The notes under the pieces were generated by a model. That model saw only the letters and a program-made list of their open reading frames with translations, was not told where the DNA came from and did no database searches. The position numbers and the translations under genes are program-made. Positions 1 to 64,000 of a DNA stretch of 64,000 nt are shown in pieces (the stretch's first letter is position 1; every line of letters begins with the position of its first letter). The DNA comes from Streptomyces sp. Q6 (GTDB taxonomy: Bacteria > Actinomycetota > Actinomycetes > Streptomycetales > Streptomycetaceae): contig NZ_CP146022.1 of the NCBI RefSeq assembly GCF_036967205.1, positions 6,076,001 through 6,140,000 of the forward strand, written 5' to 3'.

Positions 1-2892
1 CGGAGCCGCCTGCGCCTCACCGCCCCGGGGAGAGCCGGCGCCGCCGCGGCGCGGGAGACCGGCGTCGGTCAGCGCGTGCGGGACGGAAGGGGAGGGGCCG
101 GCCGACAGGGCCGGACCGCGCGAGCCGAAGCCTACGCTCTCCTGCTCGGCCGCGTCAGACACCTGAGCGGATTCCGTTTCGGGAGCGTACGAGCCGCCGA
201 AGTCGCCCTGGTAGGCGTCCCGCTCCTGCCAGTCGGCCTGTCGCGCGGGCTCCTCGAAGGCGTTGTAGCCCTGCGAGGGAGCTTCCGGATAGCCGTCCTG
301 CGACGGGAATCCCGGCTCGTACCCGCCCTGCGGGCCCTCGTCGTACGACGGCTGCGCCGGGGCGTACTCGTTGTACGCGCCCTGCTGGGAGTTGTCGTAC
401 GTCGTCTGCTGCTGCTCGCCGTAGACGTCCTGTCGCTGATTGTCGTAGCCGACCTGCTGCTGAGGATCGTAGGAGCGCTGATCATCGTCGTACGCGGACT
501 GCCCCTGGTAGGGCGCGGGGGACTGCTGTGCCTGCTGGGGGGAGACCTCGTCACGGAACAGCGGGCGGCCTTCGGGCTCCTGGGCCTGGGCCTCCAGCGC
601 CGCGCGGCGCTCCTCACGCATCAGGGAGCGGCCCACCGGGTCCAGCTCACGCGCGTCGTCCGGGACGTCGTAACGGCTGTCGTCGAAGCCGAGCTCCGCC
701 GCCGTCCGCAGCGGCGCGTGCTCGAACGCCTGCTGCTCGGGGATGATCGTCGAGACGGTGAACTCGCTGTGGTCGGGCTGGTGCTCGCCACCGCCACCGC
801 CGTGCGTGATCGCGTCCGGGAGCATGACCAGCGACGTCGTGCCCGCCTGCTCGCCCGAGGGGCGCAGCTGGACGCGGATGCCGTGCCGGTCGGCGAGGCG
901 GCCGACCACGAACAGGCCCATGCGCTGGGAGATCGCGGCGTCCACGCTCGGCGGGTTGGCCAGCTTGTGGTTGATGTCCGCGAAGTCCTCGGCGGTGAGG
1001 CCGATGCCCTTGTCGTGGATCTCGATCATGATGCGGCCGTCGGGGAGACGGGTCGCGGTGACGCGGACCTTGGTCTGCGGGGAGGAGAACGTCGTGGCGT
1101 TCTCCAGGAGCTCGGCGAGCGCGTGCACGAGGTCGGTGACCGCGCGGCCGTGGATGTCGGCCTCCGGGACGCCGGACAGCTCGATGCGCTCGTACTGCTC
1201 CACCTCGGAGGTCGCGGCGCGCAGCACGTCGACCAGCGGGACCGGCTGGTCCCAGCGGCGGCCGGGCTCCTCGCCGGAGAGGACCAGGAGGTTCTCGCCG
1301 TTGCGGCGCATACGGGTCGCGAGGTGGTCCAGGCGGAAGAGGTTCTCCAGCTGGTCCGGGTCCGCCTCGTTGTTCTCCAGGTCGGTGATGAGGGTCAGCT
1401 GGCCCTCGATCAGCGACTGGTTGCGGCGCGACAGGTTGGTGAAGATCGCGTTGATGTTGCCCCGCAGGAGGGCCTGCTCGGCGGCGAGCCGTACCGCTTC
1501 CCGGTGAACCTGGTCGAAGGCGCGGGCGACCTCGCCGATCTCGTCGGTCGTGGTGATCGGGATCGGCTGGACGCGGGTGTCCACGCGGCCCGGGTCGGTG
1601 CGCGAGAGCTGGTCGACCAGCATCGGCAGCCGCTGCTCGGCCACGTCGAAGGCGGCGGAGCGCAGGCGGCGCATGGAGCGGGACATCTGGCGGGCCATCT
1701 GCCCGGCCAGCAGGAACGCGGCGAGCAGCGCGATCACGACGGCGGCGCCGATGATGATCGCCTCACGCTTGGCGTCGGCGGCGATCTGCGAGGCCTCGTT
1801 CACGGCCTTGTCGGCGAGATCCGACTCGATCGTGCGGTAGGCGTCGAACTTCGCGGTGTTGACCGCCCACCAGTTCTCGGCCGTCACGCCGTCCTTGGCG
1901 AGGGCGAGCCGGGCGCTGGGCTGCGTGCTCTGCAGCGCCACGACCGAGGCCACCATGTCGGTGGGGTCGGCCGGCGGCGGGATGTAGGTCGGGTCCTTCT
2001 GCTTGGCGGCGGCGGCCTGCTTGGCGCCGTCCGTCTTCAGCTTCTTGGACGCGTCCTCGAGCTTCTTCAGGTCCGCGGAGGTGCCACCGCCCTTGTACTC
2101 CTCGACGGCGATGCCCTCCAGGTAGGCGTAGCTGCCGAGCGCGGTGCGCTGCTTGGCGAAACCGGTCGGGGACGGACCGGGCTTCACCAGGAGGTGCATA
2201 CCGATGGAGCGCTCCAGCGAGAGCGCCGCCTTGGTCAGCGAGATCGCGTAGACCGTACGGCCGTAGCTGGTGATGTTGCCGGTGCCCAGACCGAGCTCGT
2301 TCGCGAACTCCATCAGCGGGTGCTGGATCGCGACGTAGCCCTCTTCGGTCTGCACGCCGGGAAGCTTGGAGGTGTACGCGGCGGCCCGCAGCGGCTTGAG
2401 CTTGCTCTCGACCTCGTCGAACTGCGCCATGCGCCGTTCGAGGCCTTCCTTGTGCGGCATGTTCTCCGCCGCGGCGCGGAAGTCCTGCGCGGCGGCGTCC
2501 GTGGCCGCACGGGCCTTGGTGACGGCCGGGTCGTCCTTCTTGCCCTGGAGGAGCGGGGCGGCGGTGATGTCGCGCTCTTCGATGAGGCGGTTGCCGTACG
2601 TCAGCGACGCCCGCACCAGGCGGGCGGTGTTCTCGGCGTCCTCGGCCTCGTGCCAGGTGTCGATGGAGCTCTTCACCTGGAAGCCGCCCATGACCAGACC
2701 CACGATCACGGGTATGAGGAGGATCGCGTTCAGCTTCGTCGGCACACGCCAGTTGCGCGGCGACATCCGACCGCCCGACGGTGCCGGGGCCGCGACCTCG
2801 GGGGCAGGCGCCGCCTGTATCCCCGTCCGCGGCGGCGGGGTGAAGTTGCCCCGCGCCGCTGCCGGCTCGGGACTGTTCTTGCTTCGCCTCAC
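1..2892 (-). CDS. CvnA-type nitrate/nitrite-sensing sensor histidine kinase (3' end outside window)
   Basis: Membrane sensor kinase resembling the CvnA protein of conservons. The sequence shows a short cytoplasmic N-terminus, a first membrane segment near residues 45-70, a large extracellular helical region of the NIT (nitrate/nitrite sensing) type, a second membrane segment ending in a QMARQMSRSMRRL juxtamembrane stretch, a HAMP-like linker and a GHKL ATPase domain with N-box ELLENATTFSS, G1 box DKGIGL and G2 box GLFVVGRL. There is no clear phospho-acceptor H-box, which is usual for CvnA. The C-terminal tail is rich in Q, Y and P and is cut by the window edge after 964 codons. The GTG at 2892 is chosen because a GGAAGG sits 11 nt upstream and because the resulting start (VRRSKN) parallels the start (VQGRKN) of the neighbouring cvnA. 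It is the first gene after the upstream conservon's terminator, so it probably opens a second conservon. Confidence 0.85.
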   Translation of the reverse strand, partial: MRRSKNSPEPAAARGNFTPPPRTGIQAAPAPEVAAPAPSGGRMSPRNWRVPTKLNAILLIPVIVGLVMGGFQVKSSIDTWHEAEDAENTARLVRASLTYGNRLIEERDITAAPLLQGKKDDPAVTKARAATDAAAQDFRAAAENMPHKEGLERRMAQFDEVESKLKPLRAAAYTSKLPGVQTEEGYVAIQHPLMEFANELGLGTGNITSYGRTVYAISLTKAALSLERSIGMHLLVKPGPSPTGFAKQRTALGSYAYLEGIAVEEYKGGGTSADLKKLEDASKKLKTDGAKQAAAAKQKDPTYIPPPADPTDMVASVVALQSTQPSARLALAKDGVTAENWWAVNTAKFDAYRTIESDLADKAVNEASQIAADAKREAIIIGAAVVIALLAAFLLAGQMARQMSRSMRRLRSAAFDVAEQRLPMLVDQLSRTDPGRVDTRVQPIPITTTDEIGEVARAFDQVHREAVRLAAEQALLRGNINAIFTNLSRRNQSLIEGQLTLITDLENNEADPDQLENLFRLDHLATRMRRNGENLLVLSGEEPGRRWDQPVPLVDVLRAATSEVEQYERIELSGVPEADIHGRAVTDLVHALAELLENATTFSSPQTKVRVTATRLPDGRIMIEIHDKGIGLTAEDFADINHKLANPPSVDAAISQRMGLFVVGRLADRHGIRVQLRPSGEQAGTTSLVMLPDAITHGGGGGEHQPDHSEFTVSTIIPEQQAFEHAPLRTAAELGFDDSRYDVPDDARELDPVGRSLMREERRAALEAQAQEPEGRPLFRDEVSPQQAQQSPAPYQGQSAYDDDQRSYDPQQQVGYDNQRQDVYGEQQQTTYDNSQQGAYNEYAPAQPSYDEGPQGGYEPGFPSQDGYPEAPSQGYNAFEEPARQADWQERDAYQGDFGGSYAPETESAQVSDAAEQESVGFGSRGPALSAGPSPSVPHALTDAGLPRRGGAGSPRGGEAQAAP

Positions 2893-3264
2893 TCGACCAA
2901 CAACCTTCCGGCGTCGGCACCTACGTTGTGCCGCTGTATGTCTGCAGGCCCGTTCTTACTGGGCAGTTCAGCGCATTCCAGCACGTCAGCAGGCGCACTT
3001 CCAAACAGTCGGAAGCGGAACCTCCGAGTGATGTATGCCCTAGATAAAACGGTCATAAAGAGCGAGCCCCGCCAAAAGGCGGGGCTCTTGTGAGCACAGT
3101 GGAACCGGGTGTGCGCGACGTGTGTCGGTGCCCCCGGAATTCTCTGTCGAAACGTTATGAACACGGCGGCCCCGCGTGTCAAAGGCCACAGGGGCCGCCG
3201 AGAGGCCTACGACAACTGCCGTACGGATCCAGCCACTTGATGGCCGACATCCGACTGTTTCTGT
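2893..3264. other. Intergenic region between two conservons
   Basis: This 372-base stretch holds the hairpin terminator at 3064-3087. The remaining approximately 170 bases in front of the second kinase must hold its promoter. The segment around 3010-3060 is locally AT-richer (it contains TAGATAAAAC), but I cannot assign a -35/-10 pair with confidence. Confidence 0.5.
3064..3087 (-). terminator. Rho-independent-like terminator after cvnD
   Basis: A perfect 10-bp stem (GAGCCCCGCC with GGCGGGGCTC) closes a four-base loop, followed on the minus strand by GCTCTTTAT. It lies 177 nt downstream of the cvnD stop and 172 nt upstream of the next kinase start. It therefore separates the complete conservon from the following cvnA-type gene. 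Confidence 0.75.
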
Positions 3265-3852
3265 CTACTTCAAGCGAGCCATGAGCGCGTGCTCCACCAG
3301 CGTGATCAGCGCACTCTTTGCATCCGCACGGTGCCGGGCGTCCGTCGTGATGATCGGGGTGTCCGGGCCGATCTGCAACGCCTCACGGACCTCTTCGGGG
3401 TTGTACGGCTGGTGCCCGTCGAAGCCGTTGAGGGCGACGACGAAGGGCAGGCCGGAGTTCTCGAAGTAGTCGACCGCGGGGAAGCAGTCGGCGAGGCGGC
3501 GGGTGTCGACGAGGACGACGGCGCCGATCGCGCCGCGGACCAGGTCGTCCCACATGAACCAGAAGCGGTCCTGTCCGGGGGTGCCGAACAGGTACAGGAT
3601 CAGGTCCTGGTCGAGCGTGATGCGGCCGAAGTCCATGGCGACCGTCGTGGTCGTCTTGTCCCCGGTGTGGGTCAGGTCGTCGATGCCCGCCGAGGCGGAC
3701 GTCATGACGGCCTCGGTGCGCAGCGGGTTGATCTCGGAGACCGACCCCACGAACGTGGTCTTGCCGACGCCGAAGCCGCCGGCCACCACGATCTTGGCCG
3801 AGGTGGTCGACCGGGCGGTCGCCACGGAGCTGTCAGAGCTTGCGAAGTCCAC
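3265..3852 (-). CDS. cvnD: CvnD, Rab-like ATP/GTP-binding protein of a conservon
   Basis: Small GTPase-like protein of 195 residues, the D component of the Streptomyces conservon, thought to act with the roadblock protein CvnB in a signalling complex at the membrane-bound kinase. The Walker A motif GGFGVGKTT is at residues 25-33, a switch-II-like FGTPGQDRF near residues 89-97, and a base-specificity-like LNGFD motif near 141. Its start overlaps the end of cvnC by 20 nt, so the two are probably translationally coupled. The stretch from 3265 down to the terminator at 3064 holds no gene, so this is the last gene of the operon cvnA-cvnB-cvnC-cvnD. The length is normal for the family. Confidence 0.93.
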   Translation of the reverse strand: MDFASSDSSVATARSTTSAKIVVAGGFGVGKTTFVGSVSEINPLRTEAVMTSASAGIDDLTHTGDKTTTTVAMDFGRITLDQDLILYLFGTPGQDRFWFMWDDLVRGAIGAVVLVDTRRLADCFPAVDYFENSGLPFVVALNGFDGHQPYNPEEVREALQIGPDTPIITTDARHRADAKSALITLVEHALMARLK

Positions 3853-4243
3853 TGAGCACCCTTTCGAGCAGAGTCACGTCTGGCTGGCCACCGGCGTTCT
3901 CGTCGCCACCGGGCTGGTGGATCGCGACGAGTCCCGCTTCCGCCAGGTCCGCCACCAGGATCCGGGCCACGCCCAAGGGCATCGAGAGGAGCGCGGACAC
4001 CTCGGCGACCGACTTCACCTCACGGCACAGGTGGCATATGCGCTGGTGCTCGGGGAGGAGCGTCACCAGGGCCGCCGGGTCGGCGGTGGTGCTGACAAGA
4101 GCCTCGATGGCGAGCTGGTAGCGCGGCCGGGTCCGGCCGCCGGTCATCGCGTAGGGACGGACCAGCGGCTGGTCGCCCTCATGTCCGTAGTCGGCGTGTG
4201 CGGCTGCGCCGTACGGATCGTGAGGAGCGGTGGGCGGGGTCAT
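3833..4243 (-). CDS. cvnC: CvnC, DUF742 family protein of a conservon
   Basis: Protein of 136 residues with the DUF742 domain that defines CvnC. The N-terminus is polar and Tyr/His/Pro-rich (about residues 1-35). The rest carries the winged-helix-like conserved block with LPEHQRICHLCREVKSVAE near residues 63-81 and SMPLGVARILVADLAE near 86-102. Its role in the conservon is not biochemically settled. It is proposed to be part of the complex formed by CvnA, CvnB and CvnD. It lies 173 nt downstream of cvnB and overlaps cvnD by 20 nt. Confidence 0.92.
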   Translation of the reverse strand: MTPPTAPHDPYGAAAHADYGHEGDQPLVRPYAMTGGRTRPRYQLAIEALVSTTADPAALVTLLPEHQRICHLCREVKSVAEVSALLSMPLGVARILVADLAEAGLVAIHQPGGDENAGGQPDVTLLERVLSGLRKL

Positions 4244-4416
4244 GGATCCTCCGGGCGGGACGGCAGATCGGGGGCCTGCCGTCTGAGGGTGGGCCGGTGG
4301 GGGGATTGTGACGGCCGGAAGTGGGTCGGAAGGGGATTACGTGTGTTCTCTGGATTCCGAAGCTGCTGATGCATCAGACTTTCGGTGGAGGCCGGGGTTA
4401 CCGGCCGTCACCCGCG

Positions 4417-4830
4417 TCAGTGCAGCAGGCTGCCCTGCAACTCGGCGCGCAGGTCGGGGGTGAGCACGGCGCCCGCCCGGTCGACGAGCAGCGCCATCTC
4501 GTAGCCGACGAGGCCGATGTCGCACTCGGGGTGCGCGAGCACCGCGAGGGACGAGCCGTCGGAGACGGACATGATGAAGAGGAAGCCGCGCTCCATCTCC
4601 ACGACCGTCTGATTCACCGGGCCGCCCTCGAAGATCCGGGACGCCCCCGCCGTGAGCGAGGTGAGCCCCGACGCCACGGCCGCCAACTGGTCCGCGCGAT
4701 CGCGCGGGAACCCCTCGGACATCGCGAGCAGCAGACCGTCCGCGGACACCACGACGGTGTGGGAGACCCCCGGCGTGTTGTCCACGAAGTTGGTGATCAA
4801 CCAGTTCAGGTTCTGTGCCGCCTGGCTCAT
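4417..4830 (-). CDS. cvnB: CvnB, roadblock/LC7 domain protein of a conservon
   Basis: Protein of 137 residues with a roadblock/LC7 fold, the family that pairs with small GTPases in bacterial and eukaryotic signalling. The motifs NLNWLITNFVDNTPGVSH (from about residue 6) and SADGLLLAMSEG are typical of Streptomyces CvnB. The ATG at 4830 matches the usual family N-terminus (MSQAAQNL). A TTG at 4839, abutting the cvnA stop codon, is better spaced (6 nt) from a GGAG and would add three residues, so the exact start is open. The gene follows cvnA directly, which implies coupling. Confidence 0.93.
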   Translation of the reverse strand: MSQAAQNLNWLITNFVDNTPGVSHTVVVSADGLLLAMSEGFPRDRADQLAAVASGLTSLTAGASRIFEGGPVNQTVVEMERGFLFIMSVSDGSSLAVLAHPECDIGLVGYEMALLVDRAGAVLTPDLRAELQGSLLH

Positions 4831-4839
4831 CTGACTCAA

Positions 4840-7800
4840 CTAACGCTCCTGCTGGTGAGTGGGGCGGGGGTAGCTGCCGGTCTGGCCGGTGCTGCCGGCC
4901 TGCCGACCCTGCTGGATGCCCCGTCGGAGATTGGTCAGCCGACCCCGCACCTCGTCGGGTGCGCGCGAGACCTGAGGACCGGTCTGGTTCTGCTGCTCCT
5001 GGGCCGTGCCTGCCACGAGGTTCGCCCGCGGGACACGACGCGGCAGACCGGAGACGGTGACACCGCCCGCGGCGGGCTTGCGCACCCGCTCGGCCTGACG
5101 CATCAGTTCGTCGTTCGGCGACTGACGCCAGTTCGTCGGGTCCTGGCTGCCGTTGGGGGAGGTGGCCGGACGCGTCGTGGGAGCCGCCGAGGGGGCCTGC
5201 GCCCGGTGCCGCTCCGGCTGCCGCGGGGCGGCCGGCTGCTGCGGGCGCGCTGCGGCAGGTGCTGCTGCGGCTGCTGGCCCTGGGCGGGCTGCGCCGGGTA
5301 CGGCTGCTGCGGCTGGGCCTGCTGCTGACCGTTCTGCTGAGCCTGCTGCTGGGCCGCCGCCTGCTGCTGCCCGTGGAACCAGTTCGTCTCGAGCGTGTCG
5401 TACAGCGGCGTGCGCCCGTCGCCCGGCTCGGAGGCCGGCGGCAGGTAGTCCTGCTGCGCGGGCTGCGCCGGGATGCCCTGGTCGAGGCCGGACGGGCGGG
5501 CCGGGAGCGGCCGCTCGTACTGACCGGTCGACGACGGGCCCTGCGGGGCCGGCGGAATCTGCGGAGCCTGGGGCCGCGCGTACTGACCGGTGTCACCGTG
5601 CTGGACGCCACCACCCTGTACGCCACCGCCCTGCGCGCCCCCGAACACGTCGGGGCGGACGAACTGCCCGGTGTCCTGGCCCTGTTGGGGCGCGGGACGC
5701 GGCGCGTCGTAGTCGGGGCGGGCGAACTCGGCGGTGGCACCCGGGCCCTGACGGTCGTCCCGCACCGGCGGGAACTGCGTCGTGGACTCGACCGACTCCG
5801 GCTCCTCGTGCCCCCGCGGGGCGTCGAGGTGCGGCTGCGCGTTCTCGTCGCTCCAACTCGGCACGCGGGGCTGCGGGTTGCCGCCCGGCAGCTCGGCACG
5901 CGGACCGCCGCGCGGCGGCAGCACGGGGCGGCGCCCGCCACTCTGCCGCTGCTGCTCGGACGGGTCGTTGTGGGTGCGCTGCTGCGGCGGCACGGGGCCC
6001 TGCGCGCTCGGCGCGGAGCCGAAGAGGCCCCGGCACCGGCGGGCTGCTGCGGAGCCTGCGGACGCTGCGACTGGGGAGCCTGCGGGCGGCTCGGCGGGAA
6101 GCCGTTCTGCTGCTGGCCGTTCTGCTGCTGACCACCGTCGCGCGGACCCTGGCCCTGACCCTGGGGGCCCTGACCCTGCGGTCCGCCGTCACGGGCGGGC
6201 AGCGCCGCACGCGGCCCGTTCGTACCGGCACCGACCTGCGGCCGCGACGCACCGGGACCGGCACCGAGCCGGCCCGCCGCGCCACCACCGGCGACCGGGG
6301 CGGAACCGCGACGTGCCGCGGCGACACCGGCGGCGGCCTGCGCGGCGGCGGGACCGCCGGAGCCGGGCCCACCGGGCTTGCCGGGAGCCTTCTTGCCCTG
6401 GGCGACGTCCACCGGAAGCATGACCAGCGCGGTCGTACCACCGGAGTCGGAGGGACGGAGCTGGATGCGGATGCCGTGACGCTGCGACAGACGACCGACC
6501 ACGAACAGACCCATGCGGCGCGAGACCGAGACGTCCACGGTGGGCGGCGAGGCGAGCCGCTCGTTGATCGCGGCGAGGTCCTCGGGGGAGAGGCCGATAC
6601 CGGTGTCGTGGATCTCGATCAGCACACGCCCGTCGGGCAGCGCGTGACCGGTGACCTTGACCTTGGTCTGCGGCGACGAGAACGACGTCGCGTTCTCCAG
6701 CAGCTCGGCGAGCAGGTGCACGAGGTCGTTGACGACGCGACCGGCGACGTCCGTGGCGGGCACGGCGGCGAGCTCGATGCGCTCGTACTGCTCCACCTCG
6801 GACGCGGCGGCACGCAGCACGTCGACGAGCGGCACGGGCCGCGTCCAGCGGCGCCCCGGCTCCTCACCGGCGAGCACGAGGAGGTTCTCACCGTTACGGC
6901 GCATGCGGGTCGCGAGGTGGTCGAGCTTGAAGAGCGACGACAGCTGGTCGGGGTCGGCCTCGCGCGACTCCAGCTCGGAGATGAGCGACAGCTGACGCTG
7001 GATGAGACCCTGCGAGCGGCGCGAGAGGTTGGTGAACATCGCGTTGACGTTGCCCCGCAGGAGGGCCTGCTCGGCGGCGAGACGCACGGCCTCGCGGTGC
7101 ACGTCGTCGAAGGCCGCGGCCACCTGGCCGATCTCGTCCCGCGAGTGCACACCGACCGACTCCACGGACGTGTCGACGTCCTGCGGGTCCGACTCGGAGA
7201 GCTGCTTGACGAGCTCGGGCAGCCGGTCCTGGGCGACCTTGGTCGCGGTGTCCTGGAGGCGGCGCAGCGAGCGGATCATGGACCGGGCCACGACGAACGC
7301 GCCGACCAGCGAGACGCCGAGCACCAGCAGGATCAGCGCACCGTTGAAGATGGCGTCACGCTCGGAGGAGTTGCGCAGCTCGCGGGCCTGCTGCTCCATC
7401 TCGTTGAGCAGCGTCAGCTCGATCTTCGACATGCCCACGATCCGCGAGCTGTCGGCGTCGACCCAGTCCTTGTAGGAGCGCTTGTCCTGCCCCTTGATGC
7501 CATCGGCCTTGGTGAGGACGCGGTCGGCGTAGTTGTCCGCCAGCGTGATGTTGTCGTTGTTCTCTTCGAGCGGCTTCAGGAGCTCCTGCGCGGCGACATC
7601 GCCGTACACGTTGCCGAACGTCTTGAGAGCGCTGTCCTGGTCCTCGGCCGCGGCGAGGCCGTACAGCCGGTCGGTCTCCGACAGCTTGCCGAACGTCTCC
7701 TTGTTCGCCGGAAGCGCGGCCGCGATGATGGCGCGCTGCTGGGAGGCGTACTCCTTGGCGGAGGAGAAGGCGGCGAGCGCGCGGGTGCGCTCGATCATCT

Positions 7801-8542
7801 CCGGGCTGCTGGTCGCCTGCGCCATGTCGGTGGAGAGCGACAGGAGGTTCTCGATGAGACGGCCGTACGCCTCGACGGTCTGCGACGACGTGGTGCCGTT
7901 GGTGTAGGCGTCGTGCCGGATCTTGGTGAGCTGGCCGAGCTGCGAAGCGATCTGCACGACGTGGGCGTGCACACCCTTCAGCTGCGACTTGCTGTCGTCC
8001 TCGATGCTGTACGTGCCGTCGAGGAACTCCTGCCGAGCCAGGTTGGTCTTGGTCCTGGCCGACTTGATGCCGAAGTCGCTCGCCTTGGCGCCGTTGGACA
8101 GCGGACCCGCCGACTGGTCGCGCTCCTCCTGGAGCGCCGACGCCAGCTCGGTGGCCTGCTTCGTCATCTCGGTGAGCAGCTTCATGTTGTCGAGCTGCTC
8201 GATGTCGTTCAGCGACTCGGCGATACGCAGCGCGCCCAGCGAGGTCGCGGCGACCACGGGCAGCGCCAGCAGCGACACCAGTCGCGTCGAGATGCGCCAG
8301 TTGCGCAGGGCTATGCGCGAGCCCGGCCCGGTCGCCCCCTTGGTCTTCACCGTGGGCGGCGCCGGCGTGGTCGAACCGCCGGACACGGTGGAGCGCCCGT
8401 CGCGCTCCCCTGCGTCGACGGACGCGGTGCGCCCCGGGTTATGGGCGTGCGGGGGCTGGGAACCGCCGGCTATCGGGCCGGTCCCGCCACGCGGCTCCGG
8501 CTCCGCCGAAGCGCTGCCATCCCTGTTCTTACGTCCCTGCAC
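4840..8542 (-). CDS. cvnA: CvnA, NIT-domain sensor histidine kinase of a conservon (two apparent frameshifts)
   Basis: Membrane sensor kinase that heads the conservon. After a polar N-terminus there is a membrane segment near residues 85-110, a NIT-type extracellular helical domain, a second membrane segment, a HAMP-like linker and a GHKL ATPase domain (ELLENATSFSS, DTGIGLS, GLFVVGRLSQRHGI). A long Pro/Gln-rich tail ends in the conserved LTNLRRGIQQGRQ block. The frame is broken at the C4 run 6028-6031 and at the G3 run 5243-5245 (plus-strand coordinates). Adding one base at each restores GLFGSAPSAQGPVPPQQ and QQPAAPRQPERH, and the length becomes 3705 nt, or 1234 residues. Both breaks lie in the low-complexity tail, so sequencing error is likely. 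The GTG at 8542 gives the start VQGRKN and has AGAGG 11 nt upstream. In-frame codons up to an ATG at 8713 would extend it. Confidence 0.85.
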
Positions 8543-9074
8543 TAGCGTCGCAACCTCTGGACCAGGCGCCCCCGTCCGCGTGTGCGGAACAAGAGCGGTG
8601 TCGGCGTAGTTCGAGGGGCGACCTGAACGCCCCCCTGTGGTCGTGAAGTGACCGGCGCTGGCTTCCCCCTCCCCGCCGGTTCGAACCTGCGGCGGTCCCG
8701 CGAATTCCAGCACAGAGCCGGATCTCCAACAAGGGCGGAGAGATGCGGTGTGCCCGGCGTGACAGGGCGTGAGGAAAGGGTCACGAGACGTAGAAAGTGA
8801 TCTAGATGAAACCGGGCATTCATGAACCTTTCAGGTACGGCCGGGGGGTGTCCCAGTCGCCATGATCGGGAGCGGAATGGTGGCTTCAGGTACGCAATGT
8901 CCGTTTCCCTTACGGGAGTTGGCGGCCCGAAGTGCCCGATTTGGGACCCGACTCGTGAGCAAACTCACATGGAGCGGATCGCGTCTTCCCGGCTTTCGGC
9001 GGGAATCACATGTTTAGCCTGACGCTTTACAGGGATGGCCCATCAGACAACGGAGAAGGTTCCAGAGCACAGTC
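8543..9074. other. Intergenic region upstream of the conservon
   Basis: A 532-base gene-free stretch between divergent genes. It must hold the conservon promoter (minus strand) and the promoter for the small ORF at 9075. The segment 8780-9060 is AT-richer than its surroundings and contains two copies of TTCAGGTACG, near 8828 and 8886. A 66-codon reading frame here has poor codon statistics and is not called. I see no RNA gene or known regulatory motif. Confidence 0.5.
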
Positions 9075-9266
9075 ATGAAGACGACGATGATCTCCCTCAA
9101 CCTCGCCAACCCGCGGCGCACCACGCTGGCGCACCTCACGGACGCCGACGAGATCCAGGCCGCGCCGGCCCTCCCCGAGCACTCGGCCACGCTCCCCACG
9201 AACACGGCGAACCCGAAGCGCACCATCCTGATGGTCGCCCCCGAGACGGTCGTCCCGGCGGCCTGA
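9075..9266 (+). CDS. Small hypothetical protein (63 aa)
   Basis: I do not recognise this 63-residue protein. Every one of its codons, from the ATG to the last sense codon, ends in G or C, which is the signature of a real Streptomyces gene. A GGAGAAGG lies 15 nt upstream, rather far for a ribosome-binding site. It is soluble-looking and Ala/Thr/Pro-rich with no membrane segment or cysteine. A motif is repeated, ANPRRTTL near residues 11-18 and ANPKRTIL near 46-53, joined by an acidic/Pro-rich spacer. It sits 92 nt upstream of the FAA-hydrolase gene on the same strand and may be co-transcribed with it. A small conserved protein or a peptide precursor are both possible. Confidence 0.6.
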   Translation: MKTTMISLNLANPRRTTLAHLTDADEIQAAPALPEHSATLPTNTANPKRTILMVAPETVVPAA

Positions 9267-9358
9267 TCCCGAAGGCGCCGGGGCACCCCGCCGCGTTAGC
9301 CTGGGGAGGTCACACCCACCCGGGCCCAACGCAACAAAAAAAGGGGCGCAGCCAAGCC

Positions 9359-10144
9359 GTGCGCATCGCCAGATTCTCCATCGACGGGAATGTCGCCTTC
9401 GGCGCGGTCGAGGGCGACAAGCCTGACGAGCTCGTCCTCGACATCATCAAGGGCATCCCGTTCGCCGACTTCGAACTGAGTGGAACCAAGGTCCCGCTCA
9501 GCAAGGTCAGGCTGCTGCCCCCGGTGCTCCCGAACAAGGTCATCGCCTTCGGCCGCAACTACGCGGAGCACGCCAGGGAACTGGGCAACGAGGTCCCGGA
9601 CGCCCCCTTCGCCTTCTTCAAGCCGTCGACGTCCGTGATCGGCCCGGGTGACGAGATCCAGTACCCCACCTTCTCCGAGGACCTCCACCACGAGGCCGAG
9701 CTGGCCGTGGTCATCGGCCGCATGTGCCGCGAGGTCCCGCGCGACCGCGTCAACGACGTGATCCTCGGCTACACCGCGGCGAACGACGTGACCGCCCGCG
9801 ACGTCCAGAAGCGAGAGAAGCAGTGGGCCCGCGCGAAGGGCTTCGACACGTCCTGCCCGCTCGGCCCCTGGGTGGAGACGGACCTCGACGTCGCCGCGGC
9901 CTCCGACCTCACGATCCAGTGCACGGTCAACGGCGCACAGCGTCAGCTCGGCCGTACGTCGGACATGATCACGCCCATCGCGGACCTGATCGCGAACATC
10001 TCCGAGGCCATGACGCTGCTCCCGGGCGACGTCATCCTCACGGGCACCCCCGAAGGGGTCGGCCCGCTCAGTGTCGGCGACGAGGTCGCCGTCACCATCG
10101 AAGGCATCGGCACTCTCACCAACAAGGTTGTCAAGCGTGGCTAG
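9359..10144 (+). CDS. Fumarylacetoacetate hydrolase family protein
   Basis: Protein of 261 residues of the FAH fold, whose members are metal-dependent C-C hydrolases, isomerases or decarboxylases of small dicarbonyl compounds (5-oxopent-3-ene-1,2,5-tricarboxylate decarboxylase or acylpyruvase type). Visible are the family's [11 protein letters not shown], the metal-ligand segment [23 protein letters not shown], and the C-terminal [16 protein letters not shown]. The GTG at 9359 is preceded by an A-run and AAGGGG at a suitable distance. Upstream extension would read through non-conserved sequence. The end overlaps the gltX start by 8 nt, so the two genes are coupled. The precise substrate cannot be told from sequence. 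Confidence 0.88.
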
Positions 10145-11612
10145 CGCACCCGTACGCGTCCGTTTCTGCCCCTCGCCCACCGGTAACCCCCACGTGGGCC
10201 TGGTCCGCACGGCCCTGTTCAACTGGGCCTTCGCGCGCCACAACGAGGGCACCCTGGTCTTCCGCATCGAGGACACCGACGCGGCCCGCGACAGCGAGGA
10301 GTCGTACAACCAGCTCCTCGACTCGATGCGCTGGCTCGGCTTCGACTGGGACGAGGGCCCGGAGGTGGGCGGCCCGCACGCCCCGTACCGCCAGTCCGAG
10401 CGCATGGACATCTACAGGGATGTCGCGGAGAAGCTCCTGGCCGCCGGCCGCGCCTACCACTGCTACTGCTCCACGGAGGAGCTGGACGCCCGCCGCGACG
10501 CGGCCCGCGCCGCCGGCAAGCCCTCCGGCTACGACGGCCACTGCCGCGAGCTGACCGACGAGCAGAAGCAGGCGTACGAGGCGGAGGGCCGCAAGCCCAT
10601 CGTCCGCTTCCGGATGCCCGACGAGACGATCACGTTCACGGACCTGGTCCGCGGCGACATCACGTACGAGCCGGAGAACGTCCCGGACTACGGCATCGTC
10701 CGTGCGAACGGCGCCCCGCTGTACACGCTCGTCAACCCCGTCGACGACGCGCTGATGGAGATCACCCACGTCCTGCGCGGCGAGGACCTGCTCTCCTCCA
10801 CCCCCCGCCAGATCGCCCTCTACGCGGCCCTCAAGGACCTGGGCATCGCGAAGGAGACGCCGCTCTTCGGCCACCTCCCGTACGTCATGGGCGAGGGCAA
10901 CAAGAAGCTCAGCAAGCGCGACCCCCAGTCGTCGCTGAACCTCTACCGCGAGCGTGGCTTCCTCCCCGAGGGCCTCCTGAACTACCTCTCGCTCCTCGGC
11001 TGGTCCCTCTCGGCGGACCGCGACATCTTCTCGATCGAGGAGATGGTGGCGGCCTTCGACGTCAAGGACGTCCAGCCGAACCCGGCCCGCTTCGACCTCA
11101 AGAAGTGCGAGTCGATCAACGGCGACCACATCCGCCTGCTCGACCCGAAGGACTTCGCCGAGCGCTGCGCCCCGTGGCTCAAGGCTCCGTTCGCGCCGTG
11201 GGCCCCCGAGGACTTCGACGAGGCCAAGTGGGCGGCCATCGCGCCGCACGCCCAGACCCGCCTCAAGGTCCTCTCCGAGATCACGGACAACGTGGACTTC
11301 CTCTTCCTGCCCGAGCCCGTCTTCGACGAGCCGAGCTGGACGAAGGCCATGAAGGAGGGCTCCGACGCCCTGCTCACCACGGCCCGCGAGAAGCTCGAAG
11401 CGGCCGACTGGAGCTCCGCCGAGTCCCTCAAGGAGGCCGTCCTGGCCGCCGGCGAGGCCCACGGCCTGAAGCTCGGCAAGGCCCAGGCCCCGGTCCGCGT
11501 GGCCGTCACCGGCCGCACCATCGGCCTGCCCCTCTTCGAGTCCCTGGAGATCCTGGGCAAGGAGACGACGCTGGCCCGTGTCGACGCGGCCCTGGCGAAG
11601 CTCGCCGCGTAA
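10137..11612 (+). CDS. gltX: Glutamyl-tRNA synthetase
   Basis: Class I aminoacyl-tRNA synthetase of 491 residues that charges tRNA-Glu and, where no GlnRS exists, also mischarges tRNA-Gln for later amidation. The HIGH-like motif appears as [11 protein letters not shown] near residues 9-19 and the KMSKS-like loop as KKLSKRDP near 256-263. The C-terminal all-helical anticodon-binding domain is present and the length is normal. The GTG at 10137, overlapping the upstream stop codon, gives the conserved start [17 protein letters not shown] strong hairpin terminator follows at once. A cluster of tRNA-Glu and tRNA-Gln genes lies about 0.9 kb downstream, a functionally apt neighbourhood. Confidence 0.97.
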
Positions 11613-11626
11613 CCACCGCGCACCCC

Positions 11627-11658
11627 GGAGGCCGGAACCCGCACGGGTTCCGGCCTCC
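11627..11658 (+). terminator. Hairpin terminator after gltX
   Basis: A perfect 14-bp inverted repeat (GGAGGCCGGAACCC and its complement) closes the loop GCAC, 15 nt past the gltX stop. There is no long T-run, which is common for Streptomyces terminators. It ends 18 nt before the HAD gene starts. Confidence 0.75.
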
Positions 11659-11676
11659 GTTCGTTACCGTCGCCCC

Positions 11677-12396
11677 ATGCCGATCAAAGCCGTGGTCTGG
11701 GATGTGGACGACACCCTCTTCGATTACGCCACCGCCGACACCGTCGGGATGCGCGCGCACCTCACCACCGAGGGCCTTCTCGACCGCTTCGGCACCGTCG
11801 AGGAGGCCCTCGCGCTGTGGCGGGCGACGACGCGGGAGCACTGGGCGCGCTTCGAGTCCGGCGCGACGGACTGGGAGGGGCAGCGCAGGGACCGCGTACG
11901 GGCCTTCGTGGGGCAGGCGCTGACGGACACCGCGGCCGACGCCTGGTTCACCCGCTACCTCGGCCACTACGAGGCCGCCTGGAGCCTGTTCCCGGACACC
12001 GTGCCGGCCCTGGACACGCTCGCCGCCGGATACCGGCACGCGGTGCTCTCCAACTCCTCGCTCCACAACCAGGACCGCAAGCTGCGCGTCCTCGGCGTAC
12101 GCGACCGCTTCGAGGCCGTCGTCTGCGCCGCGGAGCTCGGCGTGGCCAAGCCCGACGCGGCCGCCTTCCACGCCGTCTGCCAGGAGCTCGCCCTGGAGCC
12201 CCACGAGGTCGCGTACGTCGGTGATCAGCCGGACATCGACGCCAGGGGAGCGGTGGAGGCCGGGCTCAGGGGCATCTGGCTGGACCGCGCGGGGATCGGC
12301 GGCAGGCCCGAGCTCGTCCGCATCACGGGCCTCGACCAGCTGGCCCCGCTGCTGGGGCGCGATACCCGTTTTGGAGCGCCGGAGACCTTCAGGTAA
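11677..12396 (+). CDS. HAD family hydrolase
   Basis: Haloacid-dehalogenase superfamily phosphatase-like enzyme of 239 residues. Motif I is WDVDDTLFD with the nucleophile Asp9 and Asp11. A helical cap follows, motif II is VLSNSS near residue 125, the conserved Lys lies in GVAKPDAAAF near 157-166, and motif IV is YVGDQPDIDARGA near 183-195. This layout fits subclass I phosphatases acting on small phosphoesters (phosphoglycolate or nucleotide type), but the substrate is not predictable. The ATG at 11677 opens directly with the conserved strand PIKAVVWDVDD. The gene stands alone between the gltX terminator and the tRNA cluster. Confidence 0.9.
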   Translation: MPIKAVVWDVDDTLFDYATADTVGMRAHLTTEGLLDRFGTVEEALALWRATTREHWARFESGATDWEGQRRDRVRAFVGQALTDTAADAWFTRYLGHYEAAWSLFPDTVPALDTLAAGYRHAVLSNSSLHNQDRKLRVLGVRDRFEAVVCAAELGVAKPDAAAFHAVCQELALEPHEVAYVGDQPDIDARGAVEAGLRGIWLDRAGIGGRPELVRITGLDQLAPLLGRDTRFGAPETFR

Positions 12397-12485
12397 TGTT
12401 CTTCCTGCGCCGAGGGAAGCGAGCCGAAAGGCCGAGACCCGGAAGCGCAAGCCCAAACAAAGTCCCCCCGGGGATTGCGTTTCGG

Positions 12486-12557
12486 TGGCCTATGGTGTAA
12501 TTGGCAGCACGACGGTTTCTGGTTCCGTTAGTCTAGGTTCGAGTCCTGGTAGGCCAG
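12486..12557 (+). tRNA. tRNA-Gln (anticodon CTG)
   Basis: The acceptor stem TGGCCTA pairs with TAGGCCA, the D-arm and T-arm (GGTTCGAGTCC) are standard, and the anticodon loop TTCTGGT gives CTG. CCA is not encoded. The 31-39 position of the anticodon stem is a T-T mismatch, unlike the second tRNA-Gln copy. Confidence 0.93.
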
Positions 12558-12598
12558 CTCGCAGAGCTCATCTGCACCGTGGATTCCAGATCCACAAA

Positions 12599-12671
12599 GC
12601 CCCCGTTGTGTAGCGGCCTAGCACGCTGCCCTCTCAAGGCAGTAGCGCCGGTTCGAATCCGGTCGGGGGTA
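12599..12671 (+). tRNA. tRNA-Glu (anticodon CTC)
   Basis: The acceptor stem GCCCCCG pairs with CGGGGGT (one G-U pair), the discriminator base is A, and the loop CTCTCAA gives anticodon CTC. The anticodon stem is CTGCC/GGCAG, a compensated two-base difference from the other two tRNA-Glu copies. CCA is not encoded. Confidence 0.93.
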
Positions 12672-12734
12672 CAGATCCTTCCCGCGAGGACGGTTACGGG
12701 TAGCTCCCGCCGACCTTGATGCAGGATCGCTAGG

Positions 12735-12807
12735 GCCCCCGTTGTGTAGCGGCCTAGCACGCCGCCCTCTCAAGGCGGTAGCGCCGGTTCGAATCCGGTC
12801 GGGGGTA
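12735..12807 (+). tRNA. tRNA-Glu (anticodon CTC)
   Basis: Same cloverleaf as the first tRNA-Glu but with anticodon stem CCGCC/GGCGG. The flanks (for example TGATGCAGGATCGCTAGG before it) differ from those of the other copies, so the duplication covers only the tRNA itself. Confidence 0.93.
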
Positions 12808-12844
12808 CGACTGAGTTCGCAGGTCGCGAGGCCTTGAACTTCAG

Positions 12845-12916
12845 TGGTCTATGGTGTAATTGGCAACACTACGGTTTCTGGTACCGTCATTCTAGGTTCG
12901 AGTCCTGGTAGACCAG
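12845..12916 (+). tRNA. tRNA-Gln (anticodon CTG)
   Basis: The acceptor stem TGGTCTA pairs with TAGACCA, a compensated T-A change relative to the C-G pair in the first tRNA-Gln. The anticodon stem ACGGT/ACCGT is fully paired. The loop TTCTGGT gives CTG. Confidence 0.93.
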
Positions 12917-12938
12917 CTCGATCACGCAAGTGGTCAGC

Positions 12939-13011
12939 GCCCCCGTTGTGTAGCGGCCTAGCACGCCGCCCTCTCAAGGCGGTAGCGCCGGTTCGAATCC
13001 GGTCGGGGGTA
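12939..13011 (+). tRNA. tRNA-Glu (anticodon CTC)
   Basis: Third tRNA-Glu copy, identical in its anticodon arm to the second (CCGCC/GGCGG). It is the last gene of the Gln-Glu-Glu-Gln-Glu cluster and is followed within 13 nt by a hairpin terminator. Confidence 0.93.
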
Positions 13012-13023
13012 CGCGAACGATCC

Positions 13024-13053
13024 GAGGCCCTTCCCGTACGCGGGAAGGGCCTC
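13024..13053 (+). terminator. Hairpin terminator after the tRNA cluster
   Basis: A perfect 13-bp stem (GAGGCCCTTCCCG and complement) with loop TACG directly follows the last tRNA-Glu. It may also serve as the downstream boundary for ndgR, transcribed from the other side. Confidence 0.75.
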
Positions 13054-13156
13054 GTCGTATGTGGCGGTCGAACCGCTCAGGACACAACTACGGCCGGTCG
13101 CTGCGGCGTTGGAGCGACCGGCCGTGAACGGGCGGAAGTGTGAAGGACGTTGTGGA

Positions 13157-13873
13157 TCAGCCGGTGCGGCGCAGGGCCTCGGAGAGGCGGCCCGCGGCGT
13201 CGATGACGGCCTGGGCGTGCATACGGCCCGGGTGGCGCGTCAGGCGCTCGATGGGACCGGAGACCGAGACGGCGGCCACCACGCGGTTCGACGGGCCGCG
13301 TACGGGCGCGGAGACGGACGCGACGCCCGGCTCCCGCTCACCGATCGACTGGGCCCAGCCGCGGCGTCGTACGCCCGACAGGGCCGTCGCCGTGAAGCGG
13401 GCGCCCTGGAGGCCGCGGTGCAGGCGCTCCGGCTCCTCCCAGGCCATCAGGATCTGCGCGGAGGAACCCGCCTTCATCGTGAGGGTCGAACCCACCGGAA
13501 CCGTGTCCCGCAGTCCGGACAGCCGCTCCGCCGCGGCGACGCAGATCCGCATGTCGCCCTGGCGGCGATAGAGCTGGGCGCTCTCGCCCGTGACGTCCCG
13601 CAGGTGCGTGAGCACCGGGCCCGCGGTCGCGAGCAGCCGGTCCTCGCCCGCCGCCGCCGAGAGCTCGGAGAGGCGCGGACCGAGAATGAAACGGCCCTGC
13701 ATGTCACGCGCCACCATGCGGTGGTGCTCCAGGGCCACCGCGAGGCGGTGGGCCGTGGGTCTTGCCAATCCGGTGGCCGCGACAAGGCCGGCAAGGGTCG
13801 CGGGTCCGGACTCCAGGGCGCTCAGGACAAGGGCTGCCTTGTCCAGAACGCCGACGCCGCTACTGTTGTCCAT
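13157..13873 (-). CDS. ndgR: IclR-family transcriptional regulator NdgR
   Basis: IclR-type regulator of 238 residues with an N-terminal winged helix ([20 protein letters not shown], about residues 26-45) and the C-terminal IclR effector domain. Sequence and position match NdgR of Streptomyces, known from S. coelicolor to control leucine and other amino-acid genes and to affect antibiotic production. It is divergent from leuCD, with a 191-nt shared intergenic region that holds a candidate operator. The ATG at 13873 gives the family start [14 protein letters not shown]. An upstream ATG at 13894 would add seven residues. Confidence 0.93.
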
Positions 13874-13905
13874 GCGTCGATACTCCCGTCTCACTCTGTG
13901 AAACG

Positions 13906-13930
13906 CAAGTTCAATTTTCCGTGGAACTTG
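13906..13930. promoter_or_regulatory. Candidate NdgR operator (inverted repeat)
   Basis: CAAGTTC and GAACTTG form a perfect 7-bp inverted repeat separated by 11 nt in the AT-richest part of the ndgR-leuC intergenic region, 32 nt upstream of the ndgR start. IclR proteins bind as dimers of dimers to such sites. That NdgR binds the leuC promoter region is known for S. coelicolor. That this repeat is the exact site is inference. Confidence 0.5.
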
Positions 13931-14064
13931 CCACTCTGGACGTCACACCGGCCCGTGGACCACAACGGGCCCGGCCGTCGACGTCCGGTACGAGGGGTAC
14001 GGATGTCGGCGATCCCGAAATCTCTAGTTGGGCCGGCACACACAAGCCGGCCGGAGGGAAAGCG

Positions 14065-15495
14065 ATGGGTAGCACACTCGCGGAGAAGGTCTGGGACGAC
14101 CACGTCGTCCGGCGCGCCGAGGGCGAGCCCGACCTCCTCTTCATCGATCTGCACCTGCTGCACGAGGTGACCAGCCCGCAGGCCTTCGACGGCCTTCGTC
14201 AGGCCGGCCGCCAGGTGCGGCGCCTCGACCTCACCATCGCCACCGAGGATCACAACACCCCGACCCTCGACATCGACAAGCCGATCGCCGACCCGGTCTC
14301 GCGCGTGCAGCTGGAGACGCTGCGCAAGAACGCCGCGGAGTTCGGCGTGCGCCTGCACTCGCTGGGCGATGTCGAGCAGGGCGTCGTACACGTGGTGGGG
14401 CCGCAGCTGGGCCTGACCCAGCCGGGCACCACCGTCGTGTGCGGTGACTCCCACACGTCCACGCACGGTGCCTTCGGCGCCCTGGCGTTCGGCATCGGTA
14501 CCTCGCAGGTCGAGCACGTGCTCGCCACGCAGACGCTGCCGCTGGCCCGCCCGAAGACCATGGCCATCACGGTCGACGGCGAACTGCCCGAGGGCGTCAC
14601 CGCCAAGGACCTGATCCTCGCCATCATCGCGAAGATCGGCACCGGCGGCGGCCAGGGCTACATCCTGGAGTACCGCGGCTCGGCCATCGAGAAGCTGTCG
14701 ATGGAAGCCCGCATGACCATCTGCAACATGTCGATCGAGGCCGGCGCCCGCGCGGGCATGATCGCCCCGGACGAGACCACGTTCGCGTACCTCAAGGGCC
14801 GCGCCCACGCCCCCGAAGGCGCCGACTGGGACGCCGCGGTGGAGTACTGGCGGACGCTGAAGACGGACGACGACGCGGTTTTCGACGCCGAGGTCTTCAT
14901 CAAGGCCGAGGAGCTCTCCCCCTTCGTCACCTGGGGCACCAACCCCGGCCAGGGTGCGCCGCTTTCGGCGAACGTCCCCGACCCGGCTTCGTACGAAGAC
15001 GCTTCGGAGCGGCTCGCCGCCGAAAAGGCCCTGGAATACATGGGGTTGGAGGCCGGTCAGGCGCTGCGCGACGTCAAGGTCGACACCGTCTTCGTAGGTT
15101 CGTGCACCAACGGCCGTATCGAGGACCTGCGCGCCGTGGCCGACATCGTCAAGGGCCGCAAAGTCGCCGACGGCGTACGCATGCTGGTCGTCCCCGGCTC
15201 CGCGCGGGTGGGCCTCCAGGCCGTCTCCGAGGGCCTGGACCAGGTCTTCAAGGACGCCGGCGCCGAATGGCGGCACGCGGGCTGCTCCATGTGCCTCGGT
15301 ATGAACCCCGACCAACTGGCCCCGGGCGAGCGCTCCGCGTCCACGTCGAACCGCAACTTCGAGGGTCGCCAGGGCAAGGGGGGCCGTACCCACCTCGTGT
15401 CGCCCCAGGTCGCCGCCGCCACCGCCGTGCTGGGCCATCTGGCCTCCCCGGCGGACCTCGCCGAGTCCGACGCCCGTACGCCCGCTGGAGTCTGA
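14065..15495 (+). CDS. leuC: 3-isopropylmalate dehydratase large subunit
   Basis: Large subunit (476 residues) of the [4Fe-4S] isopropylmalate isomerase that converts 2- to 3-isopropylmalate in leucine biosynthesis, as a heterodimer with LeuD. The cluster-binding cysteines are visible as GSCTNGR (Cys347) and GCSMCLG (Cys407 and Cys410). [22 protein letters not shown] is also characteristic, although it is quoted here only as a landmark near residues 128-149. The ATG at 14065 is preceded by GGAGGGAAAGCG. leuD starts 6 nt after the stop, forming a two-gene operon divergent from ndgR. Confidence 0.97.
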
Positions 15496-15501
15496 TCAGT
15501 C

Positions 15502-16095
15502 ATGGAAGCATTCACCACGCACACCGGCCGGGCCGTCCCGCTGCGCCGCAGCAACGTCGACACCGACCAGATCATCCCTGCTCACTGGCTCAAGAAGGTG
15601 ACGCGGGACGGGTTCGAGGACGGGCTCTTCGAGGCCTGGCGCAAGGACCCGGAGTTCATCCTCAACAAGCCCGAGCGCGCGGGCGCCACGGTGCTGGTCG
15701 CCGGGCCCGACTTCGGCACCGGTTCGTCCCGTGAGCACGCCGTCTGGGCGCTCCAGAACTACGGGTTCAAGACCGTCATCTCCTCCCGCTTCGCGGACAT
15801 CTTCCGCGGCAACTCCCTCAAGAACGGCCTGCTGACCGTCGTTCTGGACCAGAAGGTCGTGGACGCGCTCCAGGCGCTGGTGGAGAACGACCCGCAGGCC
15901 GAGATCACGGTCGACCTGGAGGCGCGGGAAGTTCGGGCCGAGGGCGTCACGGCGTCCTTCGAACTCGACGAGAACTCCCGCTGGCGGCTGCTGAACGGGC
16001 TCGACGACATCAGCATCACGCTGCAGAACGAGTCGGACATCGCCGCTTACGAGGCGAAGCGTCCCTCCTTCAAGCCGCAGACCATCCAGGTCTGA
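15502..16095 (+). CDS. leuD: 3-isopropylmalate dehydratase small subunit
   Basis: Small subunit (197 residues) of isopropylmalate isomerase, carrying the swivelling domain that completes the active site with LeuC. Family landmarks are [17 protein letters not shown] near residues 13-29 and [17 protein letters not shown] near 68-84. It follows leuC by 6 nt and is translated with it. A hairpin lies directly after the stop. Length and sequence are typical for actinobacteria. Confidence 0.97.
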
Positions 16096-16102
16096 CCCTG
16101 GT

Positions 16103-16124
16103 GGCGGATCGGTTCTGATCCGCC
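16103..16124 (+). terminator. Hairpin after leuD
   Basis: GGCGGATC and GATCCGCC form a perfect 8-bp stem with a six-base loop, 7 nt after the leuD stop. A second hairpin follows at 16163-16193. Confidence 0.6.
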
Positions 16125-16162
16125 GCCGGGCAAGGCTTATTCAGGCCACATCCACAGGCCTC

Positions 16163-16193
16163 GTACCCCCAATCGTGCACCGGTTGGGGGTAC
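16163..16193 (+). terminator. Second hairpin downstream of leuD
   Basis: GTACCCCCAA and TTGGGGGTAC form a perfect 10-bp stem around an 11-nt loop, followed by TTCTGTG. It probably backs up the first leuD hairpin. Confidence 0.55.
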
Positions 16194-16404
16194 TTCTGTG
16201 TGCGGCCCCGGAGCCTCCGCGCTGACCTGAACGGGTGGTCTCCGCGTGTCGCCAACTCCCTTGAATGCCAAGGGTGTTCCTGGGGTACACGTGCCTCGGC
16301 GCCGCTCTGAGCGGGCATGTCGTGCAGGGGCCCAGGAGGCCCTTGTGGGGCGGGAGTTACCCCCTGCGGAGGCGACAACTCGCCCCAGATGGCACAATCT
16401 GTGC

Positions 16405-16644
16405 ATGGAACACGACGGCCAACTCCAGATGTACACGGCGGTCGCGAACCAACTCAAGGAAGCGCACGCCCGAGTGCGCACACTGCAAGTCCCGGAGGGC
16501 GTACGGATGGCGCTGACCCGGAAGCTGCTGGCCATTACGGCCGCGGCCAAACACGATCTCGCCGGTGCGGCAAGGCGTCTGGAGCGATTCATGGCGGACC
16601 TCGATGACTTCGAAGAGGGCTCGCTCACTGAAGAAGAACTCTGA
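16405..16644 (+). CDS. Small conserved-looking hypothetical protein (79 aa)
   Basis: A 79-residue soluble protein, mostly helical by composition, with a central basic stretch (RMALTRKLLAITAAAKHDL, about residues 34-52) and an acidic C-terminus (DLDDFEEGSLTEEEL). I do not recognise a domain. It lies directly upstream of hupS in the same direction, 132 nt apart, with an independent promoter-like sequence between them. The position before hupS matches the hypothetical gene found there in S. coelicolor (from memory). No membrane segment or signal peptide is seen. Confidence 0.7.
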   Translation: MEHDGQLQMYTAVANQLKEAHARVRTLQVPEGVRMALTRKLLAITAAAKHDLAGAARRLERFMADLDDFEEGSLTEEEL

Positions 16645-16691
16645 GACCGCCTAGTTCGTTGCGGCACAAGGGTGATTAGCCCGTTTCGCGT

Positions 16692-16720
16692 TTGATTTGC
16701 GGTATATATCTGCCTAACGT
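16692..16720 (+). promoter_or_regulatory. Predicted vegetative promoter of hupS
   Basis: TTGATT and TAACGT are separated by exactly 17 nt, close to the vegetative sigma-factor consensus, with a TATATAT stretch in the spacer. The -10 ends 57 nt upstream of the hupS GTG start. Confidence 0.55.
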
Positions 16721-16776
16721 GCGAAAAAGCCGGGTCGAAAGAGATTCGCCCCGGCAATGTCTCCGAAGGGGAAGAC

Positions 16777-17457
16777 GTGAACAAGGCGCAGCTCGTAGAA
16801 GCGATTGCCGACAAGGTCGGCGGCCGTCAGCAGGCCGCAGACGCCGTCGACGCCGTACTGGACGCCATCGTCCGTTCCGTGGTGAACGGCGACCGCGTTT
16901 CGGTCACCGGCTTCGGTTCGTTCGAGAAGGTCGACCGTCCGGCTCGTTACGCCCGCAACCCGCAGACGGGTGAGCGCGTTCGGGTCAAGAAGACCTCGGT
17001 GCCGCGTTTCCGCGCGGGCCAGGGCTTCAAGGACCTCGTCGCGGGTTCGAAGAAGCTCCCGAAGAACGACGTCGCGGTCAAGAAGGCGCCCAAGGGCAGC
17101 CTGACCGGCGGTGCTTCGGCGACGGTCAAGAAGGCCGCTGCGAAGAAGACCACGGCGAAGAAGGCCGCCGCCAAGAAGGCGACGCCGGCGAAGAAGACCA
17201 CCGCCACGGCGAAGAAGGTTACCGCCACGGCGAAGAAGGCGACTCCGGCCAAGAAGGCGACCACCGCCAAGAAGGCCGCCACCGCCAAGAAGGCCGCCGC
17301 GAAGAAGGCGACCCCGGCCAAGAAGGCGACCCCCGCCAAGAAGGTCACCGCGAAGAAGACGGCGCCCGCCAAGAAGGCCACGGCCAAGAAGGCGCCCGCC
17401 AAGAAGTCGACGGCGCGCAAGACCACCGCCAAGAAGACGACCGCTCGCAAGAAGTAA
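16777..17457 (+). CDS. hupS: HU-like nucleoid protein with Lys-rich tail (HupS)
   Basis: Nucleoid-associated protein of 226 residues. Residues 1-90 are a canonical HU fold with [20 protein letters not shown] near residues 46-65, forming the DNA-bending arm region. Residues from about 105 to the end are a histone-H1-like tail built of repeated [11 protein letters not shown] units. This HU-H1 fusion is characteristic of actinobacterial HupS/HupB2, which in Streptomyces is linked to spore nucleoid compaction. The GTG at 16777 follows GAAGGGGAAGAC. The repetitive tail is prone to length variation. A strong hairpin follows the gene. Confidence 0.96.
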
Positions 17458-17519
17458 GGCACGAGCCCTTCTTGGGCACCTGCCTTCATGGGCGTACGCC
17501 ACAAGGCTGCTCACGCGCC

Positions 17520-17549
17520 GGGCCGGGCTCCCCTCGGGGAGCCCGGCCC
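17520..17549 (+). terminator. Hairpin terminator after hupS
   Basis: A 13-14 bp GC-rich stem (GGCCGGGCTCCCC with GGGGAGCCCGGCC) lies between the convergent hupS and the small gene at 17596, so it can serve both. Confidence 0.7.
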
Positions 17550-17595
17550 GCGGCGTGTACGGGGGTGATCGGTCCGGTGGGGAGCGGCCGGCTCC

Positions 17596-17799
17596 TCAGA
17601 AGGTCTGGAGCGTCACGAGCGTGATCTGCCGGGCCTCGCCCTCGCCCTCGACCTCGATGCGCACCCGCTGACCGGGGCGCAGCAGCCGCAGGCCGCCTGC
17701 GTCGAAGGCCGCGGTGCCGAAGGGCACCGGGGTGCCGTCGTCCAGAAGGACGCTGCCGGAGCGGGTTTCTGAGTCGTACGTGTACGTGGTGGCCTGCAT
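17596..17799 (-). CDS. Small cold-shock/OB-fold-like hypothetical protein (67 aa)
   Basis: A 67-residue protein with the pattern GSVLLDDGTPVPF, then LRPGQRVRIEV, then ITLVTLQTF at its C-terminus. This resembles the strands of a cold-shock or S1-like OB fold but lacks the RNP motifs of true CspA proteins, so nucleic-acid binding is only a guess. It is 13 nt downstream of cofC on the same strand and probably shares its transcript. The gene is convergent with hupS across a shared hairpin. Confidence 0.8.
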   Translation of the reverse strand: MQATTYTYDSETRSGSVLLDDGTPVPFGTAAFDAGGLRLLRPGQRVRIEVEGEGEARQITLVTLQTF

Positions 17800-17812
17800 A
17801 CGGGCAGCGTAC

Positions 17813-18448
17813 TCAGTCCGGGATCAGCAGCCCCGCGGCGGCCCGCGCCGTGTACGGGCCCACGCCCAGGGCGAGCGCGGTGCGCAGGTCGTCGCCGGTG
17901 TCGACGTCCTGGCGTACCGAGCCCACGCCGTCGAGGGGGAGTTCCACGGCGCCGGACGCCGTATGGCGCGCGCGGGAGGCCGTACCGAATGCGGGCAGCA
18001 ATTCCGCGCCGGGGGCCGCGGACAAGAGTGTTGTGCCGATTCCGGCGGCATCGGGCAGAAATGCCCGGGGAAATACGGTGGCCGTGGCGAGAACGCGGGC
18101 CAATTCCAGGGGGCGCAGCGCCGGCAGATCGGCGTTCAGCGCCGCGAGGGGCGCGGCCGGGCGCAGGGCCCGCGCGCAGGCCGCTCCGTGGGCGAGCGCG
18201 GCGTTCAAACCCGCCTGCGGGCTGTCGGGGACGACGCGGGCGCCCAGGGCCGCCAGTTCGCGCTCCGCCCGGACGTCGTCCGTGACTACCACCACATCCC
18301 GCACCGCTGTACAGGCCCCCGCGGCGGCGACGGTGTCCTGCGCGAACGCCAGGGCCAGACCGGGGCGCAGGGCGTCCCCGGCCGTGGGCGCCAGCCTGCT
18401 CTTGGCCCGCACCAGCGGTTTCAGCGGTATCACCAAGGTCCACTGCAC
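17813..18448 (-). CDS. cofC: 2-phospho-L-lactate/phosphoenolpyruvate guanylyltransferase (F420 biosynthesis)
   Basis: Nucleotidyltransferase of 211 residues that activates phospholactate or phosphoenolpyruvate with GTP in coenzyme F420 synthesis (CofC, called FbiD in actinobacteria). The N-terminal WTLVIPLKPLVRAKSRLAP holds the conserved nucleotide-binding K..KSRL motif near residues 9-19. AALNADLPALRP near residues 98-109 carries the metal-binding Asp, and RQDVDTGDDL is the C-terminal landmark. The GTG at 18448 immediately precedes the conserved strand. Neighbouring acyltransferase and gpsA are on the opposite strand, as in other Streptomyces. Confidence 0.92.
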   Translation of the reverse strand: MQWTLVIPLKPLVRAKSRLAPTAGDALRPGLALAFAQDTVAAAGACTAVRDVVVVTDDVRAERELAALGARVVPDSPQAGLNAALAHGAACARALRPAAPLAALNADLPALRPLELARVLATATVFPRAFLPDAAGIGTTLLSAAPGAELLPAFGTASRARHTASGAVELPLDGVGSVRQDVDTGDDLRTALALGVGPYTARAAAGLLIPD

Positions 18449-18616
18449 CCGCCCATTGTGACCGGTGCGCGCGGTGGGCCGGTCGTAAAGGGAAGGTGTG
18501 CGCAGCTCAATGCAGGGGCGGTGGCCGGAGACGGGTGGGCGTACGGTGTTCTCGACAGACCGGAGGCCCGGGGCGACACTTGTGCGGCCCCCTGGGTCCT
18601 AGAGGAAGGTGTCCGA

Positions 18617-19390
18617 GTGTCCCGCCGCAGAATCGGCTTCTGGTACCGCTTCGCAGCGGTCCTCTGCAAACCGCCGCTGGTGGTTCTGTTCAAGCGGGAC
18701 TGGCGCGGAATGGAGCACATTCCGGCCGACGGCGGATTTATCACCGCGGTCAACCACAATTCCCATCTGGACCCCTTCCTCTACGCGCACTTTCAGTACA
18801 ACAGCGGACGAGTCCCGCGTTTCCTGGCGAAGCACGGCCTCTTCAGGAAGGGCTTCGTGGGGGCCGCGATGCGGGGCACCGGCCAGATTCCGGTCTATCG
18901 CGAGTCCACGAACGCGCTGAGCGCCTTCCGCGCCGCGATCGACGCCGTGGAGCGCGGTGAGTGCGTGGCCTTCTATCCCGAAGGAACGCTCACCCGGGAT
19001 CCGGAACTGTGGCCCATGACCGGTAAGACCGGTGTCGCGCGCGTCGCGTTGCAGACGAAGTGCCCGGTCATTCCCGTGGGCCAGTGGGGCGCCACCGAAG
19101 TGCTGCCGCCCTATGCGAAGAAGCCGCGCTTTTTCCCGCGCAAGACGCACCATGTGCTCGCCGGTGAACCCGTCGATCTGTCGGCCTACTACGGCAAGGA
19201 GACGACGCCGGAACTCCTCAAGGAGGTGACCGAGGTCATCATGACCGAGATCACCGCGCTCGTCGCGGAGCTGCGCGGCGAGAAGGCCCCGCAGAAGCGG
19301 TACGACCCGCGCGAGGCGCGCCTCGCGCAGCGCCGCAAGTCGCAGGCGCAGAGCGGGAGTTCGGGCGAGATGACGGAGGAGAGCAAGTGA
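18617..19390 (+). CDS. 1-acylglycerol-3-phosphate acyltransferase (PlsC family)
   Basis: Lysophospholipid acyltransferase of 257 residues. The catalytic HX4D motif is NHNSHLDP near residues 51-58. The substrate-binding blocks GQIPVYRES near 93-101 and FYPEGTLTRDP near 119-129 follow. A hydrophobic N-terminal segment can associate with the membrane. It most likely makes phosphatidic acid, fitting its 4-nt overlap with gpsA, which supplies glycerol-3-phosphate. The GTG at 18617 follows GAGGAAGGTGTCC. The C-terminus is a basic/polar tail (QRRKSQAQSGSS). The acyl specificity is unknown. Confidence 0.9.
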   Translation: MSRRRIGFWYRFAAVLCKPPLVVLFKRDWRGMEHIPADGGFITAVNHNSHLDPFLYAHFQYNSGRVPRFLAKHGLFRKGFVGAAMRGTGQIPVYRESTNALSAFRAAIDAVERGECVAFYPEGTLTRDPELWPMTGKTGVARVALQTKCPVIPVGQWGATEVLPPYAKKPRFFPRKTHHVLAGEPVDLSAYYGKETTPELLKEVTEVIMTEITALVAELRGEKAPQKRYDPREARLAQRRKSQAQSGSSGEMTEESK

Positions 19391-20397
19391 CGCGCCCTGT
19401 GAAGGCAGCCGTCTTCGGAACCGGTTCGTGGGGCACGGCGTTCGCCATGGTGCTCGCCGACGCGGGCTGCGACGTGACCCTGTGGGCGCGCCGCGCCGAG
19501 CTCGCCGAGACCGTCAACTCCACGCGGACGAACCCCGATTACCTGCCCGGTGTCGAACTCCCCGAGGGCGTGCGCGCGACGGCCGACCCGGCCGAGGCCG
19601 CGGCCGACGCCGACTTCACCGTGCTCGCGGTGCCCTCGCAGACACTGCGCGGCAACCTGGCCGCGTGGACGCCGCTGCTCGCCCCCGACACCGTGCTCGT
19701 CTCGCTGATGAAGGGCGTCGAGCTCGGCTCGGCGATGCGGATGAGCGAGGTCATCGAGGACGTCACGAAGGTCGGCGAGGACCGCATCGCGATCGTCACC
19801 GGACCCAACCTGGCGCGCGAGATCGCCGCCCGCCAGCCGGCCGCCGCGGTGGTCGCCTGTCGCGACGAGGCCGTGGCCCAGCGCCTCCAAGTCGCCTGCC
19901 ACACCCCGTACTTCAGGCCGTACACGAACACGGACGTGGTCGGCTGCGAGCTGGGCGGCGCCGTCAAGAACGTCATCGGGCTCGCGGTCGGCATCGCCGA
20001 CGGAATGGGCCTCGGCGACAACACGAAGGGCTCGCTGATCACGCGCGGGCTCGCGGAGACGACCCGCCTCGGCATGGCCATGGGCGCGGACCCGCTGACC
20101 TTCTCCGGGCTCGCCGGGCTCGGCGACCTGGTGGCGACGTGCTCCTCGCCGCTGTCGCGCAACCACACCTTCGGCACCAACCTCGGCAAGGGCATGACGC
20201 TCGAGGAGACCATCGCGGTCACCAAGCAGACCGCCGAGGGCGTCAAGTCCTGCGAGTCCGTGCTCGACCTCGCGCGGCGCCACGATGTCGACATGCCGAT
20301 CACCGAGACCGTCGTCGGCATCGTCCACGAGGGCAAGCCGCCGGTGGTCGCCGTGAAGGAGCTCATGTCGCGCTCCGCCAAGCCCGAGCGACGCTGA
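19387..20397 (+). CDS. gpsA: NAD(P)-dependent glycerol-3-phosphate dehydrogenase
   Basis: Enzyme of 336 residues that reduces dihydroxyacetone phosphate to sn-glycerol-3-phosphate, the phospholipid backbone. The dinucleotide-binding motif is AVFGTGSWGTAFA near residues 7-19. The catalytic Lys is in GGAVKNVIGLAVGIADG near 196-212, and GLGDNTKGSLITRG follows. The GTG at 19387 overlaps the stop of the acyltransferase gene (GTGA), so the two are coupled into a phospholipid-synthesis operon. Length and motifs are standard. Confidence 0.96.
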   Translation: MTRPVKAAVFGTGSWGTAFAMVLADAGCDVTLWARRAELAETVNSTRTNPDYLPGVELPEGVRATADPAEAAADADFTVLAVPSQTLRGNLAAWTPLLAPDTVLVSLMKGVELGSAMRMSEVIEDVTKVGEDRIAIVTGPNLAREIAARQPAAAVVACRDEAVAQRLQVACHTPYFRPYTNTDVVGCELGGAVKNVIGLAVGIADGMGLGDNTKGSLITRGLAETTRLGMAMGADPLTFSGLAGLGDLVATCSSPLSRNHTFGTNLGKGMTLEETIAVTKQTAEGVKSCESVLDLARRHDVDMPITETVVGIVHEGKPPVVAVKELMSRSAKPERR

Positions 20398-20466
20398 GCG
20401 ACGGCGGCACAACGGGTCTCTGCGGGCGCTGACTCTCGTACTACCAGCAGGTACGCTCAACGCGAT

Positions 20467-21645
20467 ATGAGCAGCGAGAACCTCCCCCAGAGCCCTGTGC
20501 CCGCCACCTCGGGCGCTTCGTCGAGCGGGCAGAAGCCGCGTGTGGCCGTCGTCTTCGGCGGTCGCAGCTCCGAACACGGAGTCTCCGTGGTCACCGCGGG
20601 CGCCGTGCTGCGCGCCATCGACCGCACCAAGTACGACGTGCTGCCCATCGGCATCACGCGCGAGGGGCGCTGGGCGCTGACGGCGGACGATCCCGAGCGG
20701 ATGTCCATCACCGACCGCCAGGTGCCCGACGTCGCCGATCTCGCCGAGTCGCCCGAGGGCGGCGTGGTGCTCCCGGTCGACCCGTCGTCGCGCGAGGTCG
20801 TCTACACCGAACCCGGCTCCGTGCCCAAGGTCCTCGGCGACGTCGACGTCGTCTTCCCCGTGCTGCACGGCCCGTACGGCGAGGACGGCACGATCCAGGG
20901 TCTCCTCGACCTGTCCGGGACGCCGTACGTCGGCTGCGGTGTGCTCTCCTCGGCCGTCGGCCAGGACAAGGAGTACATGAAGCGGATCTTCACCTCCTTC
21001 GGGCTGAAGGTCGGGCCGTATCTGGTGATCCGGCCGCGCGAGTGGGAGCGCGAGCAGGACGGCGCGCGCCGCCGCATCGCCGACTTCGTGGGCGAGCACG
21101 GCTGGCCGCTGTTCATCAAGCCCGCACGCGCGGGATCGTCGTTCGGCATCACGAAGATCGACTCGTTCGACGGGCTCGACGAGGCGATCGAGACCGCCCG
21201 CGCCCACGACCCGAAGGTCATCGTCGAGGCGGGCGTCGTCGGTCGCGAGATCGAGTGCGGTGTCCTGGAGTTCGAGGACGGGCCGCGCGCCTCGGTCCCG
21301 GCCGAGATCCCGCCCGTACAGGCCCATGACTTCTACGACTTCGAGGCCAAGTACATCGACTCCGCCGCCGGCATCGTGCCCGCGCCGCTGAGCGACGAGG
21401 AGACCGCCGAGGTGCAGCGCCTCGCCGTCGAGGCGTTCGAGGCCGTGGCCTGCGAAGGCATCGTGCGGGCGGACTTCTTCCTCACCGAGGACGGCGAGTT
21501 CGTGATCAACGAGATCAACACGCTGCCCGGCTTCACGCCGATCTCCATGTATCCGCGCATGTGGCAGGAGAGCGGTGTGAGCTACCCGGAGCTGGTCGAC
21601 CGGCTCCTGGAGGCGGCGCTGCGCAGGCCCACGGGGCTGCGGTAG
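20467..21645 (+). CDS. ddlA: D-alanine--D-alanine ligase
   Basis: ATP-grasp ligase of 392 residues that makes the D-Ala-D-Ala dipeptide for peptidoglycan. Motifs seen are FGGRSSEHGVSVVTA near residues 30-44, HGPYGEDGTIQG near 134-145, the ATP-grasp Lys/Glu region, and the C-terminal EINTLPGFTPISMYPRMW near 351-368. The Phe-type specificity residue of vancomycin-resistant D-Ala-D-Lac ligases cannot be judged securely without alignment, but the protein looks like the housekeeping enzyme. The ATG at 20467 gives a polar N-terminal extension of about 25 residues. It follows gpsA by 69 nt. Confidence 0.95.
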   Translation: MSSENLPQSPVPATSGASSSGQKPRVAVVFGGRSSEHGVSVVTAGAVLRAIDRTKYDVLPIGITREGRWALTADDPERMSITDRQVPDVADLAESPEGGVVLPVDPSSREVVYTEPGSVPKVLGDVDVVFPVLHGPYGEDGTIQGLLDLSGTPYVGCGVLSSAVGQDKEYMKRIFTSFGLKVGPYLVIRPREWEREQDGARRRIADFVGEHGWPLFIKPARAGSSFGITKIDSFDGLDEAIETARAHDPKVIVEAGVVGREIECGVLEFEDGPRASVPAEIPPVQAHDFYDFEAKYIDSAAGIVPAPLSDEETAEVQRLAVEAFEAVACEGIVRADFFLTEDGEFVINEINTLPGFTPISMYPRMWQESGVSYPELVDRLLEAALRRPTGLR

Positions 21646-21681
21646 CCGCCACGGCGCGTCCCGGCTGAACCCCGGGAACCT

Positions 21682-22185
21682 CTAGTCGGCGATCCCTTCG
21701 GGGATCGCCTTCTTGATGGGCTTGGCCAGGTCCACGAGCGGCCCGGCGCCGCCTTGCGCCACCTGGTCCTCGGGGATCGTCACCTCGACGTACGCGAGAC
21801 GCCCGCCGGTGGTCATGCGCTGCGCGCCGCTGTCGAGCTTCTCCACGACCCACTCGACCTCGTTCACGGTCGCGGGCATGGTGCCCTTCTTCAAGACCGC
21901 GTCAGGCCACGCCACACCGCAGCGCAGTATGATCGCCGGGCTTCCCCACGCCGCGGTCAGTTCGGAGCGCGGTTCGGGATCGTTGCGCTCGAGTCCGTCG
22001 ACCTTCTGCGGCAGCAGTTCGTGCAGATTCCGGCACAGCTTGGTGACCTTCGCGTCCGGGGTGGGAACCGTCGCCGCCGGCGCATCGTCCGTTGAAGCGC
22101 AGCCCGAGGCGGCGGCGATCAGCAGGGTCAGGGCAGGCAGTCCGAAGTGAAGACGGAGCCGGTGACGGAAAGAGTTCACCGGCAC
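21682..22185 (-). CDS. DUF3515 family lipoprotein
   Basis: Predicted lipoprotein of 167 residues. A basic N-terminus, a hydrophobic segment and a lipobox ASGC near residues 26-29 direct lipidation at Cys29. The mature part matches the DUF3515 pattern (ELLPQKVDGLERN, then WGSPAIILRCGVAWP), a family of unknown function common in actinobacteria. It is convergent with ddlA. The last codons include the palindromic hairpin described separately. The function is unknown, but a conserved place beside ddlA could mean a cell-envelope role (inference). Confidence 0.85.
   Translation of the reverse strand: MPVNSFRHRLRLHFGLPALTLLIAAASGCASTDDAPAATVPTPDAKVTKLCRNLHELLPQKVDGLERNDPEPRSELTAAWGSPAIILRCGVAWPDAVLKKGTMPATVNEVEWVVEKLDSGAQRMTTGGRLAYVEVTIPEDQVAQGGAGPLVDLAKPIKKAIPEGIAD
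21688..21709. terminator. Bidirectional hairpin with TTCG tetraloop
   Basis: GGCGATCCC and GGGATCGCC form a perfect 9-bp stem around TTCG. It lies 42 nt past the ddlA stop and inside the last codons of the convergent DUF3515 gene, so it can terminate both transcripts while encoding the protein's C-terminus. Confidence 0.6.
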
Positions 22186-22199
22186 AGGGTAGACGGGGG

Positions 22200-22433
22200 C
22201 TACAGGTGGACGACCGGGCAGGTCAGGGTGCGGGTGATGCCATCCACTTGCTGGACCTTGGCAACCACCATGCGACCCAGTTCATCGACGGTGTCGGCTT
22301 GCGCACGCACGATCACGTCGTAGGGGCCGGTGACGTCCTCGGCCTGAATGACTCCCGGAATCTTTCCGATCAGCTCGGCGACAGTCGACGCCTTGCCTAC
22401 TTCGGTCTGGATCAGGATGTACGCCTGTACCAC
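22200..22433 (-). CDS. Stand-alone Lrp/AsnC ligand-binding (RAM) domain protein
   Basis: A 77-residue protein consisting only of the ligand-binding RAM domain of Lrp/AsnC regulators, with VQAYILIQTEVGKAS at the start and GPYDVIVRAQADTVDELGRMV in the middle. There is no helix-turn-helix, so it cannot bind DNA alone. Such SraA-type proteins form the same oligomers as full Lrp proteins and may sense amino acids or modify partner regulators. The GTG at 22433 has GGAGG 4-5 nt upstream. It lies 14 nt upstream of the DUF3515 gene and is likely co-transcribed. It is divergent from thiL. Confidence 0.9.
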   Translation of the reverse strand: MVQAYILIQTEVGKASTVAELIGKIPGVIQAEDVTGPYDVIVRAQADTVDELGRMVVAKVQQVDGITRTLTCPVVHL

Positions 22434-22657
22434 GGAACCTCCAGGGCGGCCACGAGGATCATGTGGGGAGAAGGGACGCCACGGTATCGCGTCGCCGCTC
22501 GTCGCGGGGAGACCCGGGGTGGCTGTGGCGTACTCACCGTGAATGCGCCCTCCGGGAGCGCAAGGGATCGTAGGGGCAAGCCCGTGACACAAACCGTACC
22601 CATGACAGAGACGGCTCGCGACCGCGAGCAGGCCGGGGCAGAAGGGGCAGCACGCGC

Positions 22658-23770
22658 ATGAAGGGCACCGTCGGCGAGCTGGGCGAGTTCGGGCTCATCA
22701 AGGAGCTGACCTCGCGGCTCACCACCACTCCGGCCGTACGAGTCGGTCCCGGGGACGACGCCGCAGTGGTCGCCGCACCGGACCGCAGGGTCGTGGCCAG
22801 CACGGACATCCTGCTGGAGGGCAGGCACTTCCGGCGCGACTGGTCCACCGCGTACGACGTCGGCCGCAAGGCCGCCGCCCAGAACCTGGCCGACATCGCC
22901 GCCATGGGAGCCGTCCCGACCGCGCTGCTGCTCGGTCTCGTCGTACCCGCCGAACTGCCCGCGTCCTGGCCCTCCGAGCTGATGGACGGGCTGCGCGACG
23001 AGTGCCAGGTGGCCGGCGCCGCCGTGGTGGGCGGCGATGTCGTCCGCGGTGACACCATCACCGTCGCGATCACCGCGCTCGGCGATCTGCGCAACCACGA
23101 CCCGGTGACCCGCGGCGGCGCCCAGCCCGGTGACGTCGTCGCCGTGACGGGCTGGCTGGGTTGGTCCGCGGCCGGGTACGCCGTGCTCTCCCGCGGCTTC
23201 CGCTCGCCGCGCGCCTTCGTCGAGGCGCACCGCAGGCCCGAACCGCCGTACCACGCGGGCCCCGCGGCGGCCGGTCTCGGCGCCACCGCCATGTGCGACG
23301 TGAGCGACGGGCTCATCGCCGACCTGGGCCATATCGCCGAGGCCAGCAAGGTCCGCATCGACATCAAGTCCCAGAAGGTCGACGTGCCGTCGCAGATGAG
23401 CGACATCGGCCAGGCCGTCGGCGTCGACCCGCTGCAATGGGTCCTGACCGGGGGAGAGGACCACGCGATCGTGGCCACCTTCCCGCCGGACGTGAAGCTG
23501 CCCGCCCGCTGGAAGGTCATCGGCGAGGTACTCAACCCGTCGGCCCTGCCGCAGGTCACCGTGGACGGCGCGCCCTGGACGAGCAAGGGCGGCTGGGACC
23601 ACTTCGGCGACGAGTCGGCCGAAGGGGGCGGTGCCGGCGGGCCGGGCGGATCGGCCGGTTCGGGCGGCCCGGGTGGCGGGCTTGGTGGCGGGCTCGGGGG
23701 GTCCGGCGGGCTCGGTGGTCCGGGCGGACTCGGTGGGTTCGGCGGGTTCGGTGGGGAGATCGAGTCGTGA
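22658..23770 (+). CDS. thiL: Thiamine-monophosphate kinase with Gly-rich C-terminal extension
   Basis: Kinase (370 residues) that phosphorylates thiamine monophosphate to the active diphosphate. It has the PurM/ThiL fold, with [10 protein letters not shown] near residues 29-38, [29 protein letters not shown] near 58-86 as a landmark region, and [15 protein letters not shown] near 213-227. The enzyme core ends near [10 protein letters not shown] (about residue 325). Beyond it is a roughly 45-residue tail made almost only of Gly, Ser, Leu and Pro, which is not part of ThiL proteins I know and looks like a repeat expansion. The stop codon overlaps the thiD GTG start (GTGA). Confidence 0.93.
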
Positions 23771-24672
23771 CAGGGGCGGGTGCTCCGGGCGGATCCGCCG
23801 CGGGGGGTGCTCCCGCGGCCGGACGGGTTCCGGCTCGGGTGCTGACCGTCGCCGGGTCCGACTCCGGCGGCGGCGCCGGGATCCAGGCCGACCTCAAGAC
23901 GATGCTGGCTCTCGGCACCCACGGTATGAGCGTGATCACGGCCGTCACCGCTCAGAACTCCCTGGGCGTGCAGGGTGCTTGGGAGCTTCCGGTCGAGGCG
24001 GTGCGCGCGCAGTACCGCAGCGTCGTCGACGACATCGGGGTGCAGGCCGTCAAGACGGGGATGCTCGCGTCGCCCGAACTCGTGGAATGTGTCGCCGACT
24101 TGCTCGCCGGTACGGCTGCCCCCGTCGTGGTCGATCCGGTCGGCGTGTCCAAGCACGGTGACTCGCTGCTCGCCGCGTCGGCGCTGGACTCCGTGCGGAC
24201 CAAGCTGCTGCCGACTGCCACCGTGGCGACACCGAACCTCGACGAGGTGGCGCAACTCACCGGTGTACAGGTCGAGTCGGAGGACGGGATGCGCCGGGCG
24301 GCGGCGGCCATGCTCGTGTACGGGCCGCAGTGGGTGGTCATCAAAGGTGGGCATTTGGGCTCCGGGGGAGTGGGATCGGGTCGGGGCGGTGCCGGTGCCG
24401 GTGTCGGTGCCCGTGGCGCGGGCGCCGTGGACGCGGTGGATCTGCTGACGGACGGCTCCGAGGAGCACTGGCTGCGCGCCCCGCGCCATGACAACCGCCA
24501 CACGCACGGCACGGGCTGCACCCTCGCCTCCGCGATCGCGGCCGGCCTGGCGACGGGCCAGGAGGTGCCCGAGGCCGTGCGCGCGGCCAAGGAGTACGTG
24601 ACCGGGGCCATCGCCGCAGGGTTCGCACTCGGCGGCGGCATCGGGCCGGTCGATCACGGCTGGCGGCTCTGA
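23767..24672 (+). CDS. thiD: Hydroxymethylpyrimidine/phosphomethylpyrimidine kinase
   Basis: Ribokinase-fold enzyme (301 residues) that phosphorylates HMP to HMP-PP for thiamine synthesis. The signature [21 protein letters not shown] begins near residue 25 and the C-terminal ATP-site motif [14 protein letters not shown] lies near 243-256. There are two oddities: a Gly/Ala/Pro-rich N-terminal extension of about 24 residues, and a Gly/Arg-rich insertion after KGGHLGSGG near residues 195-215. Both are low-complexity additions like the thiL tail. The GTG at 23767 overlaps the thiL stop. The 3' end overlaps the convergent monooxygenase gene by 19 nt. Confidence 0.94.
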
Positions 24673-26408
24673 GCTTCGCAGGCGGCCGGGCCGGCATAGC
24701 CCTCGGCCTCGGGCACCGAGCGGGTGTCCGCGGCAGAACGGGGGGAGGTGGCGGAGGCGGTCTCGGCGTCGGCGTCGGCGTCGGTGTCGACTTCGACCTT
24801 GACCTTCACCTCGGCTTCGGCTTCGGCCTTGACCTCGGCCTTGACCTTCACCTCGGCTTCGGCCTCGGCCTTGACCTCCACCTTGGCTTCGGCCTCGACC
24901 TCGGCGGCGGTCACAGAGCCGGTCGTTGCGGCAGGGTGGGCGTGGGTGGCAGTGGCTGTCTCGGAGACCGAGGCGGGTATCGGCTCGGCGGACAAGGCGT
25001 AGTCCTTCAGCGCCAGGTTGCTCGCCGCCTTCTCCGTCAGGCGCTTGAAGAAGCCCGCCAGGAACCGTGAGCTGAGCATCCGGTACGCCCGGTCGCGGCT
25101 GCGCATCTTCTTCTGGGAGGCCGGCGCCAGGAACGGTCCCGCGTTCCCGGAGGTTTTCTGGCAGCCCTTCGCGTACTCCGTGATGGCGGCCTCGAAAGCG
25201 GCGAACGCCGTGCGGTGATCGCCGCGCGCCGCCACCAGCTCGCCCGCGAGGACGTACGCCGAGACCAGGGCCGTGCCGGTGCCTATGCCACCCATGGTGG
25301 CTCCGTGTCCCGCGTCGCCCAGCAGGATCACCCGGCCCTGAGAAAGCCTGTCGATATGGATCTGGGCGATGGCGTCGAAGTACAGGTCGTCCGCCGCGTC
25401 GAGCGCCTCCAGCATCTGCTGTACGTGCGGCCACGCCATGCCACGCAGCTTCTCGGCGACGATCCGCTTCTGCTGCGCCAGGTCCTTGCGGTCGTACGTG
25501 AGCTCCCGCGACTGGAACACGACGCAGGCGCCGGCCCGCTCCGGGTCGCCGTCATAGTTGTTGATCATCGCTGTGCGGCCGGGTTCGGTGTAGAGCCTGG
25601 CCGTGCGGTCGAGGCCCAGATGGTTGGGCATGTCGAACCCCGCGACGTAGTAGCCGAGGAAGCGGAGGTACCGGGATTCGTCCCCGAAGACCAGACGTCG
25701 GGTGTGGGAGTGCAGGCCGTCCGCGCCGACGATCAGGTCGAAGGTGCGGGGCGCCCCATGGTCGAAGGTGACGTCGACACCGGTGGCGGTCTCGGTGAGC
25801 GTGTCGATGGAGTCGCCGAAGACATAGGTGACTGTGTCCTTGGTGCGCTCGTACAGGAGCTTCGAGAGGTCGCCGCGGAAGACCTCGACGTCGCCGCTCA
25901 TCAGATGCGCGGGCAGATCCACGCGCTCGGTGTCGTCCGCGTCGACGATGCTCTGCCGGCCCATGTCGGTCTGGATCCTGTGCAGCTCGTCCCAGATGCC
26001 CATCCGGGTCAGGACGGTGCGGTGGACAGGGCCGCGGAAGTCGACGGCGAAGCCGCCTTCGCGCAGGGCGAGTGCCTTCTCGACGACCGTGACGCGGGCG
26101 CCTTGGCGGGAGAGCCAGAAGGCGATCGCGGGCCCGGCGATGCTCGCGCCGGAGACCAGAACGTCGAGGTGAGCGAGTGCGCCTGGGGGAGCGCATGGGT
26201 CGGTGGGAGCGCCCGTGTAGGGGTGATCGAGTGCTTCGGTGGGAGCGCCCATGTAGGGCTGATCGAGTGCGTCGGTGTGAGCGAGTGTCTCGGTGGCCGG
26301 GTGGGTGCCGGTGGTCGGGTGGGCGCTGGTGGCCGGGTGGGTGTCGGCGGCCGGGCGGCCGTCGGTGGTCGGGTGGCTGTCCGAGGTGGTGTGCGTCTGT
26401 TTCGTCAT
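24654..26408 (-). CDS. FAD-dependent monooxygenase with repetitive termini
   Basis: Aromatic-hydroxylase-type flavoprotein of 584 residues. The core (about residues 85-475) has the ADP-binding motif [19 protein letters not shown], the [16 protein letters not shown] (DG) motif and the [15 protein letters not shown] (GD) motif, typical of class A FAD hydroxylases such as TetX- or UbiH-like enzymes. The first 80 residues are His/Thr/Pro-rich and include a duplicated [11 protein letters not shown]-type unit. The last 100 are an alternating E/K/V/A tail encoded by 42-bp tandem repeats. It follows the SARP regulator gene by 81 nt on the same strand, so it is a plausible target or operon partner. 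The substrate is unknown. It may modify a secondary metabolite or an antibiotic. Confidence 0.85.
24799..24882. repeat. Two 42-bp tandem repeats in the monooxygenase 3' end
   Basis: Positions 24799-24840 and 24841-24882 are tandem copies with 3 mismatches. They encode an alternating acidic/basic tract ([13 protein letters not shown] type). Shorter related units flank them. Confidence 0.85.
26200..26271. repeat. Two 36-bp tandem repeats in the monooxygenase 5' end
   Basis: Positions 26200-26235 and 26236-26271 are tandem copies differing at three positions. They encode the duplicated [11 protein letters not shown]-like unit in the N-terminal extension of the monooxygenase. Confidence 0.85.
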
Positions 26409-26489
26409 GGGAGTGAGCGTGCGCCGGGGCGCTTACCGTTCGCTGACCACTCGCTGACCAAGGCTCACCGGGCCTCCGTGACCCGGCTC

Positions 26490-29400
26490 TCACGGGTCGA
26501 GGATGGCGCTATCCCGCAGGCTCCCGCCCAGCTCGAAGGCCTTTCTGTACACCTCGGGGGCGAGCATCCGCCGGATCCGCCGCTCGAGCGGGGTGACGTC
26601 CGGATCGTCCACGATGAGCGTCCCGCGCAGCGCCGACGCGGCGCCGAGGAGTGTCGCGGCCCGCTCGGGCACGTCCGCCCGGGACGCCAGCGCCTCGGCC
26701 ACCTCCGCCCGTTCCAACCCCTGGGTCAGATCGCCGGTCGACAGGGTGCGGGCCTGCGCGAACCAGTCGTCCGCCTCTTCCGTGCGGCCCTGAGCGAGCG
26801 CCGTGCGGCCGAGGCCCAGGAAGATGTGAACGGTCTGGCCCACGCTGTACCAGGAGCGCGCGCTGGTCTCCAGCGCCGCCTCGTAGTGCTCCCGGGCCCG
26901 GGCCGGATCGCCCGACAGGCGCGCCGCGTCGCCCCGGCCCCAGAACGCGCCGGCCACCTTCTCGGGTGCGCCCGCGGCCCGTGCCAGGTCACCCGCCCGC
27001 GCGAAGTCGGCGTCGGCCTCCTCGTAAGCGGCGCTGCGCAGCAGCACGGCCCCGCGTCTGCACAGCAGGTCGGCGGTCTCCTCCGGGGCAGCCAGCTCAC
27101 GGGCGTAGCCGAGCGCTTCGTCGATCAGCTTCAGCGCATGTGCCCGCTCCCCGCGCCAGTCCGCGAACATGCCCAGCTGGTCCAGGGAGTTGGCCATGCC
27201 CCACCGGTCACCGGTCTCCCGAAACCCCTGCAGAGCCTGGGCGAACAGGGCCTCCGCAGCGGCGGGTCGTCCCGCGAACTGCTCCTGGAACCCGAGCCCG
27301 ATACCGAGCAGTGCCCGGCCCCACGGATCGTCGCCGACCTGGGCGCGCACCCGCTCGTCGCGGGAACGCTCGGGACCGACGGCGAGCGTCCACAGCACGA
27401 CGGTGAACGGCAGTCTCAACTGGCGGTCGATCCCGGCCAGCACCCGGTCCGCGCGAGCGAGACGGACCTCGTCGCCGTCACCTGCGACCGCATTGAGCGC
27501 GCAGAGCGCGTACTCCTCCTCCAGACCCGGCGGCGGCTCCGAACCCACCGCGTCGACCAGATCGCGGGCGAGCGACAGACGCTCACCGGCCAGGCCGCGC
27601 AGCCGCCAGAACCACGACAGGGCAGCCATGAGACGCAACCCGTCCGCGGGGGCGCTGCCCACCAGGTGACGCAGAGCGGCGTCCATGTCGGACCGCTCCA
27701 CCGACAGTCTCTCCAGCCAGGGCAGTTGATCGGCCCCGCGCAACCGTGGCTCGGCCTCCTCGGCGAGCCGCAGGAAATACGCCGCGTGAGCGTCCCGTAG
27801 CTCCTCCCGTACGTCGTCGGCGAGGTGCTCGGCGCAGAAGGCGCGGATCGTCTGAAGCATCCGATAGCGGCCCTGGGACGCCTCCAGGAAGGACTTCTCG
27901 GAGAGCGACGCGAGCAGGTCCTCGGGGTAGGGGATGCCGCAGATCGCCTCCACCGCGTCCAGCGTCGCGCCCCCGGACAGGCCTCCGGCGGTGAACACCG
28001 TCAGGCGGCAGGCCAGGTCCCGCTCCTCCACGTCGAGCAGCTCCCAGCTCCACTCCACGACGGCCCGCAGGGTACGGTGCCGGGGCGCCTTCGTGCGATC
28101 CCCGCGTGACAGGACCCGGAAGCGGTCGCCGAGCCGCTCGGCCAGCTCCTCGACGGTGAGTGTCCGTAGTCGGGCGGCGGCCAGCTCGATCGCCAGCGGC
28201 AGCCCGTCGAGCGCCGTGCAGATGGCGTCGATCGCGGCCATGCGCGCGGGCCCGTCCCCGTCGAAGTCCGGCCGTACCGCCGCGGCCCGGTCCCTGAAGA
28301 GCCGCGCCGCCGGACCCGCCTCCAGTGGTGGCACCGGACACAGCGCCTCACCGGTGATGCCCAACGCCTCCCTGCTGGTCGCCAGGATGCGCAGGCCGGG
28401 GCAGGTGGCCAGGAGAAGGCCCGCCGTCCGGGCGGCACCCTCGACCACATGCTCGCAGTTGTCCAGCACCAGCAGGAGGTCACGGCTTTCGAGCGCGGCC
28501 ATGAGCCGCTCGGTGGCGTCCGCGCTCTGTGGACCGCGGAGCCCTTCTCGTACGCCGAGGGCGGAGAGCACCGCGTACGGGACCTGCGCCCCGTCGGCGA
28601 GGGGCGCCAGCTCCACGTAGCAGACGTCCGCGCGGGAGCGGGCCGCCTCGATCGCGAGCCGGGTCTTGCCCGCGCCGCCCGGACCGGTCAGCGTGACCAG
28701 GCGCGCCTCGCCCAGCAGTTCGTCGATCCGGGTCAGTTCGCCCGCGCGCCCCACGAATCGGGTCAGCTGTGCCGGGACCCCGCGTCGGCGCACCGGTTCC
28801 TGCCCCTGCCCCTGAAGCAACTCCAGATGCAGCGCCGCCAGCTCGGGGGACGGGTCGGCGCCCAGCTCCTCGGCGAGGACGCGCCGCGCCTCCTCATAAG
28901 CCCGCAGTGCTTCGGCGGGACGCCCGGCCGCCTGCAACGCACGCATCAGCAGCCCGTAGAGGCGCTCGCTCAGCGGGTGCCGCGCGATCAGCTCCCGCAC
29001 CTCCGCCACCAGGTCCGCGTCGCCGCCCAGTACGAGGTCGGCCTCGATGCGGTCCTGTAGGGCGCCCAATCGCAGCTCTTCCAGGCGCGGCAGGTCACGG
29101 GGAGCCGCCCCGCGCCACAGGGCGAGGCCCTCACGCAGGGCCGCCGCCGCGCGCGCGTGCTCTCCGATGGCCAGTGACTGGCGGCCCTCCCGCGCGAGAC
29201 GCTCGAAACGGTGCAGGTCCACGTCGTCCGGATCGACGACCAGTCGGTATCCGGCGGGGCCCGCCTCGATCTCCAGGCTCAGTCGCTTGCGCAGCCGCGA
29301 GATCTGGGACTGCAAGGCATTGCCCGCGCCGGCCGGGGGGTTCTCGCCGTAGAGATCGTCGATCAGCCGCTCCGGCGAGACGGTCCGGCCCGCGTCCAGG

Positions 29401-29501
29401 AGCAGCAGGGTCAGCAGGGCACGCGGACGCGGCCCGCCGGGATCCAGCGGGCTGCCGTCGAGCGCCCGTACGTCGAGAGGGCCGAGGATGCCGAACCGCA
29501 T
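26490..29501 (-). CDS. SARP/AfsR-type transcriptional regulator with NB-ARC ATPase and TPRs
   Basis: Large regulator of 1003 residues. It starts with an OmpR-like winged helix (FGILGPLDVRALDG, then ISRLRKRL near residues 70-77), continues with a BTAD domain (about 95-245) and an NB-ARC/STAND ATPase with P-loop TGPGGAGKTR near 272-281 and LLLVLDNCEHV (Walker B) near 343-353, and ends in a TPR-like helical region. Such proteins are usually pathway-specific or global activators of secondary metabolism. The ATG at 29501 starts the conserved MRFGILGPL. Upstream in-frame codons run through an octamer repeat and the rpmB terminator, so a longer protein is unlikely. It sits directly in front of the monooxygenase gene. 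Confidence 0.88.
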   Translation of the reverse strand: MRFGILGPLDVRALDGSPLDPGGPRPRALLTLLLLDAGRTVSPERLIDDLYGENPPAGAGNALQSQISRLRKRLSLEIEAGPAGYRLVVDPDDVDLHRFERLAREGRQSLAIGEHARAAAALREGLALWRGAAPRDLPRLEELRLGALQDRIEADLVLGGDADLVAEVRELIARHPLSERLYGLLMRALQAAGRPAEALRAYEEARRVLAEELGADPSPELAALHLELLQGQGQEPVRRRGVPAQLTRFVGRAGELTRIDELLGEARLVTLTGPGGAGKTRLAIEAARSRADVCYVELAPLADGAQVPYAVLSALGVREGLRGPQSADATERLMAALESRDLLLVLDNCEHVVEGAARTAGLLLATCPGLRILATSREALGITGEALCPVPPLEAGPAARLFRDRAAAVRPDFDGDGPARMAAIDAICTALDGLPLAIELAAARLRTLTVEELAERLGDRFRVLSRGDRTKAPRHRTLRAVVEWSWELLDVEERDLACRLTVFTAGGLSGGATLDAVEAICGIPYPEDLLASLSEKSFLEASQGRYRMLQTIRAFCAEHLADDVREELRDAHAAYFLRLAEEAEPRLRGADQLPWLERLSVERSDMDAALRHLVGSAPADGLRLMAALSWFWRLRGLAGERLSLARDLVDAVGSEPPPGLEEEYALCALNAVAGDGDEVRLARADRVLAGIDRQLRLPFTVVLWTLAVGPERSRDERVRAQVGDDPWGRALLGIGLGFQEQFAGRPAAAEALFAQALQGFRETGDRWGMANSLDQLGMFADWRGERAHALKLIDEALGYARELAAPEETADLLCRRGAVLLRSAAYEEADADFARAGDLARAAGAPEKVAGAFWGRGDAARLSGDPARAREHYEAALETSARSWYSVGQTVHIFLGLGRTALAQGRTEEADDWFAQARTLSTGDLTQGLERAEVAEALASRADVPERAATLLGAASALRGTLIVDDPDVTPLERRIRRMLAPEVYRKAFELGGSLRDSAILDP

Positions 29502-29552
29502 GCGCAGAGTCTGGCAGTCGCCACTGACAGTCGTGGCCGGACGGTGGATCTT

Positions 29553-29624
29553 GCCCGAGAGCCCGAGAGCCCGAGAGCCCGAGAGCCCGAGAGCCCGAGA
29601 GCCCGAGAGCCCGAGAGCCCGAGA
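29553..29624. repeat. Nine perfect tandem copies of GCCCGAGA
   Basis: Nine head-to-tail octamers without a mismatch lie 52-123 nt upstream of the SARP regulator start, between it and the rpmB terminator. The unit length is not a multiple of three. The tract sits where the regulator's promoter or leader should be. Confidence 0.95.
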
Positions 29625-29666
29625 TTCGGGACTCGGGATCTCAGGCAGAGAAGGCTCCGGGCATAA

Positions 29667-29700
29667 GAAGAAGCCGGCCCCCGAGGGGACCGGCTTCTTC
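29667..29700 (-). terminator. Hairpin terminator after rpmB
   Basis: GAAGAAGCCGG and CCGGCTTCTTC form a perfect 11-bp stem with an additional inner C/G helix. It lies 36 nt past the rpmB stop on the minus strand and can also act in the other direction. Confidence 0.7.
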
Positions 29701-29735
29701 AAGCAACCAGCTAGGTGGCCGCGCTACGCGTTACG

Positions 29736-29921
29736 TCAGCGCGAGACCTTGCCGGCCTTGATGCACGAGGTGCAGACGTTGAGCCGCTTCGGCGTCCGCC
29801 CGACCACTGCACGCACACGCTGGATGTTCGGGTTCCAGCGACGGGACGTACGGCGGTGCGAGTGCGAAATGTTGTTGCCGAAGCCCGGCCCCTTGCCGCA
29901 GACGTCGCAGTTGGCAGCCAC
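29736..29921 (-). CDS. rpmB: 50S ribosomal protein L28 (zinc-ribbon type)
   Basis: Ribosomal protein of 61 residues of the large subunit. It keeps both zinc-binding CXXC pairs (Cys5/Cys8 and Cys50/Cys53), so it is the Zn-containing C+ form. Streptomyces also carries Zn-free paralogues controlled by Zur, and this copy is expected to be the main one under zinc-replete conditions. It is transcribed alone and ends in a clear hairpin. It is divergent from the fakA-like gene. Confidence 0.96.
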
Positions 29922-30183
29922 GGGTCACTCCAAAGACTTCAGATGCACTTACGGTTGATCCCGGCATGCCGGGATCAGGATCGGAGGATCTGAGTGGCGG
30001 TGCCAGGGGATGGCCCGACGGGTATCGGGCAACCGGAGCAGCATACAACGGCTGCTTCGGTACAACGAAACTACCATGGCTGCTCGGGCCGCTGCCCCGA
30101 GTCCCAGGCCAGGCCCTCTTTCCGGGCGGCCGTCGGCCGGGGTCTACTCTGCGTTGCCAGTCCCGCAGCTCAAGGAGGCGTAG

Positions 30184-31877
30184 GTGCCGCAGGTGCCGCA
30201 TGTGCTCGACGTCGTCGCGGTGCGCGCCTGGTGCTCACTCGCCCTGGAAGCCCTCGGCCGCGAGCGCGCGGAGATCGACGCGATCAACGTCTATCCCGTG
30301 GCCGACGGGGACACCGGCACCAATCTGTACCTGACCGTCGAGTCCGCGCATCAAGCCGTGGAAGCGGTCTTCGCCGGCCTTCAGGCGGGCCCGGAGCCCG
30401 CCGTTCCCGCGCTGCCCGAGGTCGTCCGCGCGATGGCTCACGGCGCCCTCATCGGCGCCCGCGGAAACTCGGGGACGATCCTCGCGCAGCTGCTGCGCGG
30501 CATGGCCCAGGTCCTCGCCTCCGACGGCGCGGGTCGTGAGGGAGATCACGCGACCGGGGTCGACTCGGGAGCCCTGCGCCTGGCTCTGCACCGGGCCGCC
30601 GAGTCCGCGCGTGAGGCTGTTGCCCACCCGGTGGAGGGCACCGTCCTCACCGTCGCGACGGCGGCCGCGGCCGCGGCGGCGGGCGTCGACGGCGACTGCG
30701 GGGCCGTCGCCCGCGCCGCCTATGAAGGCGCGTGTGCGGCGCTGGAGGCGACGCCGGAGCAGTTGGCGGTCCTCGGTAGCGCGGGGGTCGTGGACGCGGG
30801 AGGCCGCGGCCTGGTCGCCGTCCTCCGGGCGCTGACCGAGGCCGTCTCCGGGGAGGCGGCGCCGGTGCCCCGCCGTGAGGAGAGCGTCCACGCGCGCGTG
30901 GACGCGCCTTTGGGAACCGAGCCTCTTGAATGCGCCGAGGAGCTGGGTGCCCCGGGGCCCGCCTTCGAGGTCATCTACCTCCTTGAGGCCGACGACCGGC
31001 ACGTCGCCCGGCTGCGGACCCGGCTCGACGCCCTCGGGGACTCCCTGGTCGTCGTGGGCGGGGACGGGCTGTGGAACGTGCACGTGCATGTCGACGACGC
31101 GGGCGCCGCCGTGGAAGCGGGCGTCGAGGCAGGCAGGCCGTACCGCATCCGCATCACGCACTTCGGCCTCGGTGACGCGCACACGGCCCGGTCCTCGGCC
31201 CCGCCGCGCGAGCGGGCGCAGCGGGCCGTCGTGGCCGTCGTGCCGGGCGAGGGGCTCGCCGGTCTGTACGCGGAGGCCGGCGCGACGACCGTGCCCGACC
31301 GGCCCGGCGAACCCCCGCGAGCGGCGAGCTGGTCGACGCGATCCGGCGCGCTCACGCGCGCGAGGTGGTGCTGCTGCCGAACGACGCGGAGCTGCGGCAC
31401 ACCGCGGCGGCCGCCGCCGAGCAGGCCCGCTCCGAGGGCGTACGGGTCGCACTCATCCCGACCCGGTCCGCGGTGCAGGGCATCGCGGCGCTCGCCGTGC
31501 ACGAACCCGACCGGCGCTTCGACGAGGACGTCGTGGCGATGACGTCGGCCGCGGGCGCGACCCGCTACGCCGAGCTCACCGTCGCCGAGCGGCAGTCGTG
31601 GACCATGGCCGGCATCTGCCAGGCCGGAGACGTCCTCGGGCTCATCGACGGCGACGTGGCGGTCATCGGCGGGGAGATCCCGGCGACCGCCCGCACCGTC
31701 CTCGACCGGATGCTCGCCGCGGGCGGCGAGCTGGTCACCCTGGTCCTCGGCGACGACGTACCCGATGAGGTCGCGGACGGCCTCGAACTGCATGTCCGCG
31801 AGACCTACCTGGCCGTGGACACGGTGGTGTACCGGGGCGGACGGCAGTCGGCGCTGATGCTGATCGGCGTCGAGTAG
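30184..31877 (+). CDS. FakA-like DhaL-domain protein (frameshifted in this sequence)
   Basis: DAK2/DhaL-family protein, 564 residues when repaired, of the YloV/FakA type (the kinase half of two-component fatty-acid kinase, or a related dihydroxyacetone-kinase-like ATPase). The Mg-ATP site motif PVADGDTGTN has Asp41 and Asp43, and ARGNSGTILAQLLRG lies near residues 95-109. The C-terminal half (MVLLPNDAELRHTA onward) is the FakA middle/C-terminal domain. The frame breaks at the C5 run 31312-31316. One extra C restores GEPPASGELVDAIRRAH and makes the length 1695 nt. In many bacteria this gene adjoins rpmB and recG. Here an HSP90/TPR pair lies between it and recG. Confidence 0.85.
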
Positions 31878-31893
31878 CCGCCCGCCCCGCGGC

Positions 31894-34610
31894 CTACTCC
31901 GCCAGCGCCGCCAGCGCGGCCCGCGCCTCGTCCCGCGCCTCCGTGTCACCGGCCTCGCCGAACGCCGTCACGGCCAGGCTCAGCTGGGCGGCCGTCTCCG
32001 CGGCGGGCGCGTGCCGGGCGAGGAGCTCCGCGAACTGCCGGTGCGTATGGCCGAGTTCGGACCGCAGCGGCTCGCGGTCGGCGTCGTCCGAAGTGAGTGC
32101 CTCCTCGCAGGCGCTGATCGCCGCCGACATGAGCTCACGCTCGTCGTCCGCCGAGGCGGAGTCGAGCCAGGCACGCGCGCGAAGGCACCGCACCACCGCA
32201 TGTATGTGGCCCAGAGCACGCCACAGCTCTCCCGCGCGCGCGTAGGCGCGATCGGCGTCCTCGGTGCGCCCCGCCCGTTCGAGCGCGTCCGCCGCCAGGT
32301 TCGCCAGCATCGCGTGGTCGCGCTGCTCGGGCCAGTGCTGGGCGATCTCCGCGGCCTTCAGCCAGGCCTCGGCGGCCTGAAGGTGCTCCCCGAGGGCACG
32401 GGCGCAGTCGCCGAGCCACCACTGGGCCTGGACGAGGGCGCCCTCGCCGTGGTGCTCGGCCGTCAGGTCGAGCAGCGCCGACTCCAGGACCTCAGCGGCC
32501 TCCGCCGTGCGCTCCTCGCGCAGCAGGTGGCCACCGAGCTGGAAGCGCGCCCAGGCGCCGAGCCCCGCGCTCTCGCCCGCCTCGTCGGCCCAGTGGGCGG
32601 CCTCCAGGGCGTGCGCGGACGCGGGCCCGAACTGTCCGGTGGCGGCGAGGACCTCGGCCAGCTGGAGGTTCAGCTGCGCGGAGCCCACCGGATCCAGGTC
32701 CCCCGCGCCGTGCTCCAGCGCGGCCCGCAGAGCACGCTCGGCGTCCGCCGCGTCGTCCCGCTCGCGGGCGAGGTCCGCCAGGCGGGCCTCGCAGTCCACT
32801 GCCATCCAGGGCCGCCCCGCCGCCACGTGCGCCGCGGCGGCCTCTTCGTAGAGCGCCCTGGCCGCGTCCGCGTCACCGTGGTGCAGCGCGATGTCCCCGA
32901 GCATCGAACGGGCGGAAGCCGCCTGCGAGGCCAGCCGCGGCACCGCCGCGAACGGCTCGGTGAGCGCGAGCAGTTGCCGTGCGCACTCCTCGGCCGCCGC
33001 GATCCCGGTGTCCTCGGAGTGTTCCCGCAGCAGGATCCGCGTACGGCACGACAGAACGGCCGCCGCCGGACGGGCCGCCGTGACGTCGAGGTCCGGCAGG
33101 ACCGCGAGGACTTCCTCGTACGGTTCACGGATCGCGGCGAGCGCCTCTTTGACGCGGCCCGCGTCGGCCATCGCGTACGCGGCACGCGCGCGTGCCGCCC
33201 TGGCCTCGCCCGCGTCGCCGGCCTCCGCGTACAACTCGGCCGCGCGGACGAACAGGTCGGCGCCGTCCTCGGCGCGCATCGCTTCGTAGTCGACGATCTC
33301 GGCACGGTCGCGGGCGGTGAGCTTCAGGCCCTCCGCCTCGGCGGCCCGCGCGGCCGCCTCCCAGGCCCGGCCCGCCACGGGCCCGCCGGTCTCCTCGGAG
33401 AGGCGTCGCGCACGGTCGACCAGAGACGCGGCGTCGCGGGGCTGCTCCGCGGGGGCCGTGGTGACCGGCTTCGCGGGCGCGGCCGTGCGCACGACCCGAA
33501 CGCCGAGCGGCAGCCGCTCCAGAAGGGGCGCTGCGCCATCCGCTGCCGCAGTCGTGTACTCACCCGGTCGGTGCCGTTGCGCTCGTCGAAGCGGGCCGCG
33601 AGGGACAGTGCCTCGCCGCGCGCGTGCACGGCGAGTTCCCCGGCCGTCCAGGAGCGGCCGGCCGGACCGGGGACGCTCTGCTCGCCCAGGCCCAGCTCGG
33701 TCAGCCGGTCCATCACCAGCGCGGTCACACCGAGGAAGTCCATCAGCCCCTGGGGGTTGCCGGTGTCCGTGAAGTAGGCGGGACGCTCCGCCAGCAGCTC
33801 CAGGGCACGCGCCTCGTTGCCTGTCAGGGCGCAGAATTCCACATGCGCCGCGAACGCGCCCCGCATCGACTCCATCCGCCGGACGAGGCGGTAGCCGCGC
33901 AGATGGTTCGCGCGGGCCTCCTCCGGGCGCCCCAGGCGCAGGAGAGGCAACAGCGAGTCGGCAAGGGTGGCGTGCGGCTCGTGGGCGCACGTGTGCTCAC
34001 CCTCCAGGACGGGCCGCCACAGCTCCAGGGCTCGCTCGTCCCTGCGCAGCTCCGACTGGCGGGCACCCTGCCCGTTCAGCTCGCAGGCGTGGCAGTCGGC
34101 CATGTCGTCACGGTCGGCCGCGAGCCACGCCTCGTACGCGCGTGATGCGCGTTCCTCGTCACCTATGTGGTCGGCGACGTAGAACTCGCTCATACGGACG
34201 GCCCGTTCGGAGTGGCCGGCCACTCGGTAGCGGTGCTCCATCTCGCCGAGCCACTTCTCCATGGAGGAGAGCGGAATGTGCGGCTGGCTCAGCATGCCGC
34301 CCGACATCCACTTGAAGACCCAGTGCAGCGAGTGCGTCTCGTACGCGTCGAAGTCCTCGGGGTGTTCGTCCCACATGCGCAGCAGCCGCGCGAAGGGGAC
34401 GAACATCTTGGCCTTCTCGGAGCTGTAGTTGTACATCTGGAGCTGGTGGCCGAGCGCCTCGATGACGGCGAGCGGCTCGCCGAGCTTCTCCGCCTCCGCG
34501 AGCAGCAGCTCCGCGCGGGCGCCCCGCGCCGGGCCCTCGGGCTGCGCGGCGTTCTCCGCCATCGCGCGCCGCAGGCCGTCCAGGTCCATGATTCCGTCGG
34601 TCCCGTTCAT
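31894..34610 (-). CDS. Large TPR protein paired with an HSP90-like gene (frameshifted in this sequence)
   Basis: An all-helical protein of 905 residues when repaired, composed of many degenerate tetratricopeptide repeats (units such as AGRTEDADRAYARAGELW and AAEAWLKAAEIAQHW). I see no catalytic motif, signal peptide or membrane segment. The frame breaks at the C3 run 33563-33565 (plus strand). One added base joins FDERNGTDR to GEYTTAAADGAAPLLERL and gives 2718 nt. The ATG at 34610 overlaps the stop of the HSP90-like gene (ATGA), so translation is coupled. TPR proteins are classic partners of HSP90, which suggests a co-chaperone or client-adaptor role (inference). It is convergent with the fakA-like gene, 16 nt apart. 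Confidence 0.8.
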
Positions 34611-36454
34611 CGGGCGTCGTCCCTTCCGGTGCCGGGGTGCGTGGCCCATTCCAGGAGGCCGATGAAGGAGCGGTTCAGGAGCGCCGAGTCGGCTGGGCGC
34701 AGCGGGCGCTGGGCCATCAGCAGGGCCTGTCCGTACAGCGCCTCGGCGGCCGTGCCGATCAGCTCCGGGTCGGCGAGCGAACTCACCCGGCGGATCAGCG
34801 GGTTGAGGTGGTTGAGGACGAGCCGCGCGCGGGGCGAACTGCCGCGCAGCGAGCCCAGAATGCCCGCCCACAGATCGTCGGCCTGCGCCTCGGCATCCGC
34901 GCGCGCCTGCTCGTGCCGGGCGGCACGGTCGTCCAGGTGCAGCGCGGGCACCGTCAGCGGATGGAAGGCGCGCAGCGCGACGTCGCAGCCCAGCGGGTCG
35001 AGCCGGGCCCGCGCGGCCGACAGGAACGCGGCCAGAGCCAGTTCCTCGGCCGGGTCGACGCTGTCCAGGTGCGCGGTCACGGTGTCCGCGTCCAGCTCGG
35101 CGACCACAGTGCCGGGGCGTACGGACGGCAGCGCTTCTACGAGGTCGCTGTCATACGTATAACCCCCGTTGACGACGCCGATCCCCTGCGCGGAGGCGAT
35201 CGGCGCCACCTGCCGGTACTCCTCCACGGTCCGCGTGAAGTGCACGACAGGGTGGCGCTGAGCGAATTCCTCCAGGGAGAGCTGCCCGTCCGTCGTCTCG
35301 AACGGCAGCCACGGAAGCATCGTGCGCAGCATCTCCTTGTCGTGCCGCGCAAGGGACTTGACCCCCAGGTGGTGCACCGACAAGAAGGCGGCCAGCCGCT
35401 CGGGGTCACCGGCCACGAGCGACGTCAGCCACTCCCGGATGCGCTCGCCCAGGGCCTCCCGTACGGCGGCCAGGGTCTCGTCCTCGTACAGGGACTCGCG
35501 CGACGCGGTGGGGCGCAGGCTGTCCGTGTCGATGACGCAGCGCACGAAGAAGGCCCAGTCGGGCAGGAGCTGCTCGGCCCGCTCCGTGAGAAGCATGCCC
35601 TTCAGGTGCACCCGATGACCCGCGCGCTGTGCGGGGCTCACCGCCTGCGGCAGCACGTGTGCCACGCCCCGGATGCCGGCCACCGGCACGTCCAGGTCGA
35701 TCGAGTCCAGCGGCGTGAAGCCGAACAGGTCGTGGCAGTGCCGGGCCAGGGCCACCCGGCGCGCGGCAGGGCTCGGATAGTCGCGGTTCCAGGCGGCGGG
35801 CAGGTCCGTCACCGCGGCCTCGCCGACGCGCACGTCGTACGGGAGCAGCGCGCCGAAGTCGCGGGCCAGGGACAGCACCCGTTCCTCGGCCAGCCAGTCG
35901 GCGGCGCCCGCGCGTGCCTCCAGGTGCACGGTCGTACCGGGTTCGACGCGAGCCGAGTCCGGGAGCGTACGGACCGTGTACGAGCCGTCGTCGCGGGCCG
36001 TCCACTCGACGGGCGGGGCGTCCGGCGTGCGGGCGCTGCGGCTGACCACGCGGATCCGCTCGGCGACGACGAAACAGGCGAGCAGGCCGATGCCGAACTG
36101 GCCCAGGAAGTCGGCGCGGGCCGACTCCAGGCCGTCGCCGCGCTTGGAGCTGCGGCCGATCGTGGCGAGCAGCTGGTGCACGTCCGTCTCGGTCAGACCG
36201 ATGCCGGAGTCCTCGACCCGCAGTGCCCCGCCCTCGGCGAACAGGCGCACGGTGGCGGGGGAGTCGGGCTGCTCGGCGCGGCGGGCGGTGATGGCGTCCA
36301 CCGCGTTCTGCAGCAGCTCGCGCAGGTAGACCTTGGGGCTGGAGTACAGGTGGTGGGAGAGCAGGTCGACGAGACCGCGCAGGTCGACCTGGAACGTGTG
36401 CGGCGGGTGCGGCGCCTGGGCGCCGTGCGCATTCTGAGAAGTTTGGGAATCCAT
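34607..36454 (-). CDS. HSP90 family protein
   Basis: HtpG-like ATPase of 615 residues. The GHKL nucleotide site is recognisable: RELLQNAVDAI (Glu46, Asn50, Asp54), EDSGIGLT near residues 81-88, and GQFGIGLLACFVVAE near 118-132. The middle domain keeps LRPTASRESL, matching the LNVSRE segment whose Arg triggers ATP hydrolysis. The overall sequence is divergent from housekeeping HtpG, the C-terminal dimerisation part is shorter, and there is no EEVD tail. The ATG at 36454 precedes a His/Pro-rich leader. The stop overlaps the TPR gene's start (ATGA). Housekeeping htpG is elsewhere in Streptomyces genomes, so this is a second, specialised HSP90. Confidence 0.88.
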   Translation of the reverse strand: MDSQTSQNAHGAQAPHPPHTFQVDLRGLVDLLSHHLYSSPKVYLRELLQNAVDAITARRAEQPDSPATVRLFAEGGALRVEDSGIGLTETDVHQLLATIGRSSKRGDGLESARADFLGQFGIGLLACFVVAERIRVVSRSARTPDAPPVEWTARDDGSYTVRTLPDSARVEPGTTVHLEARAGAADWLAEERVLSLARDFGALLPYDVRVGEAAVTDLPAAWNRDYPSPAARRVALARHCHDLFGFTPLDSIDLDVPVAGIRGVAHVLPQAVSPAQRAGHRVHLKGMLLTERAEQLLPDWAFFVRCVIDTDSLRPTASRESLYEDETLAAVREALGERIREWLTSLVAGDPERLAAFLSVHHLGVKSLARHDKEMLRTMLPWLPFETTDGQLSLEEFAQRHPVVHFTRTVEEYRQVAPIASAQGIGVVNGGYTYDSDLVEALPSVRPGTVVAELDADTVTAHLDSVDPAEELALAAFLSAARARLDPLGCDVALRAFHPLTVPALHLDDRAARHEQARADAEAQADDLWAGILGSLRGSSPRARLVLNHLNPLIRRVSSLADPELIGTAAEALYGQALLMAQRPLRPADSALLNRSFIGLLEWATHPGTGRDDAR

Positions 36455-36646
36455 CGTCGCTGCGCCGGTGGGGGGACGGGCGACGGCGCGGGTCGGGCGG
36501 TCCCGCAAGGTGACCGCGATCAGGGTCGGAGCCGGTCATCCTAGGACCGCCAGGCCCCTTCCGACCAGCGGATAAGGCCATTCTCGCCGCGCGGACACCG
36601 GGGATGTGCGCGGGACGTGCGGAGATTGTCAGTGGCGTGGTGTGCA

Positions 36647-38863
36647 ATGGATCTCGTGCCTGTGCTCGAAGAACCGCTGAAGAAAGTGCTCGGCCCACCC
36701 ACCGCCAAGGTGATGGCCGAGCACCTAGGCCTGCACACCGTCGGTGACCTGCTCCACCACTACCCGCGCAGATACGCGGAGCGCGGTGAGCTCACGCGCC
36801 TCGCGGAGCTGCCGCTGGACGAGCACGTCACCGTCGTCGCCCAGGTCGCGACCGCCCGCGTCCTGAGGTTCAACGGAGGCAGCGGCCAGCGCCTCGAAGT
36901 CACCATCACGGACGGCAGCGGCCAGATCCAGCTCGTCTTCTTCGGCAAGGGCATCCACAAGCCGCACAAGGACCTGCTGCCCGGCACGCGCGCGATGTTC
37001 GCCGGCAAGGTCTCGGTCTTCAACCGGAAGATGCAACTGGCGCACCCCGCCTACCAGTTGCTGACCGCCGAATCCACCGAGGACGCGGCCGAGGCCGTCG
37101 GGTCCTGGGCCGGTGCCCTGCTGCCGATCTACCCGGCCACCGCCAAGCTGGAGTCCTGGAAGATCGCCAAGGCCGTCGACCTGGTGCTGCCCAGTGCCCA
37201 GGAAGCCCTCGACCCGCTGCCCGACTCCCTGCGTGACGGCCGCGGCCTGGTCCCGCTCCCCGAAGCCCTGATCAAGATCCACCGACCGCACACGAAGGCC
37301 GACATCGCCGACGCGCGCGCCCGCCTCAAGTGGGACGAGGCCTTCGTCCTCCAAGTCGCCCTCGCCAGGCGGCGCTTCGCCGACACCCAGCTGACCGCCG
37401 TCGCCCGTGTCCCGAAGCCGGACGGACTGCTCACGGCCTTCGACGCGAAGCTGCCGTTCACGCTGACGGACGGCCAGCAGAAGGTCTCCAAGGAGATCTT
37501 CGACGACCTCGCCACCGAGCATCCGATGCACCGGCTGCTCCAGGGCGAGGTGGGTTCCGGCAAGACGATGGTGGCCCTGCGCGCGATGCTCGCCGTCGTC
37601 GACGCCGGGGGACAGGCCGCGATGCTCGCCCCCACCGAGGTCCTCGCCCAGCAGCACCACCGCTCGATCACCGAGATGATGGGCGAGCTGGCGCAGGCGG
37701 GCATGCTCGGCGGCGCCGAGCACTCCACCAAGGTCGTCCTGCTCACCGGTTCGATGGGCACCGCCGCCCGCAAGCAGGCGCTGCTCGACCTGATCACCGG
37801 CGAGGCCGGCGTCGTCATCGGTACGCACGCCCTGATCGAGGACAAGGTGCAGTTCCACGATCTTGGCCTGGTCGTCGTCGACGAGCAGCACCGGTTCGGC
37901 GTGGAGCAGCGCGACGCCCTGCGCTCCAAGGGCAAGCAGCCGCCCCACCTCCTGGTCATGACCGCGACACCGATCCCGCGCACCGTAGCCATGACCGTCT
38001 TCGGCGACCTGGAGACCTCGGTCCTCGACCAGCTCCCGGCCGGACGCTCACCGATCGCCAGCCATGTCGTGCCCGCCGCCGACAAGCCGCACTTCCTCGC
38101 CCGCGCGTGGGAGCGCGTCCGGGAGGAGGTCGGCAAGGGACACCAGGCGTACGTGGTCTGCCCCCGGATCGGCGACGACGAGGACGACAAGCCCAAGAAG
38201 GGCAAGGCCGCTGCCAAGAAGAAGTCCGCCGAGGACGAGGCCGAGAAGCGGCCGCCGCTCGCCGTCCTCGACGTGGCGCAGGAGCTCGCGAGCGGACCGC
38301 TCCAGGGACTCAAGGTCGAGGTGCTGCACGGCAGGATGCAGCCCGACGACAAGGACGCCGTGATGCGCCGCTTCGCCGCCGGTGACACGGATGTCCTGGT
38401 GGCGACGACGGTCATCGAGGTCGGGGTGAACGTGCCGAACGCGACGGCCATGGTGATCATGGACGCCGACCGCTTCGGTGTCTCCCAGCTCCACCAGCTG
38501 CGCGGCCGCGTCGGCCGTGGCTCCGCCGCCGGACTGTGCCTCCTGGTCACCGAGATGCCCGAGGCCAGCCCCGCGCGGGCCCGGCTCGGCGCCGTCGCCT
38601 CCACCCTCGACGGGTTCGAGCTGTCCCGTATCGACCTGGAGCAGCGCCGCGAGGGCGATGTCCTCGGACAGGCCCAGTCCGGGGTGCGCTCCTCCCTGCG
38701 GATGCTCGCCGTCATCGAGGACGAGGAGATCATCGCCGAGGCCCGCGAGGAGGCGACCAGGGTCGTCGCGGCCGACCCGGACCTCGACCGCCTGCCCGGC
38801 CTGCGCACGGCGCTCGACGCCCTCCTGGACGAGGAGCGTGAGCAGTACCTCGACAAGGGCTGA
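36647..38863 (+). CDS. recG: ATP-dependent DNA helicase RecG
   Basis: Superfamily 2 helicase (738 residues) that remodels stalled replication forks and Holliday junctions. It has an N-terminal wedge/OB region, Walker A GEVGSGKT near residues 300-307, the DEQH box (VVVDEQHRFGVEQR) near 410-423, TATPIPRT near 441-448, and the C-terminal QLRGRVGRG motif. A Lys/Glu-rich linker (PKKGKAAAKKKSAEDEAEK, about residues 516-534) sits between helicase domains and is longer than in most RecG. The ATG at 36647 starts the conserved MDLVPVLEEPL. The GTG at 36656 is an alternative. It is divergent from the HSP90-like gene. Confidence 0.95.
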   Translation: MDLVPVLEEPLKKVLGPPTAKVMAEHLGLHTVGDLLHHYPRRYAERGELTRLAELPLDEHVTVVAQVATARVLRFNGGSGQRLEVTITDGSGQIQLVFFGKGIHKPHKDLLPGTRAMFAGKVSVFNRKMQLAHPAYQLLTAESTEDAAEAVGSWAGALLPIYPATAKLESWKIAKAVDLVLPSAQEALDPLPDSLRDGRGLVPLPEALIKIHRPHTKADIADARARLKWDEAFVLQVALARRRFADTQLTAVARVPKPDGLLTAFDAKLPFTLTDGQQKVSKEIFDDLATEHPMHRLLQGEVGSGKTMVALRAMLAVVDAGGQAAMLAPTEVLAQQHHRSITEMMGELAQAGMLGGAEHSTKVVLLTGSMGTAARKQALLDLITGEAGVVIGTHALIEDKVQFHDLGLVVVDEQHRFGVEQRDALRSKGKQPPHLLVMTATPIPRTVAMTVFGDLETSVLDQLPAGRSPIASHVVPAADKPHFLARAWERVREEVGKGHQAYVVCPRIGDDEDDKPKKGKAAAKKKSAEDEAEKRPPLAVLDVAQELASGPLQGLKVEVLHGRMQPDDKDAVMRRFAAGDTDVLVATTVIEVGVNVPNATAMVIMDADRFGVSQLHQLRGRVGRGSAAGLCLLVTEMPEASPARARLGAVASTLDGFELSRIDLEQRREGDVLGQAQSGVRSSLRMLAVIEDEEIIAEAREEATRVVAADPDLDRLPGLRTALDALLDEEREQYLDKG

Positions 38864-38922
38864 GACACTGATCGCACAGGACAGGACCACACCGGAGAGG
38901 ATCCGCCCGGAACCCACCGGGC

Positions 38923-39008
38923 CGGACCGCTCGGGCCACACCGGCCGGGATCGCACCGGAGCCCGCCGGACGGACCGCCTGGGCCACACCGGACCGGATC
39001 GCACCGGA
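38923..39008. repeat. Imperfect 38-bp direct repeat between recG and rsmD
   Basis: Positions 38923-38960 and 38971-39008 share 34 of 38 bases, with a 48-bp period, and a partial third unit follows to about 39017. The tract fills much of the 174-nt recG-rsmD gap and is composed of CACCGGA-type subunits. Confidence 0.75.
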
Positions 39009-39037
39009 CCGCCCCGAGACAAGGACCGAGAGCAGAG

Positions 39038-39634
39038 ATGACCCGCGTGATCGCCGGACGCGCCGGCGGACGCCGCCTGGCCGTACCGCCGGGGAACGGC
39101 ACCCGCCCCACCTCCGACCGGGCGCGCGAGGGCCTCTTCTCCACGTGGCAGGCGCTCCTCGGCACCCTCGACGGGACCCGCGTGGCCGACCTCTACGCAG
39201 GGTCGGGAGCCGTCGGCCTGGAAGCCCTCTCGCGCGGTGCCGCGCACGCGCTGCTCGTCGAGGCCGACGCCCGCGCCGCCCGCACGATCCGCGAGAACAT
39301 CAAGGCCATCGGCCTGCCGGGCGCGGAGGCGCGGACCGGAAAAGCGGAACAAGTCGTCGCGGGCGCGCCGCCGGCCGACCCCTACGACCTGGTCTTCCTC
39401 GACCCTCCGTACGCGGTCTCCGACGACGATCTTCGCGAGATTCTGCTCACACTCCGTACCCAGGGCTGGCTCACGGACGAAGCGCTCGTCACCGTTGAAC
39501 GCAGCACAAGAGGCGGCGAATTCCGGTGGCCCGAGGGGTTCGAGGGACTGAGGTCCCGTCGATACGGCGAGGGCACGTTTTGGTACGGTCGCGCCGCCTT
39601 GAACACCACCCTCACGTGCGACGACGCACGATGA
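39038..39634 (+). CDS. rsmD: 16S rRNA (guanine(966)-N2)-methyltransferase
   Basis: SAM-dependent methyltransferase (198 residues) that methylates G966 of 16S rRNA. It starts with [18 protein letters not shown], has the SAM-binding [19 protein letters not shown] near residues 48-66, and the catalytic FLDPPYA motif near 119-125. The ATG at 39038 follows GAGAGCAGAG. The stop overlaps an ATG of coaD (ATGA), keeping the common rsmD-coaD pairing. Confidence 0.95.
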
Positions 39635-39660
39635 CCGGACCGGAGAGCGAGGGACTTCCC

Positions 39661-40140
39661 GTGCGCCGCGCAGTCTGTCCCGGGTCGTTCGACCCCATCA
39701 CCAACGGCCACCTCGACATCATCGCCCGAGCCTCCAAGCTGTACGACGTGGTGCACGTCGCGGTGATGATCAACCAGTCGAAGCAGGGCCTGTTCACCGT
39801 GGACGAGCGGATCGAGCTGATCCGCGAGGTCACCGCCGAGTTCGGCAACGTGGAGGTCGAGTCCTTCCACGGCCTCCTCGTCGACTTCTGCAAGCAGCGC
39901 GACATCCCCGCGATCGTCAAGGGGCTGCGCGCCGTCAGCGACTTCGACTACGAGTTGCAGATGGCCCAGATGAACAACGGCCTCTCCGGCGTGGAGACCC
40001 TCTTCGTCCCCACCAACCCCACGTACAGCTTCCTGTCCTCCTCGCTGGTCAAGGAGGTCGCCGCCTGGGGCGGCGACGTGTCGCACCTGGTCCCGCCGCT
40101 GGTGCACGAGGCATTGACCGAGCGCCTCCCCAAGAAGTGA
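39661..40140 (+). CDS. coaD: Phosphopantetheine adenylyltransferase
   Basis: Nucleotidyltransferase (159 residues) for the penultimate step of coenzyme A synthesis. The TNGH motif is at residues 14-17 and the ISSS-like [15 protein letters not shown] near 125-139. The GTG at 39661 is preceded by GAGGGA at 6-7 nt and gives the canonical start [11 protein letters not shown]. An in-frame ATG at 39631, overlapping the rsmD stop, would add ten residues and is also possible. Confidence 0.95.
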
Positions 40141-40234
40141 CACCCATGGGCGAGTTGGGCATACAGTCGTCCCGTCCGTCTCCAAACCCCCTGTCGCATC
40201 GGTTGTGACAAGACGAGAGAGTGGCGAGCACACG

Positions 40235-41302
<1,068 letters not shown>

Positions 41303-41458
41303 CCGGGGTGCTCCGGTGCCCTCGGGACCGGATTGGGCCGAGAGCGAAAGGTCCAGTATCCTGGCTCTTCGGTCGCGCGTACACGTGCGGTCCCAGCTGC
41401 CCGGAAGATTCGGGGCAGCGCTTCTCATGAGCTTCGAAGATCGAAAGCAGGACCAGCC

Positions 41459-42103
41459 CTGAACACCCACCTCGACCACCGCAATCCCCTCGTGTTCGAT
41501 ACGCACGAGCTGGGGCGGCGTCCTGGTGCCATGAAGCGGCTGTCCCGCACGATCGACGCTCCCAAGGACCTCGGTCTGCGGGGAGTCATCGAGGTGCCGG
41601 AAGGCGCCCCGGTGGAGCTCGACCTCCGTCTGGAGTCGGTCATGGAAGGGGTGCTTGTCACAGGCACCGCCCGTGCATCGGCCAAGGGGGAGTGCGTAAG
41701 GTGTCTGGAGCCGCTCGACCAACAGGTCGAAGCGGACTTCCAGGAGATGTTCTCGTACCCTGACGCCGACGACCGGGGCCGTGTCCGCACGGAGCCGGCC
41801 GACGACGCCGAGGAAGACGAGGACAGGCTCTTTCTCGAGGACGGCCTGTTCGACCTCGAGTCTGTGCTGCGTGATGCGGTGGTGCTCGCACTGCCGATGC
41901 AGCCGGTGTGCCAGGAGGACTGCGAGGGACTCTGCTCCGAGTGTGGAGTGCGTCTCTCGGACGAACCGGGCCACCACCATGACGCCGTCGACATCCGTTG
42001 GGCGGCATTGCAGGGACTCGCTGGCACCATCCAGGACGGCGAGAAGGACGAGATGAGCGGCGCCGAAGCACAAGCGGGCGTCGACGAGAAGCAGGAGAAG
42101 TAG
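41459..42103 (+). CDS. DUF177 (YceD) family protein upstream of rpmF
   Basis: A 214-residue protein of the DUF177/YceD family, linked to 23S rRNA accumulation. The conserved core has [25 protein letters not shown] near residues 77-101 and a second Cys pair in [13 protein letters not shown] near 152-164, so metal binding is plausible. It is followed by rpmF after 2 nt, the standard arrangement. The start is unclear: no ATG precedes the conserved [21 protein letters not shown] at 41459, overlapping the stop of an 11-codon ORF and preceded by AGCAGGACC, fits best. GTG at 41492 and TTG at 41333 are alternatives. Confidence 0.85.
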
Positions 42104-42105
42104 CC

Positions 42106-42279
42106 GTGGCTGTTCCGAAGCGGAAGATGTCGCGCAGCAACACGCGCCACCGCCGGTCGCAGTGGAAGGCTGCGGTCCCCACCTTGGTTTCGTGTGAGCG
42201 TTGCCAGGAGCCCAAGCTGCAGCACATCGCGTGCCCCGCTTGTGGCACCTACAACAAGCGCCAGGTCCTCGAGGTCTGA
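42106..42279 (+). CDS. rpmF: 50S ribosomal protein L32 (zinc-ribbon type)
   Basis: Ribosomal protein of 57 residues, starting [17 protein letters not shown]. Two CXXC pairs (Cys30/Cys33 and Cys43/Cys46) form the zinc ribbon, so this is the Zn-containing form. It starts 2 nt after the DUF177 gene and is followed 19 nt later by rnc, forming one translation/RNA-processing operon. Confidence 0.97.
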
Positions 42280-42298
42280 GCGGCTGGTGAGAGGCACA

Positions 42299-43105
42299 GT
42301 GGCAAGCCATAAATCGGCGGATGACGCCAAGAAAAAGGCGGACACCACAGCCTCGTCCCACACGCTTCTGGAAGGGCGGCTCGGGTACCAACTCGAGTCC
42401 GCCCTTCTGGTGCGTGCGCTGACGCATCGCTCGTACGCGTACGAGAACGGCGGGCTGCCCACGAACGAGCGGCTGGAGTTCCTCGGGGACTCCGTGCTCG
42501 GTCTCGTGGTCACCGACACGCTCTATCGCACCCACCCCGACCTGCCCGAAGGCCAGCTGGCCAAGTTGCGGGCCGCGGTGGTCAATTCGCGTGCACTGGC
42601 GGAGGTCAGCCGCGGGCTCGACCTGGGTTCCTTCATCCGGCTCGGCCGTGGTGAAGAGGGCACGGGCGGCCGGGACAAGGCGTCCATCCTCGCCGACACC
42701 CTTGAAGCGGTGATCGGCGCTGTCTATCTGGACCAGGGTCTGGAAGCGGCGGGCGAACTCGTCCACCGACTCTTCGACCCGTTGATCGAGAAGTCCTCGA
42801 ATCTGGGTGCCGGCCTGGACTGGAAGACCAGTCTCCAGGAGCTCACGGCGACCGAGGGGCTCGGCGTTCCCGAGTACCTGGTCTCCGAGACCGGTCCGGA
42901 TCACGAGAAGACCTTCACTGCTGCCGCCCGCGTCGGAGGCGTCTCGTACGGCACCGGCACCGGCCGCAGCAAGAAGGAAGCGGAGCAGCAGGCCGCTGAG
43001 TCCGCCTGGCGCGCCATTCGCGCCGCGGCGGACGAGCGCGCCAAGGAGGCGGCCACCGCGGCCGCCTCGGAGGGGGCGGCCGCCGACACCGCCCCTGGCG
43101 TGTAG
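42299..43105 (+). CDS. rnc: Ribonuclease III
   Basis: Double-strand-specific endoribonuclease (268 residues) for rRNA maturation. In Streptomyces it is known as AbsB, a global regulator of antibiotic synthesis. The signature [10 protein letters not shown] with Glu60 and Asp64 forms the metal site. The dsRNA-binding domain spans about residues 178-246 ([16 protein letters not shown], then [16 protein letters not shown]). The tail is Ala-rich. The GTG at 42299 is preceded by GAGAGG. A GTG at 42287 would add four residues. A 15-bp hairpin follows the gene. Confidence 0.96.
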
Positions 43106-43123
43106 CGCTCGGCTTCCTCGGCC

Positions 43124-43158
43124 GCCCGCTCCCACCGGTACCCCCGGTGGGAGCGGGC
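43124..43158 (+). terminator. Hairpin terminator after rnc
   Basis: A perfect 15-bp stem (GCCCGCTCCCACCGG and complement) with loop TACCC, 18 nt past the rnc stop and 56 nt before mutM, so mutM probably has its own promoter or depends on readthrough. Confidence 0.75.
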
Positions 43159-43213
43159 GTTCTGCGCTGTACGTTCTGCGCAGCATCCCGTTCCGCCCCG
43201 TCCGGAGGTCCCC

Positions 43214-44074
43214 GTGCCAGAGCTTCCCGAAGTAGAGGTCGTGCGGCGCGGGCTCGCCCGCTGGGTGGCGCACCGCACCGTCGCCGATGCGGAGGTCCTG
43301 CACCCTCGCGCCGTACGCCGTCATGTCGCGGGCGGCGCGGACTTCGCGTACCGCCTCAAGGGGCAGCGGATCGGCGAGCCGATGCGGCGCGGGAAGTACC
43401 TCTGGCTGCCGCTGGAGACCACGCACACCTCCGTGCTCGCGCACCTCGGCATGAGCGGCCAGTTGCTGGTGCAGCCGCACGAGGCGCCGGACGAGAAGCA
43501 TCTGCGGATCCGCGTCCGGTTCGCCGACGACCTCGGGACCGAGCTGCGGTTCGTCGACCAACGCACCTTCGGTGGGCTCTCGTTGCACGAGAACACCCCC
43601 GACGATCTGCCCGACGTCATCGCGCACATCGCGCGCGACCCCCTGGACCCGCTCTTCGACGACGCGGCCTTCCACGACGCGCTGCGTCGCAAGCGCACCA
43701 CCATCAAGCGCGCTCTGCTCGACCAGTCACTCATCAGCGGGGTCGGCAACATCTACGCCGACGAGGCGCTGTGGCGCGCGAAGGTGCACTACGAGCGCCC
43801 CACCGCGACCTTCACGCGCCCGCGCACGGCCGAACTCCTCGGCCACGTCAGGGATGTGATGACCGCCGCGCTGAGCGTCGGCGGGACGAGCTTCGACTCC
43901 CTCTACGTGAATGTGAACGGGCAGTCCGGCTACTTCGACCGGTCCCTCGACGCGTACGGACGCGAAGGGCTGCCGTGCGGCCGGTGCGCGACGCCGATGC
44001 GGCGCCGCGCCTGGATGAACCGGTCCAGCTACTACTGCCCGCGCTGTCAGAAGCCGCCGCGCGTCTCGTCGTAG
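43214..44074 (+). CDS. mutM: Formamidopyrimidine-DNA glycosylase
   Basis: Base-excision repair glycosylase/AP lyase (286 residues) for 8-oxoguanine and formamidopyrimidines. It starts with [12 protein letters not shown], so the catalytic Pro2 and Glu3 are present. The H2TH region has [16 protein letters not shown] near residues 174-189. The C-terminal zinc finger is CGRC (255-258) with CPRC (275-278). Its end overlaps the convergent HxlR-type gene by 28 nt. Confidence 0.96.
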
Positions 44075-44427
44075 CGCCCGCGCGCGACCAGTACGTCGTC
44101 CATCCGCCCCTCCACGAAGTGGATGAGGGTCAGCAGCCGCTCGGCCACTTCCCGGCCCAGCGGCGTCAGTTCGTAGTCCACGCGCGGCGGGTTCGTGGGC
44201 TGCGCGTCGCGGTGCACCAGACCGTCGCGCTCCAGAGCGTGCAGCGTCTGCGACAGCATCTTCTCGCTCACGCCCTCCACCCGGCGCCGCAGCTCGTTGA
44301 AGCGGAACGAGCCCTCGTGCAGCGCTCCCAGGGTGAGCGCGCCCCAACGGCCGGTCACGTGCTCCAGCGTGCCGCGCGAGGGGCACGCCTTGGAGAACAC
44401 GTCATAGGCGAGGTCGGTTGATTCCAT
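44047..44427 (-). CDS. HxlR-type winged-helix transcriptional regulator
   Basis: A 126-residue regulator of the HxlR family. It has [22 protein letters not shown] near residues 16-37, a recognition helix in [20 protein letters not shown], and [14 protein letters not shown] near 90-103. Members often sense redox or electrophile stress through the N-terminal Cys, and one is present here (Cys16). It is divergent from the flavoprotein gene at 44540, 112 nt apart, and probably represses it. The ATG at 44427 matches the family start. The C-terminus overlaps mutM. Confidence 0.9.
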
Positions 44428-44539
44428 ACCACGAGCATACTCCGGCGCAGCGCTAACCATCGGGTTGTGCTTTCTAAAAGTTAGTGCTTTCCTTTGGTGG
44501 TCGCTTTCATCTGCTCACCGATCCGGGAGTACGTTCACC

Positions 44540-45139
44540 ATGACCACGCACGCCATCGCACCCGTCGTCGCCATCGCCTACCACTCGGGCTACGGCCACA
44601 CCGCCGTCCTCGCCGAGGCCGTCCGCACGGGGGCCGTCCAGGCCGGCGCCGAGGCTCACCTGATCAAGGTCGACGAGATCACCGAGGAGGAGTGGGCGCG
44701 GCTGGACGCCTCGGACGCGATCGTGTTCGGCGCGCCGACCTACATGGGTACGGCGTCGGGCGCCTTCCACGTCTTCGCGGAGGCCACGTCGAAGCGCTGG
44801 TTCGGGCTCGACTGGCAGGACAAGCTCGCCGCCGGGTTCACCAACTCCGGCTCCAAGAGCGGCGACAAGCTGCACACGCTTCAGTTCTTCCAGATCCTCG
44901 CCGCGCAGCACGGCATGAACTGGGTCAACCTCGGTCTGCACCCCGGGTGGAACAGCAGCACCGCCTCCGAGGACGATCTGAACCGGCTCGGCTTCTTCGC
45001 GGGCGCCGCCGCGCAGACCAACACCGACCAGGGCCCCGAGACCGTCCACAAGGCGGACGTCGCCACGGCCGAGCACTTGGGCCGCCGGGTCGCCGAGACG
45101 GCGCGCGTGTTCCGCGCGGGCCGCCTCGCCGCCGCGTAA
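44540..45139 (+). CDS. NAD(P)H-dependent flavoprotein of the flavodoxin/WrbA type
   Basis: A 199-residue flavodoxin-fold oxidoreductase. The phosphate loop is AYHSGYGHTAVLAEAV near residues 13-28, and the FMN-binding loops are GAPTYMGTASGAFHVF near 66-81 and FTNSGSKSGDKLHTLQFF near 98-115. It probably reduces quinones or electrophiles with NAD(P)H, fitting divergent control by an HxlR regulator. The ATG at 44540 follows GGGAGTACGTTCACC. A long hairpin follows the stop. Confidence 0.9.
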   Translation: MTTHAIAPVVAIAYHSGYGHTAVLAEAVRTGAVQAGAEAHLIKVDEITEEEWARLDASDAIVFGAPTYMGTASGAFHVFAEATSKRWFGLDWQDKLAAGFTNSGSKSGDKLHTLQFFQILAAQHGMNWVNLGLHPGWNSSTASEDDLNRLGFFAGAAAQTNTDQGPETVHKADVATAEHLGRRVAETARVFRAGRLAAA

Positions 45140-45153
45140 TCGCGCTGGATACG

Positions 45154-45200
45154 ACGTAGCCGCGCTGTCCGTCGACGTATGACGGACAGCGCGGCTACGT
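45154..45200. terminator. 20-bp perfect hairpin between convergent genes
   Basis: Positions 45154-45173 pair perfectly with 45181-45200, with a seven-base loop. It lies 14 nt after the flavoprotein stop and 40 nt from the stop of the convergent CAP-domain gene, so it is a likely bidirectional terminator. It is unusually long and perfect. Confidence 0.7.
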
Positions 45201-45235
45201 CATACGTACAACCCCTGCGGGTCATACGTACAACC
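45200..45235. repeat. 14-bp direct repeat TCATACGTACAACC
   Basis: Copies at 45200-45213 and 45222-45235 are identical. The first eight bases also occur inverted at 45175-45182, in the loop of the adjacent hairpin. Confidence 0.85.
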
Positions 45236-45240
45236 TCGGG

Positions 45241-46359
45241 CTAGAACCCGAAGTCCTGCGTCCACCACGGGCCGCCGGAGCCGAAGTGCACACCGACGCC
45301 GAGGGTCTTGTAGTCGCAGTTGAGGATGTTGGCCTTGTGGCCGGGGCTGTTCATCCAGGCGTCCATCACGGACTGGGCGTTGGCCTGGCCGCGGGCGATG
45401 TTCTCGCCGCCGAGGTCCGTGATGCCGGCCGCCTTGGCGCGGTCCCACGGCGTCGCGCCGTCCGGGTCCGTGTGGTCGAAGAAGTTCCGCGCGGCCATGT
45501 CCTCGCTGAACGCCGTCGCCAGCGCGGCGAGACCGCTGTCCGCGGTCACCGGGGAGCAGCCCACCTTGGCGCGCTCCTGGTTGACGAGGGCGAGGACCTG
45601 GGCCGCGGCCGCGGTCTCCGACGTCGTCGCGGGGCCGCCGCCCGAGGGGGCCTTCGTCTTCGCGGGGGTGGTCTTCGTCGGGCTCGCGCTCTTCGTGGCG
45701 GTCTTGCTCTCGCTGCTCCGGGACGCCTCGGGCGTCTTCGAGGGCTCGGCGGACGGCTTCGCGGACGCGGACTTCGAGGGAGAGGCGGAGGGGGTGGCAC
45801 GCGCGGTGTCGCGGCTCGCGGCGGACGGCGCGCGGTCGTCGACCGATCCGTCCGTGCCGCCCTGCGCCTCGACGCTGGGGGAGGCGTCGGCGGCCTGTAC
45901 CTTGTCGCCGCCGTTGTCGCCACCGAGCTTGTAGTTGTCGGCGCCCGGGATGAGGCCCGAGGCCACCGCGACCGCACCCATGGCCACAGCGGCGGACACG
46001 CCGAGCAGACCGGTGCGCACGGGCACGCCGCCGCGCTTCTTGCGCCGCCGGTGCGGACGCTCCCCGCGCGGCACCTCGCCGGACCCGCCGGCGGAGGACA
46101 CGGAGCCGTAGAACCCGGTCACCGTCTCGTCGTACGGGGAGTACGCGTCGTACGACGCGTACAGCGGGTGCTGAGCCGTGGCCTGCTGCCTGTAGGGCGC
46201 AGCCGTTCCGTATGCGTCGCCCGGGTACGACCCTGCGTGACCGGCGCCGTACGCCTCGCCATATCCTTCGGTGTACGTGCCCTCGGAGTGCGACTCCGGG
46301 GTGCCCGCGGCGCGGCCGGTGGCGGCGCGGCCGGCGGCGGAGCGTCGGTGGCGTCCCAT
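45241..46359 (-). CDS. CAP (SCP/PR1) domain protein, membrane-anchored
   Basis: A 372-residue protein with four parts: a Tyr/Gly/Ala-rich cytoplasmic N-terminus, a basic stop (HRRRKKRG near residue 103), one membrane segment near 110-135, and a long Ser/Thr/Pro/Lys/Ala linker. The CAP domain fills about the last 125 residues (VLALVNQERAKVGCSPV, FFDHTDPDGATPWDRA, GGENIARGQ, WMNSPGHKANILN). The CAP domain would lie outside the cell. Bacterial CAP proteins are poorly understood and may act in envelope interactions. The ATG at 46359 gives MGRHRRSAAG. It is divergent from acyP. Confidence 0.9.
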   Translation of the reverse strand: MGRHRRSAAGRAATGRAAGTPESHSEGTYTEGYGEAYGAGHAGSYPGDAYGTAAPYRQQATAQHPLYASYDAYSPYDETVTGFYGSVSSAGGSGEVPRGERPHRRRKKRGGVPVRTGLLGVSAAVAMGAVAVASGLIPGADNYKLGGDNGGDKVQAADASPSVEAQGGTDGSVDDRAPSAASRDTARATPSASPSKSASAKPSAEPSKTPEASRSSESKTATKSASPTKTTPAKTKAPSGGGPATTSETAAAAQVLALVNQERAKVGCSPVTADSGLAALATAFSEDMAARNFFDHTDPDGATPWDRAKAAGITDLGGENIARGQANAQSVMDAWMNSPGHKANILNCDYKTLGVGVHFGSGGPWWTQDFGF

Positions 46360-46492
46360 GTCTGGCCTTCCTCGTCCTGGCAGTCGTCAATGTGACTCAC
46401 CCATACGGGTGAGGCTCATCGGTCCGCGACGGTACCCCAAGACGGATGGGGACGAAGTGCTCCGAGTGCAATTGGCCGGTTAGCGTGCACCC

Positions 46493-46774
46493 ATGAACGA
46501 AGACGTACGGCTCGTCGTCTGGGTGCGAGGACGCGTCCAACGTGTGGGTTTTCGGTGGTTCACCCGTGCACGTGCTCTGGAGATCGGGGGCCTGAGTGGC
46601 TTTGCTCTCAATTTGGAGGACGGTCGCGTCCAGGTGGTCGCCGAGGGTCCGCGCTCCGCGTGCCAGCAGCTGCTCGACTGGCTCCACGGCGACGACACAC
46701 CCGGCCGCGTCGACGGTGTGACTGAGATCTGGGACACGCCCCGCGGCGGCTACGACGGGTTCGCCATTCGCTGA
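46493..46774 (+). CDS. acyP: Acylphosphatase
   Basis: A 93-residue acylphosphatase that hydrolyses carboxyl-phosphate bonds. The signature [11 protein letters not shown] holds the catalytic Arg21, and NLEDG holds the catalytic Asn40. Length and fold are standard. It lies between the CAP-protein gene (divergent) and the small coiled-coil gene upstream of smc, its usual place in Streptomyces. Confidence 0.94.
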
Positions 46775-47155
46775 GCCGTCGTCCCTGGCCGCGCCGGGTG
46801 CGCCCTGTCGGCAGGTGTCGCGGGCAACTGCTCAGGGCAGAAATGCCCTGGTGGTTGCCAAGACGAGGGACTCGTGGCAGGCTCCCGAGGTACGGATGAT
46901 CACTACGCCCCCTGGGCCCCGAAGGTCAGGCCGCGCCGGAGGTTCTACGGCGCGAAGCCCCCGGGTTGCCCACCAATACGGGGCGTGATCGTGTTGACCG
47001 TCAAACTTTTTGGTGAGACTCTGGAATCCCCGCGCACCTTAGCTGTTTGGCATGTGAGAACGGCAGCAATACAAGAAGTGCCAAGCACCGCGGGTGCGAT
47101 TCCCTCACGACCCACACCGCTTCGGTCGGTCACTCAGTGTGGAGGACCATCCATC
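46775..47155 (+). other. Structured intergenic region upstream of the small coiled-coil gene
   Basis: This 381-base region has no convincing gene. A nested hairpin at 46823-46859 has an outer stem GGCAAC/GTTGCC and an inner stem CAGGGCA-GAAA-TGCCCTG, probably the acyP terminator. Further down, TTGACC at about 46994 could be a -35 element. The bases from 47040 to 47140 contain several complementary segments (TTGGCA with TGCCAA, GTGAG with CTCAC, GCACC with GGTGC) that could fold into a leader or small RNA before the ATG at 47156. Confidence 0.45.
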
Positions 47156-47359
47156 ATGGCAAAGGCGCTTCTCGGTTACGTCGGCGGCAGCGACCCGCGA
47201 CTCCTCGCCGAGATGCGACGGCTCCAGCAGCGCGTCCAGGATCTTGAATCCGAGCTCGGCCGGATCCAGGCCGAGAACGACGCGCTCGCGGCTGCCGCTT
47301 CTCACGATTCGCTCCTGGAGAGCATCGACGTACCCCAGGCGGAGCCCGCGCTCACCTGA
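47156..47359 (+). CDS. Small coiled-coil hypothetical protein (67 aa)
   Basis: A 67-residue protein starting MAKALLGYVGGSDPRLLAEM. A heptad-type helix, MRRLQQRVQDLESELGRIQAE, spans about residues 20-40, followed by an acidic/polar tail. It has GGAGG 10 nt before the ATG. Its place between acyP and smc is kept in Streptomyces (from memory). A dimeric helical protein is likely. No function is assigned. A strong T-tailed terminator follows, so it is a separate transcript from smc. Confidence 0.82.
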   Translation: MAKALLGYVGGSDPRLLAEMRRLQQRVQDLESELGRIQAENDALAAAASHDSLLESIDVPQAEPALT

Positions 47360-47420
47360 CCACATCCAGTGTCGTACGTGGTCGGGCTGTACGTAACAGC
47401 CGCTTGACTAAGAGATACGC

Positions 47421-47442
47421 AAGGGACGCTTCGGCGTCCCTT
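47421..47442 (+). terminator. Rho-independent terminator before smc
   Basis: AAGGGACGC and GCGTCCCTT form a 9-bp stem with a TTCG tetraloop, followed by CTTTCTTG. This is the best-formed intrinsic terminator in the window, ending the small coiled-coil gene's transcript. Confidence 0.88.
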
Positions 47443-47626
47443 CTTTCTTGCAGGACTCCCAGAACCCCCAGGACCTGAGGACTCTCAGGACCTCGTCGGA
47501 CGTGCTCCGGTCTCTACGCCCCCGCGCACCGAAGCGCTTTCTTAACGTCTGATGTGCCCTGCACCTTCATGGGCGAAACCGTGGGTTCATGGAGTGAGAC
47601 AGGGGTGCCCGGTAGAGTCCGACGGC

Positions 47627-50600
47627 GTGCACCTCAAGGCTCTGACCCTGCGCGGGTTCAAATCGTTCGCCTCGGCCACCACGCTGCGGTTCGAGCCGGG
47701 CATCACCTGTGTCGTGGGGCCCAACGGCTCGGGCAAGTCCAACGTCGTGGACGCCCTGAGCTGGGTCATGGGCGAGCAGGGTGCCAAGTCGCTGCGCGGC
47801 GGCAAGATGGAGGACGTCATCTTCGCCGGCACGACCGGGCGCCCGCCGCTCGGCCGCGCCGAGGTGTCGCTGACCATCGACAACTCCGACGGCGCGCTCC
47901 CCATCGAGTACGCCGAGGTCACCATCACGCGGATCATGTTCCGCAACGGCGGCAGCGAGTACCAGATCAACGGTGACACCTGCCGTCTCCTCGACATCCA
48001 GGACCTCCTCTCCGACTCCGGCATCGGCCGCGAGATGCACGTCATCGTCGGCCAGGGCCAGCTCGACGGCGTGCTGCACGCCGACCCCATGGGCCGCCGC
48101 GCGTTCATCGAGGAGGCCGCCGGCGTCCTCAAGCACCGCAAGCGCAAGGAGAAGGCGCTGCGGAAGCTGGACGCGATGCAGGCCAACCTCGCCCGCGTAC
48201 AGGACCTCACCGACGAGCTCAGGCGGCAGCTGAAGCCGTTGGGCAGACAGGCCGCGGTCGCGCGGCGGGCCGCCGTCATCCAGGCCGACCTGCGCGACAC
48301 GCGGCTGCGGCTGCTCGCCGACGATCTCGTACGTCTGACAGAGGCGCTCAGCGCGGAGGTCGCCGACGAGGCGGAGTTGAAGCGGCGCAAGGAGAGCGCC
48401 GAGGAGGAACTGAAGAAGGCGCTGCTGCGCGAGGGGCACCTGGAGGACGAGGTGCGGCAGTTGACGCCCCGCCTCCAGCGGGCGCAGCAGAGCTGGTACG
48501 AACTGTCGCAGCTCGCCGAGCGGGTGCGCGGGACGATCTCGCTCGCCGACGCCCGGGTCAAGAGCGCGACGTCAGCGCCCGCCGAGGAGCGGCGCGGGCG
48601 TGACCCCGAGGACCTGGAGCGCGAGGCCGCCCGGGTGCGGGAGCAGGAGGCCGAGCTGGAGGCCGCCCTCGAAGCGGCGCAGACCGCCCTTGAGGAGACG
48701 GTGTCGCACCGGGCCGAGCTGGAGCGCGAGCTGGCGGCCGAGGAGCGCAGGCTCAAGGACGTCGCGCGGGCCATCGCCGACCGGCGCGAGGGGCTCGCCC
48801 GGTTGCAGGGGCAGGTCAACGCCGCGCGCAGCAGGGCCGCGTCCGCGCAGGCCGAGATCGACCGGCTCGCCACCGCGCGGGACGGGGCGCAGCAGCGGGC
48901 CGCCGCCGCGCAGGAGGAGTACGAGCAGCTCAAGGCCGAGGTCGACGGGCTCGACGCCGGCGACGAGGAGCTCGCACTCCAGTACGAGGACGCGAAAGCG
49001 GCGCTCGCCGAGGCCGAGGCCGCGCTGAGCGCCGCGCGGGAGGGGGCCACCGCGGCCGAGCGCAAGCGGGCCGCGGTCTCCGCCCGGCGCGAGGCGCTCG
49101 CGCTCGGGCTGCGGCGCAAGGACGGTACGGGCGCGCTGCTCGGGGCGAAGGAGCGGCTCAGCGGGCTGCTCGGGCCGGCCGCCGAGCTGCTGTCGGTGAC
49201 ACCGGGGTTCGAGGTGCCGGTGGCGGCGGCGTTCGGCGCCGCGGCCGACGCCGTCGCCGTGACCTCCCGGCCTCCGCCGCCGAAGCGATTCGCCTGCTGC
49301 GCAAGCAGGACGCGGGACGGGCCGCCCTGCTCCTGGCGGGCGACGCCGACGGTACGCCGGAGACCGGCGAGCCGAGCAGCCCGCCGTACGCCGCCGAACT
49401 GGTGCGCGGACCGGCCGAGTTGATGCCCGCGGTGCGGCGCCTGCTGCGCGGCATCGCGGTCGTCGGAACGCTGGAGGACGCCGAGGATCTGGTCTACGCG
49501 CGTCCCGAGCTGACCGCCGTGACCGCCGAAGGAGATCTGCTCGGGGCGCACTTCGCGCAGGGCGGGTCCGCCGGGGCGCCGAGCCTCCTCGAAGTGCAGG
49601 CATCGGTCGACGAGGCCGCCGCCGAACTGGAGGAACTGGCCGCACAGTGCGAGGAGTTGGCCGAGGCGCAGCACGCGGCGGGGGAGCGGCGCAAGGAATG
49701 CGCCGCGCTCGTCGAGGAGTTGGGGCAGCGGCAGCGGGCCATAGAGCGGGAGCGGTCCGGCCGCGCACAGCAGCTGGGGCGGCTCGCCGGGCAGGCGCGC
49801 GGCGCCGCGGGCGAGGCCGAGCGCAGCGCCGCCGCCGCGGCCAAGGCGCAGGACGCCCTGGAGCAGGCCGTCCAGGACGCGGAGGAACTGGCCGAGCGGC
49901 TCCTCGTCGCGGAGGAACAGCCCGTCGCCGAGGAACCGGACACCTCCGTGCGCGACCGGCTCAACGCCGACGGGGCCAATGCCCGCCAGACGGAGATGGA
50001 GGCGCGTCTTCAGGTCCGTACGCACGAGGAGCGGGTGAAGGGGCTCGCGGGCCGCGCCGACTCGCTCGACCGGGCCGCCCGCGCCGAACGGGACGCACGC
50101 GCGCGTGCCGAGCGGCAGCGCGCCCGTCTGAAGTACGAGGCCGCCGTCGCCGAGGCCGTCGCGTCCGGCGCCCGGCAGCTGCTCGCGCACGTCGAGGTGT
50201 CCATCGTCCGCGCGGACGCCGAGCGGACCCTCGCCGAACGAGCCAAGTCCGTACGAGAGCAGGAGCTCGTCGGCGAGCGGAGTCGCGGCCGCGATCTCAA
50301 GGCAGAACTCGACAAGCTGACGGATTCGGTCCACCGAGGTGAGGTACTCGGTGCCGAGAAGCGGCTGCGGATCGAGCAGCTGGAGACCAAGGCGCTGGAG
50401 GAACTGGGTGTCGAACCGGCCGGGCTCGTCGCGGACTACGGTCCGGACCAGCTCGTGCCGCCCTCGCTCCCCGCCGAGGGCGAGGAACTGCCGGAGGACC
50501 CGGAGCACCCGCGCAACATGCCCCGGCCCTTCGTCCGCGCGGAGCAGGAGAAGCGGCTCAAGTCAGCCGAACGGGCGTACCAACAGCTCGGCAAGGTCAA

Positions 50601-51180
50601 CCCGCTGGCCCTGGAGGAGTTCGCGGCGCTGGAGGAGCGCCACAAGTTCCTCAGCGAACAGCTGGAGGACCTCAAGAAGACCCGCGCCGACCTGCTTCAA
50701 GTCGTGAAGGAGGTCGACGAGCGCGTCGAGCAGGTCTTCACCGAGGCGTACCGGGACACGGCCCGTGAGTTCGAGGGCGTCTTCAGCCGGCTGTTCCCGG
50801 GCGGCGAGGGACGGCTGATCCTGACCGACCCCGACAACATGCTCACCACGGGCGTGGACGTCGAGGCGCGGCCGCCGGGCAAGAAGGTCAAGCGCCTGAG
50901 CCTGCTCTCCGGCGGGGAGCGGTCGCTGACCGCCGTGGCGTTGCTGGTCTCCATCTTCAAGGCGCGACCGAGCCCGTTCTACGTGATGGACGAGGTCGAG
51001 GCCGCTCTGGACGACACCAACCTGCAACGGTTGATCCGCATCATGCAGGAGTTGCAGGAGGCCTCGCAGCTCATCGTGATCACGCATCAGAAGCGCACGA
51101 TGGAGGTCGCCGACGCGCTGTACGGCGTCTCCATGCAGGGTGACGGGGTGTCGAAGGTGATCAGCCAGCGGCTCAAGTAG
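47627..51180 (+). CDS. smc: Chromosome segregation protein SMC (frameshifted in this sequence)
   Basis: SMC ATPase, 1184 residues when repaired, the core of the condensin that compacts and segregates the chromosome with ScpA/ScpB. Walker A GPNGSGKSN is at residues 31-39. Long coiled-coil arms flank the hinge (about 500-660). The C-terminal head has LSLLSGGERSLTAVAL and the Walker B FYVMDEVEAALDD. The frame breaks at CCCGG 49266-49270. One added base joins DAVAVTS to the segment SAAEAIRLLRKQDAGRAALL inside the hinge, and the total becomes 3555 nt. The GTG at 47627 gives VHLKALTLRGFKSFA. Because smc loss is harmful in Streptomyces, the shift is probably a sequencing error. Confidence 0.9.
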
Positions 51181-51200
51181 CCCGTCGGCCCCCTCTATCA

Positions 51201-51219
51201 GTGTTCAAGTATTGAACAC
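51201..51219. promoter_or_regulatory. Palindrome upstream of glcP
   Basis: GTGTTCAA and TTGAACAC form a perfect 8-bp inverted repeat with a 3-nt centre, 21 nt after smc and about 190 nt before the permease start. It shares the nonamer AAGTATTGA with 51258-51266, just at the predicted -35 box. This looks like an operator pair for a glcP regulator, though a weak smc terminator is also possible. Confidence 0.5.
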
Positions 51220-51263
51220 AAGGCGCCATACCTATGCCTAAAAACTCACAGCAGTTGAAGTAT

Positions 51264-51291
51264 TGACTTCGAAACTTGAAGGCATAGTCTC
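51264..51291 (+). promoter_or_regulatory. Predicted glcP promoter
   Basis: TTGACT and TAGTCT are spaced by 16 nt in an AT-rich stretch that is unusual for this genome. The predicted start would leave a leader of about 110 nt containing the hairpin at 51321-51344. Confidence 0.5.
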
Positions 51292-51320
51292 TGCAACGTT
51301 GCTTTTACCTTCAGGTGGTG

Positions 51321-51344
51321 AGTGGCGCGAAGTTGTGCGCCACT
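51321..51344 (+). other. Leader hairpin of glcP
   Basis: AGTGGCGC and GCGCCACT form an 8-bp stem around an 8-nt loop in the predicted 5' leader of the permease transcript, 66 nt before the start codon. Confidence 0.45.
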
Positions 51345-51409
51345 AGGAATCACTACTGAAGGGCTCGCCCCCACCCCCGGCAGTGAAGCCGGTGGCCCGA
51401 GGAGTACAC

Positions 51410-52834
51410 GTGACCAGCACTGAGGCACCCAAATCAGGAGCCCGGGAAGCCGTACCCGACCATCTCGGGCACGTCATCTTCATCACGGCGGCTGCCGCGA
51501 TGGGCGGCTTCCTCTTCGGCTACGACAGTTCCGTGATCAACGGAGCGACCGTCGCCATCCAGGACAGGTTCGATCTCAGCGCGAACGTGCTCGGCTGGGT
51601 CACCGCCATCGCACTGCTCGGCTGTGCGGTCGGCGCGGCCACGGCCGGCCGGATGGCCGACCGCATCGGCCGTATCCGCGTGATGCAGATCGCGGCCGTC
51701 CTCTTCACGGTCAGCGCCGTGGGTTCCGCCCTGCCGTTCGCGGTCTGGGACCTGATGATCTGGCGCTTCATCGGCGGCATCGGCATCGGCATGGCCTCGG
51801 TGATCGGCCCGGCCTACATCGCCGAGGTGGCCCCGCCCGCGTACCGCGGCCGGCTCGCGTCGTTCCAGCAGGCCGCCATCGTCATCGGCATCGCCGTCTC
51901 CCAGCTCGTCAACTGGGGCATCCTCAACATGGCCGACAGCGACCAGCGCGGGAAGCTCGGCGGTCTCGAGGCCTGGCAGTGGATGCTCGGCGTCATGGTC
52001 ATCCCGGCGGTCCTGTACGGGCTGCTCTCCTTCGCCATCCCCGAGTCGCCGCGCTTCCTGATCTCCGCGGGACGTCAGACGGAGGCCAAGAAGGTCCTGA
52101 CCGAGGTCGAGGGCAACGGCATCGACGTGAACCTGCGGGTCGCGGAGATCGAGGCCGGCATGCGCAGCGAGCACAAGTCGACCTTCAAGGATCTGCTCGG
52201 CGGTAAGTTCGGCTTCCTGCCGATCGTCTGGATCGGTATCGGACTCTCGGTCTTCCAGCAGCTCGTCGGCATCAACGTGATCTTCTACTACTCGAACCAG
52301 CTGTGGCAGTCGATCGGCAAGGACCCGTCCAGCTCGTTCCTGTACTCGTTCGAGACGTCGATCGTGAACATCATCGGTACGGTCATCGCGATGATCTTCG
52401 TCGACCGCATCGGCCGCAAGCCGCTCGCGATCATCGGCTCCACCGGTATGGCGATCGCCCTGTTCACCTGTGCCTGGGCCTTCTCGTACAAGACCGGCTC
52501 CGGTGACACGGCCTCGCTGCCCTACGGACAGGGTCTGACCGCGATCATCGCCGCCAACGCCTTCGTCCTCTTCTTCGCCCTCTCGTGGGGCGTGGTGGTC
52601 TGGGTGCTGCTCGGCGAGATCTTCCCGGGCCGGATCCGCGCCGCGGCGCTCGGTGTGGCGGCGGCCGCCCAGTGGCTGGCCAACTTCGCCATCACCAAGA
52701 CCTTCCCGAACATGTCGGAGTGGAGCCTGAGCGGCTCGTACATCATCTACGGCGCCTTCGCCGCGCTCTCCATCCCGTTCGTGATGAAGTTCGTGAAGGA
52801 GACCAAGGGCAAGTCCCTGGAGGAGATGGGCTGA
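51410..52834 (+). CDS. glcP: MFS sugar:proton symporter (GlcP-type glucose permease)
   Basis: Twelve-segment major facilitator of the sugar porter family, 474 residues. Family motifs are GGFLFGYDSSVINGA near residues 34-48, DRIGRIRVM near 87-95, PESPRFLI near 213-220, QQLVGINVIFYYS near 284-296 and a second DRIGRKPL near 327-334. Sequence and place next to smc match GlcP, the main glucose permease of Streptomyces, which also supports glucose-kinase-dependent catabolite repression. The GTG at 51410 has GAGGAG at 5 nt. A strong GC hairpin ends the transcript. Confidence 0.93.
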   Translation: MTSTEAPKSGAREAVPDHLGHVIFITAAAAMGGFLFGYDSSVINGATVAIQDRFDLSANVLGWVTAIALLGCAVGAATAGRMADRIGRIRVMQIAAVLFTVSAVGSALPFAVWDLMIWRFIGGIGIGMASVIGPAYIAEVAPPAYRGRLASFQQAAIVIGIAVSQLVNWGILNMADSDQRGKLGGLEAWQWMLGVMVIPAVLYGLLSFAIPESPRFLISAGRQTEAKKVLTEVEGNGIDVNLRVAEIEAGMRSEHKSTFKDLLGGKFGFLPIVWIGIGLSVFQQLVGINVIFYYSNQLWQSIGKDPSSSFLYSFETSIVNIIGTVIAMIFVDRIGRKPLAIIGSTGMAIALFTCAWAFSYKTGSGDTASLPYGQGLTAIIAANAFVLFFALSWGVVVWVLLGEIFPGRIRAAALGVAAAAQWLANFAITKTFPNMSEWSLSGSYIIYGAFAALSIPFVMKFVKETKGKSLEEMG

Positions 52835-52904
52835 CCGCCCGCGTCCTCCCCGCAGGTTCGGGGGGATGGATTCACGACCCCGCTGCCATCTCCCCGTTGA
52901 CGCG

Positions 52905-52941
52905 CCGCCCCCGCCCCGGATCACTTCCGGGGCGGGGGCGG
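52905..52941 (+). terminator. Hairpin terminator after glcP
   Basis: A perfect 16-bp, nearly all-GC stem (CCGCCCCCGCCCCGGA and complement) with loop TCACT, 70 nt past the permease stop. Confidence 0.75.
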
Positions 52942-53095
52942 TGTCGCATTTCCGGGTGGCGCGCGGGTGTCACATTTTCGGGGATCGCGTCTTCTGAAGG
53001 CGCTTCTCCTGGCGCGGATCGCTTCCTTGGTGCGGATCACTTCACTTGCTGAGGGCTGCCTTCCTCGGTCAGAGGGTGCTTTCCCTCGGTGAGGG

Positions 53096-53467
53096 TCACC
53101 AGATCAGGACGCCGCCGCCGATGGCCAGCGCCTTGTGGCAGTTCTCCTCAATGATGCGCAGCCGGTCCTCGATGCCGTCCCGGTGCTCCTCGACGCCGCG
53201 CGGACGCCGGGTGCCGTGCGCGATCTCGTCCAGATGGTCACGCAGCAGGGCCACTTCGGCGAGCAGCTCGGGCACCTGGTCGGCCTCGGCGTAGAGATCC
53301 CCGTCGGCGAGCACCGGGAGCAGCCGGGCACCCAGGGCGCGCACACAGGCCGAGCCCCACACCGTCGTACGCCACGACTCGAAGCCGCCGGACTCGTAGG
53401 CGTCGGCGTCGGGGATGCGCAGCGTGCCGTCCGGGTCGCGGACGAAGACGTCGACCAGAAGACTCAT
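53096..53467 (-). CDS. Hypothetical protein (123 aa)
   Basis: I do not recognise this protein. It starts MSLLVDVFVRDPDGTLRIPDA and is rich in charged helices, with a conserved-looking VPELLAEVALLRDHLDEIAHG segment (from about residue 64). It ends in a hydrophobic ALAIGGGVLIW. There is no signal peptide. The ATG at 53467 is chosen because codon use upstream in this frame deteriorates. It lies 53 nt downstream of the LLM flavoprotein gene on the same strand and may be its operon partner. Confidence 0.7.
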   Translation of the reverse strand: MSLLVDVFVRDPDGTLRIPDADAYESGGFESWRTTVWGSACVRALGARLLPVLADGDLYAEADQVPELLAEVALLRDHLDEIAHGTRRPRGVEEHRDGIEDRLRIIEENCHKALAIGGGVLIW

Positions 53468-53520
53468 GACCGCAGTGGACCACCGGCTGGCGCGCCGCGG
53501 CCACCGGATATCGCCCGGGT

Positions 53521-54492
53521 TCAGACCGCGAGCCGCGGCACCACGTTCTCGCAGAACAGGTGGAGGCTGCGCCACCCTTCGTCGAGCGGCATGCCGCCGG
53601 ACAGCGGGTGCAGGACGAAGTTGTCGAGTCCCTGGGCCAGGCACTCGTCCGGGGTGACGATCCGGTACACGCCCTCGGCACGCAGTTCCTCGACCGTCGT
53701 CGCGCCGGACTTCACCGCCGACTTGATGTCGCCCGACTGCCAGGAGGCGTACGTACGCGCCTCGTGCAGGAAGTGGGCGCCGTGCTCGGCCCAGGTGCGG
53801 TCCGGGTCCTCGGACAGGTGCAGGAGCGGGGTGGTCTTCGCGGGCATCATGGTCCAGCCCTCGGTGCCGTACTCCTTCAGGCGCTCCTTGTAGTACGCCT
53901 CCAGTTCGGGCAGATGCGCGCTCGGGAAGAAGGGCAGTCCGAGCCGGGCCGCCCGGCGCGCGGCCGCCTGCGAGGAGCCGCCGACCAGCAGCAGCGGATG
54001 CGGCTGGGTGAACGGGCGTGGGGTGACGCGTACGGGACGCCCCCGGAAGGTGAACTCCTCACCGGTCCAGGCCTTGAGGAGCGTCTCCAGAAGTTCGTCC
54101 TGGAGCTTTCCGCGGCGCTTCCACTCCACGTCGAACTGGGCGTACTCCTGCGGCCGGTAGCCGATCCCGGCGACCGTCACCAGGCGCCCGCCGCTCACCA
54201 GGTCCAGTACGGCGATGTCCTCGGCGAGACGGAGTGGATCGTGCAGCGGTCCGATGATCGCGGAGACCGTGACCGCGATCCGGCGGGTGGCGCCGAAGAC
54301 CGCGCCCGCGAAAGCGAACGGGGAGGGCAGCCAGTTGTTGGCGACGCCGTGGTGCTCCTCGGTCTGGATCGTGTCGATGCCGCGGTCGTCGGCGTACGTC
54401 GCCATCTCCACGGCCGCCTTGTAGCGGTCGCTCAGCGATCGCGGGGTACCGACGGGGTCGACCAGATTGAACCGTACGACGGACACGGGCAT
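53521..54492 (-). CDS. LLM-class flavin-dependent oxidoreductase
   Basis: Luciferase-like monooxygenase of 323 residues. Landmarks are TIQTEEHHGVANNWLPSP near residues 41-58, LAEDIAVLDLVSGGRLVTVAGIG near 88-110 and PHPLLLVGGSS near 164-174. It uses FMN or F420; the class cannot be decided from sequence, though an F420 gene (cofC) is present in this genome. The ATG at 54492 has GGGGGA at 7 nt. An upstream ATG at 54510 would add six residues. The substrate is unknown. Confidence 0.87.
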   Translation of the reverse strand: MPVSVVRFNLVDPVGTPRSLSDRYKAAVEMATYADDRGIDTIQTEEHHGVANNWLPSPFAFAGAVFGATRRIAVTVSAIIGPLHDPLRLAEDIAVLDLVSGGRLVTVAGIGYRPQEYAQFDVEWKRRGKLQDELLETLLKAWTGEEFTFRGRPVRVTPRPFTQPHPLLLVGGSSQAAARRAARLGLPFFPSAHLPELEAYYKERLKEYGTEGWTMMPAKTTPLLHLSEDPDRTWAEHGAHFLHEARTYASWQSGDIKSAVKSGATTVEELRAEGVYRIVTPDECLAQGLDNFVLHPLSGGMPLDEGWRSLHLFCENVVPRLAV

Positions 54493-54552
54493 ACAGAAGT
54501 CCCCCTTCACGCGGCTCGGCTCGTGTGCAGGGGGACGGTAGCTGACGGAGCG

Positions 54553-56001
54553 TCAGGCAGCCAGAGGCGCGGTCTCCTTGGTGGGCTCCTCCGGGGCCGT
54601 GGTGGTGTCCACGGGCTTCGGCAGGGCCAGGTACAGCAGTCCCGAGACGACGATCGTGACGACCCAGCCGAGGCCGTACTCGCCGATGAAGTTGTTCGTC
54701 GCGAGCGGGCCGGTGAACCAGTCGGACGACGTGAACAGCAGGCCGGCGCCGAGGCCGACCGCCCAGGCGATGCAGGCCGCGGGGGAGAAGCCGCCCTTGT
54801 ACCAGTAAGCGCTGGTGCGCGTGGTGTCGAGCAGGGCGGCACCGTCGTAGTGCTTGCGCTTGAGCATGTCCGCGCCGAAGACGCCGACCCACGCGGAGAA
54901 CGCGACCGCGAGCAGCGACAGGAATGCGATGAACGAGCTCATGAAGCTGGTCGCGACGAGCATCAGGATGGCGCCGAAGACCAGCGAGATCACGGCGTTG
55001 ATGGAGACGGCCCAGTGGCGCGGCACCTTGAAGCCGAGGGTCTGCGCGGTGAAGCCGGCGGAGTACATCGACATGGCGTTGATCAGCAGCATGCCGACCA
55101 GGGCGATCAGCAGGTACGGCACCGCGATCCACATCGGCAGGATCTCGCCCAGGAAGGAGACCGGGTCGGCGGCCGACGCCAGGTCCGGGGTCGACACCGC
55201 CATGACGGCACCCATCAGGACCATCGGGAGGACGACGATGCCGGCGCCCCCGATCGAGTTCCCGACGATCGCCTTGGAGGAGGCGGTGCGCGGCAGGTAG
55301 CGCGTGAAGTCGGGGGAGGAGGGGATCCAGCTGACGCCACCCGCGGCGATCATGCCGATGCCCGCGACCATCAGGGACGTCGAGCCCGCGTCCTGGCCGA
55401 AGACCTCGGACCAGTCGGTGTTGATGATCAGGTAGATCAGCACCAGGACCGAGAAGAGGCCGAAGAGGTACGTCGCGTACTTGTTGCACTTCTGCACGGC
55501 GTTGATGCCGAGGCCCGAGATCGCGAACGTGGTGCAGACGAAGAGCAGCAGCGTGACGATCACCAGGAAGTTGTTCTGCTTGATGCCGAACAGGATGTCC
55601 AGGACGGTGAGCACGGCGTACGCGCCCGTCACCGCGTTGATCGTCTCCCAGCCCCAGCGCGCGACCCAGATCAGCGAGCCGGGCAGGAGGTTGCCGCGCT
55701 GGCCGAAGACCGCGCGGGACAGGGCCATGCCGGGGGCGCCGCCGCGCTTGCCCGCGATGCCGATCAGGCCGACGAGGCCGTACGACACGATGGGCGCCGC
55801 GACGGCGACGACGATGGCCTGCCAGAAGTTGAGCCCGTAGGCCACGACGAGGCTCGCGCCCATCGTGAGGAGCAGCACGCTGATGTTGGCCGCGACCCAG
55901 GTGGGGAAGAGCTCGCGGGTCCTGGCGGTGCGCTCGGCGTCCGGGACGGGCTCGAGGCCGCGGGTCTCCAGGGCGCCTTCGGATTCGGCGGTCTTGCTCA
56001 T
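54553..56001 (-). CDS. NCS1-type purine-cytosine permease
   Basis: Integral membrane protein (482 residues, about 12 segments) of the nucleobase:cation symporter-1 family, CodB/cytosine-permease type. Landmarks include WVAANISVLLLTMGASL near residues 35-51, the VARWGWETINAVTG block near 112-125 and SWIPSSPDFTRYLP near 220-233. It probably imports cytosine, a purine or allantoin with a cation. The ATG at 56001 starts a hydrophilic leader. It is 60 nt upstream of the LLM gene on the same strand, so the three genes (permease, LLM oxidoreductase, small protein) could form a nucleobase-use operon (inference). Confidence 0.9.
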   Translation of the reverse strand: MSKTAESEGALETRGLEPVPDAERTARTRELFPTWVAANISVLLLTMGASLVVAYGLNFWQAIVVAVAAPIVSYGLVGLIGIAGKRGGAPGMALSRAVFGQRGNLLPGSLIWVARWGWETINAVTGAYAVLTVLDILFGIKQNNFLVIVTLLLFVCTTFAISGLGINAVQKCNKYATYLFGLFSVLVLIYLIINTDWSEVFGQDAGSTSLMVAGIGMIAAGGVSWIPSSPDFTRYLPRTASSKAIVGNSIGGAGIVVLPMVLMGAVMAVSTPDLASAADPVSFLGEILPMWIAVPYLLIALVGMLLINAMSMYSAGFTAQTLGFKVPRHWAVSINAVISLVFGAILMLVATSFMSSFIAFLSLLAVAFSAWVGVFGADMLKRKHYDGAALLDTTRTSAYWYKGGFSPAACIAWAVGLGAGLLFTSSDWFTGPLATNNFIGEYGLGWVVTIVVSGLLYLALPKPVDTTTAPEEPTKETAPLAA

Positions 56002-56180
56002 GCGGTGGGGTTCCGTGCCTCTGTGGGGTGGGGCGGAGGATCGCGTGGGACTCTACGCGCGTTGATGGAGCCACTTCCATCGTACTTTAGTCCGAGTCCT
56101 GCCTTCTGGAGACGTTTGTCCTTTGGAGGAAGGTACGAGAACCGCCTCGCCGGGGCCCCATGACTGATACTGGACGGGTT

Positions 56181-57395
56181 ATGGAAATCGTCATCCTTGC
56201 TGTAGTCATCGCCGTGGTCGTGATCGGCGCGCTCGGCGGGCTCGTGGTCGGCAGCCGCAAGAAGAAGCAGCTGCCCGCGCCGCCGCCCTCCGCGCCCGAC
56301 ATCACCGCCGCTCCGCCGGCCGAGCCGCACGTCGGCGACGAGGCCGAGACCCCGCGCGACGAAGCGCGGCGCACCATCGAGGAGGTGGATCTCCCCCTCG
56401 CCGAACCGTCGGCCTCGGCCCCGGTCGTCGTCGAGGAGCCCGTCCCGGCCGCTCCCGAGGTCGAGGTGCCGGAGCCGACCGCGGGCCGCCTGGTGCGGCT
56501 GCGCACCCGGCTGTCCCGGTCGCAGAACGCGCTCGGCAAGGGGCTCCTCACGCTCCTGTCGCGCGAGCACCTCGACGAGGACACCTGGGAGGAGATCGAG
56601 GACACGCTGCTCACCGCGGATGTCGGCGTGCAGCCCACCCAGGAGCTGGTCGAGAACCTGCGCGAGCGCGTGAAGGTGCTCGGCACCCGCACGCCGGACG
56701 AGCTGCGCGCCCTGCTGCGCGAGGAGCTTCTCAAGCTGCTGGTCCCCGAGTTCGACCGCTCCGTGAAGACGGACTCGAACCTGGACACCCCGGGCATCGT
56801 GATGGTCGTCGGCGTCAACGGCACCGGCAAGACCACCACCACCGGCAAGCTGGCCCGCGTCCTCGTGGCCGACGGCAAGAACGTCGTGCTGGGCGCGGCC
56901 GACACGTTCCGTGCCGCCGCCGCCGACCAGCTCCAGACCTGGGGCGACCGGGTCGGCGCGCGGACGGTGCGCGGGCCCGAGGGCGGCGACCCGGCGTCCA
57001 TCGCCTTCGACGCCGTGAAGGAGGGCATCGAGGCGGGCGCCGACGTCGTCCTCATCGACACCGCCGGCCGGCTGCACACCAAGACCGGCCTGATGGACGA
57101 GCTCGGCAAGGTCAAGCGCGTCGTCGAGAAGCACGCGCCGCTCGACGAGGTGCTCCTCGTGCTCGACGCGACGACCGGACAGAACGGCCTGGTCCAGGCC
57201 CGGGTGTTCGCCGAGGTCGTCGACATCACCGGCATCGTGCTGACCAAGCTGGACGGCACGGCCAAGGGCGGCATCGTCGTGGCCGTGCAGCGGGAGCTGG
57301 GCGTGCCGGTCAAGCTCGTCGGACTCGGCGAGGGCCCCGACGACCTGGCGCCGTTCGAGGCCGAGGCCTTCGTGGACGCGCTGATCGGGGAGTAG
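56181..57395 (+). CDS. ftsY: Signal recognition particle receptor FtsY
   Basis: SRP receptor GTPase, 404 residues. Here it has an N-terminal membrane segment (residues 1-24, EIVILAVVIAVVVIGALGG), typical of actinobacteria, and then an acidic Pro/Glu-rich linker. The NG domain follows with P-loop GVNGTGKTTT near 211-220, DTAGR near 292-296, TKLDG near 354-358 and the C-terminal GLGEGPDDLAPFE. It receives ribosome-SRP complexes at the membrane. The ATG at 56181 is used because it begins the membrane helix. Confidence 0.96.
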   Translation: MEIVILAVVIAVVVIGALGGLVVGSRKKKQLPAPPPSAPDITAAPPAEPHVGDEAETPRDEARRTIEEVDLPLAEPSASAPVVVEEPVPAAPEVEVPEPTAGRLVRLRTRLSRSQNALGKGLLTLLSREHLDEDTWEEIEDTLLTADVGVQPTQELVENLRERVKVLGTRTPDELRALLREELLKLLVPEFDRSVKTDSNLDTPGIVMVVGVNGTGKTTTTGKLARVLVADGKNVVLGAADTFRAAAADQLQTWGDRVGARTVRGPEGGDPASIAFDAVKEGIEAGADVVLIDTAGRLHTKTGLMDELGKVKRVVEKHAPLDEVLLVLDATTGQNGLVQARVFAEVVDITGIVLTKLDGTAKGGIVVAVQRELGVPVKLVGLGEGPDDLAPFEAEAFVDALIGE

Positions 57396-57528
57396 CCGAT
57401 CGGTGCGCAGCCGTGGGGAGTAATCGATTCTCCGGCAGGGCTGAACCGTGCGGGGAGCTGAGGGCCTGTGGCCTCCGGCTCCCCGCGCCGCGTTTCACGG
57501 GTGGTTCATGGGCCGCCGCGGGGGCGGG

Positions 57529-58197
57529 CTACGCGCAGGGCGACCTGTGGGCCACGTAGGCCAGGGTGCCCAGCAGGAGGCGGGCCTGCGGCGGCTGTGT
57601 CGCCGTGTCCAGGCTCGGGGCGCGCAGCCAGATCGCCGGGCCGAGGTCCCCGCGGTCCGACGGCGGTGCGGTGATGTACGAGCCGGCGCCGAGCGCGTGC
57701 AGGTCGAGCGTCGCGTCGTCCCAGCCCATGCGGTACAGCAGCGTGGGGAGTTCGACGGCGGCTCCGGGCGCGACGAAGAAGTGGGCGCGGCCGTCGGGGG
57801 TGGCGATCACCGGGCCGAGGGGCAGGCCCATGCGCTCCAGCCGGATCAGCGCGCGGCGGCCCGCGGCCTCCGGGACGTCGATGACGTCGAAGGCGCGGCC
57901 GACCGGGAGCAGCACCGCGGCGCCGGGGAACCGGCCCCAGGCCTCGGTCACTTCGTCGAGCGTGGCGCCGGCCGGGACGAGCGCGTCCGGGTCGAGCGGG
58001 TGGGCGCCGGGCGCCGCGCAGTCCGCCTTCCCGCAGGAGCAGTCCGGACCCGCGGCGCGCGCGCCGGGGACCACGTCCCAGCCCCACAGGCCGGTGAACT
58101 CCGCCACCGTGGTGCAGTCCGAAGCGCGGCCGGACGTGCGGCCGCGGCGACGTGAGCCGGAGCGCATGTCGCGGATGCCGCCGATCGTGAAGCCCAT
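57529..58197 (-). CDS. Bifunctional primase/polymerase (prim-pol) N-terminal domain-like protein
   Basis: A 222-residue protein resembling the prim-pol domain of actinobacterial plasmid and phage replication proteins (GWDVVPGA, then CSCGKADCAAPGAHP near residues 60-74, then WGRFPGAAVLLPVGRAFDVIDVP). The chromosomal stand-alone form next to ftsY is a conserved Streptomyces gene. The DXD-type catalytic pair is reduced to FDVIDVP, so polymerase activity is uncertain. The Cys cluster could bind zinc. The ATG at 58197 gives MGFTIGGIRD. No helicase domain follows. It is convergent with ftsY. Confidence 0.78.
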   Translation of the reverse strand: MGFTIGGIRDMRSGSRRRGRTSGRASDCTTVAEFTGLWGWDVVPGARAAGPDCSCGKADCAAPGAHPLDPDALVPAGATLDEVTEAWGRFPGAAVLLPVGRAFDVIDVPEAAGRRALIRLERMGLPLGPVIATPDGRAHFFVAPGAAVELPTLLYRMGWDDATLDLHALGAGSYITAPPSDRGDLGPAIWLRAPSLDTATQPPQARLLLGTLAYVAHRSPCA

Positions 58198-58623
58198 GCC
58201 CCCTCCAACGGGTCCTGCGCGCCGGTGGTTACGAGGCGGAAGCGGATCGTGACCCACTGTTCGGGGTGGTGCGCCCCGGACCGCGCGCCCCGGTGCGCAC
58301 CGCTGCGCCCATTTCCGGCTGTCCTATGTCAAGTGAATCGTGTGTGACCGTTCCTGAGTTCATTCGAAGGGGTGGCGAATGGTGGCGTTTCCCGGTTCTC
58401 CCTCGCCGGAGGGGTGATCGTAGGATTACTTTCGGTGCACGAACCCTGAGGGTGCGTGCACCCGTGGGTATGCCGCAGGCAAGTCGGTTTCCTGTTCGAG
58501 GAGTGACAACTACCGGACGGGAACGCGTAGTTGACGGCATCCTGGTAGGGCTTAGCGGGCAAGAGTGGCCGACAGGACTTGGCGTTGAGCGTCTTAGATG
58601 GCTTCAGGGATGGGGGCGTTCCA
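58198..58623 (+). other. Upstream region of nsdA
   Basis: This 426-base region between divergent genes is less GC-rich than average. It holds an inverted repeat at 58434-58462 (GGTGCACG/CGTGCACC with an inner ACCCT/AGGGT). It also holds a TTGACG near 58532 that could be the -35 of an nsdA promoter. Short reading frames here are not supported by codon use. Confidence 0.5.
58434..58462. promoter_or_regulatory. Inverted repeat upstream of nsdA
   Basis: GGTGCACG pairs with CGTGCACC (8 bp), and inside it ACCCT pairs with AGGGT around a single base, giving a near-continuous 29-nt dyad 162 nt before the nsdA start. It could be an operator or a transcript hairpin. Confidence 0.45.
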
Positions 58624-60108
58624 GTGGGCGGCAGCGGCGGAAGCGTGACGAACGCTGAGAAGCGCCCGAACGAACTGCTCGGCTCGTGGTTCGTGCGCAG
58701 CGGCTGGTCGAAGGGCGAGCTGGCGCGCCAAGTGAACCGGCGGGCCCGGCAGTTGGGTGCGAACCACATCTCCACCGACACCTCACGGGTGCGGCGCTGG
58801 CTCGACGGGGAGAACCCGCGCGAGCCGATCCCCAGAATCCTCAGCGAGCTGTTCTCCGAGCGGTTCGGCTGTGTCGTCGCCGTCGAGGACCTCGGGCTGC
58901 GCGCCGCGCACCAGGCCCCCTCGGTGTCGGGCGTCGACCTCCCGTGGACCGGTCCGCAGACCGTGGCGCTCATCGGCGAGTTCTCGCGCAGCGACCTGAT
59001 GCTCGCGCGCCGCGGCTTCCTCGGCAGCTCCCTGGCACTCGCCGCGGGCCCCTCCCTCATCGAGCCGATGCAGCGCTGGCTGGTCCCGACGCCCGGCGCC
59101 GCAGCGGCGGCGAGGTCCGAGGCGGAGACCGCCGCGCAGCGCCGCGGGAACCGGCTGTCGAAGCCGGAGCTGGACCTCCTGGAGTCCACCACGGTCATGT
59201 TCCGCCAGTGGGACGCGCAGTGCGGTGGCGGCCTGCGCCGCAAGGCGGTCGTCGGCCAGCTGCACGAGGTCACCGACCTCCTTCAGGAACCGCAGCCCGA
59301 GGAGACCACCAGGCGCCTGTTCAAGGTCGCGGCCGAACTCGCCGAGCTGGCCGGGTGGATGAGCTACGACGTGGGCCTCCAGCCCACCGCCCAGAAGTAC
59401 TTCGTCCTCGCCCTGCACGCCGCGAAGGAAGCCGGCGACAAGCCGCTCGGCTCGTACGTCCTGTCGAGCATGAGCCGGCAGATGATCCACCTCGGCCGCC
59501 CCGAGGACGCCCTCGAGCTCATCCACCTCGCCCAGTACGGCAGCCGCGACTGCGCCAGCCCCCGCACCCAGTCGATGCTGTACGCGATGGAGGCCCGCGC
59601 GTACGCCAACATGGGGCAGCCCGGCAAGTGCAAGCGGGCCGTGCGGATGGCCGAGGACACCTTCACCGACGCCGACGACTGGGACGACCCGGATCCCGAC
59701 TGGATCCGCTTCTTCTCCGAGGCCGAACTGCACGGCGAGAACAGCCACTCGTTCCGCGACCTCGCCTATGTGGCGGGCCGCAGCCCCACCTACGCGTCGA
59801 TGGCCGAGCCGGTGATGCAGCGGGCCGTCGAGCTGTTCTCCAAGGACTCCGAGCACCAGCGTTCCTATGCGCTAAACCTGATCGGCATGGCCACGGTGCA
59901 CCTCCTCCAGAAGGAGCCGGAGCAGTCCACGGTCCTCGCGAAGCAGGCCCTGCACATCGCCAGGAAGGTGCGCTCGGAGCGGGTCAACACCCGTATCCGC
60001 AAGACCGTCGACACCGCCGTCCGGGACTTCGGGGACGTGGCCGAGGTCATCCAGCTGACCGACCAGCTCGCTGTCCAACTGCCCGAGACCGCCGAAGCGG
60101 CGGTCTGA
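58624..60108 (+). CDS. nsdA: NsdA, negative regulator of differentiation
   Basis: A 494-residue regulator. The N-terminus has a helix-turn-helix-like segment (GWSKGELARQVNRRARQLG near residues 25-43), and the rest is TPR-like helices (AQKYFVLALHAAKEAG, SMLYAMEARAYANMGQPGKC). Sequence, length and position between ftsY and amtB match NsdA of S. coelicolor, whose loss increases sporulation and antibiotic output. An internal RRGFLGSSLALAAG looks like a twin-Arg signal but is too far from the N-terminus (about residue 128) to serve as one. The GTG at 58624 gives VGGSGGSVTNAEKRPNEL. Confidence 0.93.
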   Translation: MGGSGGSVTNAEKRPNELLGSWFVRSGWSKGELARQVNRRARQLGANHISTDTSRVRRWLDGENPREPIPRILSELFSERFGCVVAVEDLGLRAAHQAPSVSGVDLPWTGPQTVALIGEFSRSDLMLARRGFLGSSLALAAGPSLIEPMQRWLVPTPGAAAAARSEAETAAQRRGNRLSKPELDLLESTTVMFRQWDAQCGGGLRRKAVVGQLHEVTDLLQEPQPEETTRRLFKVAAELAELAGWMSYDVGLQPTAQKYFVLALHAAKEAGDKPLGSYVLSSMSRQMIHLGRPEDALELIHLAQYGSRDCASPRTQSMLYAMEARAYANMGQPGKCKRAVRMAEDTFTDADDWDDPDPDWIRFFSEAELHGENSHSFRDLAYVAGRSPTYASMAEPVMQRAVELFSKDSEHQRSYALNLIGMATVHLLQKEPEQSTVLAKQALHIARKVRSERVNTRIRKTVDTAVRDFGDVAEVIQLTDQLAVQLPETAEAAV

Positions 60109-60524
60109 ACCGGGAGTCCTCCTGGGTTCCCCGGCTCCACCCCGAACGCCGGCCGCGGCCGACCGTCCCGAAACAGCCCGACTCGGCTCCCCCATGCCAG
60201 GTCACCGCGGACGGCGGTCGTGGCCGGTGCCTTGTGCGGCTGTATGCGGTCCGCGGCGGGAGCCCCCGGCGGACGGTCGCCCGTCGGGGCAACGCGCACA
60301 TCGCCGACAAGGCTTCCCCTGGACGGCCCGACCACAGGGGCAGGGGGCGCGGACGACACGGCGTTTCACGCCGCCGTAACGCCGCGGGCACCTTCGTCAC
60401 TGCCGCGAAACATGCCTGCGCGCCGCGCGAAACGGTTTTGCGCCAATCTCCTCAGCACAGTGAGGCCCACGTCATTCGTGGCATCCGCACGGGCCGTCCC
60501 CGACTCCACTGAGGTGAGCCAGCT
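60109..60524 (+). other. nsdA-amtB intergenic region
   Basis: This 416-base region carries the GlnR box at 60396-60433 and the amtB leader. The first 280 bases are GC-rich with several weak inverted repeats that may end the nsdA transcript. No gene is supported: overlapping reading frames are shadows of one another with poor codon use. Confidence 0.55.
60396..60433 (+). promoter_or_regulatory. GlnR box of the amtB-glnK-glnD operon
   Basis: The order GTCAC, 6 nt, GAAAC, 6 nt, GCGCG, 6 nt, GAAAC reproduces the GlnR a-b-a-b architecture (gTnAc-n6-GaAAc-n6-gTnAc-n6-GaAAc) with exact spacing. Both b-sites are perfect and one a-site is degenerate. It lies 92 nt upstream of the amtB start. GlnR activation of amtB under nitrogen limitation is established in S. 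coelicolor. Confidence 0.8.
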
Positions 60525-62137
<1,613 letters not shown>

Positions 62138-62168
62138 CCGAATCGACGAACGGAACGGGAGTCGCTGG

Positions 62169-64000
62169 GTGACGAGTGTGAACGACGTACGGACCGACCA
62201 AGCGGACGACGACAACGCTGCACCCAGCGGCTACGCGGCGGCCCGGCTGCGCCTCCTCCAGGGGAGGCGCGGTCCGGGCCGCCGCGCCGTGCGGCCCTCG
62301 CGGAGCTGACCGACGACTGGCTCACCGAACTGTTCGGCAGCGGCGCGCCGGGGGTCTCGCTCGTGGCGGTCGGCGGGTACGGGCGCGGTGAACTCTCCCC
62401 GCGCAGCGACCTCGACCTGCTCCTGCTGCACGACGGCTCGGCGGAGCCGGGCACGATCGCCGCTCTCGCCGACCGCATCTGGTACCCGGTCTGGGACCTC
62501 GGCCTCGCCCTCGATCACTCCGTCCGTACGCCGGCCGAGGCGCGCAAGACGGCGGGCGACGACCTCAAGGTGCAGCTGGGACTCCTCGACGCCCGGCATC
62601 TCGCCGGCGACCTGGGCCTCACGGCCGGACTGCGCACCGCCGTCCTCGCGGACTGGCGCAACCAGGCGCCCAAGCGGCTGCCGGAGCTGCGCGAGCTGTG
62701 CGAGGAGCGCGCCGAGCGCCAGGGCGAGCTGCAGTATCTGCTGGAGCCCGATCTGAAGGAGGCCCGGGGCGGGCTGCGGGACGCGACCGCGCTGCGGGCC
62801 GTCGCCGCGTCCTGGCTCGCGGACGCGCCGCGCGAAGGTCTGGACGACGCGCGCCGGCGCCTGCTCGACGTCCGGGACGCCCTCCACCTGACGACCGGCC
62901 GCGCCACCGACCGCCTCGCCCTCCAGGAGCAGGACCAGGTCGCCGCGGAACTCGGCCTGTTGGACGCCGACACCCTGCTGCGTCAGGTGTACGAGGCCGC
63001 GCGCACGGTGTCGTACGCGAGCGACGTGACCTGGCGCGAGGTGGGCCGGGTCCTCAAGTCCCGTGCGGTACGGCCGCGGTTGCGCTCCATGCTGGGCGGC
63101 GGGAAGTCCGCCGCGGTGGAGCGCTCGCCGCTGGCCGAGGGCGTTGTCGAGATGGACGGCGAGGTCGTGCTCGCGCGCGCCGCGAAGCCCGACCGGGACC
63201 CGGTGCTCCCGCTGCGCGCCGCCGCCGCTGCCGCCCAGGCGGGACTCCCGCTGTCGCTGCACGCGGTGCGGCGGATGGCCGCCGCAGCGCGGCCGCTGCC
63301 CACGCCGTGGCCCGCCGAGGCGCGCGAACAGCTGGTCACGCTGCTCGGCGCGGGCCGCCCCACCGTCGAGGTGTGGGAGGCACTGGAGGCCGAGGGGCTG
63401 ATCACGCGGTTGCTGCCGGACTGGGAGCGGGTGCGATGCCGGCCGCAGCGCAACGCCGTGCACACCTGGACCGTCGACCGGCACCTCGTCGAGACGGCGG
63501 TGTGCGCGTCGGAGCTCACCCGGCGCGTCGGCCGCCCCGACCTGCTGCTCGTGGCCGCGCTGTTGCACGACATCGGCAAGGGCTGGCCCGGGGACCACTC
63601 GGTCGCCGGCGAGATCATCGCGCGTGACGTCGCGGCGCGGATCGGCTTCGACCGCTCGGACGTCGCCGTCCTCGCCTCGCTCGTCCGCCACCACCTGCTG
63701 CTCATCGAGACCGCCACGCGCCGCGATCTGGAGGATCCGGCGACGGTACGCGCCGTCGCGGACGCCGTCGGTTCGACCGGGACGCTGGAACTGCTGCACG
63801 CCCTGACCGAGGCGGACGCGCTGGCCACCGGGCCCGCCGCCTGGTCGACCTGGCGGGGTTCGCTCGTCGCCGACCTGGTCAAGCGGGTCGCGGCGGTGCT
63901 CGCGGGGGACGAACCCGTCGACCCGGACGCCGCCGAACCCACCGCCGAGCAGGAGCGGCTCGCCGTCGAGGCGTTCCGCACCGGTGGGCCCGTGCTCGCG
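62169..64000 (+). CDS. glnD: PII adenylyl/uridylyltransferase GlnD (frameshifted; 3' end outside window)
   Basis: Bifunctional enzyme that adds and removes nucleotides on PII. In actinobacteria it adenylylates GlnK. The nucleotidyltransferase motif is GGYGRGELSPRSDLDLLLLH. Further on is an HD phosphohydrolase domain with VAALLHDIGKGWPGDHS. The ACT domains expected at the C-terminus are beyond the window. The frame breaks at the G4 run 62261-62264. One extra G gives RLLQGEARSGPPRRAALAELT, the usual Streptomyces sequence. The GTG at 62169 has GGGAG 7 nt upstream. It is the third gene of the GlnR-controlled operon. Confidence 0.92.

Follow-up and report, generated by a model that had tools for sequence, protein, structure and literature searches.

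The locus between fakA and recG

The window analysed here is a 64,000-nucleotide stretch of the Streptomyces sp. Q6 genome, and it holds a gene for an HSP90-family ATPase followed by a gene for a TPR partner, whose N-terminal domain we call TPRn (Table 1). The initial annotation located this pair between a fakA-like gene and recG, and the flanks were indeed identified as fakA/DAK2-like and recG.

Table 1. Features of the HSP90/TPR locus, in window positions.
Feature	Position	Strand	Basis
fakA/YloV (DAK2) gene, split between two frames (30184-31542, 31365-31877)	30184..31877	plus	
C-terminal TPR half, frame differs from TPRn	31894..33510	minus	
TPRn, N-terminal partner domain, complete, 362 aa up to frame break	33525..34610	minus	
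Third conserved Cys, partner residue 208	33987..33989	minus	
DCHACE motif, partner residues 172-177	34080..34097	minus	
ATGA overlap, HSP90 stop/partner start	34607..34610	minus	sequence
HSP90-family ATPase, PRK14083 type, 615 aa	34607..36454	minus	
recG, intact	36617..38863	plus	

The first gene product is a full-length member of NCBIfam NF010683/PRK14083 "HSP90 family protein" (860.8 bits, cut-off 455). Its N, middle and C-terminal dimerisation domains are all present, with rough model bounds at residues ~20-180 (ATPase), ~229-450 (middle) and ~468-605 (C-terminal), and by these matches it is a full three-domain PRK14083-subfamily HSP90 ATPase distinct from HtpG. The initial annotation had named, as a point that would speak against its proposal, the case that the strain has no HtpG besides this protein. 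No second PF00183 match exists in the genome, yet with 174 bits this protein falls under the cut-off of 371 of the HtpG model NF003555 while passing PRK14083. Five other genomes of one sample (G013, G186, G251, G293 and G304) each encode another HSP90 of lower score beside a PRK14083 member.

The GHKL ATP site consists of E, N, D and DxGxG residues, and a middle-domain Arg is catalytic. Glu46, Asn50, Asp53, Asp82, Gly84, Gly86 and Arg319 are kept in the PRK14083 family (52 rows) as well as in 23 HtpG-type sequences, a conservation that points to an intact ATP site and catalytic Arg in the window's protein; the site and the Arg had been annotated correctly, except that the Asp given as residue 54 is Asp53. 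Forty positions separate the two groups, being kept in at least 92% of the 52 PRK14083-family rows and in at most 10% of the 23 HtpG-type rows; N429, Y432, C490, F497 and P499 are examples of such family-specific positions. The protein ends in ...TGRDDAR and has no EEVD tail, in agreement with the annotation, and the tails vary among the eight rows compared.

The partner frame opens with the ATG at 34610 and is read for 428 aa until the stop at 33324; the break lies at ~33510-33530, directly past the complete TPRn of ~350 aa. The annotated ATGA overlap between the HSP90 stop and this ATG is present, but the 905-aa all-TPR protein proposed for the second gene has no single open frame in the window, its two halves lying in different frames. 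In L034, the closest relative found, whose HSP90 is 94% identical to the window's, the fakA and TPR genes are each in one frame, and the latter gives one 892-aa reading that exceeds the TPR_12 cut-off; the window's C-terminal half stays under that cut-off at 23.1 bits. Compared with L034, the fakA and TPR genes of the window each carry a single indel run with a length not divisible by three; HSP90, recG and rsmD carry no such runs. Judging from this alignment, assembly errors are the likeliest cause of the frame breaks in the two genes, with true mutations as the alternative.

The gene recG is present in 59 of 61 genomes of the genus. The initial annotation, for which the fakA-like gene and recG are neighbours in S. 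coelicolor, had described the pair as a cassette in a core locus, and the occupancy of the site supports this description. Fifty-four genus genomes have fakA and recG on one contig; the pair stands between them in 16, where the FakA middle domain and recG are 5.4-8.6 kb apart, and the site is empty in 38, where this distance is 0.7-1.3 kb. Among the 38 empty-site genomes, 18 carry the pair elsewhere and 20 do not carry it. No CIRCE heat-shock operator was matched in the window, and no sigma-70-like promoter or terminator was found at 36400-36760. Two matches to the HAIR heat-shock operator lie elsewhere in the window and are at chance level, and they were rejected.

Pairing within the genus

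The initial annotation proposed a dedicated pair and suggested checking the co-occurrence of its genes. In the 61 genus genomes, TPRn adjoins the PRK14083-type HSP90 at 43 of 44 places, the single unpaired HSP90 being a fragment at a contig end (G028), and TPRn without HSP90 was found in none; the independent occurrence of the two genes that would have spoken against the proposal is thus not seen in these genomes. These 44 places are hits of at least 60% identity, with the two pieces in G010 taken as one and the G028 fragment kept; a 64-aa partial match in G012 and hits of 25-39% identity, which are HtpG-type or ATPase-only, were left out. Counted by genome, the pair is present in 38 of the 61, and both genes are absent from 22 (Fisher p ~1e-15).

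The two halves of the partner behave differently among the 37 genus loci compared: TPRn was matched in all 37, and the C-terminal half had no match at 1e-5 in 10, so at the sequence level the C-terminal half is shown to diverge faster than TPRn. Among the best 80 of 554 confirmed loci, complete partners outside Actinomycetota are bare TPRn of 311-385 aa (352 aa at L110 and L113, from Cohnella sp. GbtcB17 and Paenibacillus curdlanolyticus), and the "giant" size of the initial annotation, besides not being intact in the window, is specific to Actinomycetota. The -4 offset of an ATGA-type overlap occurs at 19 of 37 genus loci and at 28 of the 74 partner-bearing loci elsewhere (again from the best 80 of 554 confirmed); in both sets the start was taken as the in-frame one closest to the end of the HSP90 gene, a choice that favours short distances. 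Because the TPRn frame in most cases begins within or directly at the HSP90 stop, the two genes are probably translated together.

Pairing across bacteria

Beyond the genus, 80 named loci were compared, which spread over about nine phyla as judged from record titles; at 74 of them TPRn lies directly downstream of the HSP90 gene on the same strand. These loci are no census: they were ranked by similarity to a Paenibacillus HSP90, for which at least 596 stretches matched and 554 were confirmed, and the best 80 were used; the 74 include four partners truncated where the contig stops (L123, L124, L140 and L164) and three with a broken-looking frame or a weak match (L165, L187 and L163). At L145 and L177 the partner is on the other strand or upstream, and L136, L168 and L169 have no partner near the HSP90, yet TPRn is encoded elsewhere in their genomes. 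Whole-genome searches of seven exceptional or contig-edge genomes found TPRn in six, and none in that of L143. With 43 of the 44 places in the genus and 74 of the 80 loci elsewhere showing it, the pairing is beyond chance.

In a planctomycete-centred sample of 198 genomes, TPRn was found in six, all of which encode a full-length HSP90 (Fisher p ~9e-11), and the two genes are non-adjacent in the assembly in three of the six. Sixteen genomes of this sample had matches under E 1e-60; the six (563-831 bits) and a seventh carrier, G538, with only contig-edge fragments of HSP90, were counted, and nine partial matches (206-284 bits) were left out. TPRn was not found at any of 23 HtpG-type loci, where the flanks extended to at most ~1.5 kb for 20 of them and "HtpG-type" means under the PRK14083 cut-off or 25-29% identical to the query P0001 rather than assigned by the HtpG model. 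The HSP90 and TPRn tree distances of 107 pairs correlate with r=0.945, and 0 of 999 permutations were as high; any two genes that are inherited together should show such a correlation, and it is no proof of contact. No natural HSP90-TPRn fusion was present among the ORFs scanned.

A scan of flanking genes by a crude ORF rule covered 76 of the 107 pairs, after 15 pairs at the fakA-recG site and 16 near-duplicates had been dropped, and 90 of the 106 neighbours found were scanned. There was no recurrent third gene: among the 25 of 140 Pfam families listed, none exceeds 4 of 90 neighbours, and the commonest are GGDEF and periplasmic-binding domains with 4 of 90 each, L175 having both. It could be argued that the two are simply housekeeping-like operon genes without joint work, as operon neighbours commonly co-occur. 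We regard this as very improbable, because the co-occurrence persists when HSP90 and TPRn are non-adjacent and because the pair spans about nine phyla while no third family accompanies it.

The initial annotation also considered a defence module, and several observations would fit an anti-phage role: the patchy presence in the genus noted above, occurrence on some plasmids, a resemblance between PADLOC TmtA and the ATPase region (E 7e-9 with the window's protein and 1.8e-15 with that of Listeria), and, on a Pseudanabaena plasmid, a relative that has a weak TIR-like region and a TIR gene next to it. However, a known PADLOC system would have both proteins matched, and here the match is confined to the HSP90 ATPase region; five TPR partners scanned, including that of L034 in place of the broken window gene, gave no PADLOC match. 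No recurrent defence neighbour appeared among the 90 flanking genes, where no PADLOC family exceeds 2 of 90 (25 of 59 families listed), and these families look like generic protein-kinase matches because Pfam Pkinase also has two members. A single-protein query confirmed no relative on viral contigs. In a phage collection 33 records were matched; the 20 listed show 23-38% identity, and three unannotated records of 1.6-6.6 kb cover at least 80% of the query. The PADLOC scans of the pair and its 90 neighbours thus lend no positive support to a defence function, for which we see only a very slim chance.

Fold of TPRn and comparison with known systems

The TPRn piece of the window has no NCBIfam or Pfam match, other TPRn partners have at most generic TPR repeat matches in these collections, and the NF010683/PRK14083 model names the HSP90 only and does not cover the partner domain; judged by these model searches, TPRn is without a dedicated family in Pfam and NCBIfam. 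AlphaFold2 predicts an all-helical TPR superhelix (pLDDT 95.8, pTM 0.92) built, as a TPR fold should be, of helix-turn-helix repeats. In structure it comes closest to a subunit of the APC/C (chain O, which we take to be APC5) and to MalT domain III, and NprR and Rap are also neighbours. The conserved signature is DCxACE...C...P plus FDxRN; D, C, A, C and E of DCxACE are invariant in 11 alignment rows, and of 117 domains, 112, 111 and 111 keep the three Cys, so that each is absent from only 5, 6 and 6. In the predicted model they sit in loops before neighbouring helices.

In eukaryotes, TPR proteins such as Hop, FKBP51/52, PP5 and Tom70 are co-chaperones of HSP90. The likeness to these systems would be one of analogy, an HSP90 working with TPR proteins; TPRn differs from the eukaryotic co-chaperones in being a longer superhelix and in having its gene adjoin the HSP90 gene.

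A further arrangement is found in P. aeruginosa and Xanthomonas, where the gene of an HSP90-like ATPase is immediately followed by that of a 764-774-aa TPR protein; in P. aeruginosa the pair is presumably PA1068/PA1069. The P. aeruginosa HSP90 scores 293 bits, under the PRK14083 cut-off of 455, and the comparison of the TPR partner with TPRn gave no support for homology (hhalign E 0.014, probability 3%). A Nonomuraea relative of that partner has no HSP90 match within 6 kb on either side. PA1069 is among the proteins found with P. aeruginosa BatR, according to PMC13411936.

Chen et al. 2006 (PMC1525184) describe Group C HTPG as a second bacterial HSP90 group beside HtpG, ranging over Actinobacteria, Firmicutes, gamma-proteobacteria, Spirochaetales and Bacteroidetes, and list S. 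coelicolor HTPG2 with 615 aa, the same length as the window's HSP90. By this length and the phylum range, the window's protein may belong to Group C. The term "TPR" does not occur in the text of that paper that was searched, and no paper recognisable as describing the HSP90-TPRn pair was found in the openly licensed PMC literature; signs of selection at lmo0941, a gene given there without a function, are mentioned in PMC6901971.

The pair might alternatively be a signalling device that senses stress or peptides, with TPRn taking up a small ligand in the manner of MalT or the Rap/NprR group and the HSP90 resetting it. The structural likeness to MalT domain III, NprR and Rap and the conserved Cys cluster are in line with such a role, as is the report, in PMC4957987, that the PAO1 PA1069 transcript fell after heat while htpG rose. 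We consider this improbable.

Discussion

We lean slightly towards the reading that the HSP90 and TPRn form a two-gene chaperone module in which TPRn is the dedicated co-chaperone or adaptor of a second bacterial HSP90. Its comparative basis is the stable pairing, the co-occurrence even when non-adjacent, the overlapping or abutting frames and the correlated trees, to which the intact ATP site, the predicted TPR fold, the Cys cluster and the FDxRN signature are added. Several points count against it: the HSP90, by its sequence, is without the EEVD tail to which classic TPR co-chaperones attach, a difference from the eukaryotic systems as well; a few domains lack the conserved Cys; six of the 80 named loci depart from the arrangement, L143 even by its whole genome; and the P. 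aeruginosa/Xanthomonas partner, with its Nonomuraea relative, does not fit in. In this reading TPRn would bind the PRK14083-type HSP90 directly, by another route than such a tail, and it would control the ATP cycle of the HSP90 and bring clients to it. The three conserved Cys may make up a metal or redox site through which the partner is switched, and the fast-diverging C-terminal TPR half added in Actinomycetota probably selects lineage-specific clients.

The roles could also be reversed, with the TPR protein as a dedicated client or effector that does the actual work, for example in ligand sensing or regulator binding, and that the HSP90 folds, holds or activates. We think this rather unlikely: in the phyla other than Actinomycetota the partner consists of TPRn alone, without an effector domain, no recurrent effector gene lies among the neighbours scanned, and the conserved signature sits within TPRn itself.

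Returning to the chaperone module, we put forward its fullest form only tentatively and with some doubt, namely that bacteria of many phyla possess a second HSP90 machine whose TPR co-chaperone, made of an unnamed domain, is obligate, translated together with the HSP90 and possibly switched through a metal- or redox-bound Cys cluster, and to which Actinomycetota added a fast-evolving client-selecting half. If this is true, the pairing of HSP90 with TPR co-chaperones would not be a eukaryotic invention, and the bacterial form would have been shaped independently and free of EEVD, showing an EEVD-independent path to HSP90-TPR cooperation. It would also suggest a function for a domain that is unnamed in NCBIfam and Pfam, and a near-obligate TPR partner across phyla would offer a compact system of two proteins for direct tests of how a co-chaperone acts.

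HSP90 subfamily and the broken partner gene

The ATPase described in the initial annotation as a 615-aa HSP90 overlapping the next gene by ATGA is present as claimed, and it belongs to the NCBIfam subfamily PRK14083, "HSP90 family protein" (861 bits; cut-off 455). As the possible only HtpG of the strain it gives a divided picture: it is the sole PF00183 match of the whole 8.95-Mb genome, but scores only 174 bits against the HtpG model, below the cut-off of 371. Judging from the accessible part of Chen et al. 2006 (PMC1525184), this subfamily, already named in NCBIfam, is probably their Group C HTPG; the second HTPG of S. coelicolor is given there as 615 aa, and "TPR" occurs nowhere in that part of the text.

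Features of the HSP90-TPR locus in the window
Feature	Position	Strand	Basis
HSP90-type ATPase, 615 aa	34607-36454	minus	ORF reading
ATGA overlap, HSP90 stop codon/partner-gene ATG	34607-34610	minus	sequence
TPR partner gene, split	31894-34610	minus	ORF reading
fakA-like gene, split	30184-31877		ORF reading

The partner had been read as a 905-aa TPR protein, and no single frame in the window encodes it: the minus-strand frame from 34610 stops at 33324 after 428 aa, and the C-terminal TPR half continues in a different frame to 31894. In the closest relative found (L034), the fakA-like and TPR genes are each unbroken in one frame, and the window differs from it by one non-multiple-of-three indel run in each of these two genes and by none in HSP90, recG or rsmD. 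Because the two frame-disrupting events lie only ~2.2 kb apart, this comparison suggests that both breaks are assembly errors. A genuine loss of the C-terminal half may instead have occurred, since the break follows a complete N-terminal domain and the TPR gene of genome G013 (locus L043; 565 aa) likewise shifts frame between its two halves. Like L043, an Actinomadura locus (L187) has a short or frame-changing TPR gene with the N-terminal domain complete or mostly complete. Elsewhere in the window, ORF 26490-29702 (minus) carries a tandem peptide repeat, SRALGLSG, in its N-terminal translation (about 29550-29630).

Pairing within the genus

Among 61 genus genomes we found 44 places with a PRK14083-type HSP90 (≥60% identity; the two G010 pieces make up one place, and a G012 match of only 64 aa is omitted) and 43 with TPRn, the conserved N-terminal TPR domain of the partner. 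All 43 TPRn adjoin an HSP90, so the two genes do not occur independently in this set; the only partnerless HSP90, in G028, is incomplete and sits where its contig ends. The pair is present in 38 genomes and both genes are missing from 22. The C-terminal half is less conserved, being unmatched at E 1e-5 in 10 of 37 loci, all of which matched TPRn.

The proposal of a cassette inserted in a core locus was borne out. Where fakA and recG share a contig (54 genomes), the pair lies between them in 16, whereas the two genes are close together in 38, with the pair elsewhere in 18 of these and no pair in 20; the pair is thus accessory, at a core site. The recG matches of ten genomes (G002, G009, G011, G013, G016, G018, G022, G038, G039 and G046) are interrupted near residue 290-319 by intein-like inserts of ~0.8-1.0 kb that retain one long open frame; the window recG has no such insert.

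Pairing across bacteria

The best 80 of 554 relatives of a Paenibacillus HSP90 came from Bacillota, Planctomycetota, Acidobacteriota, Myxococcota, Bacteroidota, Deinococcota, Desulfobacterota, Pseudomonadota and Actinomycetota, as assigned from record titles. TPRn follows downstream on the same strand in 74 of the 80, which extends the earlier reading of a dedicated pair far outside Actinobacteria; taken as a whole, the initial observation is confirmed in part and its interpretation is supported in part. The offset, measured from the in-frame start nearest the HSP90 stop and hence favouring short distances, is -11 to +15 bases in 70 of the 74 (-4 in 28, -1 in 18); the outliers are +24, +49, +203 and +772. 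As for the other six loci, L143 stops at a contig edge, TPRn lies 410 bases off on the opposite strand in L145 and upstream of HSP90 in L177, and L136, L168 and L169 have no TPRn near HSP90. When seven exceptional or contig-edge genomes were searched whole, TPRn turned up in six of them, among these the genomes of L136, L168 and L169, but not in that of L143.

In a planctomycete-centred sample of 198 genomes, TPRn occurred in six, all with a full-length HSP90. G538, the seventh genome to carry this HSP90, had it as contig-edge fragments only, and nine lower-scoring partial HSP90 matches were left out of the count. The two genes are on separate contigs in G355 and G509, at least 8 kb apart in G467 and in reversed order, TPRn upstream, in G439. 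Together with the whole-genome finds, these arrangements show that co-occurrence outlasts loss of adjacency. No TPRn was found in 23 HtpG-type loci, with flanks of at most ~1.5 kb for 20 of them.

The HSP90 and TPRn trees have correlated pairwise distances (r=0.945, 107 pairs; 0.981 for 36 genus pairs, 0.913 for 68 named loci), and none of 999 permutations reached the observed values. Because shared ancestry of the host genomes contributes, the correlation supports a stable partnership, not contact.

Several neighbouring arrangements were also seen. A Pseudanabaena plasmid (L106, 9932-12565) encodes a PRK14083-like HSP90 (383 bits, under the cut-off) whose C-terminal extension weakly resembles CAP12/Pycsar TIR; it adjoins a TIR gene, with a TPR gene one gene beyond, and is possibly a defence derivative of the HSP90-TPR idea. 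A ~275-aa gene separates two TPRn copies in rumen/gut Oscillospiraceae and Ruminococcus (L161, L175, L188); its N-terminus resembles a MazE/PrlF antitoxin in L161 and L175 at least, and MazE_antitoxin matched 3 of 90 flanking genes scanned. In Corallococcus (L127, 7164-7535) the ORF after the pair matches Pfam Ntox16. An HSP90-like stretch that aligns with 58% of the query at ~23% identity occurs in at least 15 records of Prevotella phages, including Lak phages among the matches listed.

Possible role of the partner

An HSP90 with a TPR partner is of a kind already known; the unnamed part is TPRn, which neither NCBIfam nor Pfam, the libraries used, names. Our search of openly licensed PMC papers returned no recognisable description of the pair. 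A pair similar in look, an HSP90-like protein with a TPR partner, occurs in P. aeruginosa and Xanthomonas, but hhalign gives a probability of 3% between that partner and TPRn, so homology of the partners is unsupported. The P. aeruginosa partner gene is, we assume, PA1069. In PAO1, heat lowered PA1069 and raised htpG, according to PMC4957987.

The defence role suggested initially would fit the patchy presence of the pair and a similarity limited to the HSP90 ATPase region; nothing else positive speaks for it. The strongest alternative to the co-chaperone reading given below turns the roles around, making the TPR protein a special client or effector of HSP90; the sensory look of the TPRn fold speaks for it, as do tandem TPRn copies beside a single HSP90 (Listeria L104 has two, Ruminococcus L179 three and Myroides L173 four). 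We favour TPRn as probably a dedicated co-chaperone of the PRK14083-type HSP90: synthesised together with it, TPRn would attach not by an EEVD tail but through another surface, deliver clients and tune the HSP90 cycle, and its Cys cluster, a possible metal or redox site, may act as a switch.
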